Shown here: one piece after another, positions 1 to 64,000 of the stretch | Numbering within the stretch: position 1 is the stretch's first letter | Layout of the letters: each line of letters starts with the position of its first letter | NCBI GenBank assembly: GCA_903970555.1 | Contig: CAJCJD010000008.1 | Coordinates: 1-64,000 of the forward strand | Reading direction: 5' to 3' | Length of the DNA stretch: 64,000 nt | Source: Vulcanimicrobiota bacterium | GTDB lineage: Bacteria; Pseudomonadota; Gammaproteobacteria; Xanthomonadales; Rhodanobacteraceae | The notes under the pieces: model-generated | Told to the model about the DNA's origin: nothing | The model's input: the letters and a program-made list of their open reading frames with translations, nothing else | The model's database searches: none | Position numbers and translations under genes: made by a program

Positions 1-2261
1 TCGGCGGTGGTGGCGGCTGGATCGTTGGTCTTAGCGAGAAAGACAGCAGCCCCTTCAATCAGCCTGTGATGGCCGGCATCGGCGGCAACATTGACCTCAC
101 ACTCGGAGGCACCATCAGCACTACCGGCGACGGCGCCTACGGCGTGTTGGCACAAAGCATCGGTGGCGGCGGCATCCTCGGCGGCAACCTTGCGTCGGCG
201 ACCACGCCGGAGCTGTTTCCGCACGACTTTTTCGGTGAGGGCAGCGCCACGCGCGATGGTGCCGGCGGCAATATTGTCATCAACAATAGCGGTTCGATCA
301 TCACCACGGGCAAGAATGCGCACGCCATCTTTGCGCAAAGCGTGGGCGGTGGCGGAGGTCTCTGGGCCACCACTGGCGGCAATGTATTCATGGGTTCGGT
401 CGGCGGCGAGGGCGATGCTGGTTCCATCAACATCAGCAACAGCGGCACAGTCCAGGCCAAGGGCCAGGGCGCCAGTGCGATCTACGTCAATGCGCAGGGA
501 GCAGACAACCACTCGCTCGTAGCGATCAACAACGGTAGCACCGGTGTGATCTGGGGCAACAGTTCGGCACCTGCCATCATGCTGACCGGCGGCAACAAGA
601 ACGGCGATGGCAATGTGGTCAACAGCGGCTTCATCGCCAACACGAATGGCACCGCCGTTTCGGCACCCAACGGGTTCGCGACGGTCACCAACAATGCCGG
701 TGCGCAGCTTTACGGCAACGTCGAGCTTGGCTCCTCCGGCTCGCTGACCAACAACGGATACTGGGGCACCAATGACCACAGTACCGGCACAGTGACCAAT
801 GCGGGCACGCTGGATATTTACGGCGCCAACTACAACAGCATTGCCACGAGCACGCTGAACGGGTCACTCACCAACAGCGGCACGATTCAAACGTCCATCG
901 ACTTCTACAACAAACAGGCTTCCAGCTTGAACGTGCTCGGCACGGTAACACTCGCTGCTGGCACGTCGTTCTACATCAGACCAACGCTGCTTGCTCCCAA
1001 TGCAGTGACTGTGATCAATTCCAACGGACTTTCGATGCCCTCCGGTGCCAGCGCCACCGACACCGGCGGCAATTACCTGTTCAACTACACGATGGCGATA
1101 TCCAACGAACAGGCACTGTCGTTCCAGGCACGCTCCAACGGCTTCAACACAGTCGCCACCAAGGCAGGGGGCAATAGCAACGAGCTTGGCTTAGCCACGC
1201 AGCTGGATCAGACGTGGCTCGGCAATAACTTTTCTGCCTCGCAAGCCAAGGTTTATGCGGGTCTTTCGCAACTCAGTTCCGGTACGCAGTACCTCAGTGC
1301 ACTGGACAACCTCAGCAATGAAGGCACGCAGGCAGCAAGCGTTGCGCATGTGGTCGCCAGCAACGCCTTCGTCGAACGCATGAACAGCTGTCCACGCTTC
1401 GAAGACGGCGCGCAGTTCCAGAGCGAGCACGATTGCATGTGGGGACGCGTGATCGCCAACGATGGCGACCGCGACGCGTCGGGCGAAAGTGTGGGCTATC
1501 ACCAGAACGGCCAGGTGTTTCAGGTCGGCGGCCAGAAGGAGGTGGCGCAGGATTGGTTCGTCGGCGGATCGGTGTCGGCGGACAACAGCGATCTGGACAC
1601 CCGCTCCGTGTCCAGCTCGGTCGACGGTCACGGCTGGACGGCCGGCATCGTGGTCAAGCACCAGATGGGCAACTGGCTCGTGTCGACGGCGCTTGAAGGC
1701 GGTGAGATGTCGTACGACTCCACGCGTCAGGCTCAACTTCCGGGCATGGGCGGCACAGCACAGGCGTCGTTCAACGTGAGCCATTGGGGCCTGCATTCGC
1801 GTATCAGTAAACAGTTCGCGTTCCAGAACTGGTATCTGAAACCCTACGTCGACCTGCATGCCACTCACATTCAATCAGACGGCTATACCGAGCACGGTGC
1901 TGGCGCGCTTGACCTGACGGCCGCGCCATCCAGCACCAATGTGTTTGGTGCTTCACCGATGATCGAAGCGGGCCGCAAGTTTGCATTCCACAACGGCATG
2001 ACGTTGCAGATCTACGGCGGCGTTGGCGGCACGTTCTACAGCCAGGGCAACCTGGGTGCGGGCATGCAATTTGCCGAAGGTTCGCCGAACGCTGGCTGGT
2101 TCCACATCACCAGCGATCTGCCGCAGGATCGCTTCAAGACCACGGCAGGTATGGACTGGAAGGCAAACGATCGATGGGATTTCCGTCTCGAATACAGCAG
2201 CGAATTCGCCAATCACTTCCAATCCAGCACAGGATCACTCAAAGCGACATATAAGTTTTGA
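1..2261 (+). CDS. Autotransporter (type Va), C-terminal part with beta-barrel; 5' end outside window
   Basis: The frame is open from base 3, so the true start lies upstream; about 752 codons are visible. The product is the end of a surface autotransporter: a secreted passenger followed by an outer-membrane translocator barrel. The passenger part is rich in Gly, Asn, Ser and Thr and repeats a glycine-run motif (GGGGGW at the window edge, SIGGGG near base 157, SVGGGGG near 337), as in beta-helical adhesin-like passengers. Two cysteines (codons at 1389 and 1434) bracket the linker just before the barrel. The barrel starts near base 1440 (WGRV), is about 270 residues long and ends in Tyr-Lys-Phe, the C-terminal aromatic signature read by the BAM machinery. 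The family call is firm; the ligand or function of the passenger cannot be told. Confidence 0.9.
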   Translation, partial: GGGGGWIVGLSEKDSSPFNQPVMAGIGGNIDLTLGGTISTTGDGAYGVLAQSIGGGGILGGNLASATTPELFPHDFFGEGSATRDGAGGNIVINNSGSIITTGKNAHAIFAQSVGGGGGLWATTGGNVFMGSVGGEGDAGSINISNSGTVQAKGQGASAIYVNAQGADNHSLVAINNGSTGVIWGNSSAPAIMLTGGNKNGDGNVVNSGFIANTNGTAVSAPNGFATVTNNAGAQLYGNVELGSSGSLTNNGYWGTNDHSTGTVTNAGTLDIYGANYNSIATSTLNGSLTNSGTIQTSIDFYNKQASSLNVLGTVTLAAGTSFYIRPTLLAPNAVTVINSNGLSMPSGASATDTGGNYLFNYTMAISNEQALSFQARSNGFNTVATKAGGNSNELGLATQLDQTWLGNNFSASQAKVYAGLSQLSSGTQYLSALDNLSNEGTQAASVAHVVASNAFVERMNSCPRFEDGAQFQSEHDCMWGRVIANDGDRDASGESVGYHQNGQVFQVGGQKEVAQDWFVGGSVSADNSDLDTRSVSSSVDGHGWTAGIVVKHQMGNWLVSTALEGGEMSYDSTRQAQLPGMGGTAQASFNVSHWGLHSRISKQFAFQNWYLKPYVDLHATHIQSDGYTEHGAGALDLTAAPSSTNVFGASPMIEAGRKFAFHNGMTLQIYGGVGGTFYSQGNLGAGMQFAEGSPNAGWFHITSDLPQDRFKTTAGMDWKANDRWDFRLEYSSEFANHFQSSTGSLKATYKF

Positions 2262-2379
2262 TGATCGGACCATGCAGGCTGCGGCTCCTGTAGCAGCGCC
2301 ACGAGCCGATGCAACGACCGGATAGAAAGTCGAGCTGACAGCCTCGCTGCACGGCTCGGGCGGGCGACATAGCGGTAGC

Positions 2380-2403
2380 GTCTGCTTTGGGTCGTTAGCG
2401 GAC
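2380..2403. repeat. Small palindromic intergenic element
   Basis: GTCTGCT (2380-2386) and AGCGGAC (2397-2403) form a 7-bp stem with one G:T pair around a 10-base loop. It lies between the convergent autotransporter and membrane-protein genes. It could act as a terminator, although no T run follows, or be a dispersed repeat. Only one copy was noticed in this window. Confidence 0.35.
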
Positions 2404-2427
2404 GTGACGAGGAGGTCTAAAAAATAC

Positions 2428-3135
2428 TTAACTGTGACTGTTGAGCCACGCAACCGTGCAAGCGAGTGCAATCAGCGGAATGCCAATGATTAGAATGTAT
2501 TTGAGATGTCTATTCATATCCCGAAAGCGTTTCGGGCCTTTGCTGTCGATCCAGTGTTCAGAACCGCTGTTTATTGCTTCGTACCACTTGCCCGACTGAT
2601 CCCATTTGAACAATGTCACTTGAGGGGAACGAGTGCGCAACATCAATTGAGATAGAAACGATTCGAAATCTTGTAGCGAGCCACCGAGCTTTACCAATAA
2701 ATGGTCGTCTTCACCGAACAACATGAGATCCGTTGCCTGCCCCCTTAGAACAGCGATTTGCGCAACGCTCGTAAGAGAAATGATTTTTTTTCTAAATGGC
2801 GATGTGATGGTGAGCAAGCGATCGTCGATTTGAATGCGATAACGATCAAAATAAAAATAAGCGAATAAAATCAACGCCAAAATGCACGTCCAAAAGATGC
2901 TGAAGGCGAGAACATTAGGGACGCTGGCTTTATCTTGAGGCGACATCGTCGAAAATATGAAAATGCCCATCGCACCGTAGACGGGAAGCGCACCGAGAAG
3001 GAACCAACAAACACGTTTCGGATAGCGATAAGTGGCAACTTCACCGATCTCTTGATGACCAGAGCCAGCTAATAAAAGCGGCATCAGGATCGCCAAGGTC
3101 AAGCTAGTTAGCATGTATGTCATCCCTGTGAACAT
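2428..3135 (-). CDS. Orphan membrane protein with a PH-like central domain
   Basis: 235 residues from the ATG at 3135. That start is preferred over an upstream in-frame one because AAGGAAG lies about 8 bases before it. Hydrophobic segments are visible at about residues 5-25, 40-60, 75-96 and, near the C terminus, 212-231. Between the third and fourth lies a soluble part opening with YRIQIDDRLLTITSPF, which resembles the bacterial PH-like domain found in small membrane proteins. No enzymatic motif is visible and the function is unknown. The gene is clearly more AT-rich than its neighbours and stands alone between an autotransporter and an empty stretch, which suggests recent acquisition. It shares a general plan (TM segments plus a short PH-like strand region) with the last gene of the window, but no close sequence identity is evident. 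Confidence 0.6.
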   Translation of the reverse strand: MFTGMTYMLTSLTLAILMPLLLAGSGHQEIGEVATYRYPKRVCWFLLGALPVYGAMGIFIFSTMSPQDKASVPNVLAFSIFWTCILALILFAYFYFDRYRIQIDDRLLTITSPFRKKIISLTSVAQIAVLRGQATDLMLFGEDDHLLVKLGGSLQDFESFLSQLMLRTRSPQVTLFKWDQSGKWYEAINSGSEHWIDSKGPKRFRDMNRHLKYILIIGIPLIALACTVAWLNSHS

Positions 3136-3650
3136 GATCACAACTTCCTTAGCTCTTAGGTTACAAATCGGGTTGAGGTCAAAACAAAAATCGGCTTTAT
3201 GCGCGGCTGGTATAAATAGCTCAAAGACGTATGACCCGGTTCGGGTCGGTGGATGACGACGCACTTTCGCGGCAGAGTTAACGTCTCAACGTCGCGCACT
3301 CCATTCTTCCCAAGGCACTAGATCGGTGATCTCAGGCAAAGCTTGAGAAGCCTGACCGGTCAGTCCATAAACCTCAATGCCTCCTAGCCGTGGACTTGGC
3401 GACTCGAAGTGCGTGGGAGGCCAATCTCCTAACTTGCATCGACCGGATACGAGAGCCAACCTCTGCAACGGAGGACGTTTAACGCGCAGGGGTGGCCTTA
3501 TTGCGAGCGCTGATCAGCGCCGGCAAAGCCACCTGTCGAACCTTTGCCCACGCTGGGCATGCGCAGTTTAGGTTCGGAGCGGCAGAGGAGCTACGCGCGA
3601 TTTGCGCCCGAGGCGTCATCCGCTTGTAAATCACCCACACGCGCCTTACA
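3136..3650. other. 515-base stretch without a supported gene
   Basis: Short open frames exist on both strands (for example about 60 codons on the minus strand at 3286-3468 and at 3479-3661). None has a recognisable product, and no convincing ribosome binding site was noted for them. The stretch may contain decayed sequence. It ends at the palindromic operator of the downstream ArsR-type gene. Confidence 0.4.
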
Positions 3651-3668
3651 GTGAACCACATGGTTCAC
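3651..3668. promoter_or_regulatory. Perfect palindrome overlapping the ArsR-family start codon, probable operator
   Basis: GTGAACCA, a CA spacer, then TGGTTCAC: two 8-base arms that are exact reverse complements. The ATG at 3660 lies inside the palindrome and a possible GTG start is its first codon. ArsR-family dimers bind short inverted repeats of this size, so the downstream regulator probably represses itself here. The position implies either a leaderless or very short-leader transcript, or block of elongation and initiation at the start codon. The palindrome is seen directly; the binding is inference. Confidence 0.65.
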
Positions 3669-4022
3669 TATCAAGCCCGCCTCGACACAACGTTCGCCGC
3701 GCTCTCCGATGTCACCCGACGCGGCGTACTGGAGCAGCTCGGAGGTTCAGACGCCTCAATCAGCGACCTTGCCCAAAGGTTTCACATGACCCTCACGGGC
3801 ATGAAGAAGCACGTCAGCATCTTGGAGCAGGCGGGGCTCGTGAGCACGGAGAAGGTCGGGCGCGTTCGAACCTGCAAGCTCGGACAGCGCCGGCTGGAAG
3901 AAGAGGCCGCTTGGATCGAGCAACACCGCCAACTCTGGAGCGCACGCTTCGATGCGCTGGATGAGCTTGTCGAACACCTGAAACGCAAGGAGAAGGCAGA
4001 TGCCCAACGAAAAAGAAGGTAG
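3660..4022 (+). CDS. ArsR/SmtB-family winged-helix transcriptional regulator
   Basis: 120 residues from ATG 3660; a GTG at 3651 would add three residues. The N-terminal half carries the ArsR-type pattern FAALSDVTRRGVLEQL, followed by the helix-turn-helix region around SISDLAQRFHMT. There is no CxC metal-binding motif, so it belongs to the non-metal group commonly paired with AHSA1/SRPBCC proteins. The next gene overlaps its 3' end by 23 bases and is exactly such a partner, so the two form one transcription and translation unit. The start codon is embedded in a perfect palindrome that is the likely self-operator. The inducing signal is unknown. Confidence 0.85.
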   Translation: MVHYQARLDTTFAALSDVTRRGVLEQLGGSDASISDLAQRFHMTLTGMKKHVSILEQAGLVSTEKVGRVRTCKLGQRRLEEEAAWIEQHRQLWSARFDALDELVEHLKRKEKADAQRKRR

Positions 4023-4500
4023 TTCCGCCGTCATGAACCGCACCGTCGTGGAACGCAAGTCCGACCGCGAACTCGTCGTGAGGCGAACGTTCAATGCCCC
4101 CGCGCACATCGTCTTTGAAGCGTGGAGCAAACCCGAATTGTTCAAGCAGTGGTGGGTTCCGAAGTCGGTGGGCATGTCGCTGGTCTCGTGCGACATGGAC
4201 ATTCGCACCGGGGGCACGTATCGCCTCGTGTTCAGCCATCCGGCGTTCGATCAACCGATGGCGTTCTTCGGCACGTACAAAGAAGTAACGCCGCACAAGC
4301 GCCTTGTATGGACGAACGAAGATAGCGATCAGGGCGCCCTGACCACGGTGACGTTCGAAGAACATGACGGCAAGACGCTGGTTACCTTCCACGAACTCTA
4401 CCCCACAACAGCGGCCCTCGAGGAAGCACTCGCCGGTTCGGCAGAAGGCCTGCCCGAACAGTTCGCGCAACTGGATGAGTTGCTTGCAGGCAGATCGTGA
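4000..4500 (+). CDS. SRPBCC (AHSA1/activator of Hsp90 ATPase-like) domain protein
   Basis: 166 residues, a single START-like helix-grip domain. Typical family strings are visible: RTFNAPAHIVFEAWSKPELF at about 28-47, a KQWWVP segment directly after it, the MDIRTGGTYR strand, and VTFEEHDGKT in the second half. Such proteins bind small hydrophobic ligands; the ligand here is unknown. The ATG at 4000 is preferred because AAGGAGAAGG lies just upstream; another ATG exists at 4033. The gene overlaps the ArsR regulator by 23 bases, which points to translational coupling and to control by that regulator's operator. Confidence 0.85.
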   Translation: MPNEKEGSSAVMNRTVVERKSDRELVVRRTFNAPAHIVFEAWSKPELFKQWWVPKSVGMSLVSCDMDIRTGGTYRLVFSHPAFDQPMAFFGTYKEVTPHKRLVWTNEDSDQGALTTVTFEEHDGKTLVTFHELYPTTAALEEALAGSAEGLPEQFAQLDELLAGRS

Positions 4501-4594
4501 CCATACCGACCGCGGCCACCGGCGTATGAAAGCGGCGGCGATGAAACATATGATCGCCGCCGCGCTGGTCAGTTAGGTGTCACGTGAGGACAAT

Positions 4595-5479
4595 ATGCTC
4601 AGACGCGATTTCCTGAAGACTGCCATGGCGACCGCAGTGCTGACTGCGGTCCTTCCTGTTCAAGCCAAGGAGACTCTCTCCATGTCGAACGAGCATTTTG
4701 CCGACGTCAATGGTCAGCATCTCTTTTACAGCGTGCATGGCGCCGGCAAGCCGCTCATTCTTCTCCACGGTGGCATCAACCCAGACAGCTTCGGGAGCAA
4801 TCTGGCCGAACTGGCCAAGGGCCGGCAGGTGATCGCCGTCCATCTCCAGGCACATGGGCGCACGCCCGACACTGACAGGCCACTACGCAGTGAAACGATG
4901 GGCGACGACATCGCTGCGCTGATCGGCCATCTGAACCTCGGCAAGGCCGACGTCATGGGCTACTCGCTGGGCGCCAGCGTCGCACTGCAGACCGCTATCC
5001 GCCATCCGGACATGGTCGACCGGCTCGTGCTCGTGTCCGCAGCGATGAGGCAGGACGGCTTTTATCCGGAGGGGGTGGCGGCCTTCAAACAGTTGGAGAA
5101 CAACGCTGCCACGCTCGGCCCAAGCGTCAAGGCATCGCCGTTGGGGCAGGCCTATCCCGATGTCAATTGGACCAACCTCTTCAGGAAGGTCGGTGACCTG
5201 ACCAAACGCCCCTTCGACTGGAGCGCCGACGTCGCCAAGCTTCACACACGCACACTGCTTGTCTTTGCCGACGCTGACGCCATCCGGCCCGAACACATGG
5301 TCGAGTTCTGGAAGGCGTTGGGAGGCGGCCAGCGCGATGCCGGAATCGATGGCTCCCTGCGGCCCGCAAACCAGCTCGCAATCGTGCCGAACACCACCCA
5401 CTACACGCTCCCCGTCGATCCGATGCTGCCGGAGATCGTCGAACGCTTACTCGGCGCTGCATCGAAGACAGTAGGTTAG
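4595..5479 (+). CDS. Alpha/beta hydrolase with Tat signal peptide
   Basis: 294 residues from ATG 4595, which has GAGGA upstream; a GTG at 4577 would add six residues before the signal. The N terminus LRRDFLK followed by a hydrophobic run and VQA-KE is a twin-arginine signal, so the enzyme is probably exported folded to the periplasm. The hydrolase core shows an oxyanion-type LLHGG at 56-60, the nucleophile elbow GYSLG with Ser124, a candidate acid at Asp226 or Asp228, and His269. The substrate is unknown. Many relatives are annotated as esterase or lactonase; nothing here decides between them. It stands about 95 bases after the SRPBCC gene and may be co-transcribed with it. Confidence 0.85.
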   Translation: MLRRDFLKTAMATAVLTAVLPVQAKETLSMSNEHFADVNGQHLFYSVHGAGKPLILLHGGINPDSFGSNLAELAKGRQVIAVHLQAHGRTPDTDRPLRSETMGDDIAALIGHLNLGKADVMGYSLGASVALQTAIRHPDMVDRLVLVSAAMRQDGFYPEGVAAFKQLENNAATLGPSVKASPLGQAYPDVNWTNLFRKVGDLTKRPFDWSADVAKLHTRTLLVFADADAIRPEHMVEFWKALGGGQRDAGIDGSLRPANQLAIVPNTTHYTLPVDPMLPEIVERLLGAASKTVG

Positions 5480-5800
5480 GGGCCGCGAAGCGCTCACGGA
5501 GCTATCAGGGCGCGGGAGAGTTGTGTGTGCTTTGTGCTTTGAGCAATCGGACATGCCATCGCAGATACGTGATGGTAATGGATGAGGATCGCGATGTTCT
5601 CGTGCACCGGGGTGCCGCGACTGGCAAGTCGGAAATCTTCGTGACTGCCAGACGAAGTTGCGTCCAGATGCGGACGCCGGGTCGGGGTGACCCGCGCCGG
5701 TTTGAAGTGAACATGCCTTCCAGCTCTCGCTAGTCGTCGATCAGCTCTGGACGCTATTAACTGTAATCCGCCAAGGTGCGCTTCCATGCGGTTGCTCTAC
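5480..5800. other. 321-base stretch without an intact gene; possible transposase scrap
   Basis: A 70-codon plus-strand frame (5521-5733) contains YVMVMDEDRDVLVHR, which weakly resembles the N-terminal RNase H-like strand of IS110-family transposases. The similarity ends after about 20 residues, and no terminal repeats or further domains follow. It may be a decayed insertion-sequence fragment beside the broken hydrolase gene that follows. Low certainty. Confidence 0.25.
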
Positions 5801-6184
5801 TCAATGGCTGACCAGTATGGATTTGGGCAGACAATCTGACCACGCATAGACGACCGCAAGGCTTCTCAGTACCTCTGTAGTGATCTGATCGGCTCCATCT
5901 CCCTTTGCATTCGTCATGACAATCGCTCCCTCTCCAATGTCGCGATACCTAACGTATTGAGCTCGGAAACCCTCATCTACGCCGTCATGCCAGAGACGGG
6001 GGTGTTGTTTGGAGCCAGCGGTTACAACACCAAGATCGTAATCTTCCTTAATGGGCGTAACCATTTTGGCAGCCATATCTTCATCAACAATAGGATTTGC
6101 TGCTGCGTGCAAAGAGCGTTGCAGTTCCAGCACGAATCGCGCGAGATCAGTTGCGGATCGGCGAAAAGCATATTTGCCAGTCAT
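5801..6184 (-). pseudogene. 3' remnant of a class C beta-lactamase-family serine hydrolase
   Basis: 127 codons. The product matches only the C-terminal portion of penicillin-binding-protein-like serine hydrolases: SATDLARFVLELQRS, MVTPIKEDYDLG, then WHDGVDEGFRAQYV, which corresponds to the region around the KTG-equivalent HxG box, and IVMTNAKGDG near the end. The N-terminal two thirds, including the SxxK and YxN motifs, are absent. A TGA stop lies immediately before the first ATG, so the frame does not extend upstream. No intact start region was found in the 220 bases upstream. The fragment is therefore a decayed gene, probably left by an indel or rearrangement, and not a functional enzyme. 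Confidence 0.75.
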
Positions 6185-6330
6185 TCACTAAACATGTCCA
6201 AACTCGGACAGTTGCGCTTTAACCGTGTCTACTTGGCGCCAAACCGCCGACTCCGCCGTTTTTATCTTTCAGGAATCAAATATATATGGGGCTGAAATCG
6301 CTTCCGAACGCCGACACCCCGGTGGCACGC

Positions 6331-6373
6331 AAAAAGACATCGCCCTGCCGATATTTCTATCGACAGGGCGATG
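6331..6373 (-). terminator. Rho-independent terminator after the pirin gene
   Basis: CATCGCCCTG (6338-6347) pairs with CAGGGCGATG (6364-6373). Read on the minus strand the stem is followed by TCTTTTT, the classical T run. It lies 31 bases after the pirin stop codon. Confidence 0.8.
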
Positions 6374-6404
6374 AGTTAGCTGAAACGCTGGGCGCTGCAG
6401 ACGA

Positions 6405-7238
6405 TTAGAACTTGCCGGCGCGGAAGTCAGCGATCGCTTCGTGGATCTGCTCCGGCGTGTTCATCACGAACGGGCCGTAGCGCGCAACGGGCTCCTGTAA
6501 GGGTTTCCCGGCCACCAGCAGCACGCGAGCGGCGGTTTCGCGGCCGGCGATCCTTACGCTATCGCCCTTGGATAGCACCGCCAGTTCGCTACGCGCGAGC
6601 TTTTCGCCGGCCACCTGGGCGTCGCTGCCATCGAACACATAGGCAAACGCGTGATGGCCTTCCGGGAGCGGAATTTCCACGCCGGCGCCTGCTTCCAGGG
6701 CGATATCCAGGTAAATCGGCGCGGTGACAATGCCCGAAACCGGACCCACAGCGTCAGCTAGCGTGCCGGCGATGACCTTCACCGTCACTCCGTTGGCCGG
6801 ATGCACCACCGGAATCCGCTCCGGACCGATGTCCTGATAGCGCGGGTCGCTCATCTTATCCTTGGCCGGCAGGTTCACCCACAGCTGGAAGCCCCACATC
6901 AGGCCGTTTTCCTGCTGCGGCATCTCCGAATGCAGGATGCCGCGGCCGGCGGTCATCCATTGCACGCTGCCGGGCGTGAGGTCGCCGCGGTTGCCCTTGT
7001 TGTCGCCGTGCTGCATGTGGCCGGCGAGCATGTAAGTGACGGTTTCGAAGCCGCGATGCGGATGCTCCGGGAAGCCGGCGATGTAATCGCCTGCTTGGTC
7101 GGAACGAAATTCGTCCAGCAACAGGAACGGATCGAGCATGTCCAGGCCCGGCTGGCCGATGATGCGCTTAAGCTTTACGCCCGCGCCATCGGAGGTATCG
7201 GTGCCGCGAATGCGGCGGAGAATGCTGCGCTCGGTCAT
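6405..7238 (-). CDS. Pirin family protein (cupin, quercetinase-like)
   Basis: 277 residues. Pirins are bicupins; bacterial members such as YhhW show quercetin 2,3-dioxygenase activity in vitro, but their cellular role is mostly unsettled. The N-terminal cupin carries the metal ligands in the expected places: His59 and His61 in HPHRGFETV, His103 and Glu105 in ILHSEMP. The C-terminal pirin domain starts near residue 165. The gene stands 115 bases downstream of yecA on the same strand and has its own good terminator. Cytoplasmic; no signal sequence. Confidence 0.9.
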   Translation of the reverse strand: MTERSILRRIRGTDTSDGAGVKLKRIIGQPGLDMLDPFLLLDEFRSDQAGDYIAGFPEHPHRGFETVTYMLAGHMQHGDNKGNRGDLTPGSVQWMTAGRGILHSEMPQQENGLMWGFQLWVNLPAKDKMSDPRYQDIGPERIPVVHPANGVTVKVIAGTLADAVGPVSGIVTAPIYLDIALEAGAGVEIPLPEGHHAFAYVFDGSDAQVAGEKLARSELAVLSKGDSVRIAGRETAARVLLVAGKPLQEPVARYGPFVMNTPEQIHEAIADFRAGKF

Positions 7239-7353
7239 GGCTTGCTCCGGTAAAGAGAACTAGCGCTCATGATGGTTGCTGTCCGGTGCACGCCCAAGTG
7301 AGGCAATGCGAACGGACTGTTTCCCGAATCAGCAGAGCGCCTGGAGCGCCCCG

Positions 7354-8031
7354 CTAATGAACCCAATGACCACTGCGTTGACGCGGTGGCGCGGGTTGTT
7401 CGTTTTTCGCTTCCGTCACATGGCTAAGCGCATCGAGTTCCGCTTCGGTAGCCGGATTTTCAGACCAGTAGTGATTCACCGCGATTAGCACGGCCGGAAG
7501 CTGTGCCAGGCATTCGTCGTATTCGTCGTCGCTGAGCTTCTCGAATTCCGCTTCGGCGCTGAGGATGCCTTCGTCGACTGCCAGCGCCATTACCGGGCCT
7601 AGCAATTCCATCAGGGTTGGATCGTCGGCAAGGCGTTTTTCCCACAGGCCGGCACGCAGGTCGATGCCACGGCTGAAGCCTTCGCACCAGCCAGCTGCCG
7701 ATAACACCGGGCCCGCTTCGGTATCGACTTCGCCGAGGATGGGTTCGTAGGCGTCGACGTCGAGTTCGGCGCTGATCGAATCGTTGAGCTTGGCCAGCAG
7801 GGCGAGCACGCGGTTGCCCTCGTCCTCATCGGTAAACGGCTCGTGCAGCACTTCGGGCAGCCATTCCTCGGGCAGCACGCGCATGGGCCCTACGGACAGC
7901 GCGGAGAGCAGTCCGTGCACGCCGTCCAGCAGCAGATGGCCATCCTGGGCGTGGGCCCGCAGATAGGTGTCTAGCTCCTCGAGCTCGTTGTCGTCCAGCG
8001 AACTGGGCCAATCGGTCTTGCTAGTTGTCAT
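7354..8031 (-). CDS. UPF0149 / YecA family protein
   Basis: 225 residues from ATG 8031. The UPF0149 fold is recognised by the acidic start (DDNELEELDTYL), the HGLLSALSVGP segment and the signature GWCEGFSRGI. The C terminus lacks the SEC-C metal-binding motif seen in some YecA proteins. The biochemical function is unknown. The start codon overlaps the stop codon of the exonuclease III gene (ATGA at 8028-8031 region), so the two are translationally coupled. The longer frame that opens at 8205 runs inside the exonuclease gene and is not the real start. Confidence 0.85.
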   Translation of the reverse strand: MTTSKTDWPSSLDDNELEELDTYLRAHAQDGHLLLDGVHGLLSALSVGPMRVLPEEWLPEVLHEPFTDEDEGNRVLALLAKLNDSISAELDVDAYEPILGEVDTEAGPVLSAAGWCEGFSRGIDLRAGLWEKRLADDPTLMELLGPVMALAVDEGILSAEAEFEKLSDDEYDECLAQLPAVLIAVNHYWSENPATEAELDALSHVTEAKNEQPAPPRQRSGHWVH

Positions 8032-8810
8032 CAGATATCCAGGTCCACCGTGACCGGGGTGTGATCGGAGGGTCGCTCCCAGCGCCGCGGTTCGCGGTCG
8101 ATGGCGGCGGCCTTTACCGAGGATTTCAGGGCATCGCCGAGCAGGATCAAGTCGATGCGCAAGCCCATGTTGCGCCGGAACGCGCCCTGCCGGTAGTCCC
8201 ACCAACTGTAATGGCCGCCGTCCTGTTCAAACAGCCGGAAGCTGTCATGCAGTCCCAGATCCGTAATGGATTTCAGGGCGGCCCGTTCAGGCGGCGAACA
8301 GAGCACTTCCTCGCCCCAGCCGGTGGGGTCGTAAACGTCGCGGTCGTCCGGCGCGATGTTGAAATCGCCCAGCACGACCAGGTTGGGATGGCGCTGGATT
8401 TCCTGCGCCAGAAACTCCCGCACCCGTTCTAGCCAGTGCAGCTTGTAGGTGTATTTCTCGTCGCCCACGGCCTTGCCGTTGACCACGTACAGATCGACCA
8501 CTCGCACGCCACCGATCGTGGCGGCCAGGATGCGCCGCTGCGGGTCGTCCAGGCCGGGAATGTCGGTCACGACATCGTCGAAGGTCAGCGCCGCATCGTT
8601 GCGCGCCAGGATCGCTACGCCGTTGTAGGTCTTCTGTCCGGAAAACACGGCTTGATACCCGGCCGCGGCGAGTTCGTCGACGGGAAACTTCGCGTCTTCC
8701 AGCTTGGTTTCCTGCAACGCCACCACGTCCGGCTGCGCATCGGCCAGCCACTGCGTGAGATGCGGTATGCGCACCTTGAGCGAATTCACGTTCCATGAAG
8801 CGATTTTCAT
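8031..8810 (-). CDS. xthA: Exodeoxyribonuclease III
   Basis: 259 residues from ATG 8810 (MKIASWNVNS). The enzyme cleaves at abasic sites and degrades 3' ends of duplex DNA in base excision repair. Family residues are in place: Asn7 in NVNS, Glu34 in LQETK, the YNGVAI strand, GDFNIAP with the Asp/Asn pair near 150, and the C-terminal SDHTPV with the catalytic His. Length equals the family norm of about 260-270. The gene is divergent from an S9 peptidase across a 200-base spacer and leads the xthA-yecA pair. Confidence 0.93.
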   Translation of the reverse strand: MKIASWNVNSLKVRIPHLTQWLADAQPDVVALQETKLEDAKFPVDELAAAGYQAVFSGQKTYNGVAILARNDAALTFDDVVTDIPGLDDPQRRILAATIGGVRVVDLYVVNGKAVGDEKYTYKLHWLERVREFLAQEIQRHPNLVVLGDFNIAPDDRDVYDPTGWGEEVLCSPPERAALKSITDLGLHDSFRLFEQDGGHYSWWDYRQGAFRRNMGLRIDLILLGDALKSSVKAAAIDREPRRWERPSDHTPVTVDLDI

Positions 8811-9013
8811 GGGCCGATTGTAAGGGATCGAGATTACCGGTACCGGACCGCGTCGTGGGTCATGCCGGACAGTCACGCGATTGGCGGGGCGCGCGACAGC
8901 GTTCGCGCCCGCTTCGCGCTGTAGACGAGTACAGGGCGTGCCTTCATGCACTTGGGTCTGATGCGGATGAACTGCTAGCGTTGGGGCTTCCCTCGTGCAC
9001 CCGAAACGCCGCC

Positions 9014-11068
9014 ATGCTCAAACCCACCCGTCTGTTTCTGCCCTTGCTGGCAGCCGTGCTCGCCCCCGTCGCCGCAGCGGACACGCATAGTGCGACCGAT
9101 CCACGTATCGACACCCTGCTTACCCAGCTCGGCAAAGTCCGCGACGTGGCTGAAGTGGCGTTATCACCGGACGGCCATCAACTGGCGTGGGTGGTGGAGA
9201 CGAATGGCAAGCCCGGCATCGTACTGGCCGATGCCAACGGCCAGCATGCCCATAGCGTCGCTCTGGCGGCCAAGCCGGGTACCTGCAGCGAGAACGGTTT
9301 GGCGTGGGCGCCCGACTCGCGGCACCTTGCCTTCTTGTCCAACTGCGCCAGTTCGCGCATGGGCATGGGCGGCAACAAGCAGCCGGATATCTACGTGCTC
9401 GACACGCAGTCGCAGGACAAGGCCACCCACCTTTCGAGCCTGACGGGTTTTGCGCACGCGCTAAGTTGGGCGCCGGATGGCAAGACGCTTGGGCTTCTTT
9501 ATGTCGAAGGCGCAACGCGTCGCGCGAGTGCCTTGGCGGCTGCGAAACCCGCTACCGGCGAAATCGGCGTGGAAGGCATCGAAGTGCAGCGCGTAGCCAC
9601 CGTGCCTGCGGAAGGCGGCGCACCACAATCGGTGACACCGGCGGACAGCTACGTCTACGAATTCAGTTGGGCGCCCGACAGCAAGCGCGTGGCCTACGTT
9701 GCCGCGCCTGCGCCTGGCGACAACAACTGGTGGATCGCACAGCTCTATGTACAGGATGCGCAGTCCAACGCAACGCGCACTGCAGTGGTCGATCCGCACA
9801 CGGTAAGCGGTTCGCTGCATGGATTGCAGATCGCGCTGCCGCGTTGGTCGCCGGACGGTTCGCGCATCGCGTTTATCGGTGGCCTGATGAGCGATGAGGG
9901 CTCGACTGGCGGCGACCTTTACAGCGTTGCCGCTCATGGCGGTGCGCCGGTCGATCTCACGCCTGGCATCCACGTTACACCCGCGTGGTTCAGCTGGACT
10001 TCGCCGCAATCCATGCTGGTGAACCAAGTCGACAACGGTCAGTTGCAGTTGGCGGAATACGACGTGCAGGCCGATAGCGCGAAGCAAAAGCGCGTGCTGT
10101 TCACCGCGCCGGGTTCTATCGGCGATGGCACAGCTGTCGCCGCGCTGTCCCTGTCCGCCGATCACTCGTATGTCGCATTCGGCCAATCGTCCTTCGACGT
10201 CGCGCCTGAAGTGTACGCCGGCCCTGTTGGCGATCAGATTCCGAAGGCTGTTACCGCCATCAACGCCGATCTGAAACCCAGCTGGGGCAAGGCGCGTTCG
10301 GTCGAGTGGGACAACGATGGTTTCCACGTGCAGGGTTGGCTGCTTTATCCGGCCAATTACGATCCGAGCAAGCACTATCCGATGATCGTGAATGTGCACG
10401 GCGGTCCTTCTGCAGCCGTCGTGCCGCGTTGGCCGTCCGTGGGTTACGGCGCCGCACCGTTCTCGACGCTGGGGTACTTCGTCTTTATGACCAACCCGCG
10501 CGGCAGCTACGGCGAAGGCGAAGCGTTCGTGCAGGCCAATCGCAAGGACTTCGGCTATGGCGATCTGCGCGACACGCTCGCTGGCGTGGATGCGGTAGAG
10601 AAGATGGTACCGGTTGACGACCATCGCCTTGGCCTTACCGGCTGGAGCTACGGCGGCTTCATGAGCATGTTCGCGCCGACGCAGACGCAGCGTTTCCGCG
10701 CCGTGGTCGCTGGTGCCGGCATTGCTAACTGGCAGAGTTATTACGGCCAGAATCTTATCGACCAGTGGATGGTGCCGTTCTTCGGCGCATCGGTGTACGA
10801 CGACCCGGCGGTCTACGCGAAGAGCTCGGCGATCAACTTCATCAAGAAGGTGAAAACACCAACACTGATCGTGGTGGGCGAGCGCGACGCGGAATGTCCC
10901 GCACCGCAGTCGTTCGAATACTGGCACGCGTTGCGCGCGCTGGGCGTGCCGACGTCGTTGGTGGTGTATCCCAACGAAGGGCATCATTTCTATAACCCGG
11001 TGAACCAGCGTGACGTGTTGCAGCGTGCGCTGAATTGGTTCGAGAAATATCTGCCACCGGGTCAGTAA
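9014..11068 (+). CDS. S9 family (prolyl oligopeptidase-type) serine peptidase, secreted
   Basis: 684 residues from ATG 9014. An N-terminal hydrophobic signal (FLPLLAAVLAPVAAADTHS) suggests periplasmic export. Residues 30-430 form a WD40/TolB-like beta-propeller with repeated WAPDSRH, WAPDGKT and WSPDGSR strings, which is the gating domain of S9C acylaminoacyl/dipeptidyl peptidases. The C-terminal alpha/beta hydrolase holds the triad Ser545 in GWSYGG, Asp625 in GERDAE and His657 in NEGHHF. It likely trims oligopeptides in the periplasm. The longer frame opening at 8795 runs back over the exonuclease promoter and is rejected as a start. The gene is followed by a strong bidirectional hairpin. 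Confidence 0.92.
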   Translation: MLKPTRLFLPLLAAVLAPVAAADTHSATDPRIDTLLTQLGKVRDVAEVALSPDGHQLAWVVETNGKPGIVLADANGQHAHSVALAAKPGTCSENGLAWAPDSRHLAFLSNCASSRMGMGGNKQPDIYVLDTQSQDKATHLSSLTGFAHALSWAPDGKTLGLLYVEGATRRASALAAAKPATGEIGVEGIEVQRVATVPAEGGAPQSVTPADSYVYEFSWAPDSKRVAYVAAPAPGDNNWWIAQLYVQDAQSNATRTAVVDPHTVSGSLHGLQIALPRWSPDGSRIAFIGGLMSDEGSTGGDLYSVAAHGGAPVDLTPGIHVTPAWFSWTSPQSMLVNQVDNGQLQLAEYDVQADSAKQKRVLFTAPGSIGDGTAVAALSLSADHSYVAFGQSSFDVAPEVYAGPVGDQIPKAVTAINADLKPSWGKARSVEWDNDGFHVQGWLLYPANYDPSKHYPMIVNVHGGPSAAVVPRWPSVGYGAAPFSTLGYFVFMTNPRGSYGEGEAFVQANRKDFGYGDLRDTLAGVDAVEKMVPVDDHRLGLTGWSYGGFMSMFAPTQTQRFRAVVAGAGIANWQSYYGQNLIDQWMVPFFGASVYDDPAVYAKSSAINFIKKVKTPTLIVVGERDAECPAPQSFEYWHALRALGVPTSLVVYPNEGHHFYNPVNQRDVLQRALNWFEKYLPPGQ

Positions 11069-11077
11069 ATCGTTTCG

Positions 11078-11110
11078 ACTTCTCCTTCCTGCGATGCGGG
11101 AAGGAGAAGT
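11078..11110. terminator. Bidirectional hairpin between convergent genes
   Basis: ACTTCTCCTTCC (11078-11089) pairs perfectly with GGAAGGAGAAGT (11099-11110) around a 9-base loop. It fills the gap between the S9 peptidase and radical SAM genes. There is no T run on either side, so termination may be helped by Rho. Confidence 0.6.
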
Positions 11111-12193
11111 TCAGAACAGTTCGCCTTGCGGCGACGATTTCCGCGGCGTCACAAAGCGCGACGTGTCCAACTGAAGTTCGCGCGCACGGCCAAAACCGTG
11201 ACGACGACAGGCAAGCTCGAAGCGTCGTCGCAACAATTCCGCGAACACGCCTTGGCCGCGCATGCGTGTGGCGAAATTGCTGTCGTAATCGCGACCGTCA
11301 TTCATTTGCTGCACTAGGCTCATAACGTGTGCTGCACGCTCCGGTGCGTGCAGCGCAAGCCACTCGCGAAAGAGTGCTTTCAACTCGTAAGGCAGGCGAA
11401 GCACGGTGTAGCCGGCGCTTGTCGCACCGGCATCGGCCGCCTCCTCCAGCACCGCTTCCATATAGCGATCGTTCAACGCCGGAATGATCGGTGCTACCAA
11501 CACGCCTGCCGGTACGCCTGCTTCGGCCAATGCACGAATGGTTTTGATGCGCCGATGCGGCGCACTCGCGCGCGGCTCAAGTTTCGCTGCCAAATGGTTG
11601 TCCAGCGAATTTACCGATACGAAAACTTGCACGAGATTCTCACGCGCCATCGGTACGAGGATATCCAGATCGCGCTCGACCAATGCGTTCTTCGTAACGA
11701 TCGTGCAGGGATGATGGCACTCGGCCAACACCTGCAAAGCGGCACGGGTGAGCCGCCAGCGTTTTTCTATCGGCTGATAGGGATCGGTATTGCTGCCGAT
11801 GTTGATGGGATTGACCACATAACTCGGCTTGGAAAGATCCGCGCGCAGTACATCCGCTAGATTGGTTTTGGCGCGCAGCTTGGTTTCGAAATCGAGTCCC
11901 GGCGATAAGTTGAGATAACTGTGGCTGGGTCGCGCAAAACAATATATGCACCCGTGCTCACATCCGCGATAAGGATTCATCGCCTGGGTGAAGTGGATGT
12001 CCGGCGAATCGTTGCGCGTGATCACGCTGCGCGCGCATTCCTCGGTGACTTCCGTGCGCGGACGTGGACGCTCTTCATCGAGCATCGCGTGTTGCCAGCC
12101 ATCGTCTTCGGCCTGATGCCGAATGGTCTCGAAGCGTCCTTGCGGATTGGAAGCGGCTCCGCGACCTTTGAATGCGTGTGGAAGATCGACCAT
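11111..12193 (-). CDS. PA0069 family radical SAM protein
   Basis: 360 residues. The radical SAM cluster motif is the variant CEHGCIYC with Cys78, Cys82 and Cys85, within the string NPYRGCEHGC that typifies the PA0069/SplB-like group. The TIM-barrel part continues with NIGSNTDPYQPIE and TIVTKN. The family is widespread in proteobacteria, but its reaction is not established; relation to spore photoproduct lyase led to DNA-repair guesses. The gene lies 41 bases downstream of a patatin gene on the same strand, so the two are probably co-transcribed, although no functional link is known. Confidence 0.9.
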   Translation of the reverse strand: MVDLPHAFKGRGAASNPQGRFETIRHQAEDDGWQHAMLDEERPRPRTEVTEECARSVITRNDSPDIHFTQAMNPYRGCEHGCIYCFARPSHSYLNLSPGLDFETKLRAKTNLADVLRADLSKPSYVVNPINIGSNTDPYQPIEKRWRLTRAALQVLAECHHPCTIVTKNALVERDLDILVPMARENLVQVFVSVNSLDNHLAAKLEPRASAPHRRIKTIRALAEAGVPAGVLVAPIIPALNDRYMEAVLEEAADAGATSAGYTVLRLPYELKALFREWLALHAPERAAHVMSLVQQMNDGRDYDSNFATRMRGQGVFAELLRRRFELACRRHGFGRARELQLDTSRFVTPRKSSPQGELF

Positions 12194-12234
12194 CTGCCTA
12201 TGATGCGCGCGCGCGATCTCATTCGTCGCGACAC

Positions 12235-14442
12235 TTAGGGTTGCGTTGCATTGCGCAGTTGTTGGCCAAGCCAGTTTGTCATCGCGGTTAGCGGATAGTT
12301 TTGGTGCAGCTGCCGATGCATTTCGTCAAAGACGGGCGGCGATATGGTCCAGCCCAGTGGGAGCGGGTAATTGCCTGGACATAGGCGCATGTGCCAGAGC
12401 ACATCGCCGTTGGCGGAATCGGCGGCGTCGATGTGCAGGGACGAAAGCAATTCGGCACGGGCGAATTCGCCACGAGCATCGCGGGTATCGAGCAACGCTA
12501 CGGCTGGCGCTGTGACGTCACCATAGCTTCCACGTTCGGTCTGACTTGGCGCGCGAGGACACGCTGCGGAGTACAGCGGCAACGGTTGATTGGAATCGTG
12601 CGCGTCGACGAAATCGTGCAGGCTCGGATCGTTGCTGATGTGGAGCACAATGAAGCGGATCGGCTGCCCTTGGTGTGTGGCGATGGCGCGAAAGCGTTGC
12701 ATGATCTCGCGTAATGTCGTCGTGCCCGAATTTTCGAAATAGCCGCCATCGACAAGCTGCAGAGTTGCCGGTGTAGGGGCCTGATTGACGGCTATGGCGG
12801 TTTGCAGCGTCCCCGCCGGGCTCAAGTAAGTGAAGCGCGCGCTATTGAGCACGGCTTCGCTTAGCGGCAGACGCGGATCGAGCCAGCGCGAACCGTCATA
12901 GGCCGTGGTCCACGGACTGTCGGCGAACGGCCGAAACGGATCCTCCACGAAGCGCCAGCCTTGGCCGACCGTCGTGCTGTTGAAGAACAAGGCCGGCACA
13001 TTTGCGTTCAAGCTTCCGTCGGCATGCTCATAGAGCGTCGCAAAGGGCTGCGCAAACATCGTGACACCTTGTTCCTGCGCCGCCTGTTCCCACGCGCGCG
13101 TGAGCGCCCGACCACGATCGTCGAACAAGGCGCCCGGCAGCCAACGTTGCGTGAAGTCGACGAACCATGCGTTGGCCATCACTGGCGCGAGGAAGTCGTG
13201 GTTGAGGATGCGTTCGCTGCGTGTTTGTGCGGATAAACCTGTCTGTGGCGTGGCCTGTAAGGAAGCAACGTAAGTGGCTAGACCAAGACTACCGCCGGAT
13301 ACGCCGCTTCCCGCGAACAGATAACGCTCGAACAGTGGTTCGCCGCCATTCGGCGTTGACGATGTATCGATCAGCGCGGTGAAACGGCTCAGTACCATGG
13401 CCGTCCACGCGGCGCTACGCAGACCGCCACCTTCGGTCGATACCACAATGACTGGACATGCGCGCTGCGGCACGCAGCGAGTGGTTAGCCACGTCTGGGC
13501 GTAGGCATCGAAATCGGGACGACTTTCCGGCGGCGGCGCCTCGGGTCGTTGATGCGTGCTCATGGACGGATACTGACGCACGCGATGATTGTCGTTGAGG
13601 TGCGTCGCGTGCAAACACACTGCCGTGAGCATAAGTAGACTGATCAGCGGTACACCGCGGCGATCGGCAAGCATGCACAAAAAGCCGCCACTCATGCAGA
13701 AGAAACTGCCCGTGATCATCAGGACGGCCAGCGTGCCCATGCCGTCGAACTGACGTGGCTGCACAACCACCAGCACTGTGATCAGCACATTCAACATCAA
13801 CACGGCGAGGAACAAGCTCAGTGGCAGCGTGCCGAGCACGGTGATGGATTCGACGCGCGGCTCGATGGCGTTTGCCCCGTGTACGCCTCGGGCCGACAGA
13901 CGTGCTTTCAACAGCCATTGCCGCCCGATGAAGAAGACGATCAGCGCGGCCGCTTCCATCGACAGGCCGATGGCACGCAGGTCACGTCGATGACATTGCT
14001 CGGCGGTGCTGCAGGTGGCGTGTGGCGTGCTTCGCAAAGCCATCAGATAGCCGAACACCACCAACATCGGCACGGCGGCGCCGAGCAATCGCGGTATCCA
14101 CTGCCGTAACGGCGCAGCGCGCGGGTCCTGTAGGGCTGGCCAGCGCGGATAGATCAGCCGGTAGGCGTTATGCGTGGTGTACCAGATGGCCAAGCCGGCG
14201 ATCGCGGCTGTCGCCAACAGGAATAGATAGCGGGTGCTGCTGGGATCTGCCCACATGGCGATCAGGAACAATTCGGTGGCCTGATCGACGTTGCTGATCA
14301 CCAATGTCGCGAGTACCAGCACCAGCAGCGACACGCGGATCGGCTTGCCATGATCCAGCCCGACGGCCACCCAATCGATAGCTTGCAGCACGAGCTGTCT
14401 CAAGCGATGTGGCGCGGGCGCGGATGCATTCGGGTCAGCCAT
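12235..14442 (-). CDS. Membrane-anchored patatin-like phospholipase
   Basis: 735 residues. The first 285 residues hold about seven transmembrane segments (roughly 35-50, 55-65, 72-88, 118-136, 158-175, 200-228 and 235-280). The rest is a patatin-type lipid acyl hydrolase. The oxyanion loop is EGGGLR (338-342), the nucleophile elbow is GVSGG with Ser382, and the catalytic Asp lies in VDGGYFENSG near 570. The family hydrolyses phospholipid or neutral-lipid acyl chains. Fusion to a long multi-span anchor is unlike secreted or RssA-like patatins and would place the active site at the inner membrane. It is co-oriented with the radical SAM gene and divergent from a tiny membrane protein. Physiological substrate unknown. 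Confidence 0.85.
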   Translation of the reverse strand: MADPNASAPAPHRLRQLVLQAIDWVAVGLDHGKPIRVSLLVLVLATLVISNVDQATELFLIAMWADPSSTRYLFLLATAAIAGLAIWYTTHNAYRLIYPRWPALQDPRAAPLRQWIPRLLGAAVPMLVVFGYLMALRSTPHATCSTAEQCHRRDLRAIGLSMEAAALIVFFIGRQWLLKARLSARGVHGANAIEPRVESITVLGTLPLSLFLAVLMLNVLITVLVVVQPRQFDGMGTLAVLMITGSFFCMSGGFLCMLADRRGVPLISLLMLTAVCLHATHLNDNHRVRQYPSMSTHQRPEAPPPESRPDFDAYAQTWLTTRCVPQRACPVIVVSTEGGGLRSAAWTAMVLSRFTALIDTSSTPNGGEPLFERYLFAGSGVSGGSLGLATYVASLQATPQTGLSAQTRSERILNHDFLAPVMANAWFVDFTQRWLPGALFDDRGRALTRAWEQAAQEQGVTMFAQPFATLYEHADGSLNANVPALFFNSTTVGQGWRFVEDPFRPFADSPWTTAYDGSRWLDPRLPLSEAVLNSARFTYLSPAGTLQTAIAVNQAPTPATLQLVDGGYFENSGTTTLREIMQRFRAIATHQGQPIRFIVLHISNDPSLHDFVDAHDSNQPLPLYSAACPRAPSQTERGSYGDVTAPAVALLDTRDARGEFARAELLSSLHIDAADSANGDVLWHMRLCPGNYPLPLGWTISPPVFDEMHRQLHQNYPLTAMTNWLGQQLRNATQP

Positions 14443-14582
14443 CGTTCCATGTCTCGCCGCTGTCTGATCGGTGGGTCATCTTAAAGGGAGACGCGTATCG
14501 AGCCGGTGCAGGGCATCGCATTTCCGGATGGGCCGCGGCAGTATCATGCGCCGTAGCGGAATCGTCGACGAAAGGGATCGTC

Positions 14583-14804
14583 ATGCGATGGTTGTGGCTG
14601 CTTGCAACACTACTTTCATGGGTGCTGTGCTTCACTCGCCACGGTCCCGGCGCCATGGCGTTCTGGTTGCTGGTCGGCATCTTTGGGATGATTGCCACCA
14701 CGCTGGCTTTCGCGCAGGCGCGGATCGAGGCCAACACGCAGCCAGATTTGCGAATTGAGCTGATGCGTCATACGCAAGACAAGGAAAGGCCGCCACAATC
14801 GTGA
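14583..14804 (+). CDS. Small two-span membrane protein
   Basis: 73 residues from ATG 14583 with AAGGG upstream. Two hydrophobic segments (about 2-18 and 24-44) are followed by a short charged tail (ELMRHTQDKERP). There is no recognisable family motif. It lies between the divergent patatin gene and acs, and starts 140 bases from the patatin start. A longer frame from 14409 overlaps the patatin start and is not preferred. Confidence 0.6.
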   Translation: MRWLWLLATLLSWVLCFTRHGPGAMAFWLLVGIFGMIATTLAFAQARIEANTQPDLRIELMRHTQDKERPPQS

Positions 14805-14929
14805 TGCTGCACTGCAACTTTGGCGGTTTAGCCACCTAAACGCTACACTCGAATGGTTGATGCCTTCGCGAAGGTGTCGCGCGGTTTCCACTGAGTGCGC
14901 TCCCGGTGAGCGGTGAGCAGGAGGCAAGC

Positions 14930-16870
14930 ATGTCCAAGGTCTATCCGGTTGATCCCGCATTCGCTGCGAAGGCGCATCTGCGCAAAGCCGACTACGAACG
15001 GTTGTATGCCGAATCGGTGAAGGACCCCGAAGGTTTCTGGGGGCGCATCGGTGAGCGGCTTGAATGGGTGAAGAAGCCCACGCACATCCGCGACGTTTCC
15101 TTCAATCCGGAAGACCTGCACATCCGCTGGTATGACGATGGCGAGCTGAATGTCTCGGCCAACTGCCTGGATCGCCATCTGGCTACGCGTGGCGACAAGA
15201 CGGCGATTATCTTCGAAGGCGATGACCCGGCCGATTCGCGCCGCATCACCTACCGAGAGCTGCACGCCGAGGTTTGCAAGTTTGCGAACACGCTCAAGCA
15301 TCTTGGCGTAGCCAAGGGCGATCGCGTAGCGATCTACATGCCGATGATTCCCGAAGCGGCTGTGGCGATGCTCGCGTGTGCGCGTATCGGCGCTATTCAT
15401 TCGGTGGTTTTCGGCGGCTTCTCGCCCGATTCGTTGGCGGGCCGCATTGCCGATTCCACTGCCAAACTGGTGGTGACGGCGGACGAAGGCGTACGTGGCG
15501 GCAAGAGGATTCCGCTCAAGGCGAATGTCGACGCCGCGCTGGAGCGCCCAGGTACGAACAGCGTGGAAACCGTCGTTGTCGTGCGCCGTACGGGCGCCGC
15601 AGTGCCGATGCAATCCCCACGCGACCGCTATTACCACGTGCTGATGGAAGGCCAGTCAGCCGATTGCCCGCCGGAACCGGTCGAAGCGGAACATCCGCTG
15701 TTCATCCTCTACACCTCCGGTTCGACCGGCCAGCCCAAGGGCGTGCTGCACACGTCCGGTGGCTATCTGGTGTATGCGAGCTTCACGCACGAGCTGGTGT
15801 TCGATCTGCGTGAGGAGGATGTCTATTGGTGCACCGCCGACGTCGGCTGGGTCACCGGACACAGCTATGTGGTCTACGGGCCGCTCGCCAATGGCGCGAC
15901 CACCGTGATGTTCGACGGCGTGCCGAATTACCCCGATTTCAGCCGCTTCTGGCAGGTCGTCGACAAGCACAAGGTGACGTTGTTCTACACCGCGCCGACG
16001 GCGATTCGCGCGCTGATGCGCGAAGGCGAAGCGCCGGTGAAGAAATGTTCGCGCGCAAGCTTGCGCCTACTTGGATCGGTGGGTGAGCCGATCAACCCGG
16101 AGGCGTGGGAGTGGTATTACCGCGTGGTGGGCGACAGTCGTTGCCCGATCGTGGATACGTGGTGGCAAACCGAGACCGGCGGCATCCTGATCACGCCACT
16201 GGCGGGCGCCATCGATGCCAAGCCCGGCTCGGCCACCTTGCCGTTCTTCGGCATCAAGCCCGCCGTGGTGGACGCCGCAGGTACCGTGCTGGAGGGTGCA
16301 GCGGAAGGCAATTTGCTGATTACCGATTCGTGGCCAGGCCAGATGCGCACGGTCTATGGCGATCACCAGCGTTTCATCGATACGTATTTCAAGGCGTATC
16401 CAGGGAATTACTTCACCGGCGACGGCGCGCGCCGCGACGAAGACGGTTATTACTGGATCACCGGCCGCGTCGATGATGTGATCAACGTGTCGGGCCATCG
16501 CATCGGCACCGCCGAGGTCGAAAGCGCTCTGGTGGCACATCCGAAAGTCGCGGAAGCGGCGGTGGTTGGATGTCCGCACGAGATCAAGGGCCAGGGCATT
16601 TATGCTTATGTCACCTTGGTGGCCGGCGAGCAAGGCAACGACGATTTGCGCAAGGAGTTGGTCGCTTGGGTGCGCAAGGAAATCGGCCCGATCGCCACGC
16701 CCGATTACATCCAGTGGGCGCCGGGGCTGCCCAAGACGCGTTCGGGAAAGATCATGCGCCGCATCCTGCGCAAGATCGGCGAGAACCAGCCCGATCAACT
16801 CGGTGATATATCCACCTTGGCAGATCCTGGCGTGGTGAAGAACCTGGTCGACGAGCGCTTGATTCGCTAA
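14930..16870 (+). CDS. acs: Acetyl-CoA synthetase (AMP-forming)
   Basis: 646 residues from ATG 14930, which has a perfect AGGAGG site; an in-frame ATG at 14906 is rejected. The enzyme converts acetate, ATP and CoA to acetyl-CoA via acetyl-AMP. The ANL-superfamily phosphate loop [11 protein letters not shown] lies near residue 265, the [10 protein letters not shown] motif near 413, and the acetylation-controlled lysine is Lys607 in TRSGKIMRR. Length matches the Acs norm of about 650. It is followed 70 bases later by a phosphopantetheinyl transferase. Regulation by lysine acetylation at Lys607 is expected from the family. Confidence 0.95.
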
Positions 16871-16940
16871 GTCAGTGTTTGCCGCCGAGTGGTGATCGCT
16901 GCGCTTGTGTCGGGCAGCGGCGATCCGGCAGCATGTGCCC

Positions 16941-17582
16941 ATGCGAACATCCCTCGGCCATGATGTCGCCGGCATCGCTGCCGGCCTTGGCAAAGACAGT
17001 ATCCATCTGTGGCTGCTCGACTATCGTAGAGAGCAGCAACGAGAGCCGTTGCGCGCGTTGCTGGGCGTTTATCTTGGCTTGCCTGCCGATGCCGTGGTGT
17101 TGATTGACGACGAGCACGGGCGCCCGGAGTTGGCTGCTCCGTGGAATCAGTTCTTGCAGTTCAACTGGTCGCACAGTGTGGACAAGGCCATCATTGCGGT
17201 AGCGCATGGCGTTACACCGGGAATCGATATCGAGCGCATTCGACCGAGGCCGCGCGCCATGCTGTTGGCCGAGCGCTTCTTTCATCATGACGAAACTGCC
17301 GCTTTGCGCGCGCTCGACAGCACACAGCAAGAACGTGCATTTCTTGAGATCTGGACCTGTAAGGAGGCGGTGCTGAAAGCCGTGGGTCGAGGGATTGCTT
17401 TCGGCCTCGATCGTCTGTGCCTGCTCGCTACCCCAACTGCGCGTTTGCTATGGATTGACGGTGATGATGCCTCGCAATGGCAGCTCCGTCGTATCGACCT
17501 TGGCCCTGATCATGTTGCCAGCGTGGCGTGGCGTGGTTCGTCACGCAGCATCGACGTATGGACACTTGCCGCCAGCGCTTGA
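16941..17582 (+). CDS. 4'-phosphopantetheinyl transferase (Sfp type)
   Basis: 213 residues from ATG 16941; ATG 16933 is out of frame and a TTG at 16905 would add 12 residues. The enzyme transfers phosphopantetheine from CoA to a serine of carrier proteins. Diagnostic motifs are FNWSHS, GIDIERI (Mg2+ Asp and Glu) and EIWTCKEAVLKAVGRG. Length fits the Sfp/Gsp group and not the shorter AcpS group. It probably activates fatty-acid, siderophore or other carrier proteins. No biosynthetic cluster is near, so it may serve the whole genome. The start is the least certain point. Confidence 0.88.
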   Translation: MRTSLGHDVAGIAAGLGKDSIHLWLLDYRREQQREPLRALLGVYLGLPADAVVLIDDEHGRPELAAPWNQFLQFNWSHSVDKAIIAVAHGVTPGIDIERIRPRPRAMLLAERFFHHDETAALRALDSTQQERAFLEIWTCKEAVLKAVGRGIAFGLDRLCLLATPTARLLWIDGDDASQWQLRRIDLGPDHVASVAWRGSSRSIDVWTLAASA

Positions 17583-17625
17583 ACGGCGCACTGTGTCCGA
17601 CCCGTAACCTTTTCCTTCCCGATCC

Positions 17626-18369
17626 ATGACCCTGCTCAGCGTCAATCTCAACAAGATCGCCGTATTGCGCAACTCGCGTGGTGGCAACGAGCCCGATATC
17701 GCGCGCGCCGCCATAACCTGCATCGAAGCGGGTTGCGGTGGGATTACTGTGCATCCGCGACCGGATCTGCGCCATGTACGACCCGACGATGTACGCGCGC
17801 TGGCCGCGCTATTACGCGGGCGCGTCGAGTACAACATCGAGGGCAACCCGTTCGCGCAGCCACGCGGCCCGTACCCGGGTCTGATTGCATTGGCAAGGGA
17901 AGTGCGCCCGACCCAGGTGACACTGGTGCCTGACAGCGACGGGCAGATCACTTCCGATCATGGATTCGACCTGGCCAAAGACGCAGAGCGGCTGCGTCCC
18001 CTGGTCGCGGAACTGCGCGAGCTAGGTTGCCGTGTGAGCTTGTTTGTAGATCCAGGCGCAGCCGGCTTTGAACATGCCGTCGCCATCGGCGCGCAGCGCA
18101 TAGAAATCTACACCGGACCCTACGCAGAAGCCTTTGCTGAAGGCGACGCAGGCGAACAGCTTTCGTTGTGCGTGGATACCGCACGTCGCGCGCAACAAGC
18201 TGGGCTCGCGGTAAACGCTGGGCATGATCTCAGCCAGGCCAACCTCGGAACCTTGCGGGTCGCCATTCCTGGGCTAGCGGAAGTTTCGATTGGGCATGCC
18301 CTGATCGGCGAAGCGCTGTACGAGGGAATGTCGACCACCGTGCGTAATTATCTGCAAATTCTACGGTGA
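17626..18369 (+). CDS. pdxJ: Pyridoxine 5'-phosphate synthase
   Basis: 247 residues. PdxJ condenses 1-deoxyxylulose 5-phosphate with 3-amino-2-oxopropyl phosphate in the DXP-dependent vitamin B6 pathway. The TIM-barrel strings [33 protein letters not shown] and VNAGHDL match the family. It faces the exbD/exbB/tonB genes convergently, and this tonB-exbB-exbD-exbD-pdxJ neighbourhood is characteristic of Xanthomonadales. It starts 44 bases after the phosphopantetheinyl transferase, so a shared transcript is likely. Confidence 0.93.
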
Positions 18370-18370
18370 T

Positions 18371-18396
18371 AATGGCCGTCTGGACGGCTATTTATA
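18371..18396 (+). terminator. Terminator after pdxJ
   Basis: AATGGCCGT (18371-18379) pairs with ACGGCTATT (18384-18392) with one G:U pair and a 4-base loop, followed by TATAAAAT. It begins two bases after the pdxJ stop. Confidence 0.55.
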
Positions 18397-18434
18397 AAAT
18401 CGGCTTCGATCCCTTTGACGCTTCAATCCTATAA

Positions 18435-18465
18435 ACAGAAACCCCCGCCAGGGCGGGGGTTCTGT
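18435..18465. terminator. Strong GC-rich terminator shared by pdxJ and exbD2
   Basis: ACAGAAACCCCCGCC (18435-18449) pairs with GGCGGGGGTTCTGT (18452-18465) with one bulged A. Read on the minus strand it is followed by TTTAT, so it ends the leftward tonB-exb transcript. It may also back up pdxJ termination. Confidence 0.75.
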
Positions 18466-18512
18466 GGGTAACGCTTGGCTGCGATTGAATTGCTCCGGTC
18501 CAATCGCTGCTG

Positions 18513-18932
18513 TTACTGCCCGCTGCTGTCGGTGAAGCCGATCTTATTCAAGTTGTAGCTCTTGGCATCAGCCAACACGCGAGCAACGACCTGATAAGGA
18601 ACTTCATCAGCCGCATCGATCTGTACTTCCGGCTGATCCGCATCACTCTTGGTCGCAATGATCGCGATCTGCGTCTTCAGCTGCTGCTCGTCCACCGGGG
18701 TGTCGTTCCAATAGAACGCGCCCGACTGGTCGATCTTCAGATGCACCGGTTCCGGTGGATTGGTCGGCGGAATTACGTTCGGGTTCGGCTGCGGCAGGTC
18801 GATCTTGATCTTGTGCGTCATTATCGGCGCCGTGATCATGAAAATGATCAGCAGCACCAGCATCACGTCGACCAGCGGCGTGACGTTGATGTCGGCCATC
18901 GGGCCTTTGCCACTTCCGGTACTAAATGCCAT
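18513..18932 (-). CDS. exbD2: ExbD/TolR family biopolymer transport protein (second copy)
   Basis: 139 residues. A single N-terminal membrane span (VDVMLVLLIIFMITAPIM, about 22-39) contains the conserved protonatable Asp at VTPLVDVM. The rest is periplasmic. With ExbB it forms the proton-driven stator that energises TonB. It starts 6 bases after the end of the first exbD. In Xanthomonas campestris the second exbD is not essential for iron uptake but has host-related roles; whether that holds here is unknown. A terminator follows at 18435-18465. Confidence 0.9.
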   Translation of the reverse strand: MAFSTGSGKGPMADINVTPLVDVMLVLLIIFMITAPIMTHKIKIDLPQPNPNVIPPTNPPEPVHLKIDQSGAFYWNDTPVDEQQLKTQIAIIATKSDADQPEVQIDAADEVPYQVVARVLADAKSYNLNKIGFTDSSGQ

Positions 18933-18938
18933 GGCTCG

Positions 18939-19361
18939 TCACTCCTTGCCGGTCGTCATGAAGCCGACATGGACCATACCCGCATCCTTCGCTTCACCGA
19001 GGGCTTTACGGACGGTTTTGAACTCCGTGTCCTTAGCCGCACGAATCTGCAATTCCGGTTGAGGCGTTCTTTGCGCAAACACTAGGAACTGCGCCTTCAG
19101 CTCGGCATCGGTAATCGGGTTCTGATTATCGTTGAGGTACATGCTGCCATCGTCCTTGATGGCGAGGTCAATCGGCTCAGTCTTCGGCGCTTCATCCTGG
19201 GTCTTAGGATTGGCCGTAGGCAGCTTCACCGTAATACGGTGCGACATCAGCGGAGCGGTGATCATGAAGATGATCAGCAACACCAACATCACGTCGACCA
19301 GCGGCGTGACGTTGATTTCCGACATCGGCGAGCCGGATTCGTTTCCGGAGCTCATCGCCAT
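18939..19361 (-). CDS. exbD1: ExbD/TolR family biopolymer transport protein (first copy)
   Basis: 140 residues, same plan as its neighbour: cytoplasmic tip MSEINVTPL, one span with the conserved Asp (VDVMLVLLIIFMITAP), and a periplasmic domain. The two ExbD copies are about 40-50 percent alike by eye and nearly identical in the span, which indicates an old duplication. It begins 10 bases after exbB and ends 6 bases before exbD2, within one operon. Confidence 0.92.
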   Translation of the reverse strand: MAMSSGNESGSPMSEINVTPLVDVMLVLLIIFMITAPLMSHRITVKLPTANPKTQDEAPKTEPIDLAIKDDGSMYLNDNQNPITDAELKAQFLVFAQRTPQPELQIRAAKDTEFKTVRKALGEAKDAGMVHVGFMTTGKE

Positions 19362-19371
19362 GGGTCAATCC

Positions 19372-20145
19372 TCACTTCTGAGTCGGAGCGACGCCTTCGA
19401 CACGTGCGCCGGTAGCGAAGAAGTCGTGCAGGTCATGCGCGAATTCGTCGAAACGGGCGTACGTCAGGCGGTTCGAGCGGGTGAAGAAGTTGTAGGCGAG
19501 CACGGCCGGGATAGCGGTGAACAGACCGAACGCGGTCATGATCAGAGCTTCACCCACCGGACCTGCCACCGCTTCCATCGAAGCGTTACCGGAAGCCGCG
19601 ATGCGGATCAGGGCGTGATAGATGCCCCACACCGTACCGAGCAGACCGATGAACGGTGCCGAGGAACCAACCGTGGCGAGCAAGGTCATGCCACCTTCCA
19701 GACGCAGGCTCTCGCGAGCAACGGCCTGACGCAGGGCGCGATCGATGAATTCCGAACGGCTCAACGATTCAGCCAAGCGACCGCCACCGGCAGCAGCTTG
19801 CTGATGGTGGGCAACCGCCGAGGCGGCATCCAGAGCGATCTTCGAGAAGGGTTCACCCTTGGGCTGGGCTTCCAGCTCACGGATGGCGTCCTGGGTCGAA
19901 TTGTTGGACCAGAAACTGTTGATCACGCCGTCGGCGCGACCGCGCACCATCGAATTACGGATGGCGTTGGCGATGATGAAGTACCACGAGGCGAACGACA
20001 TGATGACGAGCACCACGAAAACGATCCAACCCAGAAAATCAAAATTCTGGAGAAGGTCGTGGAAGCCCATTTGTTGCATCGCCATGGCGTTGGCGTTGCC
20101 ACCCAGAGCCGGAGCGGCATCGGAAGCAGGAGTTTGTTGGAACAT
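19372..20145 (-). CDS. exbB: ExbB (MotA/TolQ/ExbB proton channel family)
   Basis: 257 residues. The inner-membrane channel subunit harvests proton motive force for TonB. Three spans are visible: about 38-58 (FLGWIVFVVLVIMSF), 155-175 (LATVGSSAPFIGLLGTVWGIY) and 195-215 (ALIMTAFGLFTAIPAVLAY). The family signature APFIGLLGTVWGI and the polar TAIPAV helix are intact. The N terminus has a short Ala/Gly/Gln-rich extension, as in xanthomonads. It lies 47 bases after tonB. Confidence 0.93.
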   Translation of the reverse strand: MFQQTPASDAAPALGGNANAMAMQQMGFHDLLQNFDFLGWIVFVVLVIMSFASWYFIIANAIRNSMVRGRADGVINSFWSNNSTQDAIRELEAQPKGEPFSKIALDAASAVAHHQQAAAGGGRLAESLSRSEFIDRALRQAVARESLRLEGGMTLLATVGSSAPFIGLLGTVWGIYHALIRIAASGNASMEAVAGPVGEALIMTAFGLFTAIPAVLAYNFFTRSNRLTYARFDEFAHDLHDFFATGARVEGVAPTQK

Positions 20146-20192
20146 AAACGCTACCCTTGGAAGTCAAGCGTGAACTGTAACTGTAATAGGTA

Positions 20193-20852
20193 TTACAGCT
20201 GATTGAGATTGAAATTGACGGGTACGCGCACGTATCCCTCAACTTTCTTGCCGTTTTTCGATTCTGCGTTGAAGCGCCAGTGTTGCGCCGCTTCAACTGC
20301 CGCACGATCAAGCTCGCGGAAGCCACTGGACTGGTCGACCTTGATGTCCTTCGGCGTGCCATCGACAGCTACCAGGATGATCAGTGTCACCGTGCCTTCG
20401 TGCCGCTGGCGAATAGCCTGGGGCGGGTACTTGGGCTGCATGCGACTGTTGTAGCTGATGTCCTGGCTTGCCGTGATGTCAGCTGGCGGCGCCGGTGGTG
20501 CTGGCGGCGCCGGCGGCGGCGATGCCACGGCGTTGGTCGATTGCTCTTCCACAGCCGGCGGCGGAGCAGGCGGAGGCGGCGTCGGCGGCGGGATCACCTG
20601 TTTGACGATCTTCGGCGGCGGCTGCTTCGGCGGTTCCGGCGGCGGCGGCGGCGGGGGAGGCGGTGGCGGCGGAGGTTCGATGAAGTTCACCTGCACGATC
20701 TTGTCTTTCTGAACTTCCGCCGTCTTCGGGGGCGCCATCGGCGCGATCAGTATCAGGAAAGCAAACGCATGCAGCGCAATGGCTACCGCCAGCGCCCATG
20801 TGCGTCCCCAACTGAACGGCTTGACGCCGGTTTCTTCGTTACTTGAGGCCAT
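20193..20852 (-). CDS. tonB: TonB energy transducer
   Basis: 219 residues. Order: a short cytoplasmic tail, one membrane anchor (about 17-37, ALAVAIALHAFAFLILI), a long Pro-rich spacer with a run of about 12 prolines and KQPPPK repeats (about 55-100), and a C-terminal TonB domain from PKYPPQAIRQ to the end. The domain shows the YPxxA and GTVTLxxxVxxDG patterns. It spans the periplasm to TonB-dependent receptors that take up siderophores and, in this order, plant-derived sugars. It is first gene of tonB-exbB-exbD1-exbD2. No clear Fur box could be picked in the 220-base upstream gap. Confidence 0.93.
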   Translation of the reverse strand: MASSNEETGVKPFSWGRTWALAVAIALHAFAFLILIAPMAPPKTAEVQKDKIVQVNFIEPPPPPPPPPPPPPEPPKQPPPKIVKQVIPPPTPPPPAPPPAVEEQSTNAVASPPPAPPAPPAPPADITASQDISYNSRMQPKYPPQAIRQRHEGTVTLIILVAVDGTPKDIKVDQSSGFRELDRAAVEAAQHWRFNAESKNGKKVEGYVRVPVNFNLNQL

Positions 20853-21071
20853 CTGTCGCTTTCAATCAGGAGCTAGTCAATCGAGTGACGTGGTCGCAGC
20901 ACCCAGCGGCAAAGTTGTTCCCTAAATAGGGTGACATTTGCCACTGGACAATGCGGGAAAAGTCCAACGGTACAACAGCACATGGCGTTTGTATAGCGTT
21001 TATATTGGCTTGGGATGGCAATCTTATGGACGTCCATCTAGCCGGCTAAACATCCGACACGTGATTACAAA

Positions 21072-22364
21072 CTAGTTACCCACTCCGGCCTTCTGCAACC
21101 AAGCTGAGGCTTGAGCAGCAGTCTCCGGATCCTTCTTCGCTTCCAGCATTGCTTCGGCCGCTGCGGCCTTATCCTTAAGGCCTACGTTCGCTTGGGCGAG
21201 GTCCATATAGGCCCTACCCTTATGCTGCACGCCTTTGCTGATAGCCTGCTGGATAAGCGGCTTGGCGGCGCTGTACTCGTTCTGGGTAAGAAGCGCCACG
21301 CCGGCTTTGAGTGCCGGTTCGCCATTGGTCGCAAGCGGGATGGCTTTTTTGTACGCCGCTGTTGCAGCGTCCGTGTCACCACCAACCATGTTCGCATCGC
21401 CCAACAGGACGTAGTTGTCAGCGGTCGGTTTCACTACGCCCTTGCTCATGCCGTCTTGCAGCACTTGCACGGCCTTGCCCGAATCGACTGCCGGATCGGA
21501 TGCGTCCTGAGCGCTGTTCGTGTAAAGCTTGGCCATGGTCACGTAGTCGTTTTCCGTCGTGATCATACCGTTCGCTTTGCCCTGCTCCATCAGCTGTAAG
21601 GCTTCAGCATATTTCTGCGACTGGATCAGCAGGCTAAGCGAGTTGTGGAATGCGGTCGAATCCGTCGGCGCCGCATTGACCTGCTGCTTCGCGAGCGCAG
21701 TGGCCTGGTCTTTCTGACCTGAATCGTTGTAGTCCAGCATTAGCAGCTGGTTCCAGCGCGGATCGGGCTTGTCCGTCATCGACTGCGCTTTCTTGATCGC
21801 TGCAATCGATTCCGGGTACTTCTGCATGCGGTAGTAAGCCTCGCCTTCCAGCGCATACGACTCAGGCGTTTCCTTCTTGCCTTCGGCGCGCCACTTCTCG
21901 ACGGTGTCGATCGACGGCTGGTACTGCTGGTTGAGTAGATAGAACGTAGCCAGTTCGTATTGAAGCTGGAAATACGCATCGTTCGGCAACACGCCATTGT
22001 CGATCGAGCGCTTCAGAAGATCGATGCCACCCGGCAGATCGTTGCTGGTCGCGTGGATACGTGCCAGCCCCTGCAACGCCATGGCTTGTACGTACTTGCT
22101 CTTGCTGTTGTCGACAAGCGGTTGCAGCAGCTGCGTGGCCTTGTCCTTGTCATTTGCCGCGACAGCATCGATACCTTCGTTGAGCGTCTTCTGCTCTTTG
22201 GCATCGGTCAAATCGAGCTTGGGTTCCTTGCGGGTCGCGTTGGGATACAGCGGTGCCGCTTTTTGATCGCTCGACGACGAGTTGTCGCTCGCTAGCGCCG
22301 GAGTGCTTGCCAACATCAACGCAAACGCTGCGCCGGCCAGCATCTTCAGGGAAGCGTGTTTCAT
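21072..22364 (-). CDS. Exported tetratricopeptide-repeat protein
   Basis: 430 residues from ATG 22364 with GAGGAA upstream; a TTG four codons earlier is less likely. A signal peptide (LKMLAGAAFALMLASTPALA) precedes about nine helical pairs of TPR type through to the end, such as EQKTLNEGIDAVAANDKDKA and TAAYKKAIPLATNGEPALKA. There are no catalytic motifs; TPR arrays scaffold protein complexes. The gene sits between gyrB and tonB, and co-orientation suggests a link to envelope energy transduction, but the role is unknown. It is set apart by 220-310-base spacers on both sides. Confidence 0.82.
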   Translation of the reverse strand: MKHASLKMLAGAAFALMLASTPALASDNSSSSDQKAAPLYPNATRKEPKLDLTDAKEQKTLNEGIDAVAANDKDKATQLLQPLVDNSKSKYVQAMALQGLARIHATSNDLPGGIDLLKRSIDNGVLPNDAYFQLQYELATFYLLNQQYQPSIDTVEKWRAEGKKETPESYALEGEAYYRMQKYPESIAAIKKAQSMTDKPDPRWNQLLMLDYNDSGQKDQATALAKQQVNAAPTDSTAFHNSLSLLIQSQKYAEALQLMEQGKANGMITTENDYVTMAKLYTNSAQDASDPAVDSGKAVQVLQDGMSKGVVKPTADNYVLLGDANMVGGDTDAATAAYKKAIPLATNGEPALKAGVALLTQNEYSAAKPLIQQAISKGVQHKGRAYMDLAQANVGLKDKAAAAEAMLEAKKDPETAAQASAWLQKAGVGN

Positions 22365-22674
22365 AGCGTTCCTCAAAATGAAAGGAGTCGGGTTTCACGC
22401 ACTAGCTGTGCGGGGGATCACTGAGAGTAACCCGAGGGGACCTTCGATAACAAGTCGCAATGCCGCATAAAAGGCACATTCAAATCAAGGGCTTATGATG
22501 TTCTTGCCATACGCCCGCGCATTTTGTGCCATTCGCGCGGCGATATGCCTTTCACAAGTCGCGTCTTGCGCATGTGAAGCGCGCCCAGATGCTTGTACGC
22601 TTGTGTTAATGCATTAATGCGTCAGCCAAACGACAAGTGCACGGGGTGGACTAACTTCCACCCCGTGTGATGAC
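22365..22674. other. 310-base spacer upstream of the TPR gene
   Basis: No gene is visible. It contains the palindrome TTAATGCATTAA at 22606-22617, overlapping GCATTAATGC at 22611-22620, and the gyrB terminator at 22640-22667. The AT-rich palindrome could be a regulator site or promoter part for the leftward TPR gene. Confidence 0.4.
22640..22667 (-). terminator. Hairpin after gyrB
   Basis: CACGGGGTGGA (22640-22650) pairs perfectly with TCCACCCCGTG (22657-22667) around six bases. It lies 7 bases after the gyrB stop. There is no T run, so it is either a Rho-assisted terminator or a 3'-end stabiliser. Confidence 0.6.
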
Positions 22675-25167
<2,493 letters not shown>

Positions 25168-26247
25168 TTATAGCAGGGGCGACACAGACCCCTGTTCCAC
25201 GTGGAACACTTTAGCTTGAGACGGCTGCAAGGGTCTCGGAATCTCAGTGCCGGTGACGAGCACCTGCGCCGGCGCAGCCAGCAGGGTGTCCACGACGGCT
25301 CGTTGATGGTCCAGATCGAGTTCAGAGGCCAAGTCATCGAGGCAGATGATTGGCCACTCTCCCCTCACCTCGGCATCTAGTCGAGCCTGGGCAAGCAGGC
25401 AGATCAAGGCGACCAGCTTCTCTTGCCCGCGGGAGAAGTGCTCCCGTTGCGGCGCCTGCACGAAGGACAGTGACCAATCGGCGCGGTGAACGCCTGATGT
25501 CGTGTGGCCTCTGCCTTGGTCGCGCATCCGTTGGGCACCAAGCACGCTAGCCAGATCCTCACCCTCAGCCCATCCCTGCCGGTAGCGCAGTTCGACGCCA
25601 CCGAGCTCCGGCAGCAATAGTTGGGCTTGGTTACGTAGATGAGGGAGCAATGCGTCGAAATACGAACGGCGCCATTGGTCAATCAAAGTGCCGCACCGGG
25701 CAAGCTCAAGTTCCCAGGGGGTAAAGAGCTCGTCGTCGGCAAAACCATCGGAGCGAAGCAAGCTGTTCCTCTGCTTTAACGCCCTCTGGTAGCGCCGCCA
25801 TATAGGCAGGAAATCCTGTTCCACGTGGAACACGCCCCAATCCAGGAAACGGCGGCGTTCATCCGCAGCCCCGGCGATCAACGCGTGCGATCCGGGTTCG
25901 AAGCAAACAACGGCGCATTCGCGGACAAGCTGACCGATCAAGACATCCTGTCCTTCCACCCGCGCCTCCCAACGAGCCCCTTCCCGGCCCAAGCCAAGCC
26001 GAACCAATCGATCATCTTCGTGGCGAACGGTTGAAAAAATGCTCAAGTCGGAAGCGCCACGCTGTAACAGCGCATCGCGAGCTCCGCTGCGAAACGAACG
26101 ACCATGCGAGAGCAAGAACGCCGCTTCCAGAACCGAGGTTTTGCCGGCGCCGTTTGCACCGGTCAACACATTGAACCCAGGGGCCAGATCCAGAGACATC
26201 TCGCGGATGCAACGCAATCCGCGTAGCTGAAAACGTTCCAGCCTCAC
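25168..26247 (-). CDS. recF: DNA replication/repair protein RecF
   Basis: 359 residues from GTG 26247 (first residues MRLERFQLRGLRC), which matches the usual RecF start and has GGGAG 10 bases upstream. A TTG at 26271 would lie inside a hairpin and is less likely. RecF is an SMC-like ATPase that helps load RecA at gaps. Walker A GANGAGKTS is near residue 35, and the Walker B and signature region lies in ICLDDLASELD near the C terminus. Two identical parS palindromes lie within the gene, each encoding the string FHVEQ. The first is near the middle and the second is the last part of the C-terminal tail. Confidence 0.93.
   Translation of the reverse strand: MRLERFQLRGLRCIREMSLDLAPGFNVLTGANGAGKTSVLEAAFLLSHGRSFRSGARDALLQRGASDLSIFSTVRHEDDRLVRLGLGREGARWEARVEGQDVLIGQLVRECAVVCFEPGSHALIAGAADERRRFLDWGVFHVEQDFLPIWRRYQRALKQRNSLLRSDGFADDELFTPWELELARCGTLIDQWRRSYFDALLPHLRNQAQLLLPELGGVELRYRQGWAEGEDLASVLGAQRMRDQGRGHTTSGVHRADWSLSFVQAPQREHFSRGQEKLVALICLLAQARLDAEVRGEWPIICLDDLASELDLDHQRAVVDTLLAAPAQVLVTGTEIPRPLQPSQAKVFHVEQGSVSPLL
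25193..25208. promoter_or_regulatory. parS site (ParB-binding palindrome) in the recF 3' end
   Basis: TGTTCCACGTGGAACA, a perfect 16-bp palindrome identical to the consensus used by chromosomal ParB of pseudomonads and relatives. It encodes the final FHVEQ of RecF, about 11 codons before the stop. Confidence 0.9.
25817..25832. promoter_or_regulatory. Second parS site inside recF
   Basis: The same perfect palindrome TGTTCCACGTGGAACA, 624 bases from the first. It is read in the same codon phase and also encodes FHVEQ (context GVFHVEQDF). Two sites at this spacing would allow ParB nucleation and spreading beside the origin. Confidence 0.9.
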
Positions 26248-26268
26248 GGTAAAGGAACTCCCAAACGA

Positions 26269-26297
26269 CAACGCCGGAGCTCAGGGCTCCGGCGTTG
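26269..26297 (-). terminator. Hairpin between dnaN and recF
   Basis: CAACGCCGGAGC (26269-26280) pairs perfectly over 12 bases with GCTCCGGCGTTG (26286-26297), with a 5-base loop. On the minus strand it is followed by TCGTTTGG, so it may act as a partial terminator or attenuator that lowers recF and gyrB readthrough from dnaN. Confidence 0.6.
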
Positions 26298-26335
26298 CGA
26301 GATCAAAAACAGACAGGAATCGGGCATGCCTGGGG

Positions 26336-27436
26336 TCAGAGCCGCAACGGCATGATCACGTGACGCGACTGCTCGTTGTCGTCCTCTTGCACCAAGCAGC
26401 TGGATTGCGCATCGCGCAGGCTGAGTCGTGCCTTGTCACCACGCAAAGCCGCCAAGGCGTCGAGCAAGTAACCGACATTGAAGCCCACCGTCAGATCAGA
26501 AACATTGGTCTCGGCTTCGACTTCTTCGACCGCCTCTTCCTGTTCCGGGTTGTGCGCCACGATCCGCAGCTTGCCGGGTGAGAATTCCAGCTTCACGCCG
26601 CGATACTTCTCGTTGGAAAGAATCGCCGCACGCTGCAAGGCACCACGCAGTACTTCGCGATCGAGTGTCGCCCTTTTGTCAGCGCCTAGTGGAATGACCG
26701 CTTCGTAATCAGGGAAACGGCCATCGATCAGTTTTGAGGTGAAAACCACCTGTCCGCGACGAACGCGCAGATGGTTACGACCAAATTCGAGTTCGACCGT
26801 GCCATCACCGGATTCCAACAGGCCAACCAACTCATTGACGCCCTTACGCGGAATGATGATCTGACGGCGCGAGGAAACCTTGCTGTCCAGATGCGTTTCC
26901 TTCAACGCAAGTCGATGGCCATCCGTGGCAACGCAACGCAGCGCGTGCTCCTGAAGATCCAGCAGCATGCCGTTGAGGTAGTAGCGCACATCTTGGTTCG
27001 CCATCGCGAAGGATGTGCGATCCATCAGATCACGCAGCACTTCTTCGGGAAGGCTAACGCGCTCGACCAATTCGATCTCGTCGATGGTCGGAAACTCGGT
27101 TGCAGGCAACGTGGCAAGCGTGAAGCGGCTGCGACCTGCATTCAAAGCGACGCGATCGCCGTTCTGCTTCAGTTCGATCTTCGCGCCGTCGGGAAGTGCA
27201 CGCACGATGTCGAACAATTTGCGCGCTGGGATGGTGACTTCGCCATCGACCAATTTGTCGGCGTCGGTAGAAGCGACCATTTCGACTTCGAGGTCGGTGC
27301 CGGTGAAAGAGAGCTTGCCGTCGCTCACTTTGACCAAAAGGTTGGCGAGTACAGGCAGCGTCTGGCGACGTTCGACTACTCCGACGACCTGCTGCAAGGG
27401 TTTAAGCAGAGCTTCTCGTTGGATGCTGAATTGCAT
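26336..27436 (-). CDS. dnaN: DNA polymerase III beta clamp
   Basis: 366 residues, the usual length. The sliding clamp tethers polymerase III to DNA. Three repeated clamp domains can be followed: residues 1-120 (LVKVSDGKLSFTGTDLEVE), 128-245 (YYLNGMLLDL, ATDGHRLAL) and 246-366, ending in HVIMPLRL, the conserved C-terminal tail that forms part of the partner-peptide pocket. The start MQFSIQREALLKPL is typical. It lies between dnaA (246-base spacer) and recF. Confidence 0.97.
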   Translation of the reverse strand: MQFSIQREALLKPLQQVVGVVERRQTLPVLANLLVKVSDGKLSFTGTDLEVEMVASTDADKLVDGEVTIPARKLFDIVRALPDGAKIELKQNGDRVALNAGRSRFTLATLPATEFPTIDEIELVERVSLPEEVLRDLMDRTSFAMANQDVRYYLNGMLLDLQEHALRCVATDGHRLALKETHLDSKVSSRRQIIIPRKGVNELVGLLESGDGTVELEFGRNHLRVRRGQVVFTSKLIDGRFPDYEAVIPLGADKRATLDREVLRGALQRAAILSNEKYRGVKLEFSPGKLRIVAHNPEQEEAVEEVEAETNVSDLTVGFNVGYLLDALAALRGDKARLSLRDAQSSCLVQEDDNEQSRHVIMPLRL

Positions 27437-27681
27437 GTGTGTGCTTTCCCTATCCTGCAGTTCTGTTTTTAAAAGAAGAGTAGTGGTTGTAGCAGGCGCA
27501 GTGGATAACTCGATAAACGAAAATTATCCTTTGAAAACAATAATTTACAGTGAAATTCCCTTGTGCCCAGAGCCACCTGCGATCTGTGTATCGTTGGTGG
27601 ATAACTTTTGGGCCTCAAAGTGTCTTCATATTATCCACAGGATACCCTGCCGGTTTTCAAGCGCTTATTCAACGTGCGCGA
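27437..27681. other. Candidate oriC region A (dnaA-dnaN spacer)
   Basis: A 245-base gap. A perfect DnaA box TTATCCACA stands at 27631-27639; close matches on the other strand are GGTGGATAA (27596-27604) and AGTGGATAA (27500-27508). Bases 27505-27560 are strikingly AT-rich for this chromosome and could be a DNA-unwinding element. A spacer of this kind is a known origin site in several gammaproteobacteria. No replication assay can be read from sequence. Confidence 0.6.
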
Positions 27682-29016
27682 TCAACCGGTCAAGGTGCGG
27701 ATCAATTGCTCCCAGTCCTGCCGCATCCGGGTATCGGTCTCGCACAGCTTGCGGATGGTGCGGCAGGCATGCAGCACGGTCGTGTGATCGCGACCGCCGA
27801 AGGCCTCGCCGATCTCGGGCAAGCTGTGTTCGGTCAATTCTTTGGATAACGCCATCGCGATCTGCCGTGGGCGAGCCAACGAACGCACGCGACGTTTGGA
27901 AAGCAGATCCTGCAAGCGCACACCGAAATACTCGGCGACGATCTTCTGGATGTTCGGCACCGTCACCGCCTGTGCATGCGTGGCGAGCAGATCGCGCAAG
28001 GTTTCTTCTGCGAAATCGGTGGTGATCGGTTTGCCGTAGAAATTGGCGCGCGCGGCGAGCGTGTTGAGCGCGCCTTCCAGATCGCGCACGTTGGAGCGAA
28101 TGCGCTTGGCCAACAGCATCGCGACGTTCTCGCTCACCAGCACGCCCTTGTCGTGCGCTTTGGCTAGCAAGATCGCAGCACGCGTTTCGAAATCCGGCGG
28201 TTCAATGGCTACCGACAAACCCCAACCCAGACGCGACTTAAGGCGCGGCTCAAGTTTGTCCACTTCTTTCGGATAACGATCGCAGGTCAGGATGATCTGC
28301 TGTTTGGATTCGAACAACGCGTTGAAGGTGTGGAAGAACTCTTCCTGGGTGGTGTCTTTTCCCGCGAAAAACTGGATATCGTCGATCAGCAGCGCGTCCA
28401 CCGAACGGAAGCGGCGCTTGAATTCATCCATGCTCTTGGTGCGCAGCGCTTCGATCATCGAACCGACGAATTGCTCCGAGCGCAAATACATCACTTTGAA
28501 GTTCGGATTGTGTTCGCGCATCAAATTGCCGGCCGCATGCATCAAATGCGTCTTGCCCAGGCCGGTGCCGCCGTAAAGCAGCAACGGGTTGTAGGCACGG
28601 CCAGGATTCTGTGCAACCTGCATCGCCGCCGCTTTGCCCAACTGGTTAGACTTGCCCTCGACGAAGGTCTCGAAGGTGTAGTGCGGATCCAGGTTGTGGT
28701 TGAAATTGACCGCCACCGGCTCAGGTGCATTGGCCGGACGGGCCATCGACGGAGGCCGAAGATTAGGCACGGCCGCGGCGCTGGAACCGACCTCCAGCTT
28801 CACCGGCGTCTTGTGACCGTGAATAAGGGTAAGCACCGCCTCGATACGAGGCAGGTACCGCTCGCGAACAGCATCCAATGTGTAAGAGTTAGGCGCAAAA
28901 AGTTGTAGGCCGTCCGCATCGTCGCGTGCCTGCAAAGGCATCAGCCAGGTATGCAGGTCTTCGGCGCTCAACTCAGCTTCCAGACGCTCAAGACAGCGCC
29001 GCCACAAGTCACTCAT
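27682..29016 (-). CDS. dnaA: Chromosomal replication initiator DnaA
   Basis: 444 residues. Domain I (about 1-80) starts with [14 protein letters not shown]. The AAA+ domain has Walker [11 protein letters not shown] near 150 and Walker [10 protein letters not shown] near 212. The C-terminal DNA-binding domain IV holds the DnaA signature [15 protein letters not shown]. DnaA binds the 9-mer boxes at the origin and opens it. Boxes occur in the gaps on both sides of the gene, so it is probably autoregulated. It is read leftward and rpmH is read rightward. Confidence 0.97.
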
Positions 29017-29199
29017 GGATACTATTCAGCCACAGCTAGGGGCGCTTTCGCGCAGGGTGGACCGGGAAGTCTAGCAGCACCCACATGGCAACTATCCACA
29101 TGGATATCCACAAGTTGCCACCATAGCCCCATTTGACAGGGGCCGTCTCTACTCCGCATAATCTCCAACCTTTTTCACCCATACCTTTAGGAGGAAGCC
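29017..29199. other. Candidate oriC region B / dnaA control region (dnaA-rpmH spacer)
   Basis: A 183-base divergent spacer. TATCCACA occurs twice with a 12-base period (29093-29100 and 29105-29112), as CTATCCACA and ATATCCACA, both one mismatch from the DnaA box. It holds the rpmH promoter too. Divergent transcription of essential genes from this gap fits an origin or a DnaA autoregulatory site. Confidence 0.55.
29133..29162 (+). promoter_or_regulatory. Sigma-70-type promoter for rpmH-rnpA
   Basis: TTGACA (29133-29138) is the exact -35 consensus. CATAAT (29157-29162) matches 5 of 6 of the -10 consensus with an 18-base spacer. Transcription would start about 30 bases before the rpmH ATG, giving a short leader. 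Confidence 0.65.
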
Positions 29200-29334
29200 A
29201 TGAAGCGGACCTTCCAGCCCAGCAAGCTCAAGCGCGCCCGCACGCACGGCTTTCGTGCCCGCATGGCCACGGCCGACGGTCGCAAGATTCTCAATGCGCG
29301 CCGCGCCAAGGGCCGCAAGCGCCTGATCCCGTAA
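29200..29334 (+). CDS. rpmH: 50S ribosomal protein L34
   Basis: 44 residues, exactly the family length, beginning [19 protein letters not shown] and ending KGRKRLIP; very basic. AGGAGG lies 7 bases before the ATG at 29200. L34 is a small protein of the large ribosomal subunit. The gene leads the conserved rpmH-rnpA-yidC-mnmE group and starts 183 bases from the divergent dnaA gene. Its stop is 12 bases before rnpA. This gene is short enough to be missed by length cut-offs. Confidence 0.97.
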
Positions 29335-29346
29335 GCATCCACGTAT

Positions 29347-29727
29347 ATGGATGCCGCCGGCCTGCCGCGCGAGGCGCGGATTCGCCGAGCCGGTGATTTC
29401 GCCGCCTTGCGTCAAGCCAGCGGTCGCCTCGGCGGCCGCTGTTTTTCTGTGCGCTATCGCCAGAACGAACTGGGCCACGCCCGGCTAGGGTTGGCCATCT
29501 CCAAGCGGGTCTCCAAGCGCGCCGTGGAGCGCAACCGCATCAAGCGGCTGCTACGTGAGTCCTTTCGCCGTGTCCGCAGCCAGCTTCCGCCGCTAGATCT
29601 TGTTGTAATGGCCCGCGAACAAGCCGCTGGCGTGCCCGGCCCGGAGCTACTGGCCGAGATCGACGCCCTCTGGCGCAGGCTGCCACCGTTGAAGCGCGGC
29701 GACGACACCTCCACAATCGCGTGCTGA
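29347..29727 (+). CDS. rnpA: Ribonuclease P protein component
   Basis: 126 residues. The protein subunit assists the RNase P RNA in trimming the 5' ends of tRNA precursors. The family signature is present as RNRIKRLLRESFR (about 58-70), preceded by the LGLAISKRVSKRA strand. Length is usual. It starts 12 bases after rpmH. The gene yidD, which often separates rnpA and yidC, is missing: only 61 bases lie between rnpA and yidC. Confidence 0.93.
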   Translation: MDAAGLPREARIRRAGDFAALRQASGRLGGRCFSVRYRQNELGHARLGLAISKRVSKRAVERNRIKRLLRESFRRVRSQLPPLDLVVMAREQAAGVPGPELLAEIDALWRRLPPLKRGDDTSTIAC

Positions 29728-29788
29728 CCTTTCCTTTTCCACTTTTCTCGGCCCGCCATCGCGGCGCCCTGCATCGGATCGCTACGCG

Positions 29789-31477
29789 ATGAATCAAACG
29801 CGCACCTTCCTTCTGTTCGCCCTGATGGCCGTGGCCTTCATGCTGTGGCAGTCCTGGGAGCAAGATTACGCACCGCATCCGGTCGAAACGCCGGCCGCGA
29901 CGACATCGACCACGGGCGCAGGCTCCGCGCCAGGGACGACACCCGGTATCGCCAATAGCGGTCCGGAGAGCGCGGCAACCAGCGCGCAGCTGATAACCGT
30001 CACCACCGATGTGCTGCGTCTGACCATCGATACGCGTGGTGGCAGCATCGTGCGATCGGAACTGCTGAAGTATCCGGTCGCGCCGCGCACCAAGAAGGAT
30101 CCGGATCCCGCACCGATTCGCTTGCTCGACGACAGCGCGACCGATTACTTCGCCGCGCAGAGCGGTCTGGTCAGCGCCGATGGCGCCGCACCCGACCACC
30201 GCACCGTGTTCCAGGCTGCGCAGACCAGTTACGAGCTGGCAACCGGCCAGGATGCGTTGAACGTCGATCTGACGTGGACCGACGCGTCCGGTGTGAAAGT
30301 GGTCAAGCGCTACACCTTGCATCGCGGCAGCTACGTGATCGATCTCGATCAGCAGATCGATAACGGCAGCGGTAAAACCTGGGATGGCAACGCGTATCGT
30401 CAGCTCCAGCGCGTGAATCGCCCAGCGCCGGTGTATAGCAACTTCCTGCAGCGCATCTCCGATCAATCGCGCTACGGCTTCTTCGGCGCCGTCTGGTACA
30501 GCCCCGAAGAGAAGTTCAACAAGCTCGATTACGACAAGTTCATCAAAGATCCGCTGCAGAAAGAGAAGGTCACCGGCGGTTGGGTGGCGATGATGCAGCA
30601 GTACTTCCTTGGCGCGTGGATTCCGCCGGCGAAGGAAGCCAATAGCTTTTCCAGCACCGTGGTCGACCCCGAAAGCAGCACGCCGCATTACGTGATTCGC
30701 AGCGTTGGCCCGCAAATTAGCGTGGCACCGGGTCAACAGGCCAGCAGCACGGCGCAGCTCTATCTTGGGCCGAAGCTTCCCGAGCAGCTGCAAACCGTCG
30801 CGCCGGGCCTTGAGCTGACCATCGACTACGGCATGCTCAAGATCTTCGCCGAGCCGCTGCATTGGGTGCTATCCCAGTTGGACAAGCTCACCAACAATTG
30901 GGGTGTATCGATCATCCTGCTGGTGCTGCTGATCAATCTGGTCACCTTCCACTTTACCAACGCGCAGTTCGAATCCGCGGCCAAGATGCGTAAGCTCAAG
31001 CCGCGCATGGATGCCTTGAAGGAGCGTTACGGCGACGACCGCCAGAAAATGCAGCAGGCGATGATGGAGCTGTACAAGAAGGAAAAAGTGAATCCGGCGG
31101 CTGGCTGCTTGCCGCTGCTGATCACCATTCCGATCTTCTACGGTCTGTACTACGTACTGCGCGACAGCGTCGAATTGCGCCAGGCGCCCTTCTTCGGCTG
31201 GATCCACGATCTGTCCGCCGCGGACCCGTACTTCGTGTTGCCGGTGCTTTACACAATCGTGATGCTGGCCCAGCAGTGGCTGATGCCGCCGGCTGCAGGC
31301 ATGGATCCGACGCAAGCGAAGATGATGAAATTCATGCCGCTGATGTTTGCGGTGATCTTCCTGTTCTTCCCATCCGGCCTGGTGCTGTACTACGTCGTCA
31401 ACGGCGTATGCCGCCTGCTGCAGCAATGGTGGGTCACGCGCCGAAGCGAAGCGAAGCAAGCCAAGGCCGCTGCCTGA
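29789..31477 (+). CDS. yidC: Membrane protein insertase YidC
   Basis: 562 residues. YidC inserts and folds inner-membrane proteins alone or with SecYEG. The proteobacterial plan is visible: an N-terminal anchor (FLLFALMAVAFMLWQSW), a large periplasmic beta domain of about 320 residues, and a conserved membrane core from about 355 on, with the spans SIILLVLLINLVTF, ITIPIFYGLYYVLRD, VLPVLYTIVMLAQQW and FMPLMFAVIFLFFPSGLVLYY. The C-terminal tail is short and basic. It follows rnpA and precedes mnmE by 50 bases. Confidence 0.96.
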   Translation: MNQTRTFLLFALMAVAFMLWQSWEQDYAPHPVETPAATTSTTGAGSAPGTTPGIANSGPESAATSAQLITVTTDVLRLTIDTRGGSIVRSELLKYPVAPRTKKDPDPAPIRLLDDSATDYFAAQSGLVSADGAAPDHRTVFQAAQTSYELATGQDALNVDLTWTDASGVKVVKRYTLHRGSYVIDLDQQIDNGSGKTWDGNAYRQLQRVNRPAPVYSNFLQRISDQSRYGFFGAVWYSPEEKFNKLDYDKFIKDPLQKEKVTGGWVAMMQQYFLGAWIPPAKEANSFSSTVVDPESSTPHYVIRSVGPQISVAPGQQASSTAQLYLGPKLPEQLQTVAPGLELTIDYGMLKIFAEPLHWVLSQLDKLTNNWGVSIILLVLLINLVTFHFTNAQFESAAKMRKLKPRMDALKERYGDDRQKMQQAMMELYKKEKVNPAAGCLPLLITIPIFYGLYYVLRDSVELRQAPFFGWIHDLSAADPYFVLPVLYTIVMLAQQWLMPPAAGMDPTQAKMMKFMPLMFAVIFLFFPSGLVLYYVVNGVCRLLQQWWVTRRSEAKQAKAAA

Positions 31478-31527
31478 TCTACGCGCGGGCGGCCACGCGC
31501 CGCCCGCCGCGGTTATGCTGATACGCG

Positions 31528-32880
31528 ATGACCGCTCACGCACCGCATGAAGACACGATAGCCGCCATCGCCAGTGCGCCTGGCGCTGCCGGCGTGGGCA
31601 TCGTGCGTGTTTCCGGGCCGCATGTACCGGCCATTGCACACGCACTGCTTGGTCGATCACCCGAACCGCGCCACGCACATTTTGCGGCGTTCCGCGATGC
31701 AAGCGGGCAATTGATCGATCGCGGTCTACTGCTGTATTTCCCTGCCCCTGCTTCTTACACCGGCGAGCATGTGCTCGAACTCCAGGGCCATGGTAGTGCG
31801 GTGTTACTGGACACCTTGTTGCGCCGGGTCTGTGGGCTTGGTGCACGCCTTGCGCGACCTGGCGAATTTACCGAGCGGGCTTTTCTCAACGGCAAGCTTG
31901 ATCTCGCTCAAGCCGAAGCCGTGGCCGATCTCATCGCCGCACGATCGCAGGCCGGTGCGCGCGCCGCACTGCAGTCGATGGAAGGCGTGTTCTCACGCAA
32001 GGTCGAGGCCTTGCTGCAATCCCTGATTGCATTGCGCGTACACATCGAAGCGGCGATCGATTTTCCCGAAGAAGAAATCGATTTTCTGGCCGACCCCGCG
32101 ATAGCGCAACAACTGACGACCTTGCGCGCCAAACTCGACGACTTGCTGCGCGAGGCCCAACGCGGTGTGCGACTCAATGACGGTTTGCGCGTAGCGATTG
32201 TCGGTCGCCCCAACGCGGGCAAGTCCAGCTTGCTCAACGCACTTGCAGGCAGCGATCGTGCCATCGTCACCGATATCGCCGGCACCACGCGCGACGTATT
32301 GCGTGAAAGCATCAGTCTCGATGGCATCACGCTGGAATTGGCCGACACCGCAGGCCTGCGCGATACGCATGATCCGGTGGAGCGCGAAGGCGTACGCCGT
32401 GCACATGGCGAGCGCGAGCGTGCCGATGTGGTGATACTGGTTACCGACGCGCAGCATGCCGACGCCGATCTCGCGTGGTTGCGCGATCTGCCGCCTGCAG
32501 TTGAACGCATCGTTGTCGTCAACAAGATCGATCTCGACACCGTTACGGCGCACGTTGAACAACGCACCGATGCGCACTGGCTATGGCTATCGGTCAAAAC
32601 GGGCGTGGGTCTCGACGCCTTGCGCGAACGTCTCAAGCAACTTGCCGGCGCGGGCAGCGGCGAGGGCGCTTTCAGTGCGCGTCGACGCCATGTGCTTGCG
32701 CTCGAACAAGTCTCCGAGCACCACGCGCGCACCGCTCATGTACTTGCCGTTACGCACGCGGGTGAACTGGCTGCCGAAGAACTGCGTCAGGCGCAACATG
32801 CTCTCGGTGAAATCACCGGAACCTACAGCAGCGACGACTTGCTTGGAGCGATCTTCAGTTCGTTCTGTATCGGCAAGTGA
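31528..32880 (+). CDS. mnmE: tRNA modification GTPase MnmE
   Basis: 450 residues. With MnmG it makes the 5-carboxymethylaminomethyl group on wobble uridine of certain tRNAs. The N-terminal folate-binding domain runs about 1-120, then a helical domain interrupted by the G domain. The G domain shows GRPNAGKSS (G1), TTRD (G2), DTAG (G3) and NKID (G4). The C terminus CIGK supplies the essential cysteine. The stop touches the convergent ribokinase stop (32880/32881). mnmG does not follow, so it lies elsewhere. Confidence 0.96.
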   Translation: MTAHAPHEDTIAAIASAPGAAGVGIVRVSGPHVPAIAHALLGRSPEPRHAHFAAFRDASGQLIDRGLLLYFPAPASYTGEHVLELQGHGSAVLLDTLLRRVCGLGARLARPGEFTERAFLNGKLDLAQAEAVADLIAARSQAGARAALQSMEGVFSRKVEALLQSLIALRVHIEAAIDFPEEEIDFLADPAIAQQLTTLRAKLDDLLREAQRGVRLNDGLRVAIVGRPNAGKSSLLNALAGSDRAIVTDIAGTTRDVLRESISLDGITLELADTAGLRDTHDPVEREGVRRAHGERERADVVILVTDAQHADADLAWLRDLPPAVERIVVVNKIDLDTVTAHVEQRTDAHWLWLSVKTGVGLDALRERLKQLAGAGSGEGAFSARRRHVLALEQVSEHHARTAHVLAVTHAGELAAEELRQAQHALGEITGTYSSDDLLGAIFSSFCIGK

Positions 32881-33777
32881 TCAATCGCGCTGCCTTGCCA
32901 ACAACGCGTCGACTTCCGCCGGATGCGGCATCCCGCCCCGAGCACCTAAACGTGTGACGGATAACGCGGCGGCCGCACAGGCTTTACGCACGGCAAGGGG
33001 CAAACCCTCGTGCAAAAACACAGCGAGCGCTGCGTTGAAGGTGTCGCCGGCGCCCGTGCTGTCGACCGCTTCCACGTTGAAGCCTCGTTGATGCTGCGGT
33101 TCACCCTCCTCTCGGAACCACGCACCTTCGGCGCCATGTGTCAGCACGACCGGGCAAGGGGAACGGCGCATCAGCGCGCGGAAGTCTTCCGATGGATCGG
33201 CACCGAGCAGTATCGCCAGTTCGTGTTGATTGGGTGTGATGTATCGCGCGAGCTGTAACCATTCTGCCTGTAACCGCTGCGCCGGTGCTGGATTGAGAAT
33301 CACCGGCACGTGTCGATCGTGCGCGAGGCGCAATGTTGCTTCGACAGTTTCGAGCGGAATTTCCATCTGCACCAAAACGGCGTCGGCACGTGAGATCAAA
33401 TCTTGCGCGTTCATCACATGACGCGGCGTCAACTGGGCATTCGCGCCGGGCACAACGATGATCTGGTTTTCGCCACCGGAAACGGTGATGGATGCGGTCC
33501 CGCTGCTGCAATCATCGATATGCGCGACATGTTCAACATCGATGCCCTCTGCAGCCAGCGCATCGCACAAAGGCTGCGCGAAATCATCATCTCCAACGGC
33601 GCCAACCATATGCACGTCGGCACCCAAGCGCGCAGCAGCAACGGCCTGGTTGCCGCCTTTGCCACCATGCACGGAAAGAAAGCGCTCGCCGAGCAGGGTT
33701 TCACCGGGCGCGGGAAAACGCTGCGCTACGGTGACCAGATCCATGTTGATGCTGCCGACGACGACGAGACGAGTCAT
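32881..33777 (-). CDS. rbsK: Ribokinase
   Basis: 298 residues. PfkB-family kinase that phosphorylates ribose at O5. Both PfkB signatures are visible: GGKGGNQAVAAARLGA near the N terminus and DSTGAGDTFNAALAV near 235, which holds the catalytic Asp and the anion hole. VGSINMD at the start is typical of ribokinase. No ribose transporter or regulator gene is beside it, so substrate is by family only; another pentose or nucleoside is possible. The gene ends flush against mnmE. Confidence 0.85.
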   Translation of the reverse strand: MTRLVVVGSINMDLVTVAQRFPAPGETLLGERFLSVHGGKGGNQAVAAARLGADVHMVGAVGDDDFAQPLCDALAAEGIDVEHVAHIDDCSSGTASITVSGGENQIIVVPGANAQLTPRHVMNAQDLISRADAVLVQMEIPLETVEATLRLAHDRHVPVILNPAPAQRLQAEWLQLARYITPNQHELAILLGADPSEDFRALMRRSPCPVVLTHGAEGAWFREEGEPQHQRGFNVEAVDSTGAGDTFNAALAVFLHEGLPLAVRKACAAAALSVTRLGARGGMPHPAEVDALLARQRD

Positions 33778-33857
33778 AAGTGCTCACGCAAGGGTGTTTG
33801 TCGATATGTACCCGCAGAGCGTAAAGGCAGATGCGATGCAGTGGTAGTTCATGGCAA

Positions 33858-33890
33858 CGATACGTACCGGCAAAGTACCGGTACGTATCG
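33858..33890. terminator. 13-bp perfect hairpin between the Spy-like gene and ribokinase
   Basis: CGATACGTACCGG (33858-33870) and CCGGTACGTATCG (33878-33890) are exact inverted repeats with a 7-base loop. They lie just after the stop of the upstream minus-strand gene and about 80 bases before the ribokinase start. There is no T run. It may terminate the upstream gene or be an operator for rbsK. Confidence 0.5.
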
Positions 33891-33900
33891 GCAGTAGCGA

Positions 33901-34368
33901 TCAGTTGCTGTTGTTATCCGAGCTGCCAGCGGAGCCAGATGGCGAACCGGAGCCACCATGTCCGTTCTGCCAACGATTCATCATGTTCTGCTTCATGGTC
34001 GCGTATTGCTTCTGCTGGTCGGGCGTGAGCACCGCGTTAATCTGCGAATCGGTGCTTTGCTGGATCGAGCGCACTTTGGCGCGGCGGTCCTGCTGCGAAA
34101 GCGACGAATCGCCGCGCGCGGCGGTCATCTGTTGCTGACGATCCTGCAGAATCGCCATGATCTTGGTCGATTGAGCATCGCTCAAGCCCAGCTTCTTGCT
34201 CAGCCTTTCGGCCTGCTTCTGGGGATCGGGCGCGGCATGTTGCGGTGCTGCGGACGGCGAGCTGCTGGAGCTCATGGGCGTGCTGTCCTGGGCAAAAGCA
34301 ACAGGGGTCAGCGTGACGGCACTGAGCGCGAGGCCGAGCAGGGCGAAGCGCGAGGCGAGCTTGTTCAT
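33901..34368 (-). CDS. Periplasmic Spy/CpxP-like (LTxxQ) protein
   Basis: 155 residues from ATG 34368 (GGAGA upstream); a frame extension to 34413 is rejected. A signal peptide (FALLGLALSAVTLTPVAFAQ) is followed by a Ser/Pro-rich stretch, then a helical region: LSKKLGLSDAQSTKIMAILQ at about 70-89 and NAVLTPDQQKQYATMKQ near 125. The repeated L-T/S-x-x-Q pattern is that of Spy/CpxP-type envelope-stress chaperones. The C terminus is a Gly/Ser/Asn tail. Regulation by an envelope stress system is likely but no site is identified. Confidence 0.75.
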   Translation of the reverse strand: MNKLASRFALLGLALSAVTLTPVAFAQDSTPMSSSSSPSAAPQHAAPDPQKQAERLSKKLGLSDAQSTKIMAILQDRQQQMTAARGDSSLSQQDRRAKVRSIQQSTDSQINAVLTPDQQKQYATMKQNMMNRWQNGHGGSGSPSGSAGSSDNNSN

Positions 34369-34577
34369 GCGATTTCTCCAGGATCCGTGGGTGAGCAATG
34401 CCGGGGCCGGCACACTGGAAACGGTAAAAGCCGCGCGCCGTTTACTTGCGTGCCTGCACTCGCTCGACGCCTGGTGGGAACGATGACGGAAAGCTTGCTG
34501 GTGCGTGAGCGCGTCGCCAAGCCTTGAAAGGGTTCGCCACGACCCCGACGCTCTGGGTTTGCGCCCCGGAGTTCCCC

Positions 34578-35264
34578 ATGATCGAGCTGTACTACTGGCC
34601 CACCCCGAACGGTCACAAGATCACGTTGTTCCTGGAAGAAAGCGGCCTGCCGTACACCGTCAACCCAGTGAACATCGGCAAAGGCGAGCAATTCGAGCCG
34701 TCGTTCCTGGCGATCTCTCCCAACAATCGCATGCCTGCCATCGTCGATACGGCACCGGCCGATGGCGGCAACGCAATCAGCGTGTTCGAATCGGGTGCGA
34801 TCCTGCAGTACCTGGCCGAGAAGACGGGTCGTTTCTTGCCCACCGATGTGCGAGGTCGTACCACGGTGATGGAATGGCTTTTCTGGCAGGTCGGTGGATT
34901 AGGTCCGATGCTTGGCCAGAACCATCACTTCAATCGCTATGCGCCGGAAAAAATTCCCTACGCGATCGATCGTTATGTGCGCGAGACGCGCCGTCTGTAC
35001 GGCGTGTTGGACAAACGCTTGAACAGCCGTGCCTTCATTGCCGGCGACGACTACACCATCGCCGACATGGCGGCGTATCCGTGGACCGTGCCCTACGCCG
35101 ACCAAGGCATGGACATCGATGATTTCCCGCATTTCAAGCGCTGGTTCGAACATATCCGCGATCGTGAAGCGACGCGTCGCGCCTACGCGTTGGCCGACAC
35201 CATCAAGGGCAGAGCCGATCTGCGCACGGATGAAGAAGCGCGGCGCCATTTGTTCAATCGCTGA
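34578..35264 (+). CDS. Glutathione S-transferase (Nu class, YfcG/YghU-like)
   Basis: 228 residues from ATG 34578. The thioredoxin-fold N domain starts IELYYWPTPNGHKITLFLEE and continues with NIGKGEQFEP, FLAISPNNRMPAI and VFESGAILQYLAE, the glutathione-binding strings of Nu-class enzymes, which act as disulfide-bond oxidoreductases. The C-terminal helical domain follows from about residue 95. The typical Nu-class Thr/Asn pair near the start (PTPNG) is present. A strong terminator follows. It is encoded alone. Confidence 0.9.
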   Translation: MIELYYWPTPNGHKITLFLEESGLPYTVNPVNIGKGEQFEPSFLAISPNNRMPAIVDTAPADGGNAISVFESGAILQYLAEKTGRFLPTDVRGRTTVMEWLFWQVGGLGPMLGQNHHFNRYAPEKIPYAIDRYVRETRRLYGVLDKRLNSRAFIAGDDYTIADMAAYPWTVPYADQGMDIDDFPHFKRWFEHIRDREATRRAYALADTIKGRADLRTDEEARRHLFNR

Positions 35265-35290
35265 AGCCTTCCTGCGGTTTGGCAGAAAGC

Positions 35291-35318
35291 AAAAGCCCGC
35301 CGAAAGGCGGGCTTTTTT
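35291..35318. terminator. Bidirectional rho-independent terminator
   Basis: AAAAGCCCGCC (35291-35301), loop GAAA, then GGCGGGCTTTTTT (35306-35318). T runs are present in both readings, so it serves the GST gene and the convergent gene at 35321. Confidence 0.9.
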
Positions 35319-35320
35319 GA

Positions 35321-35935
35321 TCAATGCGCGCGACCGACGCCGGAGTCGCCCTGCACCAACGGCGGTGGCGCGCCGGCCACTGCGAGCAGCGACGTGGCGT
35401 AACCGTCCTCGATGGTCACCGTGGACACTTCATCCCATGCGAAGAACGACGCCTCGTGTAGCCACTCCGCATCGGGTGTGATTTCCTGCATGTTGAAACC
35501 GTCTTCCTCAACGCTGACCAGCCGGCCGATGTAGCAGACCTCCGCTTCGTCCTCGCTATCCACATGCACGCCGATCACGGTAGCCATCGCGCTGGCGGCC
35601 TGTATGACGTCGCGGATGTTGTCGAGCGGGAAGGCGTGCGGCGGCTGCGGCAGGATCTGTTTCAGCACCAACGCCTTTTGCATGAAGTCGTTGTGCTTGT
35701 CCGGCGCTTCCAGCTCGCTGATATCGCGATGTCGCATGACATACATGCCGTCGTAGGTGATGCCGTCGCCGACTACCCACAACAGAAGGAATTCCCGACC
35801 CACGCCACCGACATAACCGCAGAAGCTGCCGTGTTCGAGTTCGCCGCGCCATAACCGCACCAGATGCTGCTTTTGCTGCGCTTCACGAAGCTGCGCACGC
35901 TGGCCGGTGGTCTTCAATTCAATAATCGTACCCAT
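35321..35935 (-). CDS. Conserved hypothetical protein
   Basis: 204 residues from ATG 35935 (MGTIIELKTTGQRAQL). No signal peptide or membrane segment, so it is probably cytoplasmic. The central part (FCGYVGGVGREFLLLWVVGD, MYVMRHRDI) alternates strands and the second half contains SEDEAEVCYIGRLVSVEEDG and FFAWDEVSTVTIEDGY. This looks like an RNA-chaperone-like or Sm-like barrel pattern, but no family can be claimed. It lies between the GST terminator and hslU, with about 110 bases to hslU. Confidence 0.65.
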   Translation of the reverse strand: MGTIIELKTTGQRAQLREAQQKQHLVRLWRGELEHGSFCGYVGGVGREFLLLWVVGDGITYDGMYVMRHRDISELEAPDKHNDFMQKALVLKQILPQPPHAFPLDNIRDVIQAASAMATVIGVHVDSEDEAEVCYIGRLVSVEEDGFNMQEITPDAEWLHEASFFAWDEVSTVTIEDGYATSLLAVAGAPPPLVQGDSGVGRAH

Positions 35936-36045
35936 GGTCAATATTTTACCAGAGGGGGTCCAGGCCCATTGTTTAGAGCGTGCTAAGTGCTGACAGAATG
36001 ATCACTTTATCCTTTACAAACAAGCGGTTAAGGATATTCACCCTG

Positions 36046-37386
36046 TCAGAGGATATATCGGCTCAGGTCTTCGTCCTTGACCAGGCTACCGAGGTTTTTA
36101 TCGACATATTCGGCGTTGATCAGATAGTTTTCGCCGGATTTATCCGCAGCTTCGTAGGAGATCCGCTCCAGAAGCCGCTCCATCACCGTATGCAGGCGGC
36201 GGGCGCCGATGTTTTCAGTGCGCTCGTTAACCTGGAAGGCCACCTCGGCCAGCCGGTCGACACCCGACTCGTCAAACGTCAGCGTCACGCCCTCGGTGCC
36301 CAGCAGGGCAACGTACTGCTTGGTCAGCGCGTTGTGAGGTTCACGCAGGATGCGTTTGAAGTCGTCGACCGACAGCGCCGAGAGCTCGACGCGAATCGGC
36401 AAGCGGCCCTGCAACTCCGGAATCAGATCCGACGGCTTGGCCAGCGAGAACGCACCGGAGGCGATGAACAGCATGTGGTCGGTCTTGATGGGGCCGTACT
36501 TGGTGGACACGGTGGATCCTTCCACCAGCGGCAGCAGGTCGCGCTGCACACCTTCGCGGCTGACGCCCGCGCCGCCCCATTCGGAGCGTTGCGCGATCTT
36601 GTCGATCTCGTCGATGAAGACGATGCCGTTCTGTTCGGCCGCTTCCATCGCCTGCGCGCGCAGCTCCTCATCGTTGAGCAAGCGGGAGGCTTCTTCTTCG
36701 ACCAGCAGCGGACGCGCGGCCTTGATCGCTAGCTTGCGCTTTTGCGTCTTGTTGCCGCCGAGGTTCTGGAACATCTGGCGCAACTGCTGACCCATTTCCT
36801 CCATGCCGGGCGGTGACATGATTTCCACCCCGACGTTCAAGTTGACGTCGAGTTCGATCTCGCGATCATCCAACGCACCTTCGCGCAGCTGCTTGCGCAG
36901 TTTCTGGCGCGTATCGCTTTCAATGGATGACGCGGGTGCTGGATCGTGGCTCCAGTCACTCGCCGCCTGACGGCGCGGTAGCAGTGCGTCGAGGATGCGA
37001 TCTTCGGCGCGATCTTCCGCCTGCGTACGCACGCGCTTCATTGCTTGCTCGCGGGTCAGTTTGTAGGCGACGTCCGCCAGATCGCGCACGATCGACTCCA
37101 CATCCTTGCCGACGTAACCGACTTCGGTGAACTTGGTCGCTTCCACCTTCACGAATGGCGCATTGGCCAAGCTGGCGAGGCGGCGCGCGATCTCGGTTTT
37201 ACCCACGCCGGTGGGGCCGATCATCAAGATGTTTTTCGGCGTCACTTCCTCGCGCAGCGCCGGCTCCAGCTGCATGCGACGCCAGCGATTGCGCAGCGCG
37301 ATGGCAACGGCGCGCTTGGCGTCGTGCTGGCCGATGATATAGCGATCGAGTTCGTTGACGATTTCGCGTGGGGTGAGTTCGGACAT
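36046..37386 (-). CDS. hslU: HslU ATPase (ClpY) of the HslVU protease
   Basis: 446 residues. AAA+ unfoldase hexamer that feeds HslV. Walker A is [11 protein letters not shown] near 57, Walker B is [11 protein letters not shown] near 256, and the inserted I domain lies between. The C terminus EDLSRYIL is the conserved tail that docks in HslV pockets. It sits 81 bases downstream of hslV on the same strand; a REP-like hairpin (37415-37442) lies in that gap. Confidence 0.96.
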
Positions 37387-37414
37387 GATGTCACCGGAAA
37401 AAGATAATGTGCTT

Positions 37415-37442
37415 CGTCCTCCCGGCGTTTGCCGGAATGACG
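37415..37442. repeat. REP-like imperfect palindrome between hslV and hslU
   Basis: CGTCCTCCCGGC (37415-37426) pairs imperfectly with GCCGGAATGACG (37431-37442). It matches the class of CGTCATTCCGGC-type extragenic repeats, other copies of which occur at 38090-38205 and 49497-49524. It sits inside the operon and may affect the hslV to hslU mRNA ratio. Confidence 0.55.
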
Positions 37443-37467
37443 GTGTCTGGGTGAGCGAAGCGGGTGC

Positions 37468-38001
37468 TTACAGCTCTTCGATGGTGGTGTTGTGATTGGT
37501 GTAGATGCAGATGTCGCCGGCGATCTTCAATGCACGCTCGACAATGGCGAGCGCATCCAGATCGGTGTTTTCCATCAACGCCAACGCCGCCGATTGCGCA
37601 TACGGTCCACCGGAGCCAATCGCGATCAGGCCGTGCTCGGGTTCCAGCACGTCGCCGTTGCCGGAGATCAGCAGCGAGGCTTCCTTGTCGGCGACGGCAA
37701 GCATCGCTTCCAGGCGACCCAGTCGGCGGTCGGTGCGCCATTCCTTTGCCATTTCGACGGCGGCGCGGGTGAGGTTGCCGCCATGCTTGTCCAGCTTCTG
37801 CTCGAACAGTTCGAACAATGTGAACGCATCGGCGGTGGCACCGGCGAAACCGGCCAGCACATCGCCCTTGCCGAGGCGACGGATCTTGCGCGCGTTGGCC
37901 TTCATCACGGTATTGCCGAGCGTGACCTGACCGTCGCCGCCGATCACGACGCGGCCGTGGCGGCGCACCGAGATGATGGTGGTGGCATGGAACGATTCCA
38001 T
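37468..38001 (-). CDS. hslV: HslV peptidase (ClpQ) with N-terminal propeptide
   Basis: 177 residues from ATG 38001. HslV is the threonine-protease dodecamer of the HslVU complex. The catalytic threonine must be at the N terminus, as in TTIISVRR here. In this protein six residues (MESFHA) precede the first Thr, so processing is needed. No ATG lies directly before the Thr. Other motifs are normal: [20 protein letters not shown] and [11 protein letters not shown]. Longer N termini of this kind are known among xanthomonads. It is co-oriented with hslU and lies downstream of xerC. Confidence 0.93.
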
Positions 38002-38089
38002 GGAAATCTCCGAAAGAAGCCTAGTCCGGAAACGTGGGGCCGCTGCGTCCAATTCCAAGCCGATCTCAGGATCATCTGGTCTTTTTGCC

Positions 38090-38205
38090 CGTCATCCCGG
38101 CGCAGGCCGGGATCCAGCGAGGTACGCGTGCGCAGCACACAAAATCGGTCTTGAGTGCTTCGCACGTTCAATTGACACTCGATCCCCGCCTGCGCCGGGA
38201 TGACG
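38090..38205. repeat. Inverted pair of REP-like elements between hslV and xerC
   Basis: Copy 1 at 38090-38118 has ATCCCGGC (38094-38101) paired with GCCGGGAT (38106-38113). Copy 2 at 38179-38205 is in opposite orientation and ends GCCGGGATGACG. Together they resemble bacterial interspersed mosaic elements built of two inverted palindromes. The intervening 60 bases show no gene. Confidence 0.65.
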
Positions 38206-38231
38206 AGCAAAAGCGCGGGACTAGCTAAAGA

Positions 38232-39125
38232 TCACGACCCTTTGCGCCGCGCGCGCGGATGCGCGGCGTCGTACACCTTGGCCAGGTGCTGGAAATCCAG
38301 ATGCGTGTAGATCTGCGTGGTGGCGATATCGGCGTGGCCGAGCAACTCCTGCACTGCGCGCAAATCGCCGGACGATTCCAGCATGTGACTGGCGAAGGTA
38401 TGACGCAGCAAATGCGGATGCACGTGCTTGGCGAAACCCTGGCGCATGGCGAGTGTTTTCATGCGCGTTTGCACGGTACGCGGGCTGATCGGCGCGCCAT
38501 GGCGGCCACGAAAAACCGGCGATTCCGATTCGCGACCTTCCGCCTCGCCCAGCGCGCGCAATGCCGTAATGGCATGACGCCCTACGGGCACAATGCGCGT
38601 CTTACGGCCTTTGCCCAGCACGCGCACTTCACCGGCGTCCAGATCCAAATCCAGCCAGCGCAAGCCGATCAATTCGGAAAGACGCAGGCCGGACGAATAG
38701 AACAACTCCAGCATCGCGCGATCGCGCACGGCAAGCCCATCGTCGCCATCGCCTTCCACCAGCGCGGTGGCTTCGTCGACATCGAGTACTTGCGGTAGTT
38801 TGCGATGCACCTTCGGACCGCGCACGCCGGCGAGCGGATCGTGTGCCAACAAACCTTCGCGCGTAAGTTGACGGAACAAGCTTCGGCACGATGAGAGCAA
38901 CCGCTGCAAACTCTTCGGCGACAATCCCGCGCGATGTTCGGCCGCGACAAAGCCGCGCATGCGGTTGGGTTCCAGCGCGGCAAACGAAGCGATTTGCTGC
39001 GCTTGCATGAAGCGCAACAATTTGGACAAGTCACGGCGATAACCGTCGATCGTATGCGGTGAAGCTTTGCGTTCACTGGCTAGCCGCGCGAGCCATGTGT
39101 CGATCTGGTTTTGAGCGTCCACCAA
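38232..39125 (-). CDS. xerC: Site-specific tyrosine recombinase XerC
   Basis: 297 residues. XerC with XerD resolves chromosome dimers at dif. The N-terminal SAM-like domain runs about 1-95. The catalytic residues are all present: Arg148, Lys172, His238, Arg241, His264 and the nucleophile Tyr273, in HPHLLRHTFASHML and GHADIATTQIYTH. The gene is in the lptM-dapF-DUF484-xerC order usual for gammaproteobacteria, which separates it from integrase genes. Its stop is about 230 bases from the hslV start. Confidence 0.95.
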   Translation of the reverse strand: MVDAQNQIDTWLARLASERKASPHTIDGYRRDLSKLLRFMQAQQIASFAALEPNRMRGFVAAEHRAGLSPKSLQRLLSSCRSLFRQLTREGLLAHDPLAGVRGPKVHRKLPQVLDVDEATALVEGDGDDGLAVRDRAMLELFYSSGLRLSELIGLRWLDLDLDAGEVRVLGKGRKTRIVPVGRHAITALRALGEAEGRESESPVFRGRHGAPISPRTVQTRMKTLAMRQGFAKHVHPHLLRHTFASHMLESSGDLRAVQELLGHADIATTQIYTHLDFQHLAKVYDAAHPRARRKGS

Positions 39126-39130
39126 TGCGC

Positions 39131-39814
39131 TCAGGCGCCGTCGTGCAGACGCGCCAATGCCGCCGCGACGGTCGCGGCGATCATCTTAAGGAACGTCGTG
39201 CCCATGCCTGGCTGGAAGTGATCCGGATCATGGCTGCCAATCGCCAGCAGGCCGTATTCGCCGAGCGGCATCACCGCGGCGGAACGAATTTCCGGCGCAT
39301 TCTGGCCGAACAGTCGATACAGGCGTTCGGCCGAAAGCCGTCCCGAGATCGGTTCGTGATGGGCAATGAAATCGGCGAACTCGGGGATAGCTGCGCGACC
39401 GTTCGGTTCGTGCAGCAGCCAATCCGCCGGCGGTAGTGCAATATCGCCGAACAGCACCAGACGGATCTGATCGGTTCCGAAATCGTCGGAAAGCTTGGCG
39501 ACCACGCTACGTGCTGCAATGGCCGGCGTATTGGCGCGCAGTATCGCGACGTTGAGATCGTGCACGCGTTGCATCAAGCGCTCGTTCTCGGCGGCGATCG
39601 CGGTCAGGTCGACCAGTTTTCGTTCCAGCTCGCTGTTCTTGTCGCGCAGCGTCTGCAGTTGATAGGCCGCCAGGGAAGCCACCGCCCCTTGCTCGCGCGG
39701 CATGGTCAGCAGCGCGGCTAGCTCCGGGTAGCTGCTGAGAAAGTCAGGATGCCGGCGCAGGTACGCGGCCACATCGCTGGCTTTGATCGTGTCGTCGAGC
39801 AGGGCGTTGGTCAT
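39131..39814 (-). CDS. DUF484 family protein
   Basis: 227 residues. A GAF-like domain protein of unknown function always found near xerC. Visible strings: DVAAYLRRHPDFLSSYPEL at the N terminus, a coiled coil around LQTLRDKNSELERKLVDL, a middle GAF-like part with RLVLFGDIALPPADWLLH, and LGEYGLLAIGSHDPDHF near the C terminus. It starts 5 bases upstream of xerC and follows dapF by about 85 bases. Cytoplasmic. Confidence 0.92.
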   Translation of the reverse strand: MTNALLDDTIKASDVAAYLRRHPDFLSSYPELAALLTMPREQGAVASLAAYQLQTLRDKNSELERKLVDLTAIAAENERLMQRVHDLNVAILRANTPAIAARSVVAKLSDDFGTDQIRLVLFGDIALPPADWLLHEPNGRAAIPEFADFIAHHEPISGRLSAERLYRLFGQNAPEIRSAAVMPLGEYGLLAIGSHDPDHFQPGMGTTFLKMIAATVAAALARLHDGA

Positions 39815-39899
39815 GCGCGAAACCTCAAGCCGGAAACGTAGGGCGGCGAGCCGCTAGGCCCGAGTGTGCGATGGACGCGCCTGCGCATCAATCACCGCG

Positions 39900-40736
39900 T
39901 TATAGACCCAACCACTCGCCGTCGAATACAAACGCGGCCGGGCCGGTCATCCACAAGCGTTCGCCCGGTCCGTTCCAATCGATACGCAGGCTGCCGCCGG
40001 GCAGATCGACCTGCACCCGCGCGTCTACCTCGCCACGCTGACGCAGCACGGCCATGGCGGCACAGGCGCCGGTTCCGCAGGCCTGTGTCCAGCCGGCGCC
40101 GCGCTCGTGCACAAATAAACGAAGATGCTGCGGGCCCAGCTTCTCCACGAAACCGGTGTTGGCGCCTTCGCGGAAACGCGCGTGGCCGGTCAAATCAGGT
40201 CCCAGGCTCAACATGGCCTCGGAAGGCACCTTGTCCACGACCACGACGGCGTGCGGATTACCCATGGAGACCGCGCCGATAGCCACCGGCTGGCCGTTCA
40301 CGTCGAGCATGTAGCGGTCGGCGGCCTGCGGTGCGTCGAACGGAATGCGGCTCGGATCGAAGATCGGCTCGCCCATATCCACGGTGACCTGGTCGGTGCC
40401 GAGCAAACGCACCAGGACGGGTCCCGAAGGGCTCTCGATCTGCACTGTCTCGCCAATGGCCAACGCACCGGCGCGATGCAACCACGCCGCCACGCAGCGC
40501 ACGCCGTTGCCGCATTGGCCCGACGGCGAACCGTCAGCGTTCCAGATGCCGTAATAGAAGGCGCTGACGCCATCGCGCGGAGGTTCCACGCTCAGCAGCT
40601 GATCGAAACCGATGCCGGTGTAACGATCGGCCATCGCGCGAATGATGGACGGGTCCAGCGCAAGCGGACCGTCACGGCTTTCGACCACGACGAAATCGTT
40701 GCCGTTGCCATGCATCTTGGAAAAACGCAGGGTCAT
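39900..40736 (-). CDS. dapF: Diaminopimelate epimerase
   Basis: 278 residues. Converts LL- to meso-diaminopimelate for lysine and peptidoglycan. The two catalytic cysteines are Cys75 in GQCGNGVRC and Cys220 in ACGTGACAA. The N-terminal FSKMHGNGNDF is diagnostic. It lies 18 bases after lptM and about 85 bases before the DUF484 gene, within one leftward operon. Confidence 0.96.
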   Translation of the reverse strand: MTLRFSKMHGNGNDFVVVESRDGPLALDPSIIRAMADRYTGIGFDQLLSVEPPRDGVSAFYYGIWNADGSPSGQCGNGVRCVAAWLHRAGALAIGETVQIESPSGPVLVRLLGTDQVTVDMGEPIFDPSRIPFDAPQAADRYMLDVNGQPVAIGAVSMGNPHAVVVVDKVPSEAMLSLGPDLTGHARFREGANTGFVEKLGPQHLRLFVHERGAGWTQACGTGACAAMAVLRQRGEVDARVQVDLPGGSLRIDWNGPGERLWMTGPAAFVFDGEWLGL

Positions 40737-40754
40737 TGCATGCGGCCGCTAACG

Positions 40755-40994
40755 TTAGCCACCGTTGAGCGGCTTGGTCATCACGCTGCTTGAGCTAGCT
40801 GGCGCGTCGGCCGTGCTTGTGGACGCCGGCGCCACCGTGCTCGCATGCGCCGGCTCAGGCGTCGATGCAGGGCGTGCTGGCGCGGGGGCCGGCGCTGGAG
40901 CGGGCCGTGGCATGTACAACGGACCTTTGTTGCCGCAACCGGCGATCGCGACAAGAGCGAGGCAAGCCGGTAGCAGAAGGATCGATCGGCGCAT
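40755..40994 (-). CDS. lptM: LptM-like LPS-assembly lipoprotein
   Basis: 79 residues from ATG 40994; the longer frame to 41096 is rejected. The lipobox VAIAGC places the acylated cysteine near residue 20. GNKGPLYMP directly after it is the conserved motif of LptM (YifL), a small outer-membrane lipoprotein that helps oxidative maturation of LptD. The rest is Ala/Pro-rich and low in complexity. The position beside dapF fits the conserved operon. Confidence 0.88.
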   Translation of the reverse strand: MRRSILLLPACLALVAIAGCGNKGPLYMPRPAPAPAPAPARPASTPEPAHASTVAPASTSTADAPASSSSVMTKPLNGG

Positions 40995-41108
40995 GATGCA
41001 AAATCCTCGGGGAACCACCGCAGTATAGCCAAGCCGTTCGGATACGACCGCCGCACCGTTATCATGTGCGCCTGACCGCAAAGGGATGTGCGGCACGTGG
41101 AGTACCCG

Positions 41109-41798
41109 ATGAACTGGAACGAATTACTACGTTTGCCGACCACCTTGCTGGCCATCCTGGCCGGGGTGATCCTGCTTATTGCGCTGGTCCAGCTGATGGC
41201 GGCGCGCCAACACGTGCAACAGCGCCGCCCCCTCGCCGCGACGGGACACACGCTGCTGCTGTTGGTCTTTACCGCGTTGGGCCTGCTTCTGGCCGGCGTG
41301 GCGGTCTCGCTGCGCGGCTACCGCTTCCTCAGCGAGGAAGCGCCCGTGGTGCAGATCGATTCGCGCATTCTTTCGCCGCAACGCTGGGCACTCACCCTCA
41401 CCTGGCCCGATGGCGACACGCGCGAAGTGATGCTCGCGGGCGACGACTTCCGGATCGAGGCCATCGTGCTGAAGTGGAAGCTGCCCGCCATGCTGGCTGG
41501 CTTGCCGCCGCTTTATCGGCTCGATCGTGTGTCTGGCCGCTACGACGACGCCAGCCAGGAAATGAACGCGCCGCGCACCGTGATCGATTTCAACCAGGCC
41601 GGCTCGACCGACCTGCTGGACCTGAGAAAGCAGTACCCGCGCTGGGTACCCGGCGTGGATACGCTGTTCGGCAGCGGCGCCTATTTGCCGCTGATCGATG
41701 GTGGGCACTACAGCGTGGATTTGATGCGCACCGGTGCGCTGGTAGCGCGCCCGGACGACGCAACCGAGCAACGCATCGGTCAGCCGCTGGGTGGCTGA
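41109..41798 (+). CDS. Membrane protein with two N-terminal spans, function unknown
   Basis: 229 residues from ATG 41109 (MNWNELLRLP). Two hydrophobic segments (about 12-33 and 50-72) are followed by a soluble domain of about 150 residues with YRLDRVSGRYDDASQEMNAP. Relatives in Xanthomonadaceae are sometimes labelled cation/multidrug efflux pump without evidence; the single soluble domain does not support transport. It is divergent from the lptM-dapF-xerC operon across 114 bases. Unknown role in the envelope. Confidence 0.65.
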   Translation: MNWNELLRLPTTLLAILAGVILLIALVQLMAARQHVQQRRPLAATGHTLLLLVFTALGLLLAGVAVSLRGYRFLSEEAPVVQIDSRILSPQRWALTLTWPDGDTREVMLAGDDFRIEAIVLKWKLPAMLAGLPPLYRLDRVSGRYDDASQEMNAPRTVIDFNQAGSTDLLDLRKQYPRWVPGVDTLFGSGAYLPLIDGGHYSVDLMRTGALVARPDDATEQRIGQPLGG

Positions 41799-41849
41799 TA
41801 TCTACGCCCGACTACCGAGGACCTCTGAAGTCATCCCTTTGCGAGGGCT

Positions 41850-42326
41850 TTAAGCCAGTGCCTTGAGGAAACGGAAAGCGTCGGTGCCGTCCTCGTAGAA
41901 GCCCTTCTCGATCGCACCGACGCGGTGATAGCCCAAGCGCTCATAGAGACGGATCGCGCTCTCGTTGTCAGTGCGCACTTCCAGCCGCAACGCTTGACAA
42001 CGCCGCTGGCGTGCAGCGGCCTCCGCCGCCTCGATCAGCGCCGTGCCGACGCCCTTACCGCGCGCTTCGGGCAGGCTGGCGATCGAATACAGCCGTGCGC
42101 TGCGACTGCCTTTGCGGAAAAACACCAGGGCCGTGCCGAGAAAGCGGCGACGGTTGGCGCTGGCAACCAGCACGAGCGCCGAGTCGCTATCCAGGTGACG
42201 TCGAAATTGCGCGCGACTCACCCGGTCGCTATCGAAAGTGGCTTGCTCCAGCGCGACCAGATCATCGAGATCGGAAAGTTCGGCTCTGCGCACCCGCACG
42301 GCGGCGGTGGCTGGCGATGGGGTCAT
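41850..42326 (-). CDS. GNAT family N-acetyltransferase (RimI-like)
   Basis: 158 residues. Acetyl-CoA-binding GNAT fold with the motif A region LPEARGKGVGTALIEAA (about 88-105) and a C-terminal YERLGYHRVG strand-helix. The start VRVRRAELSDLDDLVALEQ is RimI-like. The divergent neighbour is a RimK-like ATP-grasp ligase. Comparative genomics of ATP-grasp amidoligases describes a class with a linked GNAT and a papain-like or C39 peptidase; only the GNAT is visible here. The substrate is unknown, either a small peptide or protein N terminus. Confidence 0.8.
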   Translation of the reverse strand: MTPSPATAAVRVRRAELSDLDDLVALEQATFDSDRVSRAQFRRHLDSDSALVLVASANRRRFLGTALVFFRKGSRSARLYSIASLPEARGKGVGTALIEAAEAAARQRRCQALRLEVRTDNESAIRLYERLGYHRVGAIEKGFYEDGTDAFRFLKALA

Positions 42327-42606
42327 CAGGGGCTCTCGTCTTGCGCGCCGGTAGCGGGCCGGACGCGGGTAAGCGGATGGGTAGGATTCGAATTAGCGCG
42401 GCACTGTAGTGCACCGAGCGCGGGAAAGCATCCCGCCAAGGTCATTGGCGACGCGATAGCCGCCGTCGCCGGGCCCGACGTTTACGTCAGCTTCAGTGCT
42501 TGCCCTTGTGCACCTCGCCTTGGTGCAAGACACTGCCGCCTTGCGCTGCGCCGCCTCGTTCCCCTACGCGACGACGTTTTTCCTGCCGGTCCACACTTGA
42601 GGTGTC
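42327..42606. promoter_or_regulatory. 280-base divergent spacer between GNAT and ATP-grasp genes
   Basis: No gene or clear promoter box is visible. The first bases of the ATP-grasp gene at 42607 have GAGGTGTC upstream, a usable ribosome site. The spacer must hold the promoters of both genes. Confidence 0.35.
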
Positions 42607-44091
42607 ATGACCCGACTCGTCATCGTCGTCGAGAAAGCTTCCGATTGGGGCTCTTACTATCCGTCCGTCGACGTGGTTACCGCGATGGACTACCTACGCG
42701 AACCGGTGGGGGGCGACGATGAGCGCACCCATGTGATCAACCTGTGCCGCAGCTACAAGTACCTGGGCACCGGTTATTACGTCTCGCTGCTGGCTGAAGC
42801 GCGCGGGCATCGCGTGATGCCTTCCGTGCGCACGGTGAACGATCTGCGCCGACGTTCGCTCTATGGCCTGGCCATCGACGACCTCAACGCCAAGCTCACC
42901 CACTTCCTGCCAGCGGGCGGGCGCGACACCACCGACTTCGGCACCTTGGTCTATTTCGGTGAGACCGCCTACCCCGCGCTGCAGGACTTAGCGCGGCAGG
43001 TGTTCGAAATGTATCCCTGCCCGCTGCTGCGTATCGAATTTGAGCGCGAGCGTGTGTGGCAGATCGCGTCGATCAAGCCGGTCGGCCTGCACACACTTGA
43101 TGATGCGCAGGAAGACGCCTTCGCCACGGAGCTGGACCGCTTCTCCAAGAAGCTATGGCGCAAGCCTCGTACAAGGCGCCTGTATCGCTACGACCTCGCC
43201 ATGCTGGTGGACCCGAACGAAGCCATGCCGCCGTCGAACAAGAAGGCGCTGAAGTCCTTCATCTCGGCGGGCAAGGAACTCGGCATCGAGGTCGATCCGA
43301 TCGGCAAGAACGATTACCAGCGGCTGGCCGAATACGACGGCCTGTTCATTCGTGAGACGACCGCCAGCGACAACCACACCTACAGCTTCGCGCATCGCGC
43401 AGAACGCGAAGGCATGGTGGTGATGGACGATCCCAGTTCGATCCTGCGCTGCACTAACAAGATCTTCCTCAACGACCTGATGGTGTCGCGCAAGCTCGCG
43501 GTGCCGCGCACTGAAATTCTCTATCGCGATGACACCAAAGGCCTGAAAGAAGTCGCCACCAAACTGGGTTTTCCGTTGGTGCTGAAAATTCCCGACGGTT
43601 CGTTCTCGCGCGGCGTGGTCAAAGTGGAAAGCGAAAACGAGCTGGAAAAAGCCACCGGCGAATTGTTCCAGCACAGCGCGCTGTTGCTGGCGCAGGAATT
43701 CGTCTACACCGAATTCGACTGGCGCGTGGGGGTGCTCAATCGCGAACCGTTGTACGCGTGCAAGTACTACATGTCGCGCGGCCACTGGCAGATCTACAAC
43801 CACGGCGCGAAAGGCACGGCGAAATCGGGCGGTTTCGAAACCATTCCGGCACGCGATGCGCCTGCAGAAGTGGTCAAGCTTGCGTTGAAGGCCACCAGCG
43901 CCGTTGGCGACGGTTTGTACGGCGTGGATCTCAAACAGGTTGGCGATAAGCCCGTGGTGATCGAGGTGAACGACAACCCGTCGATCGATGCCGGTGTCGA
44001 GGACGCGTATCTCGGCGAAGATCTTTACCGACGCATCATGCAGGAGTTCCTGCGCCGCATGGAACGCAAGCGGCTGGGCATTACCAACTAA
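42607..44091 (+). CDS. RimK-like ATP-grasp ligase with RLAN-type N-terminal domain
   Basis: 494 residues. The N-terminal 200 residues form the RimK-like ATP-grasp N-terminal region (CRSYKYLGTGYYVSLLAEAR, RVMPSVRTVNDL), followed by the ATP-grasp fold from about 285: pre-ATP-grasp DDPSSILRCTNKIF, FPLVLKIPDGSFSRGVVKV (ATP lysine), then VGDKPVVIEVNDNPSID with the Mg2+ Glu/Asn. The family ligates amino acids or amines to a carboxylate with ATP. Substrate unknown; the N domain sets it apart from RimK, which adds Glu to ribosomal protein S6. The divergent GNAT gene is the only linked enzyme seen. Confidence 0.85.
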   Translation: MTRLVIVVEKASDWGSYYPSVDVVTAMDYLREPVGGDDERTHVINLCRSYKYLGTGYYVSLLAEARGHRVMPSVRTVNDLRRRSLYGLAIDDLNAKLTHFLPAGGRDTTDFGTLVYFGETAYPALQDLARQVFEMYPCPLLRIEFERERVWQIASIKPVGLHTLDDAQEDAFATELDRFSKKLWRKPRTRRLYRYDLAMLVDPNEAMPPSNKKALKSFISAGKELGIEVDPIGKNDYQRLAEYDGLFIRETTASDNHTYSFAHRAEREGMVVMDDPSSILRCTNKIFLNDLMVSRKLAVPRTEILYRDDTKGLKEVATKLGFPLVLKIPDGSFSRGVVKVESENELEKATGELFQHSALLLAQEFVYTEFDWRVGVLNREPLYACKYYMSRGHWQIYNHGAKGTAKSGGFETIPARDAPAEVVKLALKATSAVGDGLYGVDLKQVGDKPVVIEVNDNPSIDAGVEDAYLGEDLYRRIMQEFLRRMERKRLGITN

Positions 44092-44248
44092 TCGGGTTGT
44101 TCCGGCCCACTCATCCTTGAGCAAACCGGAACCGTGTGCGCGATCCATCGCGCCGGTCACCGACAAGCGACCTGTCCCTTACCAAGCCGGTGAACATCCC
44201 TCTGCGGCACTCCGGCCGCACCTAGCTCCACTGCCAAGCGGAAGACGT

Positions 44249-44506
44249 TTAATTCCAGATCAAATGCGCTGTATTGCGACGGCGCGAGCGGCGCAGCGCC
44301 AGCAACTGGCGCGGCAGCTTCGGTTCCAGCGTCAACGTCACGGCCAGCGGTGCCCACAGCAGCCAGAACATCGGCGCCCATCCAAACAACGCGGTATGCG
44401 CAGGCACCAAGGTGCTCAGCAGCAACAGGCTGCCGCCGCACAGCCATAGCAACGAAGCGGCCAGCAGCCGCGAGCGACGATCGGTATCAATGATGGGTTG
44501 ACGCAT
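44249..44506 (-). CDS. Small two-span membrane protein
   Basis: 85 residues from ATG 44506 with GGAGT upstream. Two hydrophobic segments (about 17-35, LLWLCGGSLLLLSTLVP, and 42-60, LFGWAPMFWLLWAPLAV) and a basic C terminus. No motif. It is convergent with the ATP-grasp gene and divergent from aroE. Function unknown. Confidence 0.55.
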   Translation of the reverse strand: MRQPIIDTDRRSRLLAASLLWLCGGSLLLLSTLVPAHTALFGWAPMFWLLWAPLAVTLTLEPKLPRQLLALRRSRRRNTAHLIWN

Positions 44507-44580
44507 GAGAGGACTCCGTCTCGGGCATGGACAAAGCTTGCCGGCCGTCGATCTCACAGATTGCGATTGCGCAGAAACTC

Positions 44581-44603
44581 CCTCCCCTGCGACGTAGGGG
44601 AGG
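44581..44603. repeat. C/T-rich hairpin, member of a dispersed set
   Basis: CCTCCCCT (44581-44588) pairs with AGGGGAGG (44596-44603). A longer relative with the same CTCCCC/GGGGAG core and a CGACGT/CTACG-type loop lies at 54038-54069, and 48448-48473 has the same composition. They stand between genes and resemble the dispersed small palindromes of xanthomonads. Confidence 0.5.
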
Positions 44604-44737
44604 GCTGGGGACGGGTTGGCTCTCGACCCCGAGCTTTCCTGCAAGTGTGTTTACCCCTCCCGGCCTCTCCTTGGCTTTACAAGGCAAATAGCTGAGCTTC
44701 TCGGCCAAGTACAATGGAGGGCCCGTAGGAGCCCCGC

Positions 44738-45574
44738 ATGTCCCAACGCAGCCAATTCGCCGTCTTCGGTCATCCGATCGCGCATAGTCTTTCGCCGCAG
44801 ATCCATCAGGCGTTTGCGCAGCAATTCGGCATCGCGCTGGACTACCGCACGATCGATGCATCACCCGCCGATTTCGCCGAGACGGTGCGGCGTTTCTTCG
44901 ACGACGAAGAAGGCCGTGGCGCGAATGTGACGTTGCCACATAAAGCCGCCGCGTTTGCGCTGGCCAGCGAACGCACGGAGGCTGCGCTGCGTGTCGGCAC
45001 CGCCAACGTGCTCACGCGTCTTGCCGACGGCCGCCTTGCCGCGCACAACACCGACGGCGCTGGCATGGTGCGCGATCTCACCGACCGCCACAGCATCGAT
45101 CTGCGCGGTCACGATGCCTTGATGCTCGGCGCTGGTGGCGCGGCGCGTGGCGTGGCGTGGTCGCTGCTCGATGCGGGCGTGGCCACGCTGACCATCGTCA
45201 ATCGTTCGCCCGATCCGGCTGATGCGCTGGCTGACGCAATTGGCGAACCAGCGCGCGTGCATACGCGTTATTGGGAAGATCTGGGCAACATCGGCAGCTA
45301 CGACCTGATCGTCAATGCCACCTCGGCCGGCACCCTGGGGCAATCGCTCACGCTGCCGTTTTCGCTGGCCGCATCGCGGGCGCTTTGTTACGACCTGGGC
45401 TACGGCAAATCCGCATTCGGCTTCCTGGCCTGGGCGCAGGCGGCCGGTGCGCGTTACGCCTACGACGGCCTGGGCATGCTGGTGGAAACCGCGGCCGATG
45501 CGTTCGAACTGTGGCATGGCAGACGGCCCGATACCGAGCCGGTCTATCAGTCGTTGCTTGCGCGCAGCGCGTGA
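44738..45574 (+). CDS. aroE: Shikimate dehydrogenase (NADP+)
   Basis: 278 residues. Reduces 3-dehydroshikimate in aromatic amino-acid synthesis. Lys69 in NVTLPHK and Asp106 in HNTDGAG are the catalytic pair. [10 protein letters not shown] at 11-20 is the substrate loop and GAGGAARG near 131 is the nucleotide loop. The C-terminal [16 protein letters not shown] is typical. It overlaps nothing; the YkgJ gene starts 2 bases after its stop, so the two are co-transcribed. Confidence 0.94.
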
Positions 45575-45576
45575 GC

Positions 45577-45831
45577 ATGCATTGTCGTGCCGGCTGCGGA
45601 GCGTGCTGTATCGCTCCATCCATCAGCTCGCCGATTCCGGGCATGCCTAATGGCAAGCCAGCCGGTGTTCGATGCATCCAATTGACCGACGACAACCGTT
45701 GCCAGATCTTCGGCAAACCTGAGCGTCCAGGCTTCTGCGGCCGCCTACAACCGTCAGCGGAGATGTGTGGCAATGACCGCGAACAGGCCATGCTTTGGCT
45801 GAACAAAATGGAGAAGCTCACTGCGCCATAA
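45577..45831 (+). CDS. YkgJ family cysteine-cluster protein
   Basis: 84 residues from ATG 45577. Eight cysteines follow the Zn/Fe-chelate pattern of YkgJ (Cys3, 7, 10, 11, 33, 42, 54 and 64), with [23 protein letters not shown] and PGFCG boxes. The family binds a metal cluster; its role is not known. The 2-base gap to aroE points to translational coupling. A frameshifted second copy lies 600 bases downstream (about 46460-46600). Confidence 0.88.
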
Positions 45832-45835
45832 AAAA

Positions 45836-45861
45836 CGGGAGGCCAGACGCCTCCCGCTTTT
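45836..45861 (+). terminator. Terminator after the YkgJ gene
   Basis: CGGGAGGC (45836-45843) and GCCTCCCG (45849-45856) with a 5-base loop, followed by CTTTT. It ends the aroE-ykgJ transcript and faces the convergent VOC gene, where AAAAAACGGG supplies a run for the other direction. Confidence 0.8.
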
Positions 45862-45870
45862 CATCGGCTT

Positions 45871-46278
45871 TTACGCCCGGCCAAAACCGGCCCGGTAGGC
45901 TTCGGCCGCATCCTCCCGCGTATTGATTTCAACCAAGACGCCGCCAGGAATCTGGCAGAAGAAGCGCGAACCCCGCACGTGTTGGATCACGTCGGTCTCG
46001 AACACGACGCCAGCCACTTTGAAATCTTCATACATGGCGGCGACATCGGCAGCACTGGGCAATTCGAACCCGATATGGAAGTTCTCGGGCCATTGCACGG
46101 CGCGATCGGTAGCGTCTTCGACGACGATATCGAAATCGTGTCGCTTCAGGATCTTGCTAGTGCCGAAGCCCGAAACGGAACAACCCAGATGACGGACAAA
46201 AAATGATGCAGTCGCATCCACATCATGCGAAGGAAAGCTGATGTGATTGAACTTCATTGTGCTGGAAACAGTAAGCAT
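45871..46278 (-). CDS. VOC family protein (glyoxalase/bleomycin-resistance fold)
   Basis: 135 residues from ATG 46278, which has GGAG six bases upstream; a later ATG at 46257 is possible. The betaalphabetabetabeta VOC pattern is seen in FNHISFPSHDVDATASFFV at the start and IPGGVLVEINTRE at the end. Metal ligands may be the N-terminal His (NHISF), a middle His in FHIGFE and Glu in LVEINT. Substrate unknown; glyoxalase-like chemistry or thiol transfer are possible. The longer frame to 46596 is not supported, because it runs through the broken YkgJ copy. Confidence 0.8.
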   Translation of the reverse strand: MLTVSSTMKFNHISFPSHDVDATASFFVRHLGCSVSGFGTSKILKRHDFDIVVEDATDRAVQWPENFHIGFELPSAADVAAMYEDFKVAGVVFETDVIQHVRGSRFFCQIPGGVLVEINTREDAAEAYRAGFGRA

Positions 46279-46666
46279 TGCAGACTCCACAGAGAGAGAG
46301 CCGCTTCGATTCCCGAGCATGGTCGCAGGATGTATCGCATTGCAGACGCCACACAACACCCAGCAACCACGGCTCGAACGAGCAGCGGCTGAATTGGGCG
46401 TTGGTTGACGTGAACGCTTACGGCCACCGAACGGTAGCAGGCCAAATGGTATATCAGTCGGGGGCCTGATCGTGTCCATTGGCAAGCCGCTGGTGTGCGC
46501 TGCATCCAGCCCACCGATGAAAACCGCTGCAGTCTTTTCGGCGATCCGCGCCGTCTGAATCGCCTTGCGCCGGTCGTCGACTGCCGGGTCTGGCAATTTG
46601 GCATCTCTAAATTTCAGATCGTGCTAGCGTGATTGGACAGGGGGCACCATTTGCGGGGGTAAGCGC
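46279..46666. other. Spacer holding a broken YkgJ copy and the PNGase A promoter region
   Basis: A 388-base gap. Bases 46460-46600 hold the decayed second YkgJ copy. The remaining sequence has no supported gene; the 3' end precedes the glycoamidase gene. Confidence 0.5.
46460..46600 (+). pseudogene. Frameshifted second copy of the YkgJ-type gene
   Basis: Read from 46476, the frame gives AGVRCIQPTDENRCSLFGDP, which matches [20 protein letters not shown] of the intact neighbour. Just before it, ATTGGCAAGCCGCTGGTG differs from AATGGCAAGCCAGCCGGTG by a one-base loss, which shifts the frame. The N-terminal Cys boxes and later GFCG box are not recognisable. So this is a duplicated and decayed copy, 640 bases from the functional gene. 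Confidence 0.75.
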
Positions 46667-48436
46667 ATGTTGCCGAAGGGGAAATTCAGTCGCTGCCTGG
46701 CGTTTGCCGGGTTCTCATTGTTTTTAGCCGGTGCCGTCGAAGCCGCGCCACCTAGCAGTCCCGTGGGTTCGACCAATGTCACCGTCGCCGATCCCACCGT
46801 GCCGCGCCCGCCGGGCCAGCCTTGCGTGGTGCAGCTTTTCAGCAATGACACGTTCAACGATTACAGTCCGCGACCTTTCAGTTACACGCCGCCCGCCAGT
46901 TGCGGCACGCATTGGTCGAAGGTGGTGCTGGAAGGGGATTTCTCGGTCACCGCTGGTATCCAGTACGACCGCACGGCCACCATTTTCCTGGGTGGCGTGA
47001 ACCTTTATTTCGGTACCACGCAGGAGCCCGATCCCACGGAAGCGCAGAGCTGGCATGTGGAGCGTGACCTCACCGACTACACCGCGTTGTTCCGCAGCGC
47101 GGGTCAGGGCCAGGTCTTCATCGGCAACATCGTCAACAGTACCTATACCGGCGTGATCAACGGCAGCGCGCGCCTGCTGTTCTATCCGGCGTCTGCCGTG
47201 GCGCCCGCCGCGCAAGTGCCCGATGCGGTGTATCCGTTGGGCAGCGATCCGATCGGCAGCACGGTGGCGTTGAACGATTCGACCAGCCAGCTCACGGCAA
47301 CGTTGACGCTACCGCGCAACGTGGAGCGCGCATATCTGGATGTGTTCACGCAAAGCCAGAACGACGATGAGTTCTGGTACACCTGCGTGCCTGACCAGTA
47401 CACCAGCGAAACGCAAGAATGCGGTGGCGGCAATTTCCGCGAAGCGGAGATCAGCATCGACGGCCAACCGGCAGGCGTAGCGCCGGTGTATCCGTGGATC
47501 TACACCGGTGGCATTGACCTGTTCATGTGGGAACCGACGCCTGGCGTGCAGACGCTGAACTTTATGCCGTACCGCGTCGACCTCACGCCGTTTGCAGGTG
47601 TGCTGAGCAACGGTTCGCCGCATCAGGTTGCGGTAAGCGTGCAAGGGGCCAACAACTATTTTTCCGCCACGGCGAGCTTGCTGGTTTATGAGGATGCGCA
47701 CGCCAAACAGGTTAGCGGTCAGATCGTACGCAACACCTTGGTCAGCCAGCCGCCCACACCAACCATTGGCAGCACGCTCAGCCAGGATTCGTCCGGCAAT
47801 GTCACCGGCAATATCACCACGGATTTGAGTCGCCACTTCGTGATCGAAGGCTATGTGAATACCTCGCACGGCCGCGTGGATACCACGGTGAATCAGACCG
47901 TGTCTTTCGCCGACACGCAGGGTTTCGACATCACTTCGGCCGCTTACGATCAGACCAGCGATCAGTTGACATCCGTGGACGGGGTGAGCCGCAGCACGGT
48001 GGGTCCATTTGTCACCGGTCAATTCAGTTCGCACTATCGGTATCCGCTACATGTGGATGTGGATGAGCTTTTTCCGGCGAGCGGTGGCGTAACCTTGGTG
48101 ACCACGGTGCATCAGGGCTATCAGCAGCACACAGCCTTGGGAGTGGGCGGCCTTTCGCTCTATTCGGCCGACGTGCATGACCATGTGGACGCCGCCGACA
48201 CCCTGAACCTGGACGCCAACTTCAACATCACCAGTCACAGCGGCCAGAAGACATCGCAAACCTTTACGTTTGGCGACTCGCTGGGCGGTTGCTACCGCAG
48301 CAGCGTCACGACGGCAAACAACACGGTCACCGCCTACAGCAGTGGCCAGGGTTGCCCGGGTCAGCGCAACCGGGTGTTCTGGTTTACCCATCCAGACGGT
48401 TCGCCCTACAACGGCGACACCTTGCTGGGCTGGTGA
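46667..48436 (+). CDS. PNGase A-like peptide-N4-asparagine amidase, secreted
   Basis: 589 residues. The family removes whole N-glycans from glycoproteins, including those with core alpha-1,3-fucose that PNGase F cannot remove. It is known from plants, fungi and some bacteria. Signal peptide 1-26 (FAGFSLFLAGAVEA). Family strings: CVVQLFSNDTFNDYSPRPF, VVLEGDFSVTAGIQYDRTA, TTQEPD with SWHVERDLTDYTALF and NIVNSTYTGVINGSA. A second jelly-roll-like half (about 200-340) contains AYLDVFTQSQNDDEFWY and the terminal third is beta-rich. Upstream is the broken YkgJ copy; downstream are a terminator and a lipoprotein gene. Confidence 0.88.
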   Translation: MLPKGKFSRCLAFAGFSLFLAGAVEAAPPSSPVGSTNVTVADPTVPRPPGQPCVVQLFSNDTFNDYSPRPFSYTPPASCGTHWSKVVLEGDFSVTAGIQYDRTATIFLGGVNLYFGTTQEPDPTEAQSWHVERDLTDYTALFRSAGQGQVFIGNIVNSTYTGVINGSARLLFYPASAVAPAAQVPDAVYPLGSDPIGSTVALNDSTSQLTATLTLPRNVERAYLDVFTQSQNDDEFWYTCVPDQYTSETQECGGGNFREAEISIDGQPAGVAPVYPWIYTGGIDLFMWEPTPGVQTLNFMPYRVDLTPFAGVLSNGSPHQVAVSVQGANNYFSATASLLVYEDAHAKQVSGQIVRNTLVSQPPTPTIGSTLSQDSSGNVTGNITTDLSRHFVIEGYVNTSHGRVDTTVNQTVSFADTQGFDITSAAYDQTSDQLTSVDGVSRSTVGPFVTGQFSSHYRYPLHVDVDELFPASGGVTLVTTVHQGYQQHTALGVGGLSLYSADVHDHVDAADTLNLDANFNITSHSGQKTSQTFTFGDSLGGCYRSSVTTANNTVTAYSSGQGCPGQRNRVFWFTHPDGSPYNGDTLLGW

Positions 48437-48447
48437 TGAACGGCCAG

Positions 48448-48473
48448 CGCCCCCTCCAATAGGCGAGGGGGCG
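48448..48473 (+). terminator. Hairpin after the PNGase A-like gene
   Basis: CGCCCCCTC (48448-48456) pairs with GAGGGGGCG (48465-48473) around 8 bases, followed within 15 bases by TTAGTTTTAT. Likely terminator; it shares its C/T-rich composition with other intergenic hairpins here. Confidence 0.65.
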
Positions 48474-48534
48474 TCGGCATGTTAGTTTTATCGGTAGCTG
48501 ACCTAAGTATTTTTCGTTCCACGGAGTCTTACCG

Positions 48535-48831
48535 ATGCGTACCCGTTTGCTTGCATTTTCCGTCCTTGGCGTGGCTGTCGCGCTTGGCGGCTGTCATCAC
48601 GCCACGCGTCCGGACGGAACGCGGGTCGATAAGAAAGGCGTCACCGATATGGGTGGCTTCGAGGCGTTTGTCGCCACGCATCCGACGCAGGAACAGTTCA
48701 AGGCGATGTATCCGGGCGTGCAACTGATGCTGCCGGGCACCATCAGCACAATGGAAATCCGTTACGACAACACGCGCTTCTTTCCGCAGCTCGATAGCAC
48801 CGGGCACATCATCGGTGGCGACTTCCACTGA
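48535..48831 (+). CDS. Small putative lipoprotein
   Basis: 98 residues. The lipobox VALGGC gives an acylated Cys near residue 20, with a typical n-region MRTRLL. The mature part has KKGVTDMGGFEAFVATHPTQEQFKAMYPGVQLMLPG and no known domain. GGAG precedes the ATG by 8 bases. Location: periplasmic side of the inner or outer membrane; with His-His after the Cys it probably sorts to the outer membrane. Function unknown. Confidence 0.72.
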   Translation: MRTRLLAFSVLGVAVALGGCHHATRPDGTRVDKKGVTDMGGFEAFVATHPTQEQFKAMYPGVQLMLPGTISTMEIRYDNTRFFPQLDSTGHIIGGDFH

Positions 48832-48964
48832 CACGCGGCGTAGCTGTCACAATCGACAGTCTCAGTCATTTTGCTGACATCTGACACCATTAACCTCGCG
48901 CGATAGCGGCAGTCGTCCTAACCCAGGCGGCTGCCTTTCAAGCCCACGTAAGCGCGCAGGTGTC

Positions 48965-49489
48965 ATGTCTTCTTCCCTTTTCTCCGCACCGAATCGGCGC
49001 GGGTTGTTGTTTGTCGCGCTGGCCGCTGTCGTGCTGATCGTCATCGGCGGCTTCTGGTACGCCCATGCATCCATGAGCGCCAAGCCGACCGGCCACACGG
49101 CTAACGACGGCAGCGATGTAGGCATCATGTTGGGGCTGGCCGACGCCGCGTATCACGACCAGCATCTGGTCGCGCCCGTCGGCAGCAACGTGTACGAATT
49201 CTATTTCAGCGTGCTGCAGCTCGATCCGAGCAATGTGATTGCCCTACAGCGCATGCGCGACGCGTTCAAGCCTGCCTGCGATGTTGTCGAAAGCACCATC
49301 AACTCCGGCGATCTCGACGAAGCGCAACGCGAGCTATTGCTGTTGCGCATGTACGACGCGCACAACTACAAGCTGGCCTTGCTGGGCAGCGTGCTCGATG
49401 CGCAACGGGTGATCGAACGCCGCGCGCATGAAGCCGAAGCGGCGCGCATCCAGGCGCAGCAAGCCTCGGGCGGCCAGGGCGCCAACTAA
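48965..49489 (+). CDS. Single-span hypothetical protein
   Basis: 174 residues. A membrane span at about 13-32 (LLFVALAAVVLIVIGGFWYA) follows a short basic tail, so the protein is likely anchored in the inner membrane with the rest in the periplasm. The outer part is helical with TPR-like spacing (YFSVLQLDPSNVIALQRM, LLLLRMYDAHNYKLALL). Its C terminus is coiled-coil-like and Gln/Ala-rich. It follows the lipoprotein gene by 133 bases. Function unknown. Confidence 0.65.
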   Translation: MSSSLFSAPNRRGLLFVALAAVVLIVIGGFWYAHASMSAKPTGHTANDGSDVGIMLGLADAAYHDQHLVAPVGSNVYEFYFSVLQLDPSNVIALQRMRDAFKPACDVVESTINSGDLDEAQRELLLLRMYDAHNYKLALLGSVLDAQRVIERRAHEAEAARIQAQQASGGQGAN

Positions 49490-49496
49490 GCGCCAT

Positions 49497-49524
49497 CGTC
49501 ATTCCGGCCCGCGCTGCAATGACG
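49497..49524. repeat. Degenerate REP-like element between convergent genes
   Basis: CGTCATT (49497-49503) is followed by CCGGCC and ends with AATGACG (49518-49524). It shares the CGTCATTCCGGC core of the elements near hslV. It may serve as a terminator. Confidence 0.4.
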
Positions 49525-49538
49525 AGCTAAAAACGCGC

Positions 49539-50072
49539 TTATCCGGCGAGATAGACGTCCTTCAGGCGCACGTAATGATCGGCTGAGTAATGCAATTGCT
49601 CGATTTGCTTATCAGTGAGCAATCGCACGCGCTGGGCCGGATTGCCGAGCCATAACTCGCGCTCGCCCACCACCTTGCCGGGCGGTACCACGCTGCCCGC
49701 GCCGACGAAACCATATTTCTTCACCACGGCGCCATCGAGCACGGTGGCATGCATGCCGATCAAGCAGTAATCCTCGATCGTGCAGGCGTGAATCACCGCG
49801 GCGTGGCCGATCGTGACGCCTTCGCCGACAATGGTAGGAAAGCCACCAGGCGAATACGGTCCATCGTGTGTGACGTGCACCACCGCGCCGTCCTGCACAT
49901 TGCTGCGCGCACCGATGCGGATGTAATGCACATCGCCGCGCAGCACCGCGCCGGGCCAGATCGAAGCGTCTTCGCCCAACACCACATCGCCAATCACCGT
50001 GGCGGCCGGGTCGACATAGGCGCGAGCGCCGAGCGTGGGCATGATGCCCTTGAAACTACGTAGATGGTTCAT
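49539..50072 (-). CDS. Gamma-carbonic anhydrase family protein
   Basis: 177 residues. Left-handed beta-helix with hexapeptide repeats, for example VIGDVVLGEDASIWPGAVL and VIHACTIEDYCLIGMHATVLDGAVV. The zinc-site histidines are in the right places: VVHVTHDG, IGHAAVIHA and IGMHA. Relatives such as YrdA and CaiE-like proteins show weak or no carbonic anhydrase activity, so the enzymatic claim stays open. It starts 9 bases after the cNMP-patatin gene and is likely co-transcribed. Confidence 0.88.
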   Translation of the reverse strand: MNHLRSFKGIMPTLGARAYVDPAATVIGDVVLGEDASIWPGAVLRGDVHYIRIGARSNVQDGAVVHVTHDGPYSPGGFPTIVGEGVTIGHAAVIHACTIEDYCLIGMHATVLDGAVVKKYGFVGAGSVVPPGKVVGERELWLGNPAQRVRLLTDKQIEQLHYSADHYVRLKDVYLAG

Positions 50073-50081
50073 GCGCGCATT

Positions 50082-51845
50082 CTATCCGGCGACTGTAAGG
50101 TTCTCGTTGTCGCCAGGCAGGCCTCCGCGTTCGCGCGCTTCAAGTACACGCAGCGTTTCCTGGTAGCCGGAATCCACCGCGCGCTGCCAATCCTTCCAGT
50201 CAAGCATGCCGACATGCTCCAGCGGCGGGGTGATCAGCAGATCCGCATATTCGTGACAGCGCACGGCGGCTTCCTCATTGTTGACCATCGCCGCGCGGGT
50301 CAACGTGGAAACCAGACCGGGCCAGCCGATGCCGCGACGCTGGCGCATCCACAACCGCCACCACGGCGGCGTGGCGAATTCTTCTGTCTGGGCGTGCAAG
50401 TGGATGTCGGCGCGAATGCTTACCGCCGTGATGTGCGCAATGCCATCGTCGGCCATTACATCGGTGGGCAGATTGTCGACCAGTGCGCCATCCACGTAGA
50501 CATGCCCGTGGTGCAACACCGGCGGCAAAATGCCGGGAATGGAGCTGCTCGCACGTAGCCACAGCCACAACGGGCCATGCCGATGCACCACCCTGCCCTC
50601 GCCGGAAAGATTGGTGGTGACGCAGAAGAACGGGCGCTCCAGATCTTCGATATCGATCGCGCCAAATGCACGCCGCAACATCATCGCGGCACGCCGCCCA
50701 CGCGTTAGGGCGACGAATGGCAGCGTCCAATCGGACAGCGGTTTACCGCGCACGAAGGCTTCGTAGAAGATGCGCGACATCGTGTCGGTGTCCCACATGT
50801 TGGCGACGCCGGCGCCGATGATCGCGCCGATACTGGTGCCGCCGACGGCATCGAACTCGTGTCCTGCTTCGCGCAGCGCGCGTAGTGCGCCAAGGTGTGC
50901 GAGGCCACGCGCACCGCCGCCCGCCAGAACGAGGCCGCGACCATGGCCGCTGATCAGCCTGGCAATACGTGGAATATCCGCCTCGCCGCAGACGTGGTGA
51001 TGCTCCAGTTCGCCACTGAACTGCGCCCGCCAGCGGCGCGCTGAGCCGGGCATCACCCGATGAGCGGGATGTATCAGCAATAGATGACGCGGACGATGCC
51101 GCACCCTGGCCGGATGCCCTGGTGCAGCCTCCGGCCAGGGTCGTGCCGCTTGCGCCGCTGGCGCGGGCAGCAGCAATACATCGGCTTGGCGCAAGCAGCG
51201 CAGTCGCCACGAGACGTCGCCGGTGCTGTCCAGGTAGATCACGAAACGCGCCTGCGCCTCGCGTTCGGCAAACCAATCGCTGCCGCGGTTGGCGCCGTGC
51301 TCCGCGTCGATCACGACACAGCTGCCATACGCTTCCAGCGCCTGCGCCAGCTGGATAGCCAGGCCGCGTACCGGCACGGTGTTGTCGACCGGCAGGATGG
51401 CGAAGGTGCGTGGCTTGTCCGGCGGTTCCACATGGCGTTCGCGACGCAGCAATCGATCCATCGCCTGCCGCGCCACGCCGAGCATGGCGCGCGGGTGGCG
51501 CTCGATCAGGTGCTCGAACAGATCGCGGTCCAGACGCAGCAATTCCGAATCGCGCAACGCACGCACGCTATAGCGCAAGGCCTCGCCGCTGAGCAGGCTC
51601 ACCTCGCCCACGCAATCGTCCGCGGAAACCTGGCGCACCATGTGGGTGGGGCCGTCGAACACGCCCAGGCTGCCGCTGCGCAACAAATACAGCGCCTCGG
51701 CCACCTCCCCGGCCTTGAACAGGTATTGGCCGCCGGGCAGGCAGATCCAGCGCAGGTGTCCGGCCAGCGTCGCCCGTTGCGCGTCGTTCAGATGCGCGAA
51801 TAGGGGGATGCGACCGACTAGGGCGGGGATATCGGCAGGCAGCAT
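50082..51845 (-). CDS. Cyclic nucleotide-binding and patatin domain protein (NTE type)
   Basis: 587 residues from ATG 51845; a longer frame to 51980 is rejected. An N-terminal cNMP-binding-like domain (about 10-125) is followed by a linker, then a patatin domain from about 345: oxyanion loop GGGARG, nucleophile elbow GTSIG, and DGA with the catalytic Asp (VDGALVDNLP). This is the NTE/PlpD-type architecture of phospholipid or lysophospholipid hydrolases. Whether the regulatory domain binds a cyclic nucleotide is not evident. It shares a transcript with the carbonic-anhydrase-like gene downstream and is divergent from oligopeptidase A. Confidence 0.88.
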   Translation of the reverse strand: MLPADIPALVGRIPLFAHLNDAQRATLAGHLRWICLPGGQYLFKAGEVAEALYLLRSGSLGVFDGPTHMVRQVSADDCVGEVSLLSGEALRYSVRALRDSELLRLDRDLFEHLIERHPRAMLGVARQAMDRLLRRERHVEPPDKPRTFAILPVDNTVPVRGLAIQLAQALEAYGSCVVIDAEHGANRGSDWFAEREAQARFVIYLDSTGDVSWRLRCLRQADVLLLPAPAAQAARPWPEAAPGHPARVRHRPRHLLLIHPAHRVMPGSARRWRAQFSGELEHHHVCGEADIPRIARLISGHGRGLVLAGGGARGLAHLGALRALREAGHEFDAVGGTSIGAIIGAGVANMWDTDTMSRIFYEAFVRGKPLSDWTLPFVALTRGRRAAMMLRRAFGAIDIEDLERPFFCVTTNLSGEGRVVHRHGPLWLWLRASSSIPGILPPVLHHGHVYVDGALVDNLPTDVMADDGIAHITAVSIRADIHLHAQTEEFATPPWWRLWMRQRRGIGWPGLVSTLTRAAMVNNEEAAVRCHEYADLLITPPLEHVGMLDWKDWQRAVDSGYQETLRVLEARERGGLPGDNENLTVAG

Positions 51846-51971
51846 GCGCGCGATGGTACGACGCTTGCGATGACGCGGTCTGCCTCGCCCGCGCCCGATG
51901 ACGATCGTGACGTCTTCCCGCTTGATTTCGGTACAGGGCGCCAGCACGCTGTCAGGTCTAGAGGAGTTCCC

Positions 51972-54029
51972 ATGAGCCAAGACAACCCGCTACTGGCCGA
52001 AACCGCGCTGCCCGCGTTTTCGCAGATCAACCCCGAGCAGGTGACGCCGGCGATCGACGCGCTGCTGGCCGACAGCCGCGCTGGCATCGAGGCACTAACC
52101 GCGCCAGGGGCTCGGCACGATTTCGCGTCGGTGATGCTGCCGCAGGAGCGGCTTGAGCAGCGTATCGCGCGCGCCTGGTCGCCGGTCTCGCATCTGCACG
52201 CGGTGGCCGATAGCGAGGCCTTGCGCAAGGTATATGGGCCGGCCGAGGAAAAGCTCACCGACCATGCCATCGAAGTGGGACAGAACCGCGATCTTTACGC
52301 TGCCGTGCAGGCGGTGGCCGATGCGCCGGACTTCGCCACGCTAACCCGCCCGCAACGCGCACTGGTCGAACACGCGCTGCGCGACTTCAAGCTCTCCGGC
52401 GTAGCGTTGGAAGAACCCGCGCGCTCGCGCTTCCGCGAAATCGGCGTGGAGCTGAGCAAGCTGTCCACCGAGTTTTCCAACGCGGTGCTCGATGCCACCG
52501 ATGCGTGGTACGAACAAATCACCGACGAACGCGATCTGGCCGGTATTCCCGAATCCGGCCGTGCGGTGCTGCGCCAGTACGCCAAGGAAAAACAACTGGA
52601 AGGCTATCTCGTCACGCTCAAGCAACCGAGCGTGCAGGCGGTGATGACGTATGCCGACAACCGTGGGCTGCGCGAGCGCGTCTACTGGGCTTATCAGACC
52701 CGCGCGTCCGACCAGGGCCCGCACGCCGGCAAATACGACAACACCGCACGTATCGAACAGATCATGGCATTGCGGCATGAAGCGGCACAGCTGCTCGGCT
52801 TCGCCAATGCCGCGGAAGAGTCGCTTGCCACCAAGATGGCCAGTGCGCCTAACGACGTGTTGACCTTCCTGCGCGATCTGGCCGCACGCGCAAAACCTGT
52901 CGCGCAGCAGGAACTCGTTACCTTGCGTGATTTCGCATCGACCGAACTCAAGCTCGACAACATCGAATCCTGGGATATCGCGTACGCGTCGGAAAAACTG
53001 CGTCAGAAGCAATACACGCTGGACGAAGAACAACTTAAGCCGTATTTCCCGCTGCCTGCTGTCATCGACGGTCTGTTCGGTTTAGTGCATCGGTTGTACG
53101 GCATCACGCTTAGTCCGCGCGACGGCGTTGATGTGTGGCATCCCGACGTGCGCTACTACGACGTCACCGATGCGGACGGGCGCGTGTTCGCCGGTGCCTA
53201 TATCGACCTTTACGCACGCAGCGGCAAACGCGGTGGCGCGTGGATGGATGTATGCCGTGCGCGTTTCGACGACGGCGCGCAATCGGAGTTGCCGGTGGCA
53301 TTCCTCACCTGCAACTTCGCACCGCCTACCGAAGGACGCCCCGCGCTGCTCACGCACGACGACGTGCTGACGCTGTTCCACGAATTCGGCCACGGCTTCC
53401 ATCATCTGCTCACCGAAGTGCCGCTGCCTTCCGTCGGCGGCATCGATGGGGTTGAATGGGATGCGGTAGAACTGCCCAGCCAGTTCATGGAGAACTTCGG
53501 TTGGAACCGCGAGGCACTGGATCTGTTCGCCAAGCATTGGGAAACCGGCGAGCGCCTGCCCGACGAGTTGTTCGAACGCATGCTGGCGGCGCGACACTTC
53601 CATGCCGGCCTGTTCCTGGTACGTCAGCTCGAATTCGCCCTGTTCGATTTCTTGCTGCACCTGGAATACGACCCGGCCAAGGGCGCACGCACGCTTGAAG
53701 TGCTGGAAGAAGCGCGACGCGAAGTGGCCGTGCTGCATCCGCCGGCGTGGCAGCGTTTTCCGCATGCTTTCAGCCATATTTTCGCGGGCGGCTACGCCGC
53801 CGGTTACTACAGCTATCTGTGGGCCGAGCTGCTCAGCGCGGATGCCTTCGGGGCTTTCGAGGAGCAGGCCATCAACGGCCGCAGCGTGATCGATGCGGCC
53901 ACCGGCGAGCGCTTCCGCCAGGAAATCCTGGCCGTGGGCGCCAGTCGCCCCGCGCTAGAAAGCTTTGTGGCCTTCCGCGGCCGCAAGCCCGAACCGGAAG
54001 CCTTGCTGCGCAGCCACGGCCTGGCCTGA
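51972..54029 (+). CDS. prlC: Oligopeptidase A (M3 metallopeptidase)
   Basis: 685 residues from ATG 51972 with GAGGAG upstream. Degrades signal peptides and other oligopeptides in the cytoplasm. The zinc site is HEFGH (His470-Glu471-His474), inside LFHEFGHGFHH, with the third ligand Glu in DAVELPSQFMENF downstream. Substrate loop and Tyr-rich YYSYLWAELLS near the C terminus match M3A peptidases. Length is as in E. coli OpdA (680). Followed by a hairpin at 54038-54069. Confidence 0.94.
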   Translation: MSQDNPLLAETALPAFSQINPEQVTPAIDALLADSRAGIEALTAPGARHDFASVMLPQERLEQRIARAWSPVSHLHAVADSEALRKVYGPAEEKLTDHAIEVGQNRDLYAAVQAVADAPDFATLTRPQRALVEHALRDFKLSGVALEEPARSRFREIGVELSKLSTEFSNAVLDATDAWYEQITDERDLAGIPESGRAVLRQYAKEKQLEGYLVTLKQPSVQAVMTYADNRGLRERVYWAYQTRASDQGPHAGKYDNTARIEQIMALRHEAAQLLGFANAAEESLATKMASAPNDVLTFLRDLAARAKPVAQQELVTLRDFASTELKLDNIESWDIAYASEKLRQKQYTLDEEQLKPYFPLPAVIDGLFGLVHRLYGITLSPRDGVDVWHPDVRYYDVTDADGRVFAGAYIDLYARSGKRGGAWMDVCRARFDDGAQSELPVAFLTCNFAPPTEGRPALLTHDDVLTLFHEFGHGFHHLLTEVPLPSVGGIDGVEWDAVELPSQFMENFGWNREALDLFAKHWETGERLPDELFERMLAARHFHAGLFLVRQLEFALFDFLLHLEYDPAKGARTLEVLEEARREVAVLHPPAWQRFPHAFSHIFAGGYAAGYYSYLWAELLSADAFGAFEEQAINGRSVIDAATGERFRQEILAVGASRPALESFVAFRGRKPEPEALLRSHGLA

Positions 54030-54037
54030 GCGCTTTT

Positions 54038-54069
54038 GCCCCCTCCCCTTGCTACGCAGGGGAGGGGGC
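54038..54069 (+). terminator. GC-rich hairpin after prlC
   Basis: GCCCCCTCCCC (54038-54048) pairs with GGGGAGGGGGC (54059-54069) around a 10-base loop. No T run. It belongs to the C/T-rich hairpin set also seen at 44581-44603. Confidence 0.6.
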
Positions 54070-54193
54070 GATCTGGCAAGCTCGCGCGCAGGCGGCAAAC
54101 GGAGTCACAATCGGGCCCGTGGCGCCCTGCCAGTATGGTCGTCGGCAGCGTGAGGCCACCGAATCGACACCACTGTGGACTGGGGAGTCTGCA

Positions 54194-55099
54194 ATGAATG
54201 CCATCACCCACTTGCCATCCGAATGGCAAAATTGGATCCGCGAAAATCTGGCGCGCGGCTGCGCACCGCAATCGCTGATCGACGACATGGTGCGCAACCG
54301 CTTCGATCCCGTGTTCGCGCGCGCGGCGGTGAACGGCGTGATGACCAACAACGCTCCGGCCACCGCACCGTTCGAATCACAGCCCAAAGTTGCCGCCGGT
54401 TACGTCTACGAAAAACAGCGCCTGCCTGAAGGCAATCTAATCCGCACGTCCGATCGCGACGTGCGTGTGGTCACGCGGGTAAATCGCCCTGTGGTTGCGG
54501 TGCTCGAGGGCGTGCTCAGCGACGACGAATGCGATCAGCTCATTCGTCTATCCGCCGACAAGATGCATCGTTCCACCACGGTCGATCCGATCAGCGGCAA
54601 GCACGAAGTAATCGCCGACCGCAGCAGCGAAGGCACCTTCTTCGCGCTCAACGCCGATCCTTTCATCACGCGCCTCGACCGGCGCATTTCCGAGATCATG
54701 AATTGGCCCGTCGATCACGGCGAAGGCTTGCAAGTCCTTCACTACGGCACGGGCGGCGAATACAAGCCGCACTTCGACTATTTCCCGCCGGATGAACCTG
54801 GCAGCCACGTGCAGATGACCATCGGCGGCCAGCGCATCTCCACGCTCGTGATGTACTTGAACGACGTGGAAGAGGGCGGCACCACCATCTTCCCCGAGAT
54901 CGGCCTGGAAGTCGTACCGAAAAAAGGTTCAGCCGTCTATTTCGAATACACCAATAGCAAGAACCAACTCGACCGCATGACTTTACATGGCGGCTCGCCG
55001 GTGACGCGTGGTGAGAAGTGGATCGTCACGAAGTGGATGCGACAGCGGCGTTATGGGGAAGCCGTTACATCGACCGCAACGGCAGCCGCGGGCCAATGA
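54194..55099 (+). CDS. 2OG-Fe(II) oxygenase, prolyl 4-hydroxylase alpha-like
   Basis: 301 residues from ATG 54194. The double-stranded beta-helix has the iron ligands His193 and Asp195 (KPHFDYF) and His265 (TLHGGSPV), and Lys275 (GEKWIVTKW) for 2-oxoglutarate. The N-terminal 85 residues are helical and lack a signal. Bacterial members hydroxylate proline in protein targets such as elongation factor Tu in pseudomonads; the substrate here is unknown. It stands between the oligopeptidase A and fbp genes and is followed by a very strong hairpin. Confidence 0.9.
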   Translation: MNAITHLPSEWQNWIRENLARGCAPQSLIDDMVRNRFDPVFARAAVNGVMTNNAPATAPFESQPKVAAGYVYEKQRLPEGNLIRTSDRDVRVVTRVNRPVVAVLEGVLSDDECDQLIRLSADKMHRSTTVDPISGKHEVIADRSSEGTFFALNADPFITRLDRRISEIMNWPVDHGEGLQVLHYGTGGEYKPHFDYFPPDEPGSHVQMTIGGQRISTLVMYLNDVEEGGTTIFPEIGLEVVPKKGSAVYFEYTNSKNQLDRMTLHGGSPVTRGEKWIVTKWMRQRRYGEAVTSTATAAAGQ

Positions 55100-55103
55100 C
55101 ATA

Positions 55104-55144
55104 GTTGCATGAAGCGCGATGCGTTGAGTCGCGCTTCATGCAAC
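55104..55144. terminator. 16-bp perfect hairpin between convergent genes
   Basis: GTTGCATGAAGCGCGA (55104-55119) and TCGCGCTTCATGCAAC (55129-55144) are exact inverted repeats around a 9-base loop. They lie between the prolyl-hydroxylase and fbp stops and probably terminate both. Confidence 0.8.
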
Positions 55145-55151
55145 GACAGGC

Positions 55152-56168
55152 TCACGCCTGCGCACCATCCGCCACTAGGTGATAGTGTGTGGCGACTTCG
55201 ACCTCCTTCTTTGAACCCAGGAACACCGGCACGCGCTGGTGCAGGCCCGTCGGCTGCAGTTCGAGAAGGCGCTCGCGCCCTGTGGTCGCGGCGCCGCCAG
55301 CCTGTTCAATGATGAAGGCCATCGGATTGGCTTCGTACATCAGGCGCAGTTTGCCGCCTTTGCTTTTCATCTTCGCGTCGAGCGGGTAATAGAACACGCC
55401 GCCGCGAGTAACGATGCGGTGCACGTCAGCCACCATCGAAGCGACCCAGCGCATGTTGAAATCCTTACCGCGCGGACCGTCCTTGCCGGCCAGCAGTTCG
55501 CCGATGTAGCGCTGCATCGGCGGTTCCCAGTGACGCTGGTTGGACATGTTGATGGCGAATTCGGCGGTCTCTTCCGGAATGCGAATATCGCGGCGGCTAA
55601 GGGTGAAGCTACCCACTTCGCGATCGAGCGTGAACTCGTGCGTGCCGTGACCGAAGGTCAGCACCAACAACGTTGCCGGGCCATAGACCACATAGCCGGC
55701 GGCTAGCTGGGTGGTGCCTGGCTGCAGGAAGTGTTCGGCCTTAGGCTCGGTGATGCCGTCGGGGCAGCGAAGCACGGAGAAGATCGTACCCACCGAGATA
55801 TTCACATCAATGTTCGAGCTGCCATCGAGCGGATCAAACAACAGCAGGTGATGGCCCTTCGGATACATGTCTGGGATCGGCTGCGGATCTTCCATTTCCT
55901 CCGACGCGCAGGCTGCGAGCTGGCCGCCCCAGGCGTTGGCTTCCAGCAGGATCTCGTTGGAGATCACGTCCAGCTTCTTCTGCGCCTCGCCTTGCACGTT
56001 GTCGCTGCCGGCGTTGCCCAGCACGCCGCCCAAGGCACCCTTGTTCGTCGCCACCGCGATGCGCTTGCAGGCGCGTGCGACCACTTCGATCAGCAGCGAG
56101 AGTTCGGCGTTCACGCGGCCGGCGCGGCGTTCCTCGATCAGGAACTGGATCAGCGAAATGGGCTTCAT
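55152..56168 (-). CDS. fbp: Fructose-1,6-bisphosphatase class 1
   Basis: 338 residues from ATG 56168; the long N-terminal frame to 56294 is rejected. Gluconeogenic enzyme that hydrolyses FBP to F6P. The metal-binding motif is [12 protein letters not shown], with Glu in EEMED upstream, as in the FBPase/IMPase superfamily. The start [17 protein letters not shown] is usual. The gene is divergent from a DJ-1-like gene across about 150 bases. Confidence 0.95.
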
Positions 56169-56317
56169 GGCGAATCTGCTGGCAAAGGGACAGCCATTTT
56201 CGCGGGTCCGCCTTACGGAAGCCAGTCGTGTGCCTGAACCGGTCGCCACGCTGCTGCTGACAACACGCTGGCAGTAGCAGGCGCGCAAGCTCACATCATC
56301 GAAAGGGAGGAACGATC

Positions 56318-56938
56318 ATGCGCGATACGGTTCATGTAGTGGTTTTCGAGGGATTTGCCGACTGGCAGGTGGCGCTGGCCTTGAGCGAGATCCGTCGGCC
56401 CGGGGAGTGGGAGGTGCGCACCATGGGATTCACCCGCGAGTCGGTCACGTCGATGAGCGGACTGCGGGTGCTGCCCGATGACACCTTGGAGCAGGTCGAT
56501 CTCGACGTCACGGCTTTGCTGATTCTCCCTGGTGGCCATCTATGGCTGCCTGCGCATGCCGAGCGAATTGCCGCGCTCACGCGTCGGGTACATGAGGCTG
56601 GCGCACCAGTGGCTGCCATTGATGAGGGCGTGCTTGCCGTGGCGCGTGCCGGCCTGATCGACCACTGCCGACACACCGGCAACTGGGTCGGTCAAATCGG
56701 TCGCGAAGTGCCGAGTTACAGCGGACGTGAGCAGTACGACGCGAACGTGCTCGCCGTAAGCGATGGCGGCGTGATTACCGCAAGTCATCTAGGTAGTGTG
56801 GAGTTCGCACGCGAAGTCATCCACACGCTGGATCTCTACAGCAGCAGCGATCGCGATCATTGGTATCGCCTCTTCAAGCACGCCATTCCCCCGCCGTGGT
56901 TTCCCGGCGTGGCTACTGAAACCATCCGGGCTGCTTAA
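56318..56938 (+). CDS. DJ-1/PfpI family protein lacking the nucleophilic cysteine
   Basis: 206 residues. Flavodoxin-like fold of type 1 glutamine-amidotransferase-like proteins: VHVVVFEGFADWQVALAL, TALLILPGGHLW and AGLIDHCRHTGN. At the nucleophile elbow the family has AAICxG, but here it is AAIDEG, so the cysteine is replaced by Asp102. No nearby Cys can substitute; Cys117 is in the following loop. It is therefore likely not a Cys-dependent protease, deglycase or hydratase. It starts 23 bases past a GGAGG site and is followed 10 bases later by a small protein. Confidence 0.85.
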   Translation: MRDTVHVVVFEGFADWQVALALSEIRRPGEWEVRTMGFTRESVTSMSGLRVLPDDTLEQVDLDVTALLILPGGHLWLPAHAERIAALTRRVHEAGAPVAAIDEGVLAVARAGLIDHCRHTGNWVGQIGREVPSYSGREQYDANVLAVSDGGVITASHLGSVEFAREVIHTLDLYSSSDRDHWYRLFKHAIPPPWFPGVATETIRAA

Positions 56939-56948
56939 GGAATTGGTC

Positions 56949-57236
56949 ATGAACGATTTAGTCAATCGCATCCTGGCCGCCTATCGGCCTCTCTATCTTC
57001 GCGGCTTGCTAATGGATGGGCAGTACCGCCTGCCGCAACCGCAGAAAACACAACCCCCGAGCGGCCGCAAAGTGATCCACCTCAGGTCTGCTTTCGAGCC
57101 CGGTCGCCGACGCATCCTGGTTGCCACGGCGACGGCAGCAGTGGTGGGTTTGTGCGTTCGCTCATCGTTGCCAGCAGCGGATGAACCCGCTGCCGCATCG
57201 ATGGATCAAGCGAGCAAGCATTCATTGAAGAAGTAA
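56949..57236 (+). CDS. Small single-span hypothetical protein
   Basis: 95 residues from ATG 56949 with AAGGA upstream and only 10 bases after the DJ-1-like gene. The first 60 residues are basic and cytoplasmic (KTQPPSGRKVIHLRSAFEPG). One weak hydrophobic stretch at about 56-68 (LVATATAAVVGLCV). The rest is a short polar tail. No family motif. Probable operon with the DJ-1-like gene and perhaps the GST. Confidence 0.6.
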   Translation: MNDLVNRILAAYRPLYLRGLLMDGQYRLPQPQKTQPPSGRKVIHLRSAFEPGRRRILVATATAAVVGLCVRSSLPAADEPAAASMDQASKHSLKK

Positions 57237-57293
57237 TGACACGAAATAAGCCGACCAGAGTTCACCTCCGCGTTTGTGATGCAAGGAACTGCC

Positions 57294-57944
57294 ATGCGTC
57301 CAACTATCTCCGACTGCGCTGACCGCAAAATCACTTTCTTCCACGCACCGAGAAGCCGCTCTGGCGGCACCCTCTCGTTGCTGGAAGAACTCGATGCCGA
57401 CTATGAATTGCATCTGCTCAACTTCAAGACGGGCGAACAGCGTCAGTCGGCGTATCGAGCGATCAATCCGATGGGCAAGGTACCGGCGATCCGTCACCGC
57501 GATGCACTGATCACCGAGCAGCCGGCCGTGTTTCTCTATCTGGCAGATCTCTATGCGGAAGCACGGCTGGCGCCGCCTATGGGCGATCCGTTGCGCGGAC
57601 CGTATCTGCGCTGGCTGGTTTATTACGGCTCATCGTTTGAACCGGCTGTCGTCGATCGCTCGTCGAAGCGTGATGCCGTGCCGCCTTCCACCTCTCCCTA
57701 CGGAACATGGGATGACGTGTTCAACACGCTCACCGCTCAACTTGCTCAAGGGCCTTACATGCTCGGCGAGCGGTTCACCTCGGTGGATGTGTTGTGGGGC
57801 GGCGCCTTGCACTGGATGACGATGTTCAAGATCGTGCAGGAAACACCGGATATCCGCGCATACATCGACCGCGTGATCACGCGCCCCGCCATGCAGCGTG
57901 CAGCGGCCAAAGATGCCGAACTTGCCGCGCAACAGGCGGCCTGA
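57294..57944 (+). CDS. Glutathione S-transferase family protein
   Basis: 216 residues from ATG 57294 (AAGGA upstream). Thioredoxin-like N domain with ITFFHAPRSRSGGTLSLLEE, LNFKTGEQRQ, NPMGKVPAIRHRD and TEQPAVFLYLADLYAEA, followed by a helical C domain with FTSVDVLWGGALHW. The usual catalytic Ser/Cys position after HAP is Arg/Ser (RSRSG). It conjugates or reduces with glutathione, substrate unknown. It is upstream of a WYL regulator read in the same direction, 125 bases away. Confidence 0.85.
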   Translation: MRPTISDCADRKITFFHAPRSRSGGTLSLLEELDADYELHLLNFKTGEQRQSAYRAINPMGKVPAIRHRDALITEQPAVFLYLADLYAEARLAPPMGDPLRGPYLRWLVYYGSSFEPAVVDRSSKRDAVPPSTSPYGTWDDVFNTLTAQLAQGPYMLGERFTSVDVLWGGALHWMTMFKIVQETPDIRAYIDRVITRPAMQRAAAKDAELAAQQAA

Positions 57945-58068
57945 GCGCCGCAGACGAATCGACGCTCATGCTTTCCGCTGGCTTGTCCATGTCCGTCTCA
58001 CGCGCTGCGATTGTCGTGCATGACTTTGGATGCTGGTCTGCGCCGGCTGCGTGGGCGATCATCTATCC

Positions 58069-58773
58069 ATGCGTCGAGCAGACCGCCTCTTCCTTATCAT
58101 CAACGCCTTGCGCGGTCGCCGGACTGCGCTGCAGGCGCGCCAGCTCGCGGAGACACTGGGCGTCTCGCTGCGAACCGTCTATCGCGACGTGGCCGACCTG
58201 CAACTCTCGGGCGTGCCGATCGAAGGCGAGGCTGGCGTGGGCTATGTGCTGCGCAAGGGCTCGGACATTCCCCCGCTGATGTTTACCGCCGACGAGCTCG
58301 AATCGCTGGTGGTCGGCACGCGCTTCGTACGTGCCTTTGCCGGTGAGCGGCTGGCGGCCGGCGCGCAGGCGGCGCTGGTGAAGATCGAAGCGGTATTGCC
58401 GCCCGAATTGCGTGAGCGTTCTTCGCGCACGCGCATCTACGCGCCGATCTGGCGCGATGAAGAATCGATCGCTTTCGCCGCCCGCATCGATCAGTTGCAT
58501 GCATCGATCGAGGCGCAGCATGTTTTGCGGCTGCGCTATCGCGACGAAGTGGGCCGCGAAAGCGAGCGCGAGGTGGAGCCGTTATGCCTGGCCTTCTGGG
58601 GCGGCAAATGGACTTTGGGCACCTGGTGCCGTTTGCGGCGCGATTTCCGCAATTTCCGCCCGGACCGCATTGCACAGATCGAGCAGACCGGCGAAGTGTT
58701 CGACAGCCCGCCCGATCGCAACCTCACCTCGTACCTGCAAGCCATGCGTGGCTATTACTCGGGGCTGGAATAA
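58069..58773 (+). CDS. YafY-like HTH and WYL domain transcriptional regulator
   Basis: 234 residues from ATG 58069 (MRRADRLFLIINALRGRR). An N-terminal winged helix with TARQLAETLGVSLRTVYRDVADL-like residues (about 20-42) and a C-terminal WYL domain (about 130-225), which binds a ligand such as nucleic acid or nucleotide. The region GKWTLGTWCRLRRDFRNFRPDRI replaces the exact WYL triad with W-x-L. It sits just downstream of a GST gene and may regulate it. The frame start at 58030 is not preferred. Confidence 0.82.
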   Translation: MRRADRLFLIINALRGRRTALQARQLAETLGVSLRTVYRDVADLQLSGVPIEGEAGVGYVLRKGSDIPPLMFTADELESLVVGTRFVRAFAGERLAAGAQAALVKIEAVLPPELRERSSRTRIYAPIWRDEESIAFAARIDQLHASIEAQHVLRLRYRDEVGRESEREVEPLCLAFWGGKWTLGTWCRLRRDFRNFRPDRIAQIEQTGEVFDSPPDRNLTSYLQAMRGYYSGLE

Positions 58774-58867
58774 GCAATACGTGGCGTCTGTCCCGGGAGA
58801 GGCAGTGACCGCAACGCCCACGCTTCGGGTACCCTGCGCGAACCAGGGCTACCCAAGGAGTTAGGTC

Positions 58868-59485
58868 ATGTCGTCAGGCGTGCGTCACCCTCTTTTGTCG
58901 ATTGCACCGGGCAAGCTGCGCCCTACTCAGATGACCGTCGGCAAGGCCGAAGTGGTAGAGAAGCGCGGGATATGGGAAAAACTCGGGAAAAAGAAGCGCA
59001 AGGAAATGCTCGCCGAGCATTGGTTTCCTGGCGTGCTGGGCCCGAAGAACCAGGTATTTATCGTCGATCACCATCACCTTGGCCTGGCTCTGCTCGAAGA
59101 AGGCGTGAAATCGGTACCGGTGATGATCCAGCGCGATTTTTCCTGGCTGGAGTTGCCGGTGTTCTGGCACACCATGGAGTTCAACCGTTGGGCGCATCCG
59201 TATGACGAACATGGCCAGCGGCAGGATTACAGCGCCATCCCGGGCACGCTGAAAACCATGGTGGACGATCCATTCCGCACGCTCGCCGCGCGCGTGCGCA
59301 TGGCCGGTGGATACTCCAAGGACGCCACGCCTTATTCGGAATTTCTCTGGGCCGATTTCTATCGGCGCCATATGAAACTCAAGAACGGCCGCATTACCGC
59401 CAAGGTGGTGCAGGACGCGTTGCTGCTGGCACACGCGCATGAAACGGCGTATTTGCCGGGCTGGAGTGGCGTCATCATCCAATGA
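58868..59485 (+). CDS. ParB-like putative nuclease family protein (PF08857 type)
   Basis: 205 residues. The family is a ParB/Srx-fold variant of unknown function. Typical boxes: KLRPTQMTVGKAEV (about 16-29), VFIVDHHHLGLALLEEG (about 63-79) and VPVMIQRDFSWL. Acidic and His residues Asp67, His68-70 look like an active site. It is not the chromosomal ParB that binds parS, as it lacks a central HTH. It starts 94 bases after the WYL gene, and its last four bases overlap the sulfate transporter start (ATGA). Cytoplasmic. Confidence 0.82.
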   Translation: MSSGVRHPLLSIAPGKLRPTQMTVGKAEVVEKRGIWEKLGKKKRKEMLAEHWFPGVLGPKNQVFIVDHHHLGLALLEEGVKSVPVMIQRDFSWLELPVFWHTMEFNRWAHPYDEHGQRQDYSAIPGTLKTMVDDPFRTLAARVRMAGGYSKDATPYSEFLWADFYRRHMKLKNGRITAKVVQDALLLAHAHETAYLPGWSGVIIQ

Positions 59486-61131
59486 ACGCCACCTCCGCCC
59501 CAACCTCGGCGCGTGTCGCCGATTTGCTGGCGGGCCTGGCGATTGCGGGTCTGCTGGTGCCCGAAGCGGTGGCCTACTCCGGCATTGCCGGCATGCCGCC
59601 GCAAGCAGGCGTCATCGCGCTTTTCATTGGCCTGGTCTGTTATGGGCTGCTCGGGCGAAGCCGCTTTGCGATTGTGTCATCGACTTCATCATCGGCTGCC
59701 GTGCTGGCCGCCGGAACGTTGGCGCTGGCGGGCAATGACATCGTTTCGCGAGTGGCGATCGGTGCGACGTTGGTGCTGTTCGGCGGTGTCTGTTTTCTGA
59801 TCGCCGGCTTTGCGCGCCTGGGAAGTCTGTCGCATCTCATTGCACGACCAGTGTTGCGCGGATACACCTTCGGCCTGGCGATCGTAATCGCGTTGAAGCA
59901 GTTGCCGCATCTGGGTGGCTGGCCCGATCTGCGCGGTGATTTCGTGCCGCTGTTGGTGGCGGAGTTGGTGCGAACGTCGAATCAGGTTCACATCATCACG
60001 CTCTGCGCCGGGCTCATAGCGCTCGCGTTGCTGTTCTTGTGCGAGCGGGTGCGCCGCCTGCCGGGCAGCTTGTTGGTCATTGCGCTGGGCGTGATCGCAT
60101 CGGGCTGGCTGTCCGCGCATAACGTGTCGCTGACCGGTGCCATCAATTTGCATATGGCGCTTGGCGTGCCGACGTGGCCGGCGAGCGGTCAGTGGCTGCC
60201 GAGCGTGGAACTGGCGGCTGCGTTGTTGCTGATTCTCTACGCCGAGTCGTACAGCTCCATTCGCGGTTTCGCACTTAAGCACAACGATCCGGTGCAACCG
60301 AACCGCGATCTGCTGGTGTTGGGCGTGGCAAACGTGCTGAGCGGCCTGCTGCATGGCATGCCTGTGGGCGCGGGTTATTCGGGCACGTCGGCCAATGAAG
60401 CCGCGGGTGCGCAATCGCGTTGGTCTGGACTGATTGCTGGCGCCGCCGTGCTGTTGATGGTGCTGTTGCTTCTGCGTTGGATCGAGCGCATTCCGCAGGC
60501 GGTATTGGCTGCCATCGTGATTCACGCGGTGAGCAAGTCATGGCGCTTGTCGGTGTTTCGTCCTTATCTTGTCTGGAAGCGCGATCGCTTGTTGGCGCTT
60601 GCTGCTGTGCTTGCGGTGCTGTCGCTGGGCATTCTCAACGGCCTGCTGGTAGCGATTGCCTTCAGCCTGGTATTGCTGTTGCGCCAGCTCTCTGTGGCGC
60701 GATTGAGCGTGCTTGGCCGTCTCGCTGGCGGTCACGATTTCGTCGACATCGCGCAGCACCCCGATGCCGTGCAGCCTCCGGGTGTCCTGATCCTGCGTCC
60801 GGAGGAGCCGCTTTTTTTTGCGAACGCCGAATCTGTGCTGACGCTGGCGCGCGAGCAGGTGCAAAAGAAGAGCGGAGTGAAGCAGGTGATCCTGAGCCTG
60901 GAAGAATCGCCGGATTTGGACAGCACGGCACTGGAATCGCTCGGCGATTTTTCGAGCTGGCTGCAATCTCTCGGTATCAGCTTGCGCGTGGCGCGGCTGA
61001 AAGACGACACACGTGCCCTGCTCCTGCGTGCCGCGTTACCCCAGCTTTCGCCACAGGCGCTCAATAACTGGAGCGTGGAAGATGCCGTGTCGGCATGTTC
61101 GGCGCCGTCGTCAACGGGGAATCCAACGTAG
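59482..61131 (+). CDS. SulP family inorganic anion transporter with STAS domain
   Basis: 549 residues. About eleven spans in residues 1-410, starting LLAGLAIAGLLVPEAVAYSGIAGMPPQ, the SulP signature, with ALKQLPHLGG and PVGAGYSGTSANEAAG later. A C-terminal STAS domain (about 425-540) holds VILSLEESPDLDSTALESL, with the Asp/Ser-type site. Transports sulfate, bicarbonate or another anion. ATGA overlap with the ParB-like gene and TAGTG overlap with the next gene suggest one coupled operon. Substrate cannot be told. Confidence 0.9.
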   Translation: MNATSAPTSARVADLLAGLAIAGLLVPEAVAYSGIAGMPPQAGVIALFIGLVCYGLLGRSRFAIVSSTSSSAAVLAAGTLALAGNDIVSRVAIGATLVLFGGVCFLIAGFARLGSLSHLIARPVLRGYTFGLAIVIALKQLPHLGGWPDLRGDFVPLLVAELVRTSNQVHIITLCAGLIALALLFLCERVRRLPGSLLVIALGVIASGWLSAHNVSLTGAINLHMALGVPTWPASGQWLPSVELAAALLLILYAESYSSIRGFALKHNDPVQPNRDLLVLGVANVLSGLLHGMPVGAGYSGTSANEAAGAQSRWSGLIAGAAVLLMVLLLLRWIERIPQAVLAAIVIHAVSKSWRLSVFRPYLVWKRDRLLALAAVLAVLSLGILNGLLVAIAFSLVLLLRQLSVARLSVLGRLAGGHDFVDIAQHPDAVQPPGVLILRPEEPLFFANAESVLTLAREQVQKKSGVKQVILSLEESPDLDSTALESLGDFSSWLQSLGISLRVARLKDDTRALLLRAALPQLSPQALNNWSVEDAVSACSAPSSTGNPT

Positions 61132-62915
61132 TGAATACTGCAACACGTATCGGTTGTATGGCTTTGGGCTTGGCGCTGACCCTACCGGCATGGGCGCAGC
61201 AGGACGCCGACGCACGCTTCAAGCAGATCTACCAGCAGGAGTGGGCGTGGCGTAACGGCCAGTCCGGCATCAGCACATCGGGCGAATCGCAACCCAACAA
61301 TGGGCGGCTGGATCAGGTCGATGCGAAGAGCCAGCAAGAACGTCTCGATGAGTGGCGCAAGGTGATGAGCCAGCTCGACGCCATCGACGTAAAGCAACTC
61401 TCGGCCGCCGAACAGGTGAATTACGCGGTCTATCGCGAGCAGATCCGCAACTTCATTGCCGATCAGCAATTCCAGCAGTGGCAGATGCCATTCAACAGCG
61501 ATTCGGCGTTTTGGAGCGAACTGAACGACGACCTCGGCAGTGACGAGCTTCGTACCGAAAGCGACTATCGCCGCTACGTGGATCGTCTCGGCCAGGTGCC
61601 GGCGTACTTCGACCAGCAGATCGCCAATATGCGCGCTGGTTTGAAGCGCGGCTTCAGCGTGCCGCGTGCGGTGTTGGCCGGGCGCGATGTGTCGATCGCC
61701 GCCGTGGCCGATGTGAAGGATCCGACGCAAACCAGTTTCTACGCGCCACTGCAGCACATGCCAGCGGACATTCCCGCAGCGACCGCAGCGGCCATCCAGG
61801 CCGATGCACGCGCGAAGATCAGCGGTGGCGTGATTCCTGCCTATACAAAACTGCTGGCCTTCTTCCGCGGCGAATACGTGCCGCAGGCGCGCACCACGCT
61901 AGCCGCGGAGTCGCTTCCGGACGGCAAGGATTACTACCGACAACAGATCCGCGAATACACCACGCTCGATCTCGATCCCGATGCGATTCACACCATCGGC
62001 CTGCAACAGGTGGCGAAGATCCACGCGCAGATGTTGCAAGTCATGCAGGAAACCGCCTTCAAGGGCAGCTTCGACGATTTCCTGCATTTCCTGCGCACCG
62101 ATCCGCAGTTCTACGCCAAGACGCCGCAGGAGTTGCTCGATCGCACAGCGTGGGTGGCGAAAGAAGTGGATGGCCAAGTCGGCAAATTCTTCGGTCATCT
62201 GCCGCGCAAGCGTTTCACCATCGTGCCGGTGCCTGCGGATATCGCGCCGTACTACACCTCAGGCCGTGGCGGTCCGGATGTCTATCTGGTCAACACCTAC
62301 GACCTGCCCTCACGACCGCTGTACAACATGCCCGCGCTTACCTTGCACGAGTCGTATCCGGGTCATGCGTTGCAATTGGAGCTGGCCGAAGAGGAGCACG
62401 ATCAACCCGCGTTTCGTCGTAACGGCTATATCTCTGCCTATGGCGAAGGCTGGGGTTTGTACTCGGAGTTTCTCGGCAACGAGATGGGCATCTATAAAAC
62501 GCCCTATCAACGTTTCGGTTATCTCACGTATCAAATGTGGCGCGCCTGTCGCTTGGTGGTCGACACCGGCATCCATCATCTCGGTTGGACGCGGCAGCAG
62601 GCGATCGATTACATGACGCAGAACACGGCGCTGTCCGATCGTGAAATCGCCAACGAGGTTGATCGCTATATCAGCTGGCCGGGCCAGGCGCTGTCGTACG
62701 AATTGGGTTATCTCAAGATCCTGGAACTGCGTGCGAAGGCGGAGAAGGCGCTTGGATCGAAATTCGATATTCGCGCCTTTCACGACACGATTCTCGCCAC
62801 CGGCTCCGTACCGTTACCCGTATTGGAACAGCGCATCGAACGCTTTATCGCAGAAGGCGGCCCTGAACCGTACTTCGGCAATGCCGCGAGTTCCGGCAAC
62901 AGCATGCAGCGATAA
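61131..62915 (+). CDS. DUF885 family metallopeptidase-like protein, secreted
   Basis: 594 residues from GTG 61131 (GGGGAA upstream), overlapping the TAG of the transporter; ATG 61158 is an alternative. Signal peptide (GCMALGLALTLPAWAQ) then a helical protein with the zinc-like motif HESYPGH (His406 to His412) and EDNPAF-type Glu further on. The family is related to M32-type carboxypeptidases and is common in Xanthomonadales as multiple paralogues. Periplasmic peptidase activity is inferred, not shown. Confidence 0.85.
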   Translation: MNTATRIGCMALGLALTLPAWAQQDADARFKQIYQQEWAWRNGQSGISTSGESQPNNGRLDQVDAKSQQERLDEWRKVMSQLDAIDVKQLSAAEQVNYAVYREQIRNFIADQQFQQWQMPFNSDSAFWSELNDDLGSDELRTESDYRRYVDRLGQVPAYFDQQIANMRAGLKRGFSVPRAVLAGRDVSIAAVADVKDPTQTSFYAPLQHMPADIPAATAAAIQADARAKISGGVIPAYTKLLAFFRGEYVPQARTTLAAESLPDGKDYYRQQIREYTTLDLDPDAIHTIGLQQVAKIHAQMLQVMQETAFKGSFDDFLHFLRTDPQFYAKTPQELLDRTAWVAKEVDGQVGKFFGHLPRKRFTIVPVPADIAPYYTSGRGGPDVYLVNTYDLPSRPLYNMPALTLHESYPGHALQLELAEEEHDQPAFRRNGYISAYGEGWGLYSEFLGNEMGIYKTPYQRFGYLTYQMWRACRLVVDTGIHHLGWTRQQAIDYMTQNTALSDREIANEVDRYISWPGQALSYELGYLKILELRAKAEKALGSKFDIRAFHDTILATGSVPLPVLEQRIERFIAEGGPEPYFGNAASSGNSMQR

Positions 62916-62962
62916 AGCGGCGGGATAACCGCGCAAATATCCACCAAACAGGGGAGTGTGGA

Positions 62963-64000
62963 ATGTCTGAGGGAGCAGTCTGGGGCGGTCAGTATTCGGC
63001 GACGCGTTATCCCATTGTCTATCGCGTAGTGACGTGGGTGCGTATTGCTTCCCTTGTCGTTGCGCTGTTCATCGCCGGAGGCTTTAGCGCGATGGCATTC
63101 CAACCCTTGCTGGCGGCGCCGAATGTGCCACTCAGCCCGGTATTGGTTTGCATAGACGTCTGTCTGACGTCGTTGATGTTGTATCTGGTGTGGTGGGCGT
63201 TCACGGCGCAGATCGTGCTGCGCGAAGATGCGATTGAGCAATCCAAGCCATTTTTCCGCCGCGTGCTTCGTGTCAGTGACATCAAAGGGCGACGCTACAC
63301 GACAAAGGGCAACTGCCCCATGATCTTCCCGAGAATCGGGGGGGCCTTTTCCATCGATCCCTCATCCTATGGACTCGATAGCCGTTTCGATGAGTGGTTC
63401 GCGAAGCTGCCAGATCTCAAGCAGATCGACGCTAAAGAGGACATGGAGCGCGTCCGCAACGATCCCACGCTCGGGGCTACGCCATCGGAACGCATCGCCG
63501 AAGATGCCAGGCGTCGCAAAGCTTTTACAACCGCTGGTGGTTGTCTGACGGTCGTCTCGATGATCGTGTTCTTCGCGGGGATGATGTTTCCAGGCCTATC
63601 AATGTCCGCGGTTATCCTCGCCGCGGTCGTTCCTTGGTGTGCGGTCTTGCTTGGGCGCGTATACAAAGACCAATGGTTCCGCGCGAACAATAACAACGCC
63701 GCTGTCGCCGTGTTGCCAATGATGATGCCCATCTTCACCTTGGTGCTGCTCGCGTTGAATTCATCGGGCCTGCTCGACTCGAGCGGCGTCATTGTTTGGG
63801 GTGGTTTCGTGGGCCTGCCGCTATGGCTGGCCGGCATGGGTTTGTTTGCTAAGCCATCCGCATCGACACAACAAGCGTTAGTGGCGGCCCTGATCTTTGT
63901 GCCGTTTGCGTGGTTGTACGGCGGGAGTCTCCTGGCGCTCGGCAACCGTATGCTCGATCAGCAGCCACCGCAGGTCTTTCAAACCGAAGTGTTGGGCAAG
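62963..64000 (+). CDS. Multi-span membrane protein, 3' end outside window
   Basis: Open for all 346 codons from ATG 62963 (GGGGAG upstream) to the window edge without a stop. Spans at about 25-47, 60-79, 190-210, 213-228, 246-266, 275-295 and 305-325. Between spans two and three lies a cytoplasmic stretch with AQIVLREDAIEQSKPFF and VSDIKGRRY, which resembles a bacterial PH-like domain. No catalytic motif. It follows the DUF885 gene by 47 bases. Function unknown. Its reading frame is easily missed because it has no end in the window. Confidence 0.7.
   Translation, partial: MSEGAVWGGQYSATRYPIVYRVVTWVRIASLVVALFIAGGFSAMAFQPLLAAPNVPLSPVLVCIDVCLTSLMLYLVWWAFTAQIVLREDAIEQSKPFFRRVLRVSDIKGRRYTTKGNCPMIFPRIGGAFSIDPSSYGLDSRFDEWFAKLPDLKQIDAKEDMERVRNDPTLGATPSERIAEDARRRKAFTTAGGCLTVVSMIVFFAGMMFPGLSMSAVILAAVVPWCAVLLGRVYKDQWFRANNNNAAVAVLPMMMPIFTLVLLALNSSGLLDSSGVIVWGGFVGLPLWLAGMGLFAKPSASTQQALVAALIFVPFAWLYGGSLLALGNRMLDQQPPQVFQTEVLGK

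Follow-up and report, generated by a model that had tools for sequence, protein, structure and literature searches.

Why should a recF gene spell the same 16-bp palindrome twice, in the same reading frame, a few kilobases from dnaA? In the window, by which we mean the whole 64,000-nucleotide stretch analyzed here, TGTTCCACGTGGAACA occurs exactly at 25193-25208 and at 25817-25832, both times in frame within recF. The first-pass annotation had described these as two perfect parS palindromes sharing one codon phase and giving FHVEQ twice, a description confirmed at both coordinates: VFHVEQ is read from each site in the same phase, at residues 147-152 (site 1) and 355-360 (site 2), counted from the listed TTG start. 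The features of the locus are as follows.

22675-25092, reverse strand: gyrB, ORF downstream of recF (TIGR01059, 1008 bits)
25168-26271, reverse strand: recF, ORF hosting both sites (TIGR00611, 302 bits, cut-off 172)
25193-25208, no strand: putative parS site 2, exact 16-bp palindrome, recF VFHVEQ 355-360, stop codon 22 bases on
25817-25832, no strand: putative parS site 1, exact 16-bp palindrome, recF VFHVEQ 147-152
26336-27436, reverse strand: dnaN (TIGR00663, 344 bits)
27682-29016, reverse strand: dnaA (TIGR00362, 559 bits)

For gyrB, whose listed ORF begins further upstream, the start was placed at the ATG of MNASYDSN. The gene order is dnaA-dnaN-recF-gyrB. The start of dnaA, taken here as the marker of origin proximity, is 3.2-3.8 kb away from the two sites.

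The window holds two perfect copies of the 16-bp palindrome TGTTYCACGTGRAACA, and its identification as the parS consensus is borne out by the parS2 site of Pseudomonas aeruginosa, whose 16 bases are identical (PMC4368675; this and the other PMC papers are drawn on in part). No further copy of TGTTCCACGTGGAACA was found in the window at up to three mismatches, a threshold at which 100 shuffles averaged 0.24 matches and a single shuffle reached two. The whole-genome scan proposed in the first-pass annotation returned just the two recF copies, with no third at up to two mismatches in an assembly that is 91.7% complete in 247 contigs and may therefore lack other parS sites of the genome. Given the protein, the exact V-F-H-V-E codons have a probability of 0.057 per site and 0.003 for both, according to the codon usage of six other ORFs of the window.

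The single ParB_N match of the assembly (E 5e-38) lies on contig C80, the window being on contig C8. It was identified by PF02195 and TIGR00180. The ORF upstream of parB is ParA-type, with a Walker motif KGGVGKTT, and is itself preceded by an RsmG/GidB-like ORF (both recognized by eye). The location of parB and the ParA-type ORF on C80 favors the earlier suggestion that parAB lies outside the window and that the sites would act in trans. In this context, we put forward that the two palindromes are a chromosomal parS centromere embedded in the codons of recF, served by ParB in trans and by a ParA that moves the origins, and constraining codons and residues; we give this reading a probability of about 95%. 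ParB made from the parAB locus would load on both recF sites and slide along the flanking DNA, over neighboring genes, and ParA would move the ParB-parS complex so that new origins separate. For this organism, we infer binding, spreading, and segregation from P. aeruginosa and general knowledge. With a centromere embedded in coding sequence, each 16-base site would have two readers, ParB for the DNA and the ribosome for the codons; ParB binding should therefore fix the synonymous codons CAC, GTG, and GAA and limit the RecF residues encoded there.

Distribution of the recF sites

The closest named RecF among the matches listed is that of Lysobacterales bin_18 (84% identity), followed by Dyella and Rhodanobacter, which makes Rhodanobacteraceae, within Gammaproteobacteria, the most likely family of the host. 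Within the family, 19 of 25 genomes (the window's own included) carry at least two exact copies, five carry one, and one carries none; listed pairs of copies are separated by 618-627 bases. A site with up to three mismatches is present at both positions in each of 80 named recF loci, the best 80 among the matches listed, in a set biased by this selection and by its retrieval partly through the peptide DWGVFHVE. In Mizugakiibacter sediminis, a third perfect parS (L030:4084-4099) is found approximately 30 bases beyond recF site 2.

A class sample of 219 genomes, drawn evenly, avoids the bias of the 80-locus set. TIGR00611 matched in 218 of these, above cut-off in 181 including the window's own; the other 180 recF genes were taken, and with two (L158, L163) outside the E 1e-20 limit, 178 were usable. 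At up to three mismatches and in frame, site 1 is present in 154/178 and site 2 in 146/177, the recF of G243 (L096) being cut off at a contig end so that its site 2 was not counted, and a displaced in-frame site of G190 being counted. Both sites are found in 135 of the 178 genes, one in 30, and none in 13. Site-negative genes are mostly far from the consensus, with at least seven mismatches in 20/24 (site 1) and 27/31 (site 2).

The core GTTYCACGTGRAAC is present in 187/219 genomes, most commonly in exactly two copies. A usable recF together with exactly two cores is found in 127 genomes, and in 108 of these both cores lie in recF; in other words, 108/178 genomes have no consensus parS core besides the two recF sites. 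Overall, recF accounts for 283 of the 349 exact cores in the 178 genomes. These counts suggest, at the level of sequence, that recF parS sites are common throughout the class Gammaproteobacteria. Neither recF site is intact in 16 of 251 ParB-positive genomes, and the recF location is thus not obligatory.

Some genomes depart from this arrangement. In G254, G227, and G280, a pair of cores spaced by 31-41 bases lies at the recF end or just beyond it, and G266 has 12 core matches, the second-highest number among the 219 genomes being five. G198 and G336 (family f60; L220, L201) encode divergent ParB proteins (E about 1e-35 and 1e-34) and have a recF with no parS-like site in a genome with no consensus core; perhaps they use a different centromere sequence.

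Codons, residues, and site centers in RecF

The codon test covered the 67 RecF columns in which a single residue accounts for 75% or more of the 178 genes, and compared the commonest codon with what the third-base frequencies of each gene would predict. The five most biased columns are V150, V358, H149, E151, and H357 (z 12.7 to 21). GTG is used in 149/152 genes at V150 and 142/149 at V358, CAC in 156/162 at H149 and 142/148 at H357, and GAA in 137/140 at E151; the E of site 2 falls outside the test, E/K variation leaving its column below 75%. The 60 columns outside the sites have a mean z of 3.2 and a maximum of 9.3, which shows that the codon model is itself inexact. No excess is seen at the F columns (z 1.0 and 1.3), where TTC and TTT are both freely used, in agreement with the tolerance of C or T at parS position 5. 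Among the 57 loci below 42% GC, CAC and GTG are each used in 45/49 at site 1, and in 39/41 and 36/41 at site 2, counts conditioned on a recognizable site.

The residue that follows E/K is informative as well. With site 1 present it is H in 67 genes, P in 62, Q in 23, R in 4, and L in 1; with site 2 present it is H in 81, Q in 50, R in 15, and P in 1, with one gap. These residues share little chemistry, and the codons from which they are read here all start with C, the base required by parS.

The two sites also change in concert. We compared the central hexamer with CACGTG in 136 class genomes in which both sites are recognizable, leaving out G321 (no ParB) and incomplete genes: both centers are changed in 6, one in 5, and neither in 125 (Fisher p 2e-7). 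The six genomes with both centers changed represent six families. G314 has CACGTA at both sites and its congener G165, at 57% RecF identity, has CACGTG at both; in G173 and G246 the change of center turns V into M in both RecF motifs. Both the codon test of 178 recF genes and the co-variation of the two sites show selection acting on the DNA itself, over and above the protein.

Loci with a changed center at both recF sites include L137 (G246), L126 (G173), L197 (G314), L157 (G180), L217 (G328), and L231 (G153), as well as L027, L048, L060, and L079; the centers seen are CATATG, CACATG/CATGTG, or CACGTA/TACGTA. A matching change in the ParB recognition helix was sought by eye in 30 aligned ParB sequences, and the variant genomes displayed no consistent helix-turn-helix difference.

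The proposal that the sites constrain codon choice in recF therefore holds, with H, V, and E codons nearly fixed as CAC, GTG, and GAA. It was right about codons and understated in scope, since amino acids seem to be limited as well and the sites are found across the class. Sites lost with the amino acids kept, the pattern that had been named as speaking against it, is the opposite of what the relatives show. We lean towards the wider interpretation that the FHV[EK][HQP] motifs of gammaproteobacterial RecF are kept for their parS-spelling codons and not for a need of RecF, that residues follow the changes of center, and that the centromere has been locked in recF since early in the class.

ParB loss and alternative explanations

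A second sample covered the order around Enterovibrio (G370), which we take to be Enterobacterales, and comprised 109 genomes, 102 of them with recF, plus Escherichia coli K-12. A site was scored as intact when its core had at most one mismatch. Site 2 is intact in 73/81 genomes with a chromosomal-type ParB versus 2/22 with no ParB or a weak one, and site 1 in 35/81 versus 0/22, six weak-ParB genomes (E 5e-31 to 1e-4; 1e-34 in G395) being grouped with the ParB-less ones. G481 and G473 were assigned as ParB-less by elimination. E. coli K-12 has neither site; it was grouped as ParB-less after PMC4368675, though an E. coli control genome matches TIGR00180. Both sites are degraded in G321, which is assembled in one contig and gave no ParB match, whereas both cores are intact in the ParB-positive congener G176. 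Over both samples, an in-frame site is kept in 7/30 genomes with no or weak ParB, three of the seven being assemblies 77-95% complete (G363, G187, G280). In G279 (L139), which has no ParB match, a consensus core lies in recF off the aligned frame and a second core on another contig; a frameshift or an assembly error is a possible cause of the former.

On a RecF tree built without the site columns, only seven supported independent pairs were available, of which a mean of 2.5 agree with joint loss, almost none oppose, and 4.4 are alike; when site 2 is taken by itself, the means are 2.3 in agreement and 1.2 opposed. In these comparisons eight class genomes with no or weak ParB were grouped as ParB-less and G379, which shares its listed position with G288, was omitted. 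With so few losses the sign test does not reach significance, the median p being 0.25 when either site is counted and 1 for site 2. In ParB-less Enterobacterales, conservation at site 2 falls from 0.91 to 0.18 at H and from 0.94 to 0.50 at V, drops that come second and seventh among 98 columns; the largest drop is in a column outside the sites, and clade divergence thus contributes. An association between loss of ParB and loss of the recF sites is suggested by these sequences, the raw counts being strong and the independent losses few.

Could RecF simply need two FHVE motifs, the palindromes being a codon by-product in a GC-rich genome? FHV is indeed widespread at both positions (151/178 and 143/178), and F is kept in nearly all ParB-less genomes. 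However, H, V, and E keep almost a single codon each but F does not, V becomes M at both motif positions in G173 and G246, and none of three alignments to solved RecF chains has FHVE at site 1. The motif also drifts in ParB-less Enterobacterales, although columns unrelated to the sites drop too, one of them most of all. This protein-only constraint is contradicted by the codon data, and we give it next to no credence. It is also very improbable that the ParB-bound sites chiefly regulate dnaA-dnaN-recF-gyrB instead of acting as a centromere. An excess of ParB in P. aeruginosa reduces gyrB expression by about 2-fold, which the authors suggest reflects binding to parS1/parS2 (PMC5521831). However, according to the parts of that study used here, parB-null and parS-null strains show raised expression only near the intergenic parS3/parS4, the native ParB level having no effect near the intragenic parS1/parS2. 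The earlier idea that ParB spreading alters recF, gyrB, or dnaN expression thus finds no support at the native ParB level of P. aeruginosa.

A further alternative concerns the concerted change of centers only, a side finding, which might reflect avoidance of CACGTG under restriction-modification and not a shared ParB reader. Relative to the reversed control GTGCAC, CACGTG is scarce in G246 (35/142), G180 (20/85), and G153 (118/411), but not in G173 (222/236), G314 (198/139), G367 (998/1208), or G368 (1049/1220), and little so in G328 (271/374); the ratio in G369 (197/425) is no lower than in the unchanged G271 (317/636) and G254 (99/216). At most three AT-rich genomes among the 20 compared with this control fit, and we rejected such avoidance as a general cause; as an account of the concerted changes we regard it as unlikely.

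A parS centromere within recF would account for the many genomes in the class in which there are just two parS cores, spaced by about 0.6 kb. Conservation of a protein motif is commonly taken to reflect protein function; this motif of RecF, a widespread repair protein, seems better explained by an overlapping DNA-binding site, an overlap that matters for the reading of RecF alignments and for the design of recF mutants. The ParB-positive, ParB-less, and altered-site lineages offer a natural series in which to follow the joint change of parS and ParB.

Known parS systems

The parS sites of P. aeruginosa closest to oriC, at about 4 kb, are located in recF (PMC3909081) and are named parS1 and parS2 (PMC5521831), so that a recF-borne parS is already a known kind. 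There, one site from the set parS1-4, whichever it is, is both necessary and sufficient for segregation; parS1 and parS2 were among the sites tested by silent mutation, which weakens ParB binding (PMC4368675). Both window sites are perfect and match parS2, whereas parS1 has one mismatch; P. aeruginosa has in addition the strong parS3 and parS4 and six weaker sites (PMC4368675), whereas no site beyond the recF pair was found in the window's assembly. The counterpart of window site 1 in the Pseudomonas loci L072, L074, L081, and L082 is their site with one mismatch.

Xanthomonas citri belongs to the same order as the Rhodanobacteraceae. It has one parS, TGTTCCACGTGGAACG, 3 kb from the origin, which unlike those of the window lies at the 3' end of dnaN and has one mismatch to the perfect palindrome (PMC3937727). 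The parS bound by Spo0J of Bacillus subtilis is likewise a 16-base near-palindrome recognized by a ParB (PMC4368675); its arms are of the GTTTCAC/GTGAAA type, seen in other recF genes of the class but absent from the window. In Caulobacter, one of two hot spots that tolerate parS insertions spans recF and gyrB, but these are experimental insertions, the native parS cluster being elsewhere (PMC5815017).

In the partly covered literature on parS, recF, and ParB, native parS sites are placed in recF only by the P. aeruginosa papers, and we found neither the class-wide extent nor the RecF protein footprint in print, though the 2007 survey of Livny et al. could list recF sites widely. The comparison of genomes presented here suggests that what is new beyond P. 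aeruginosa is the breadth of recF-borne parS across the class, together with its footprint in the RecF protein.
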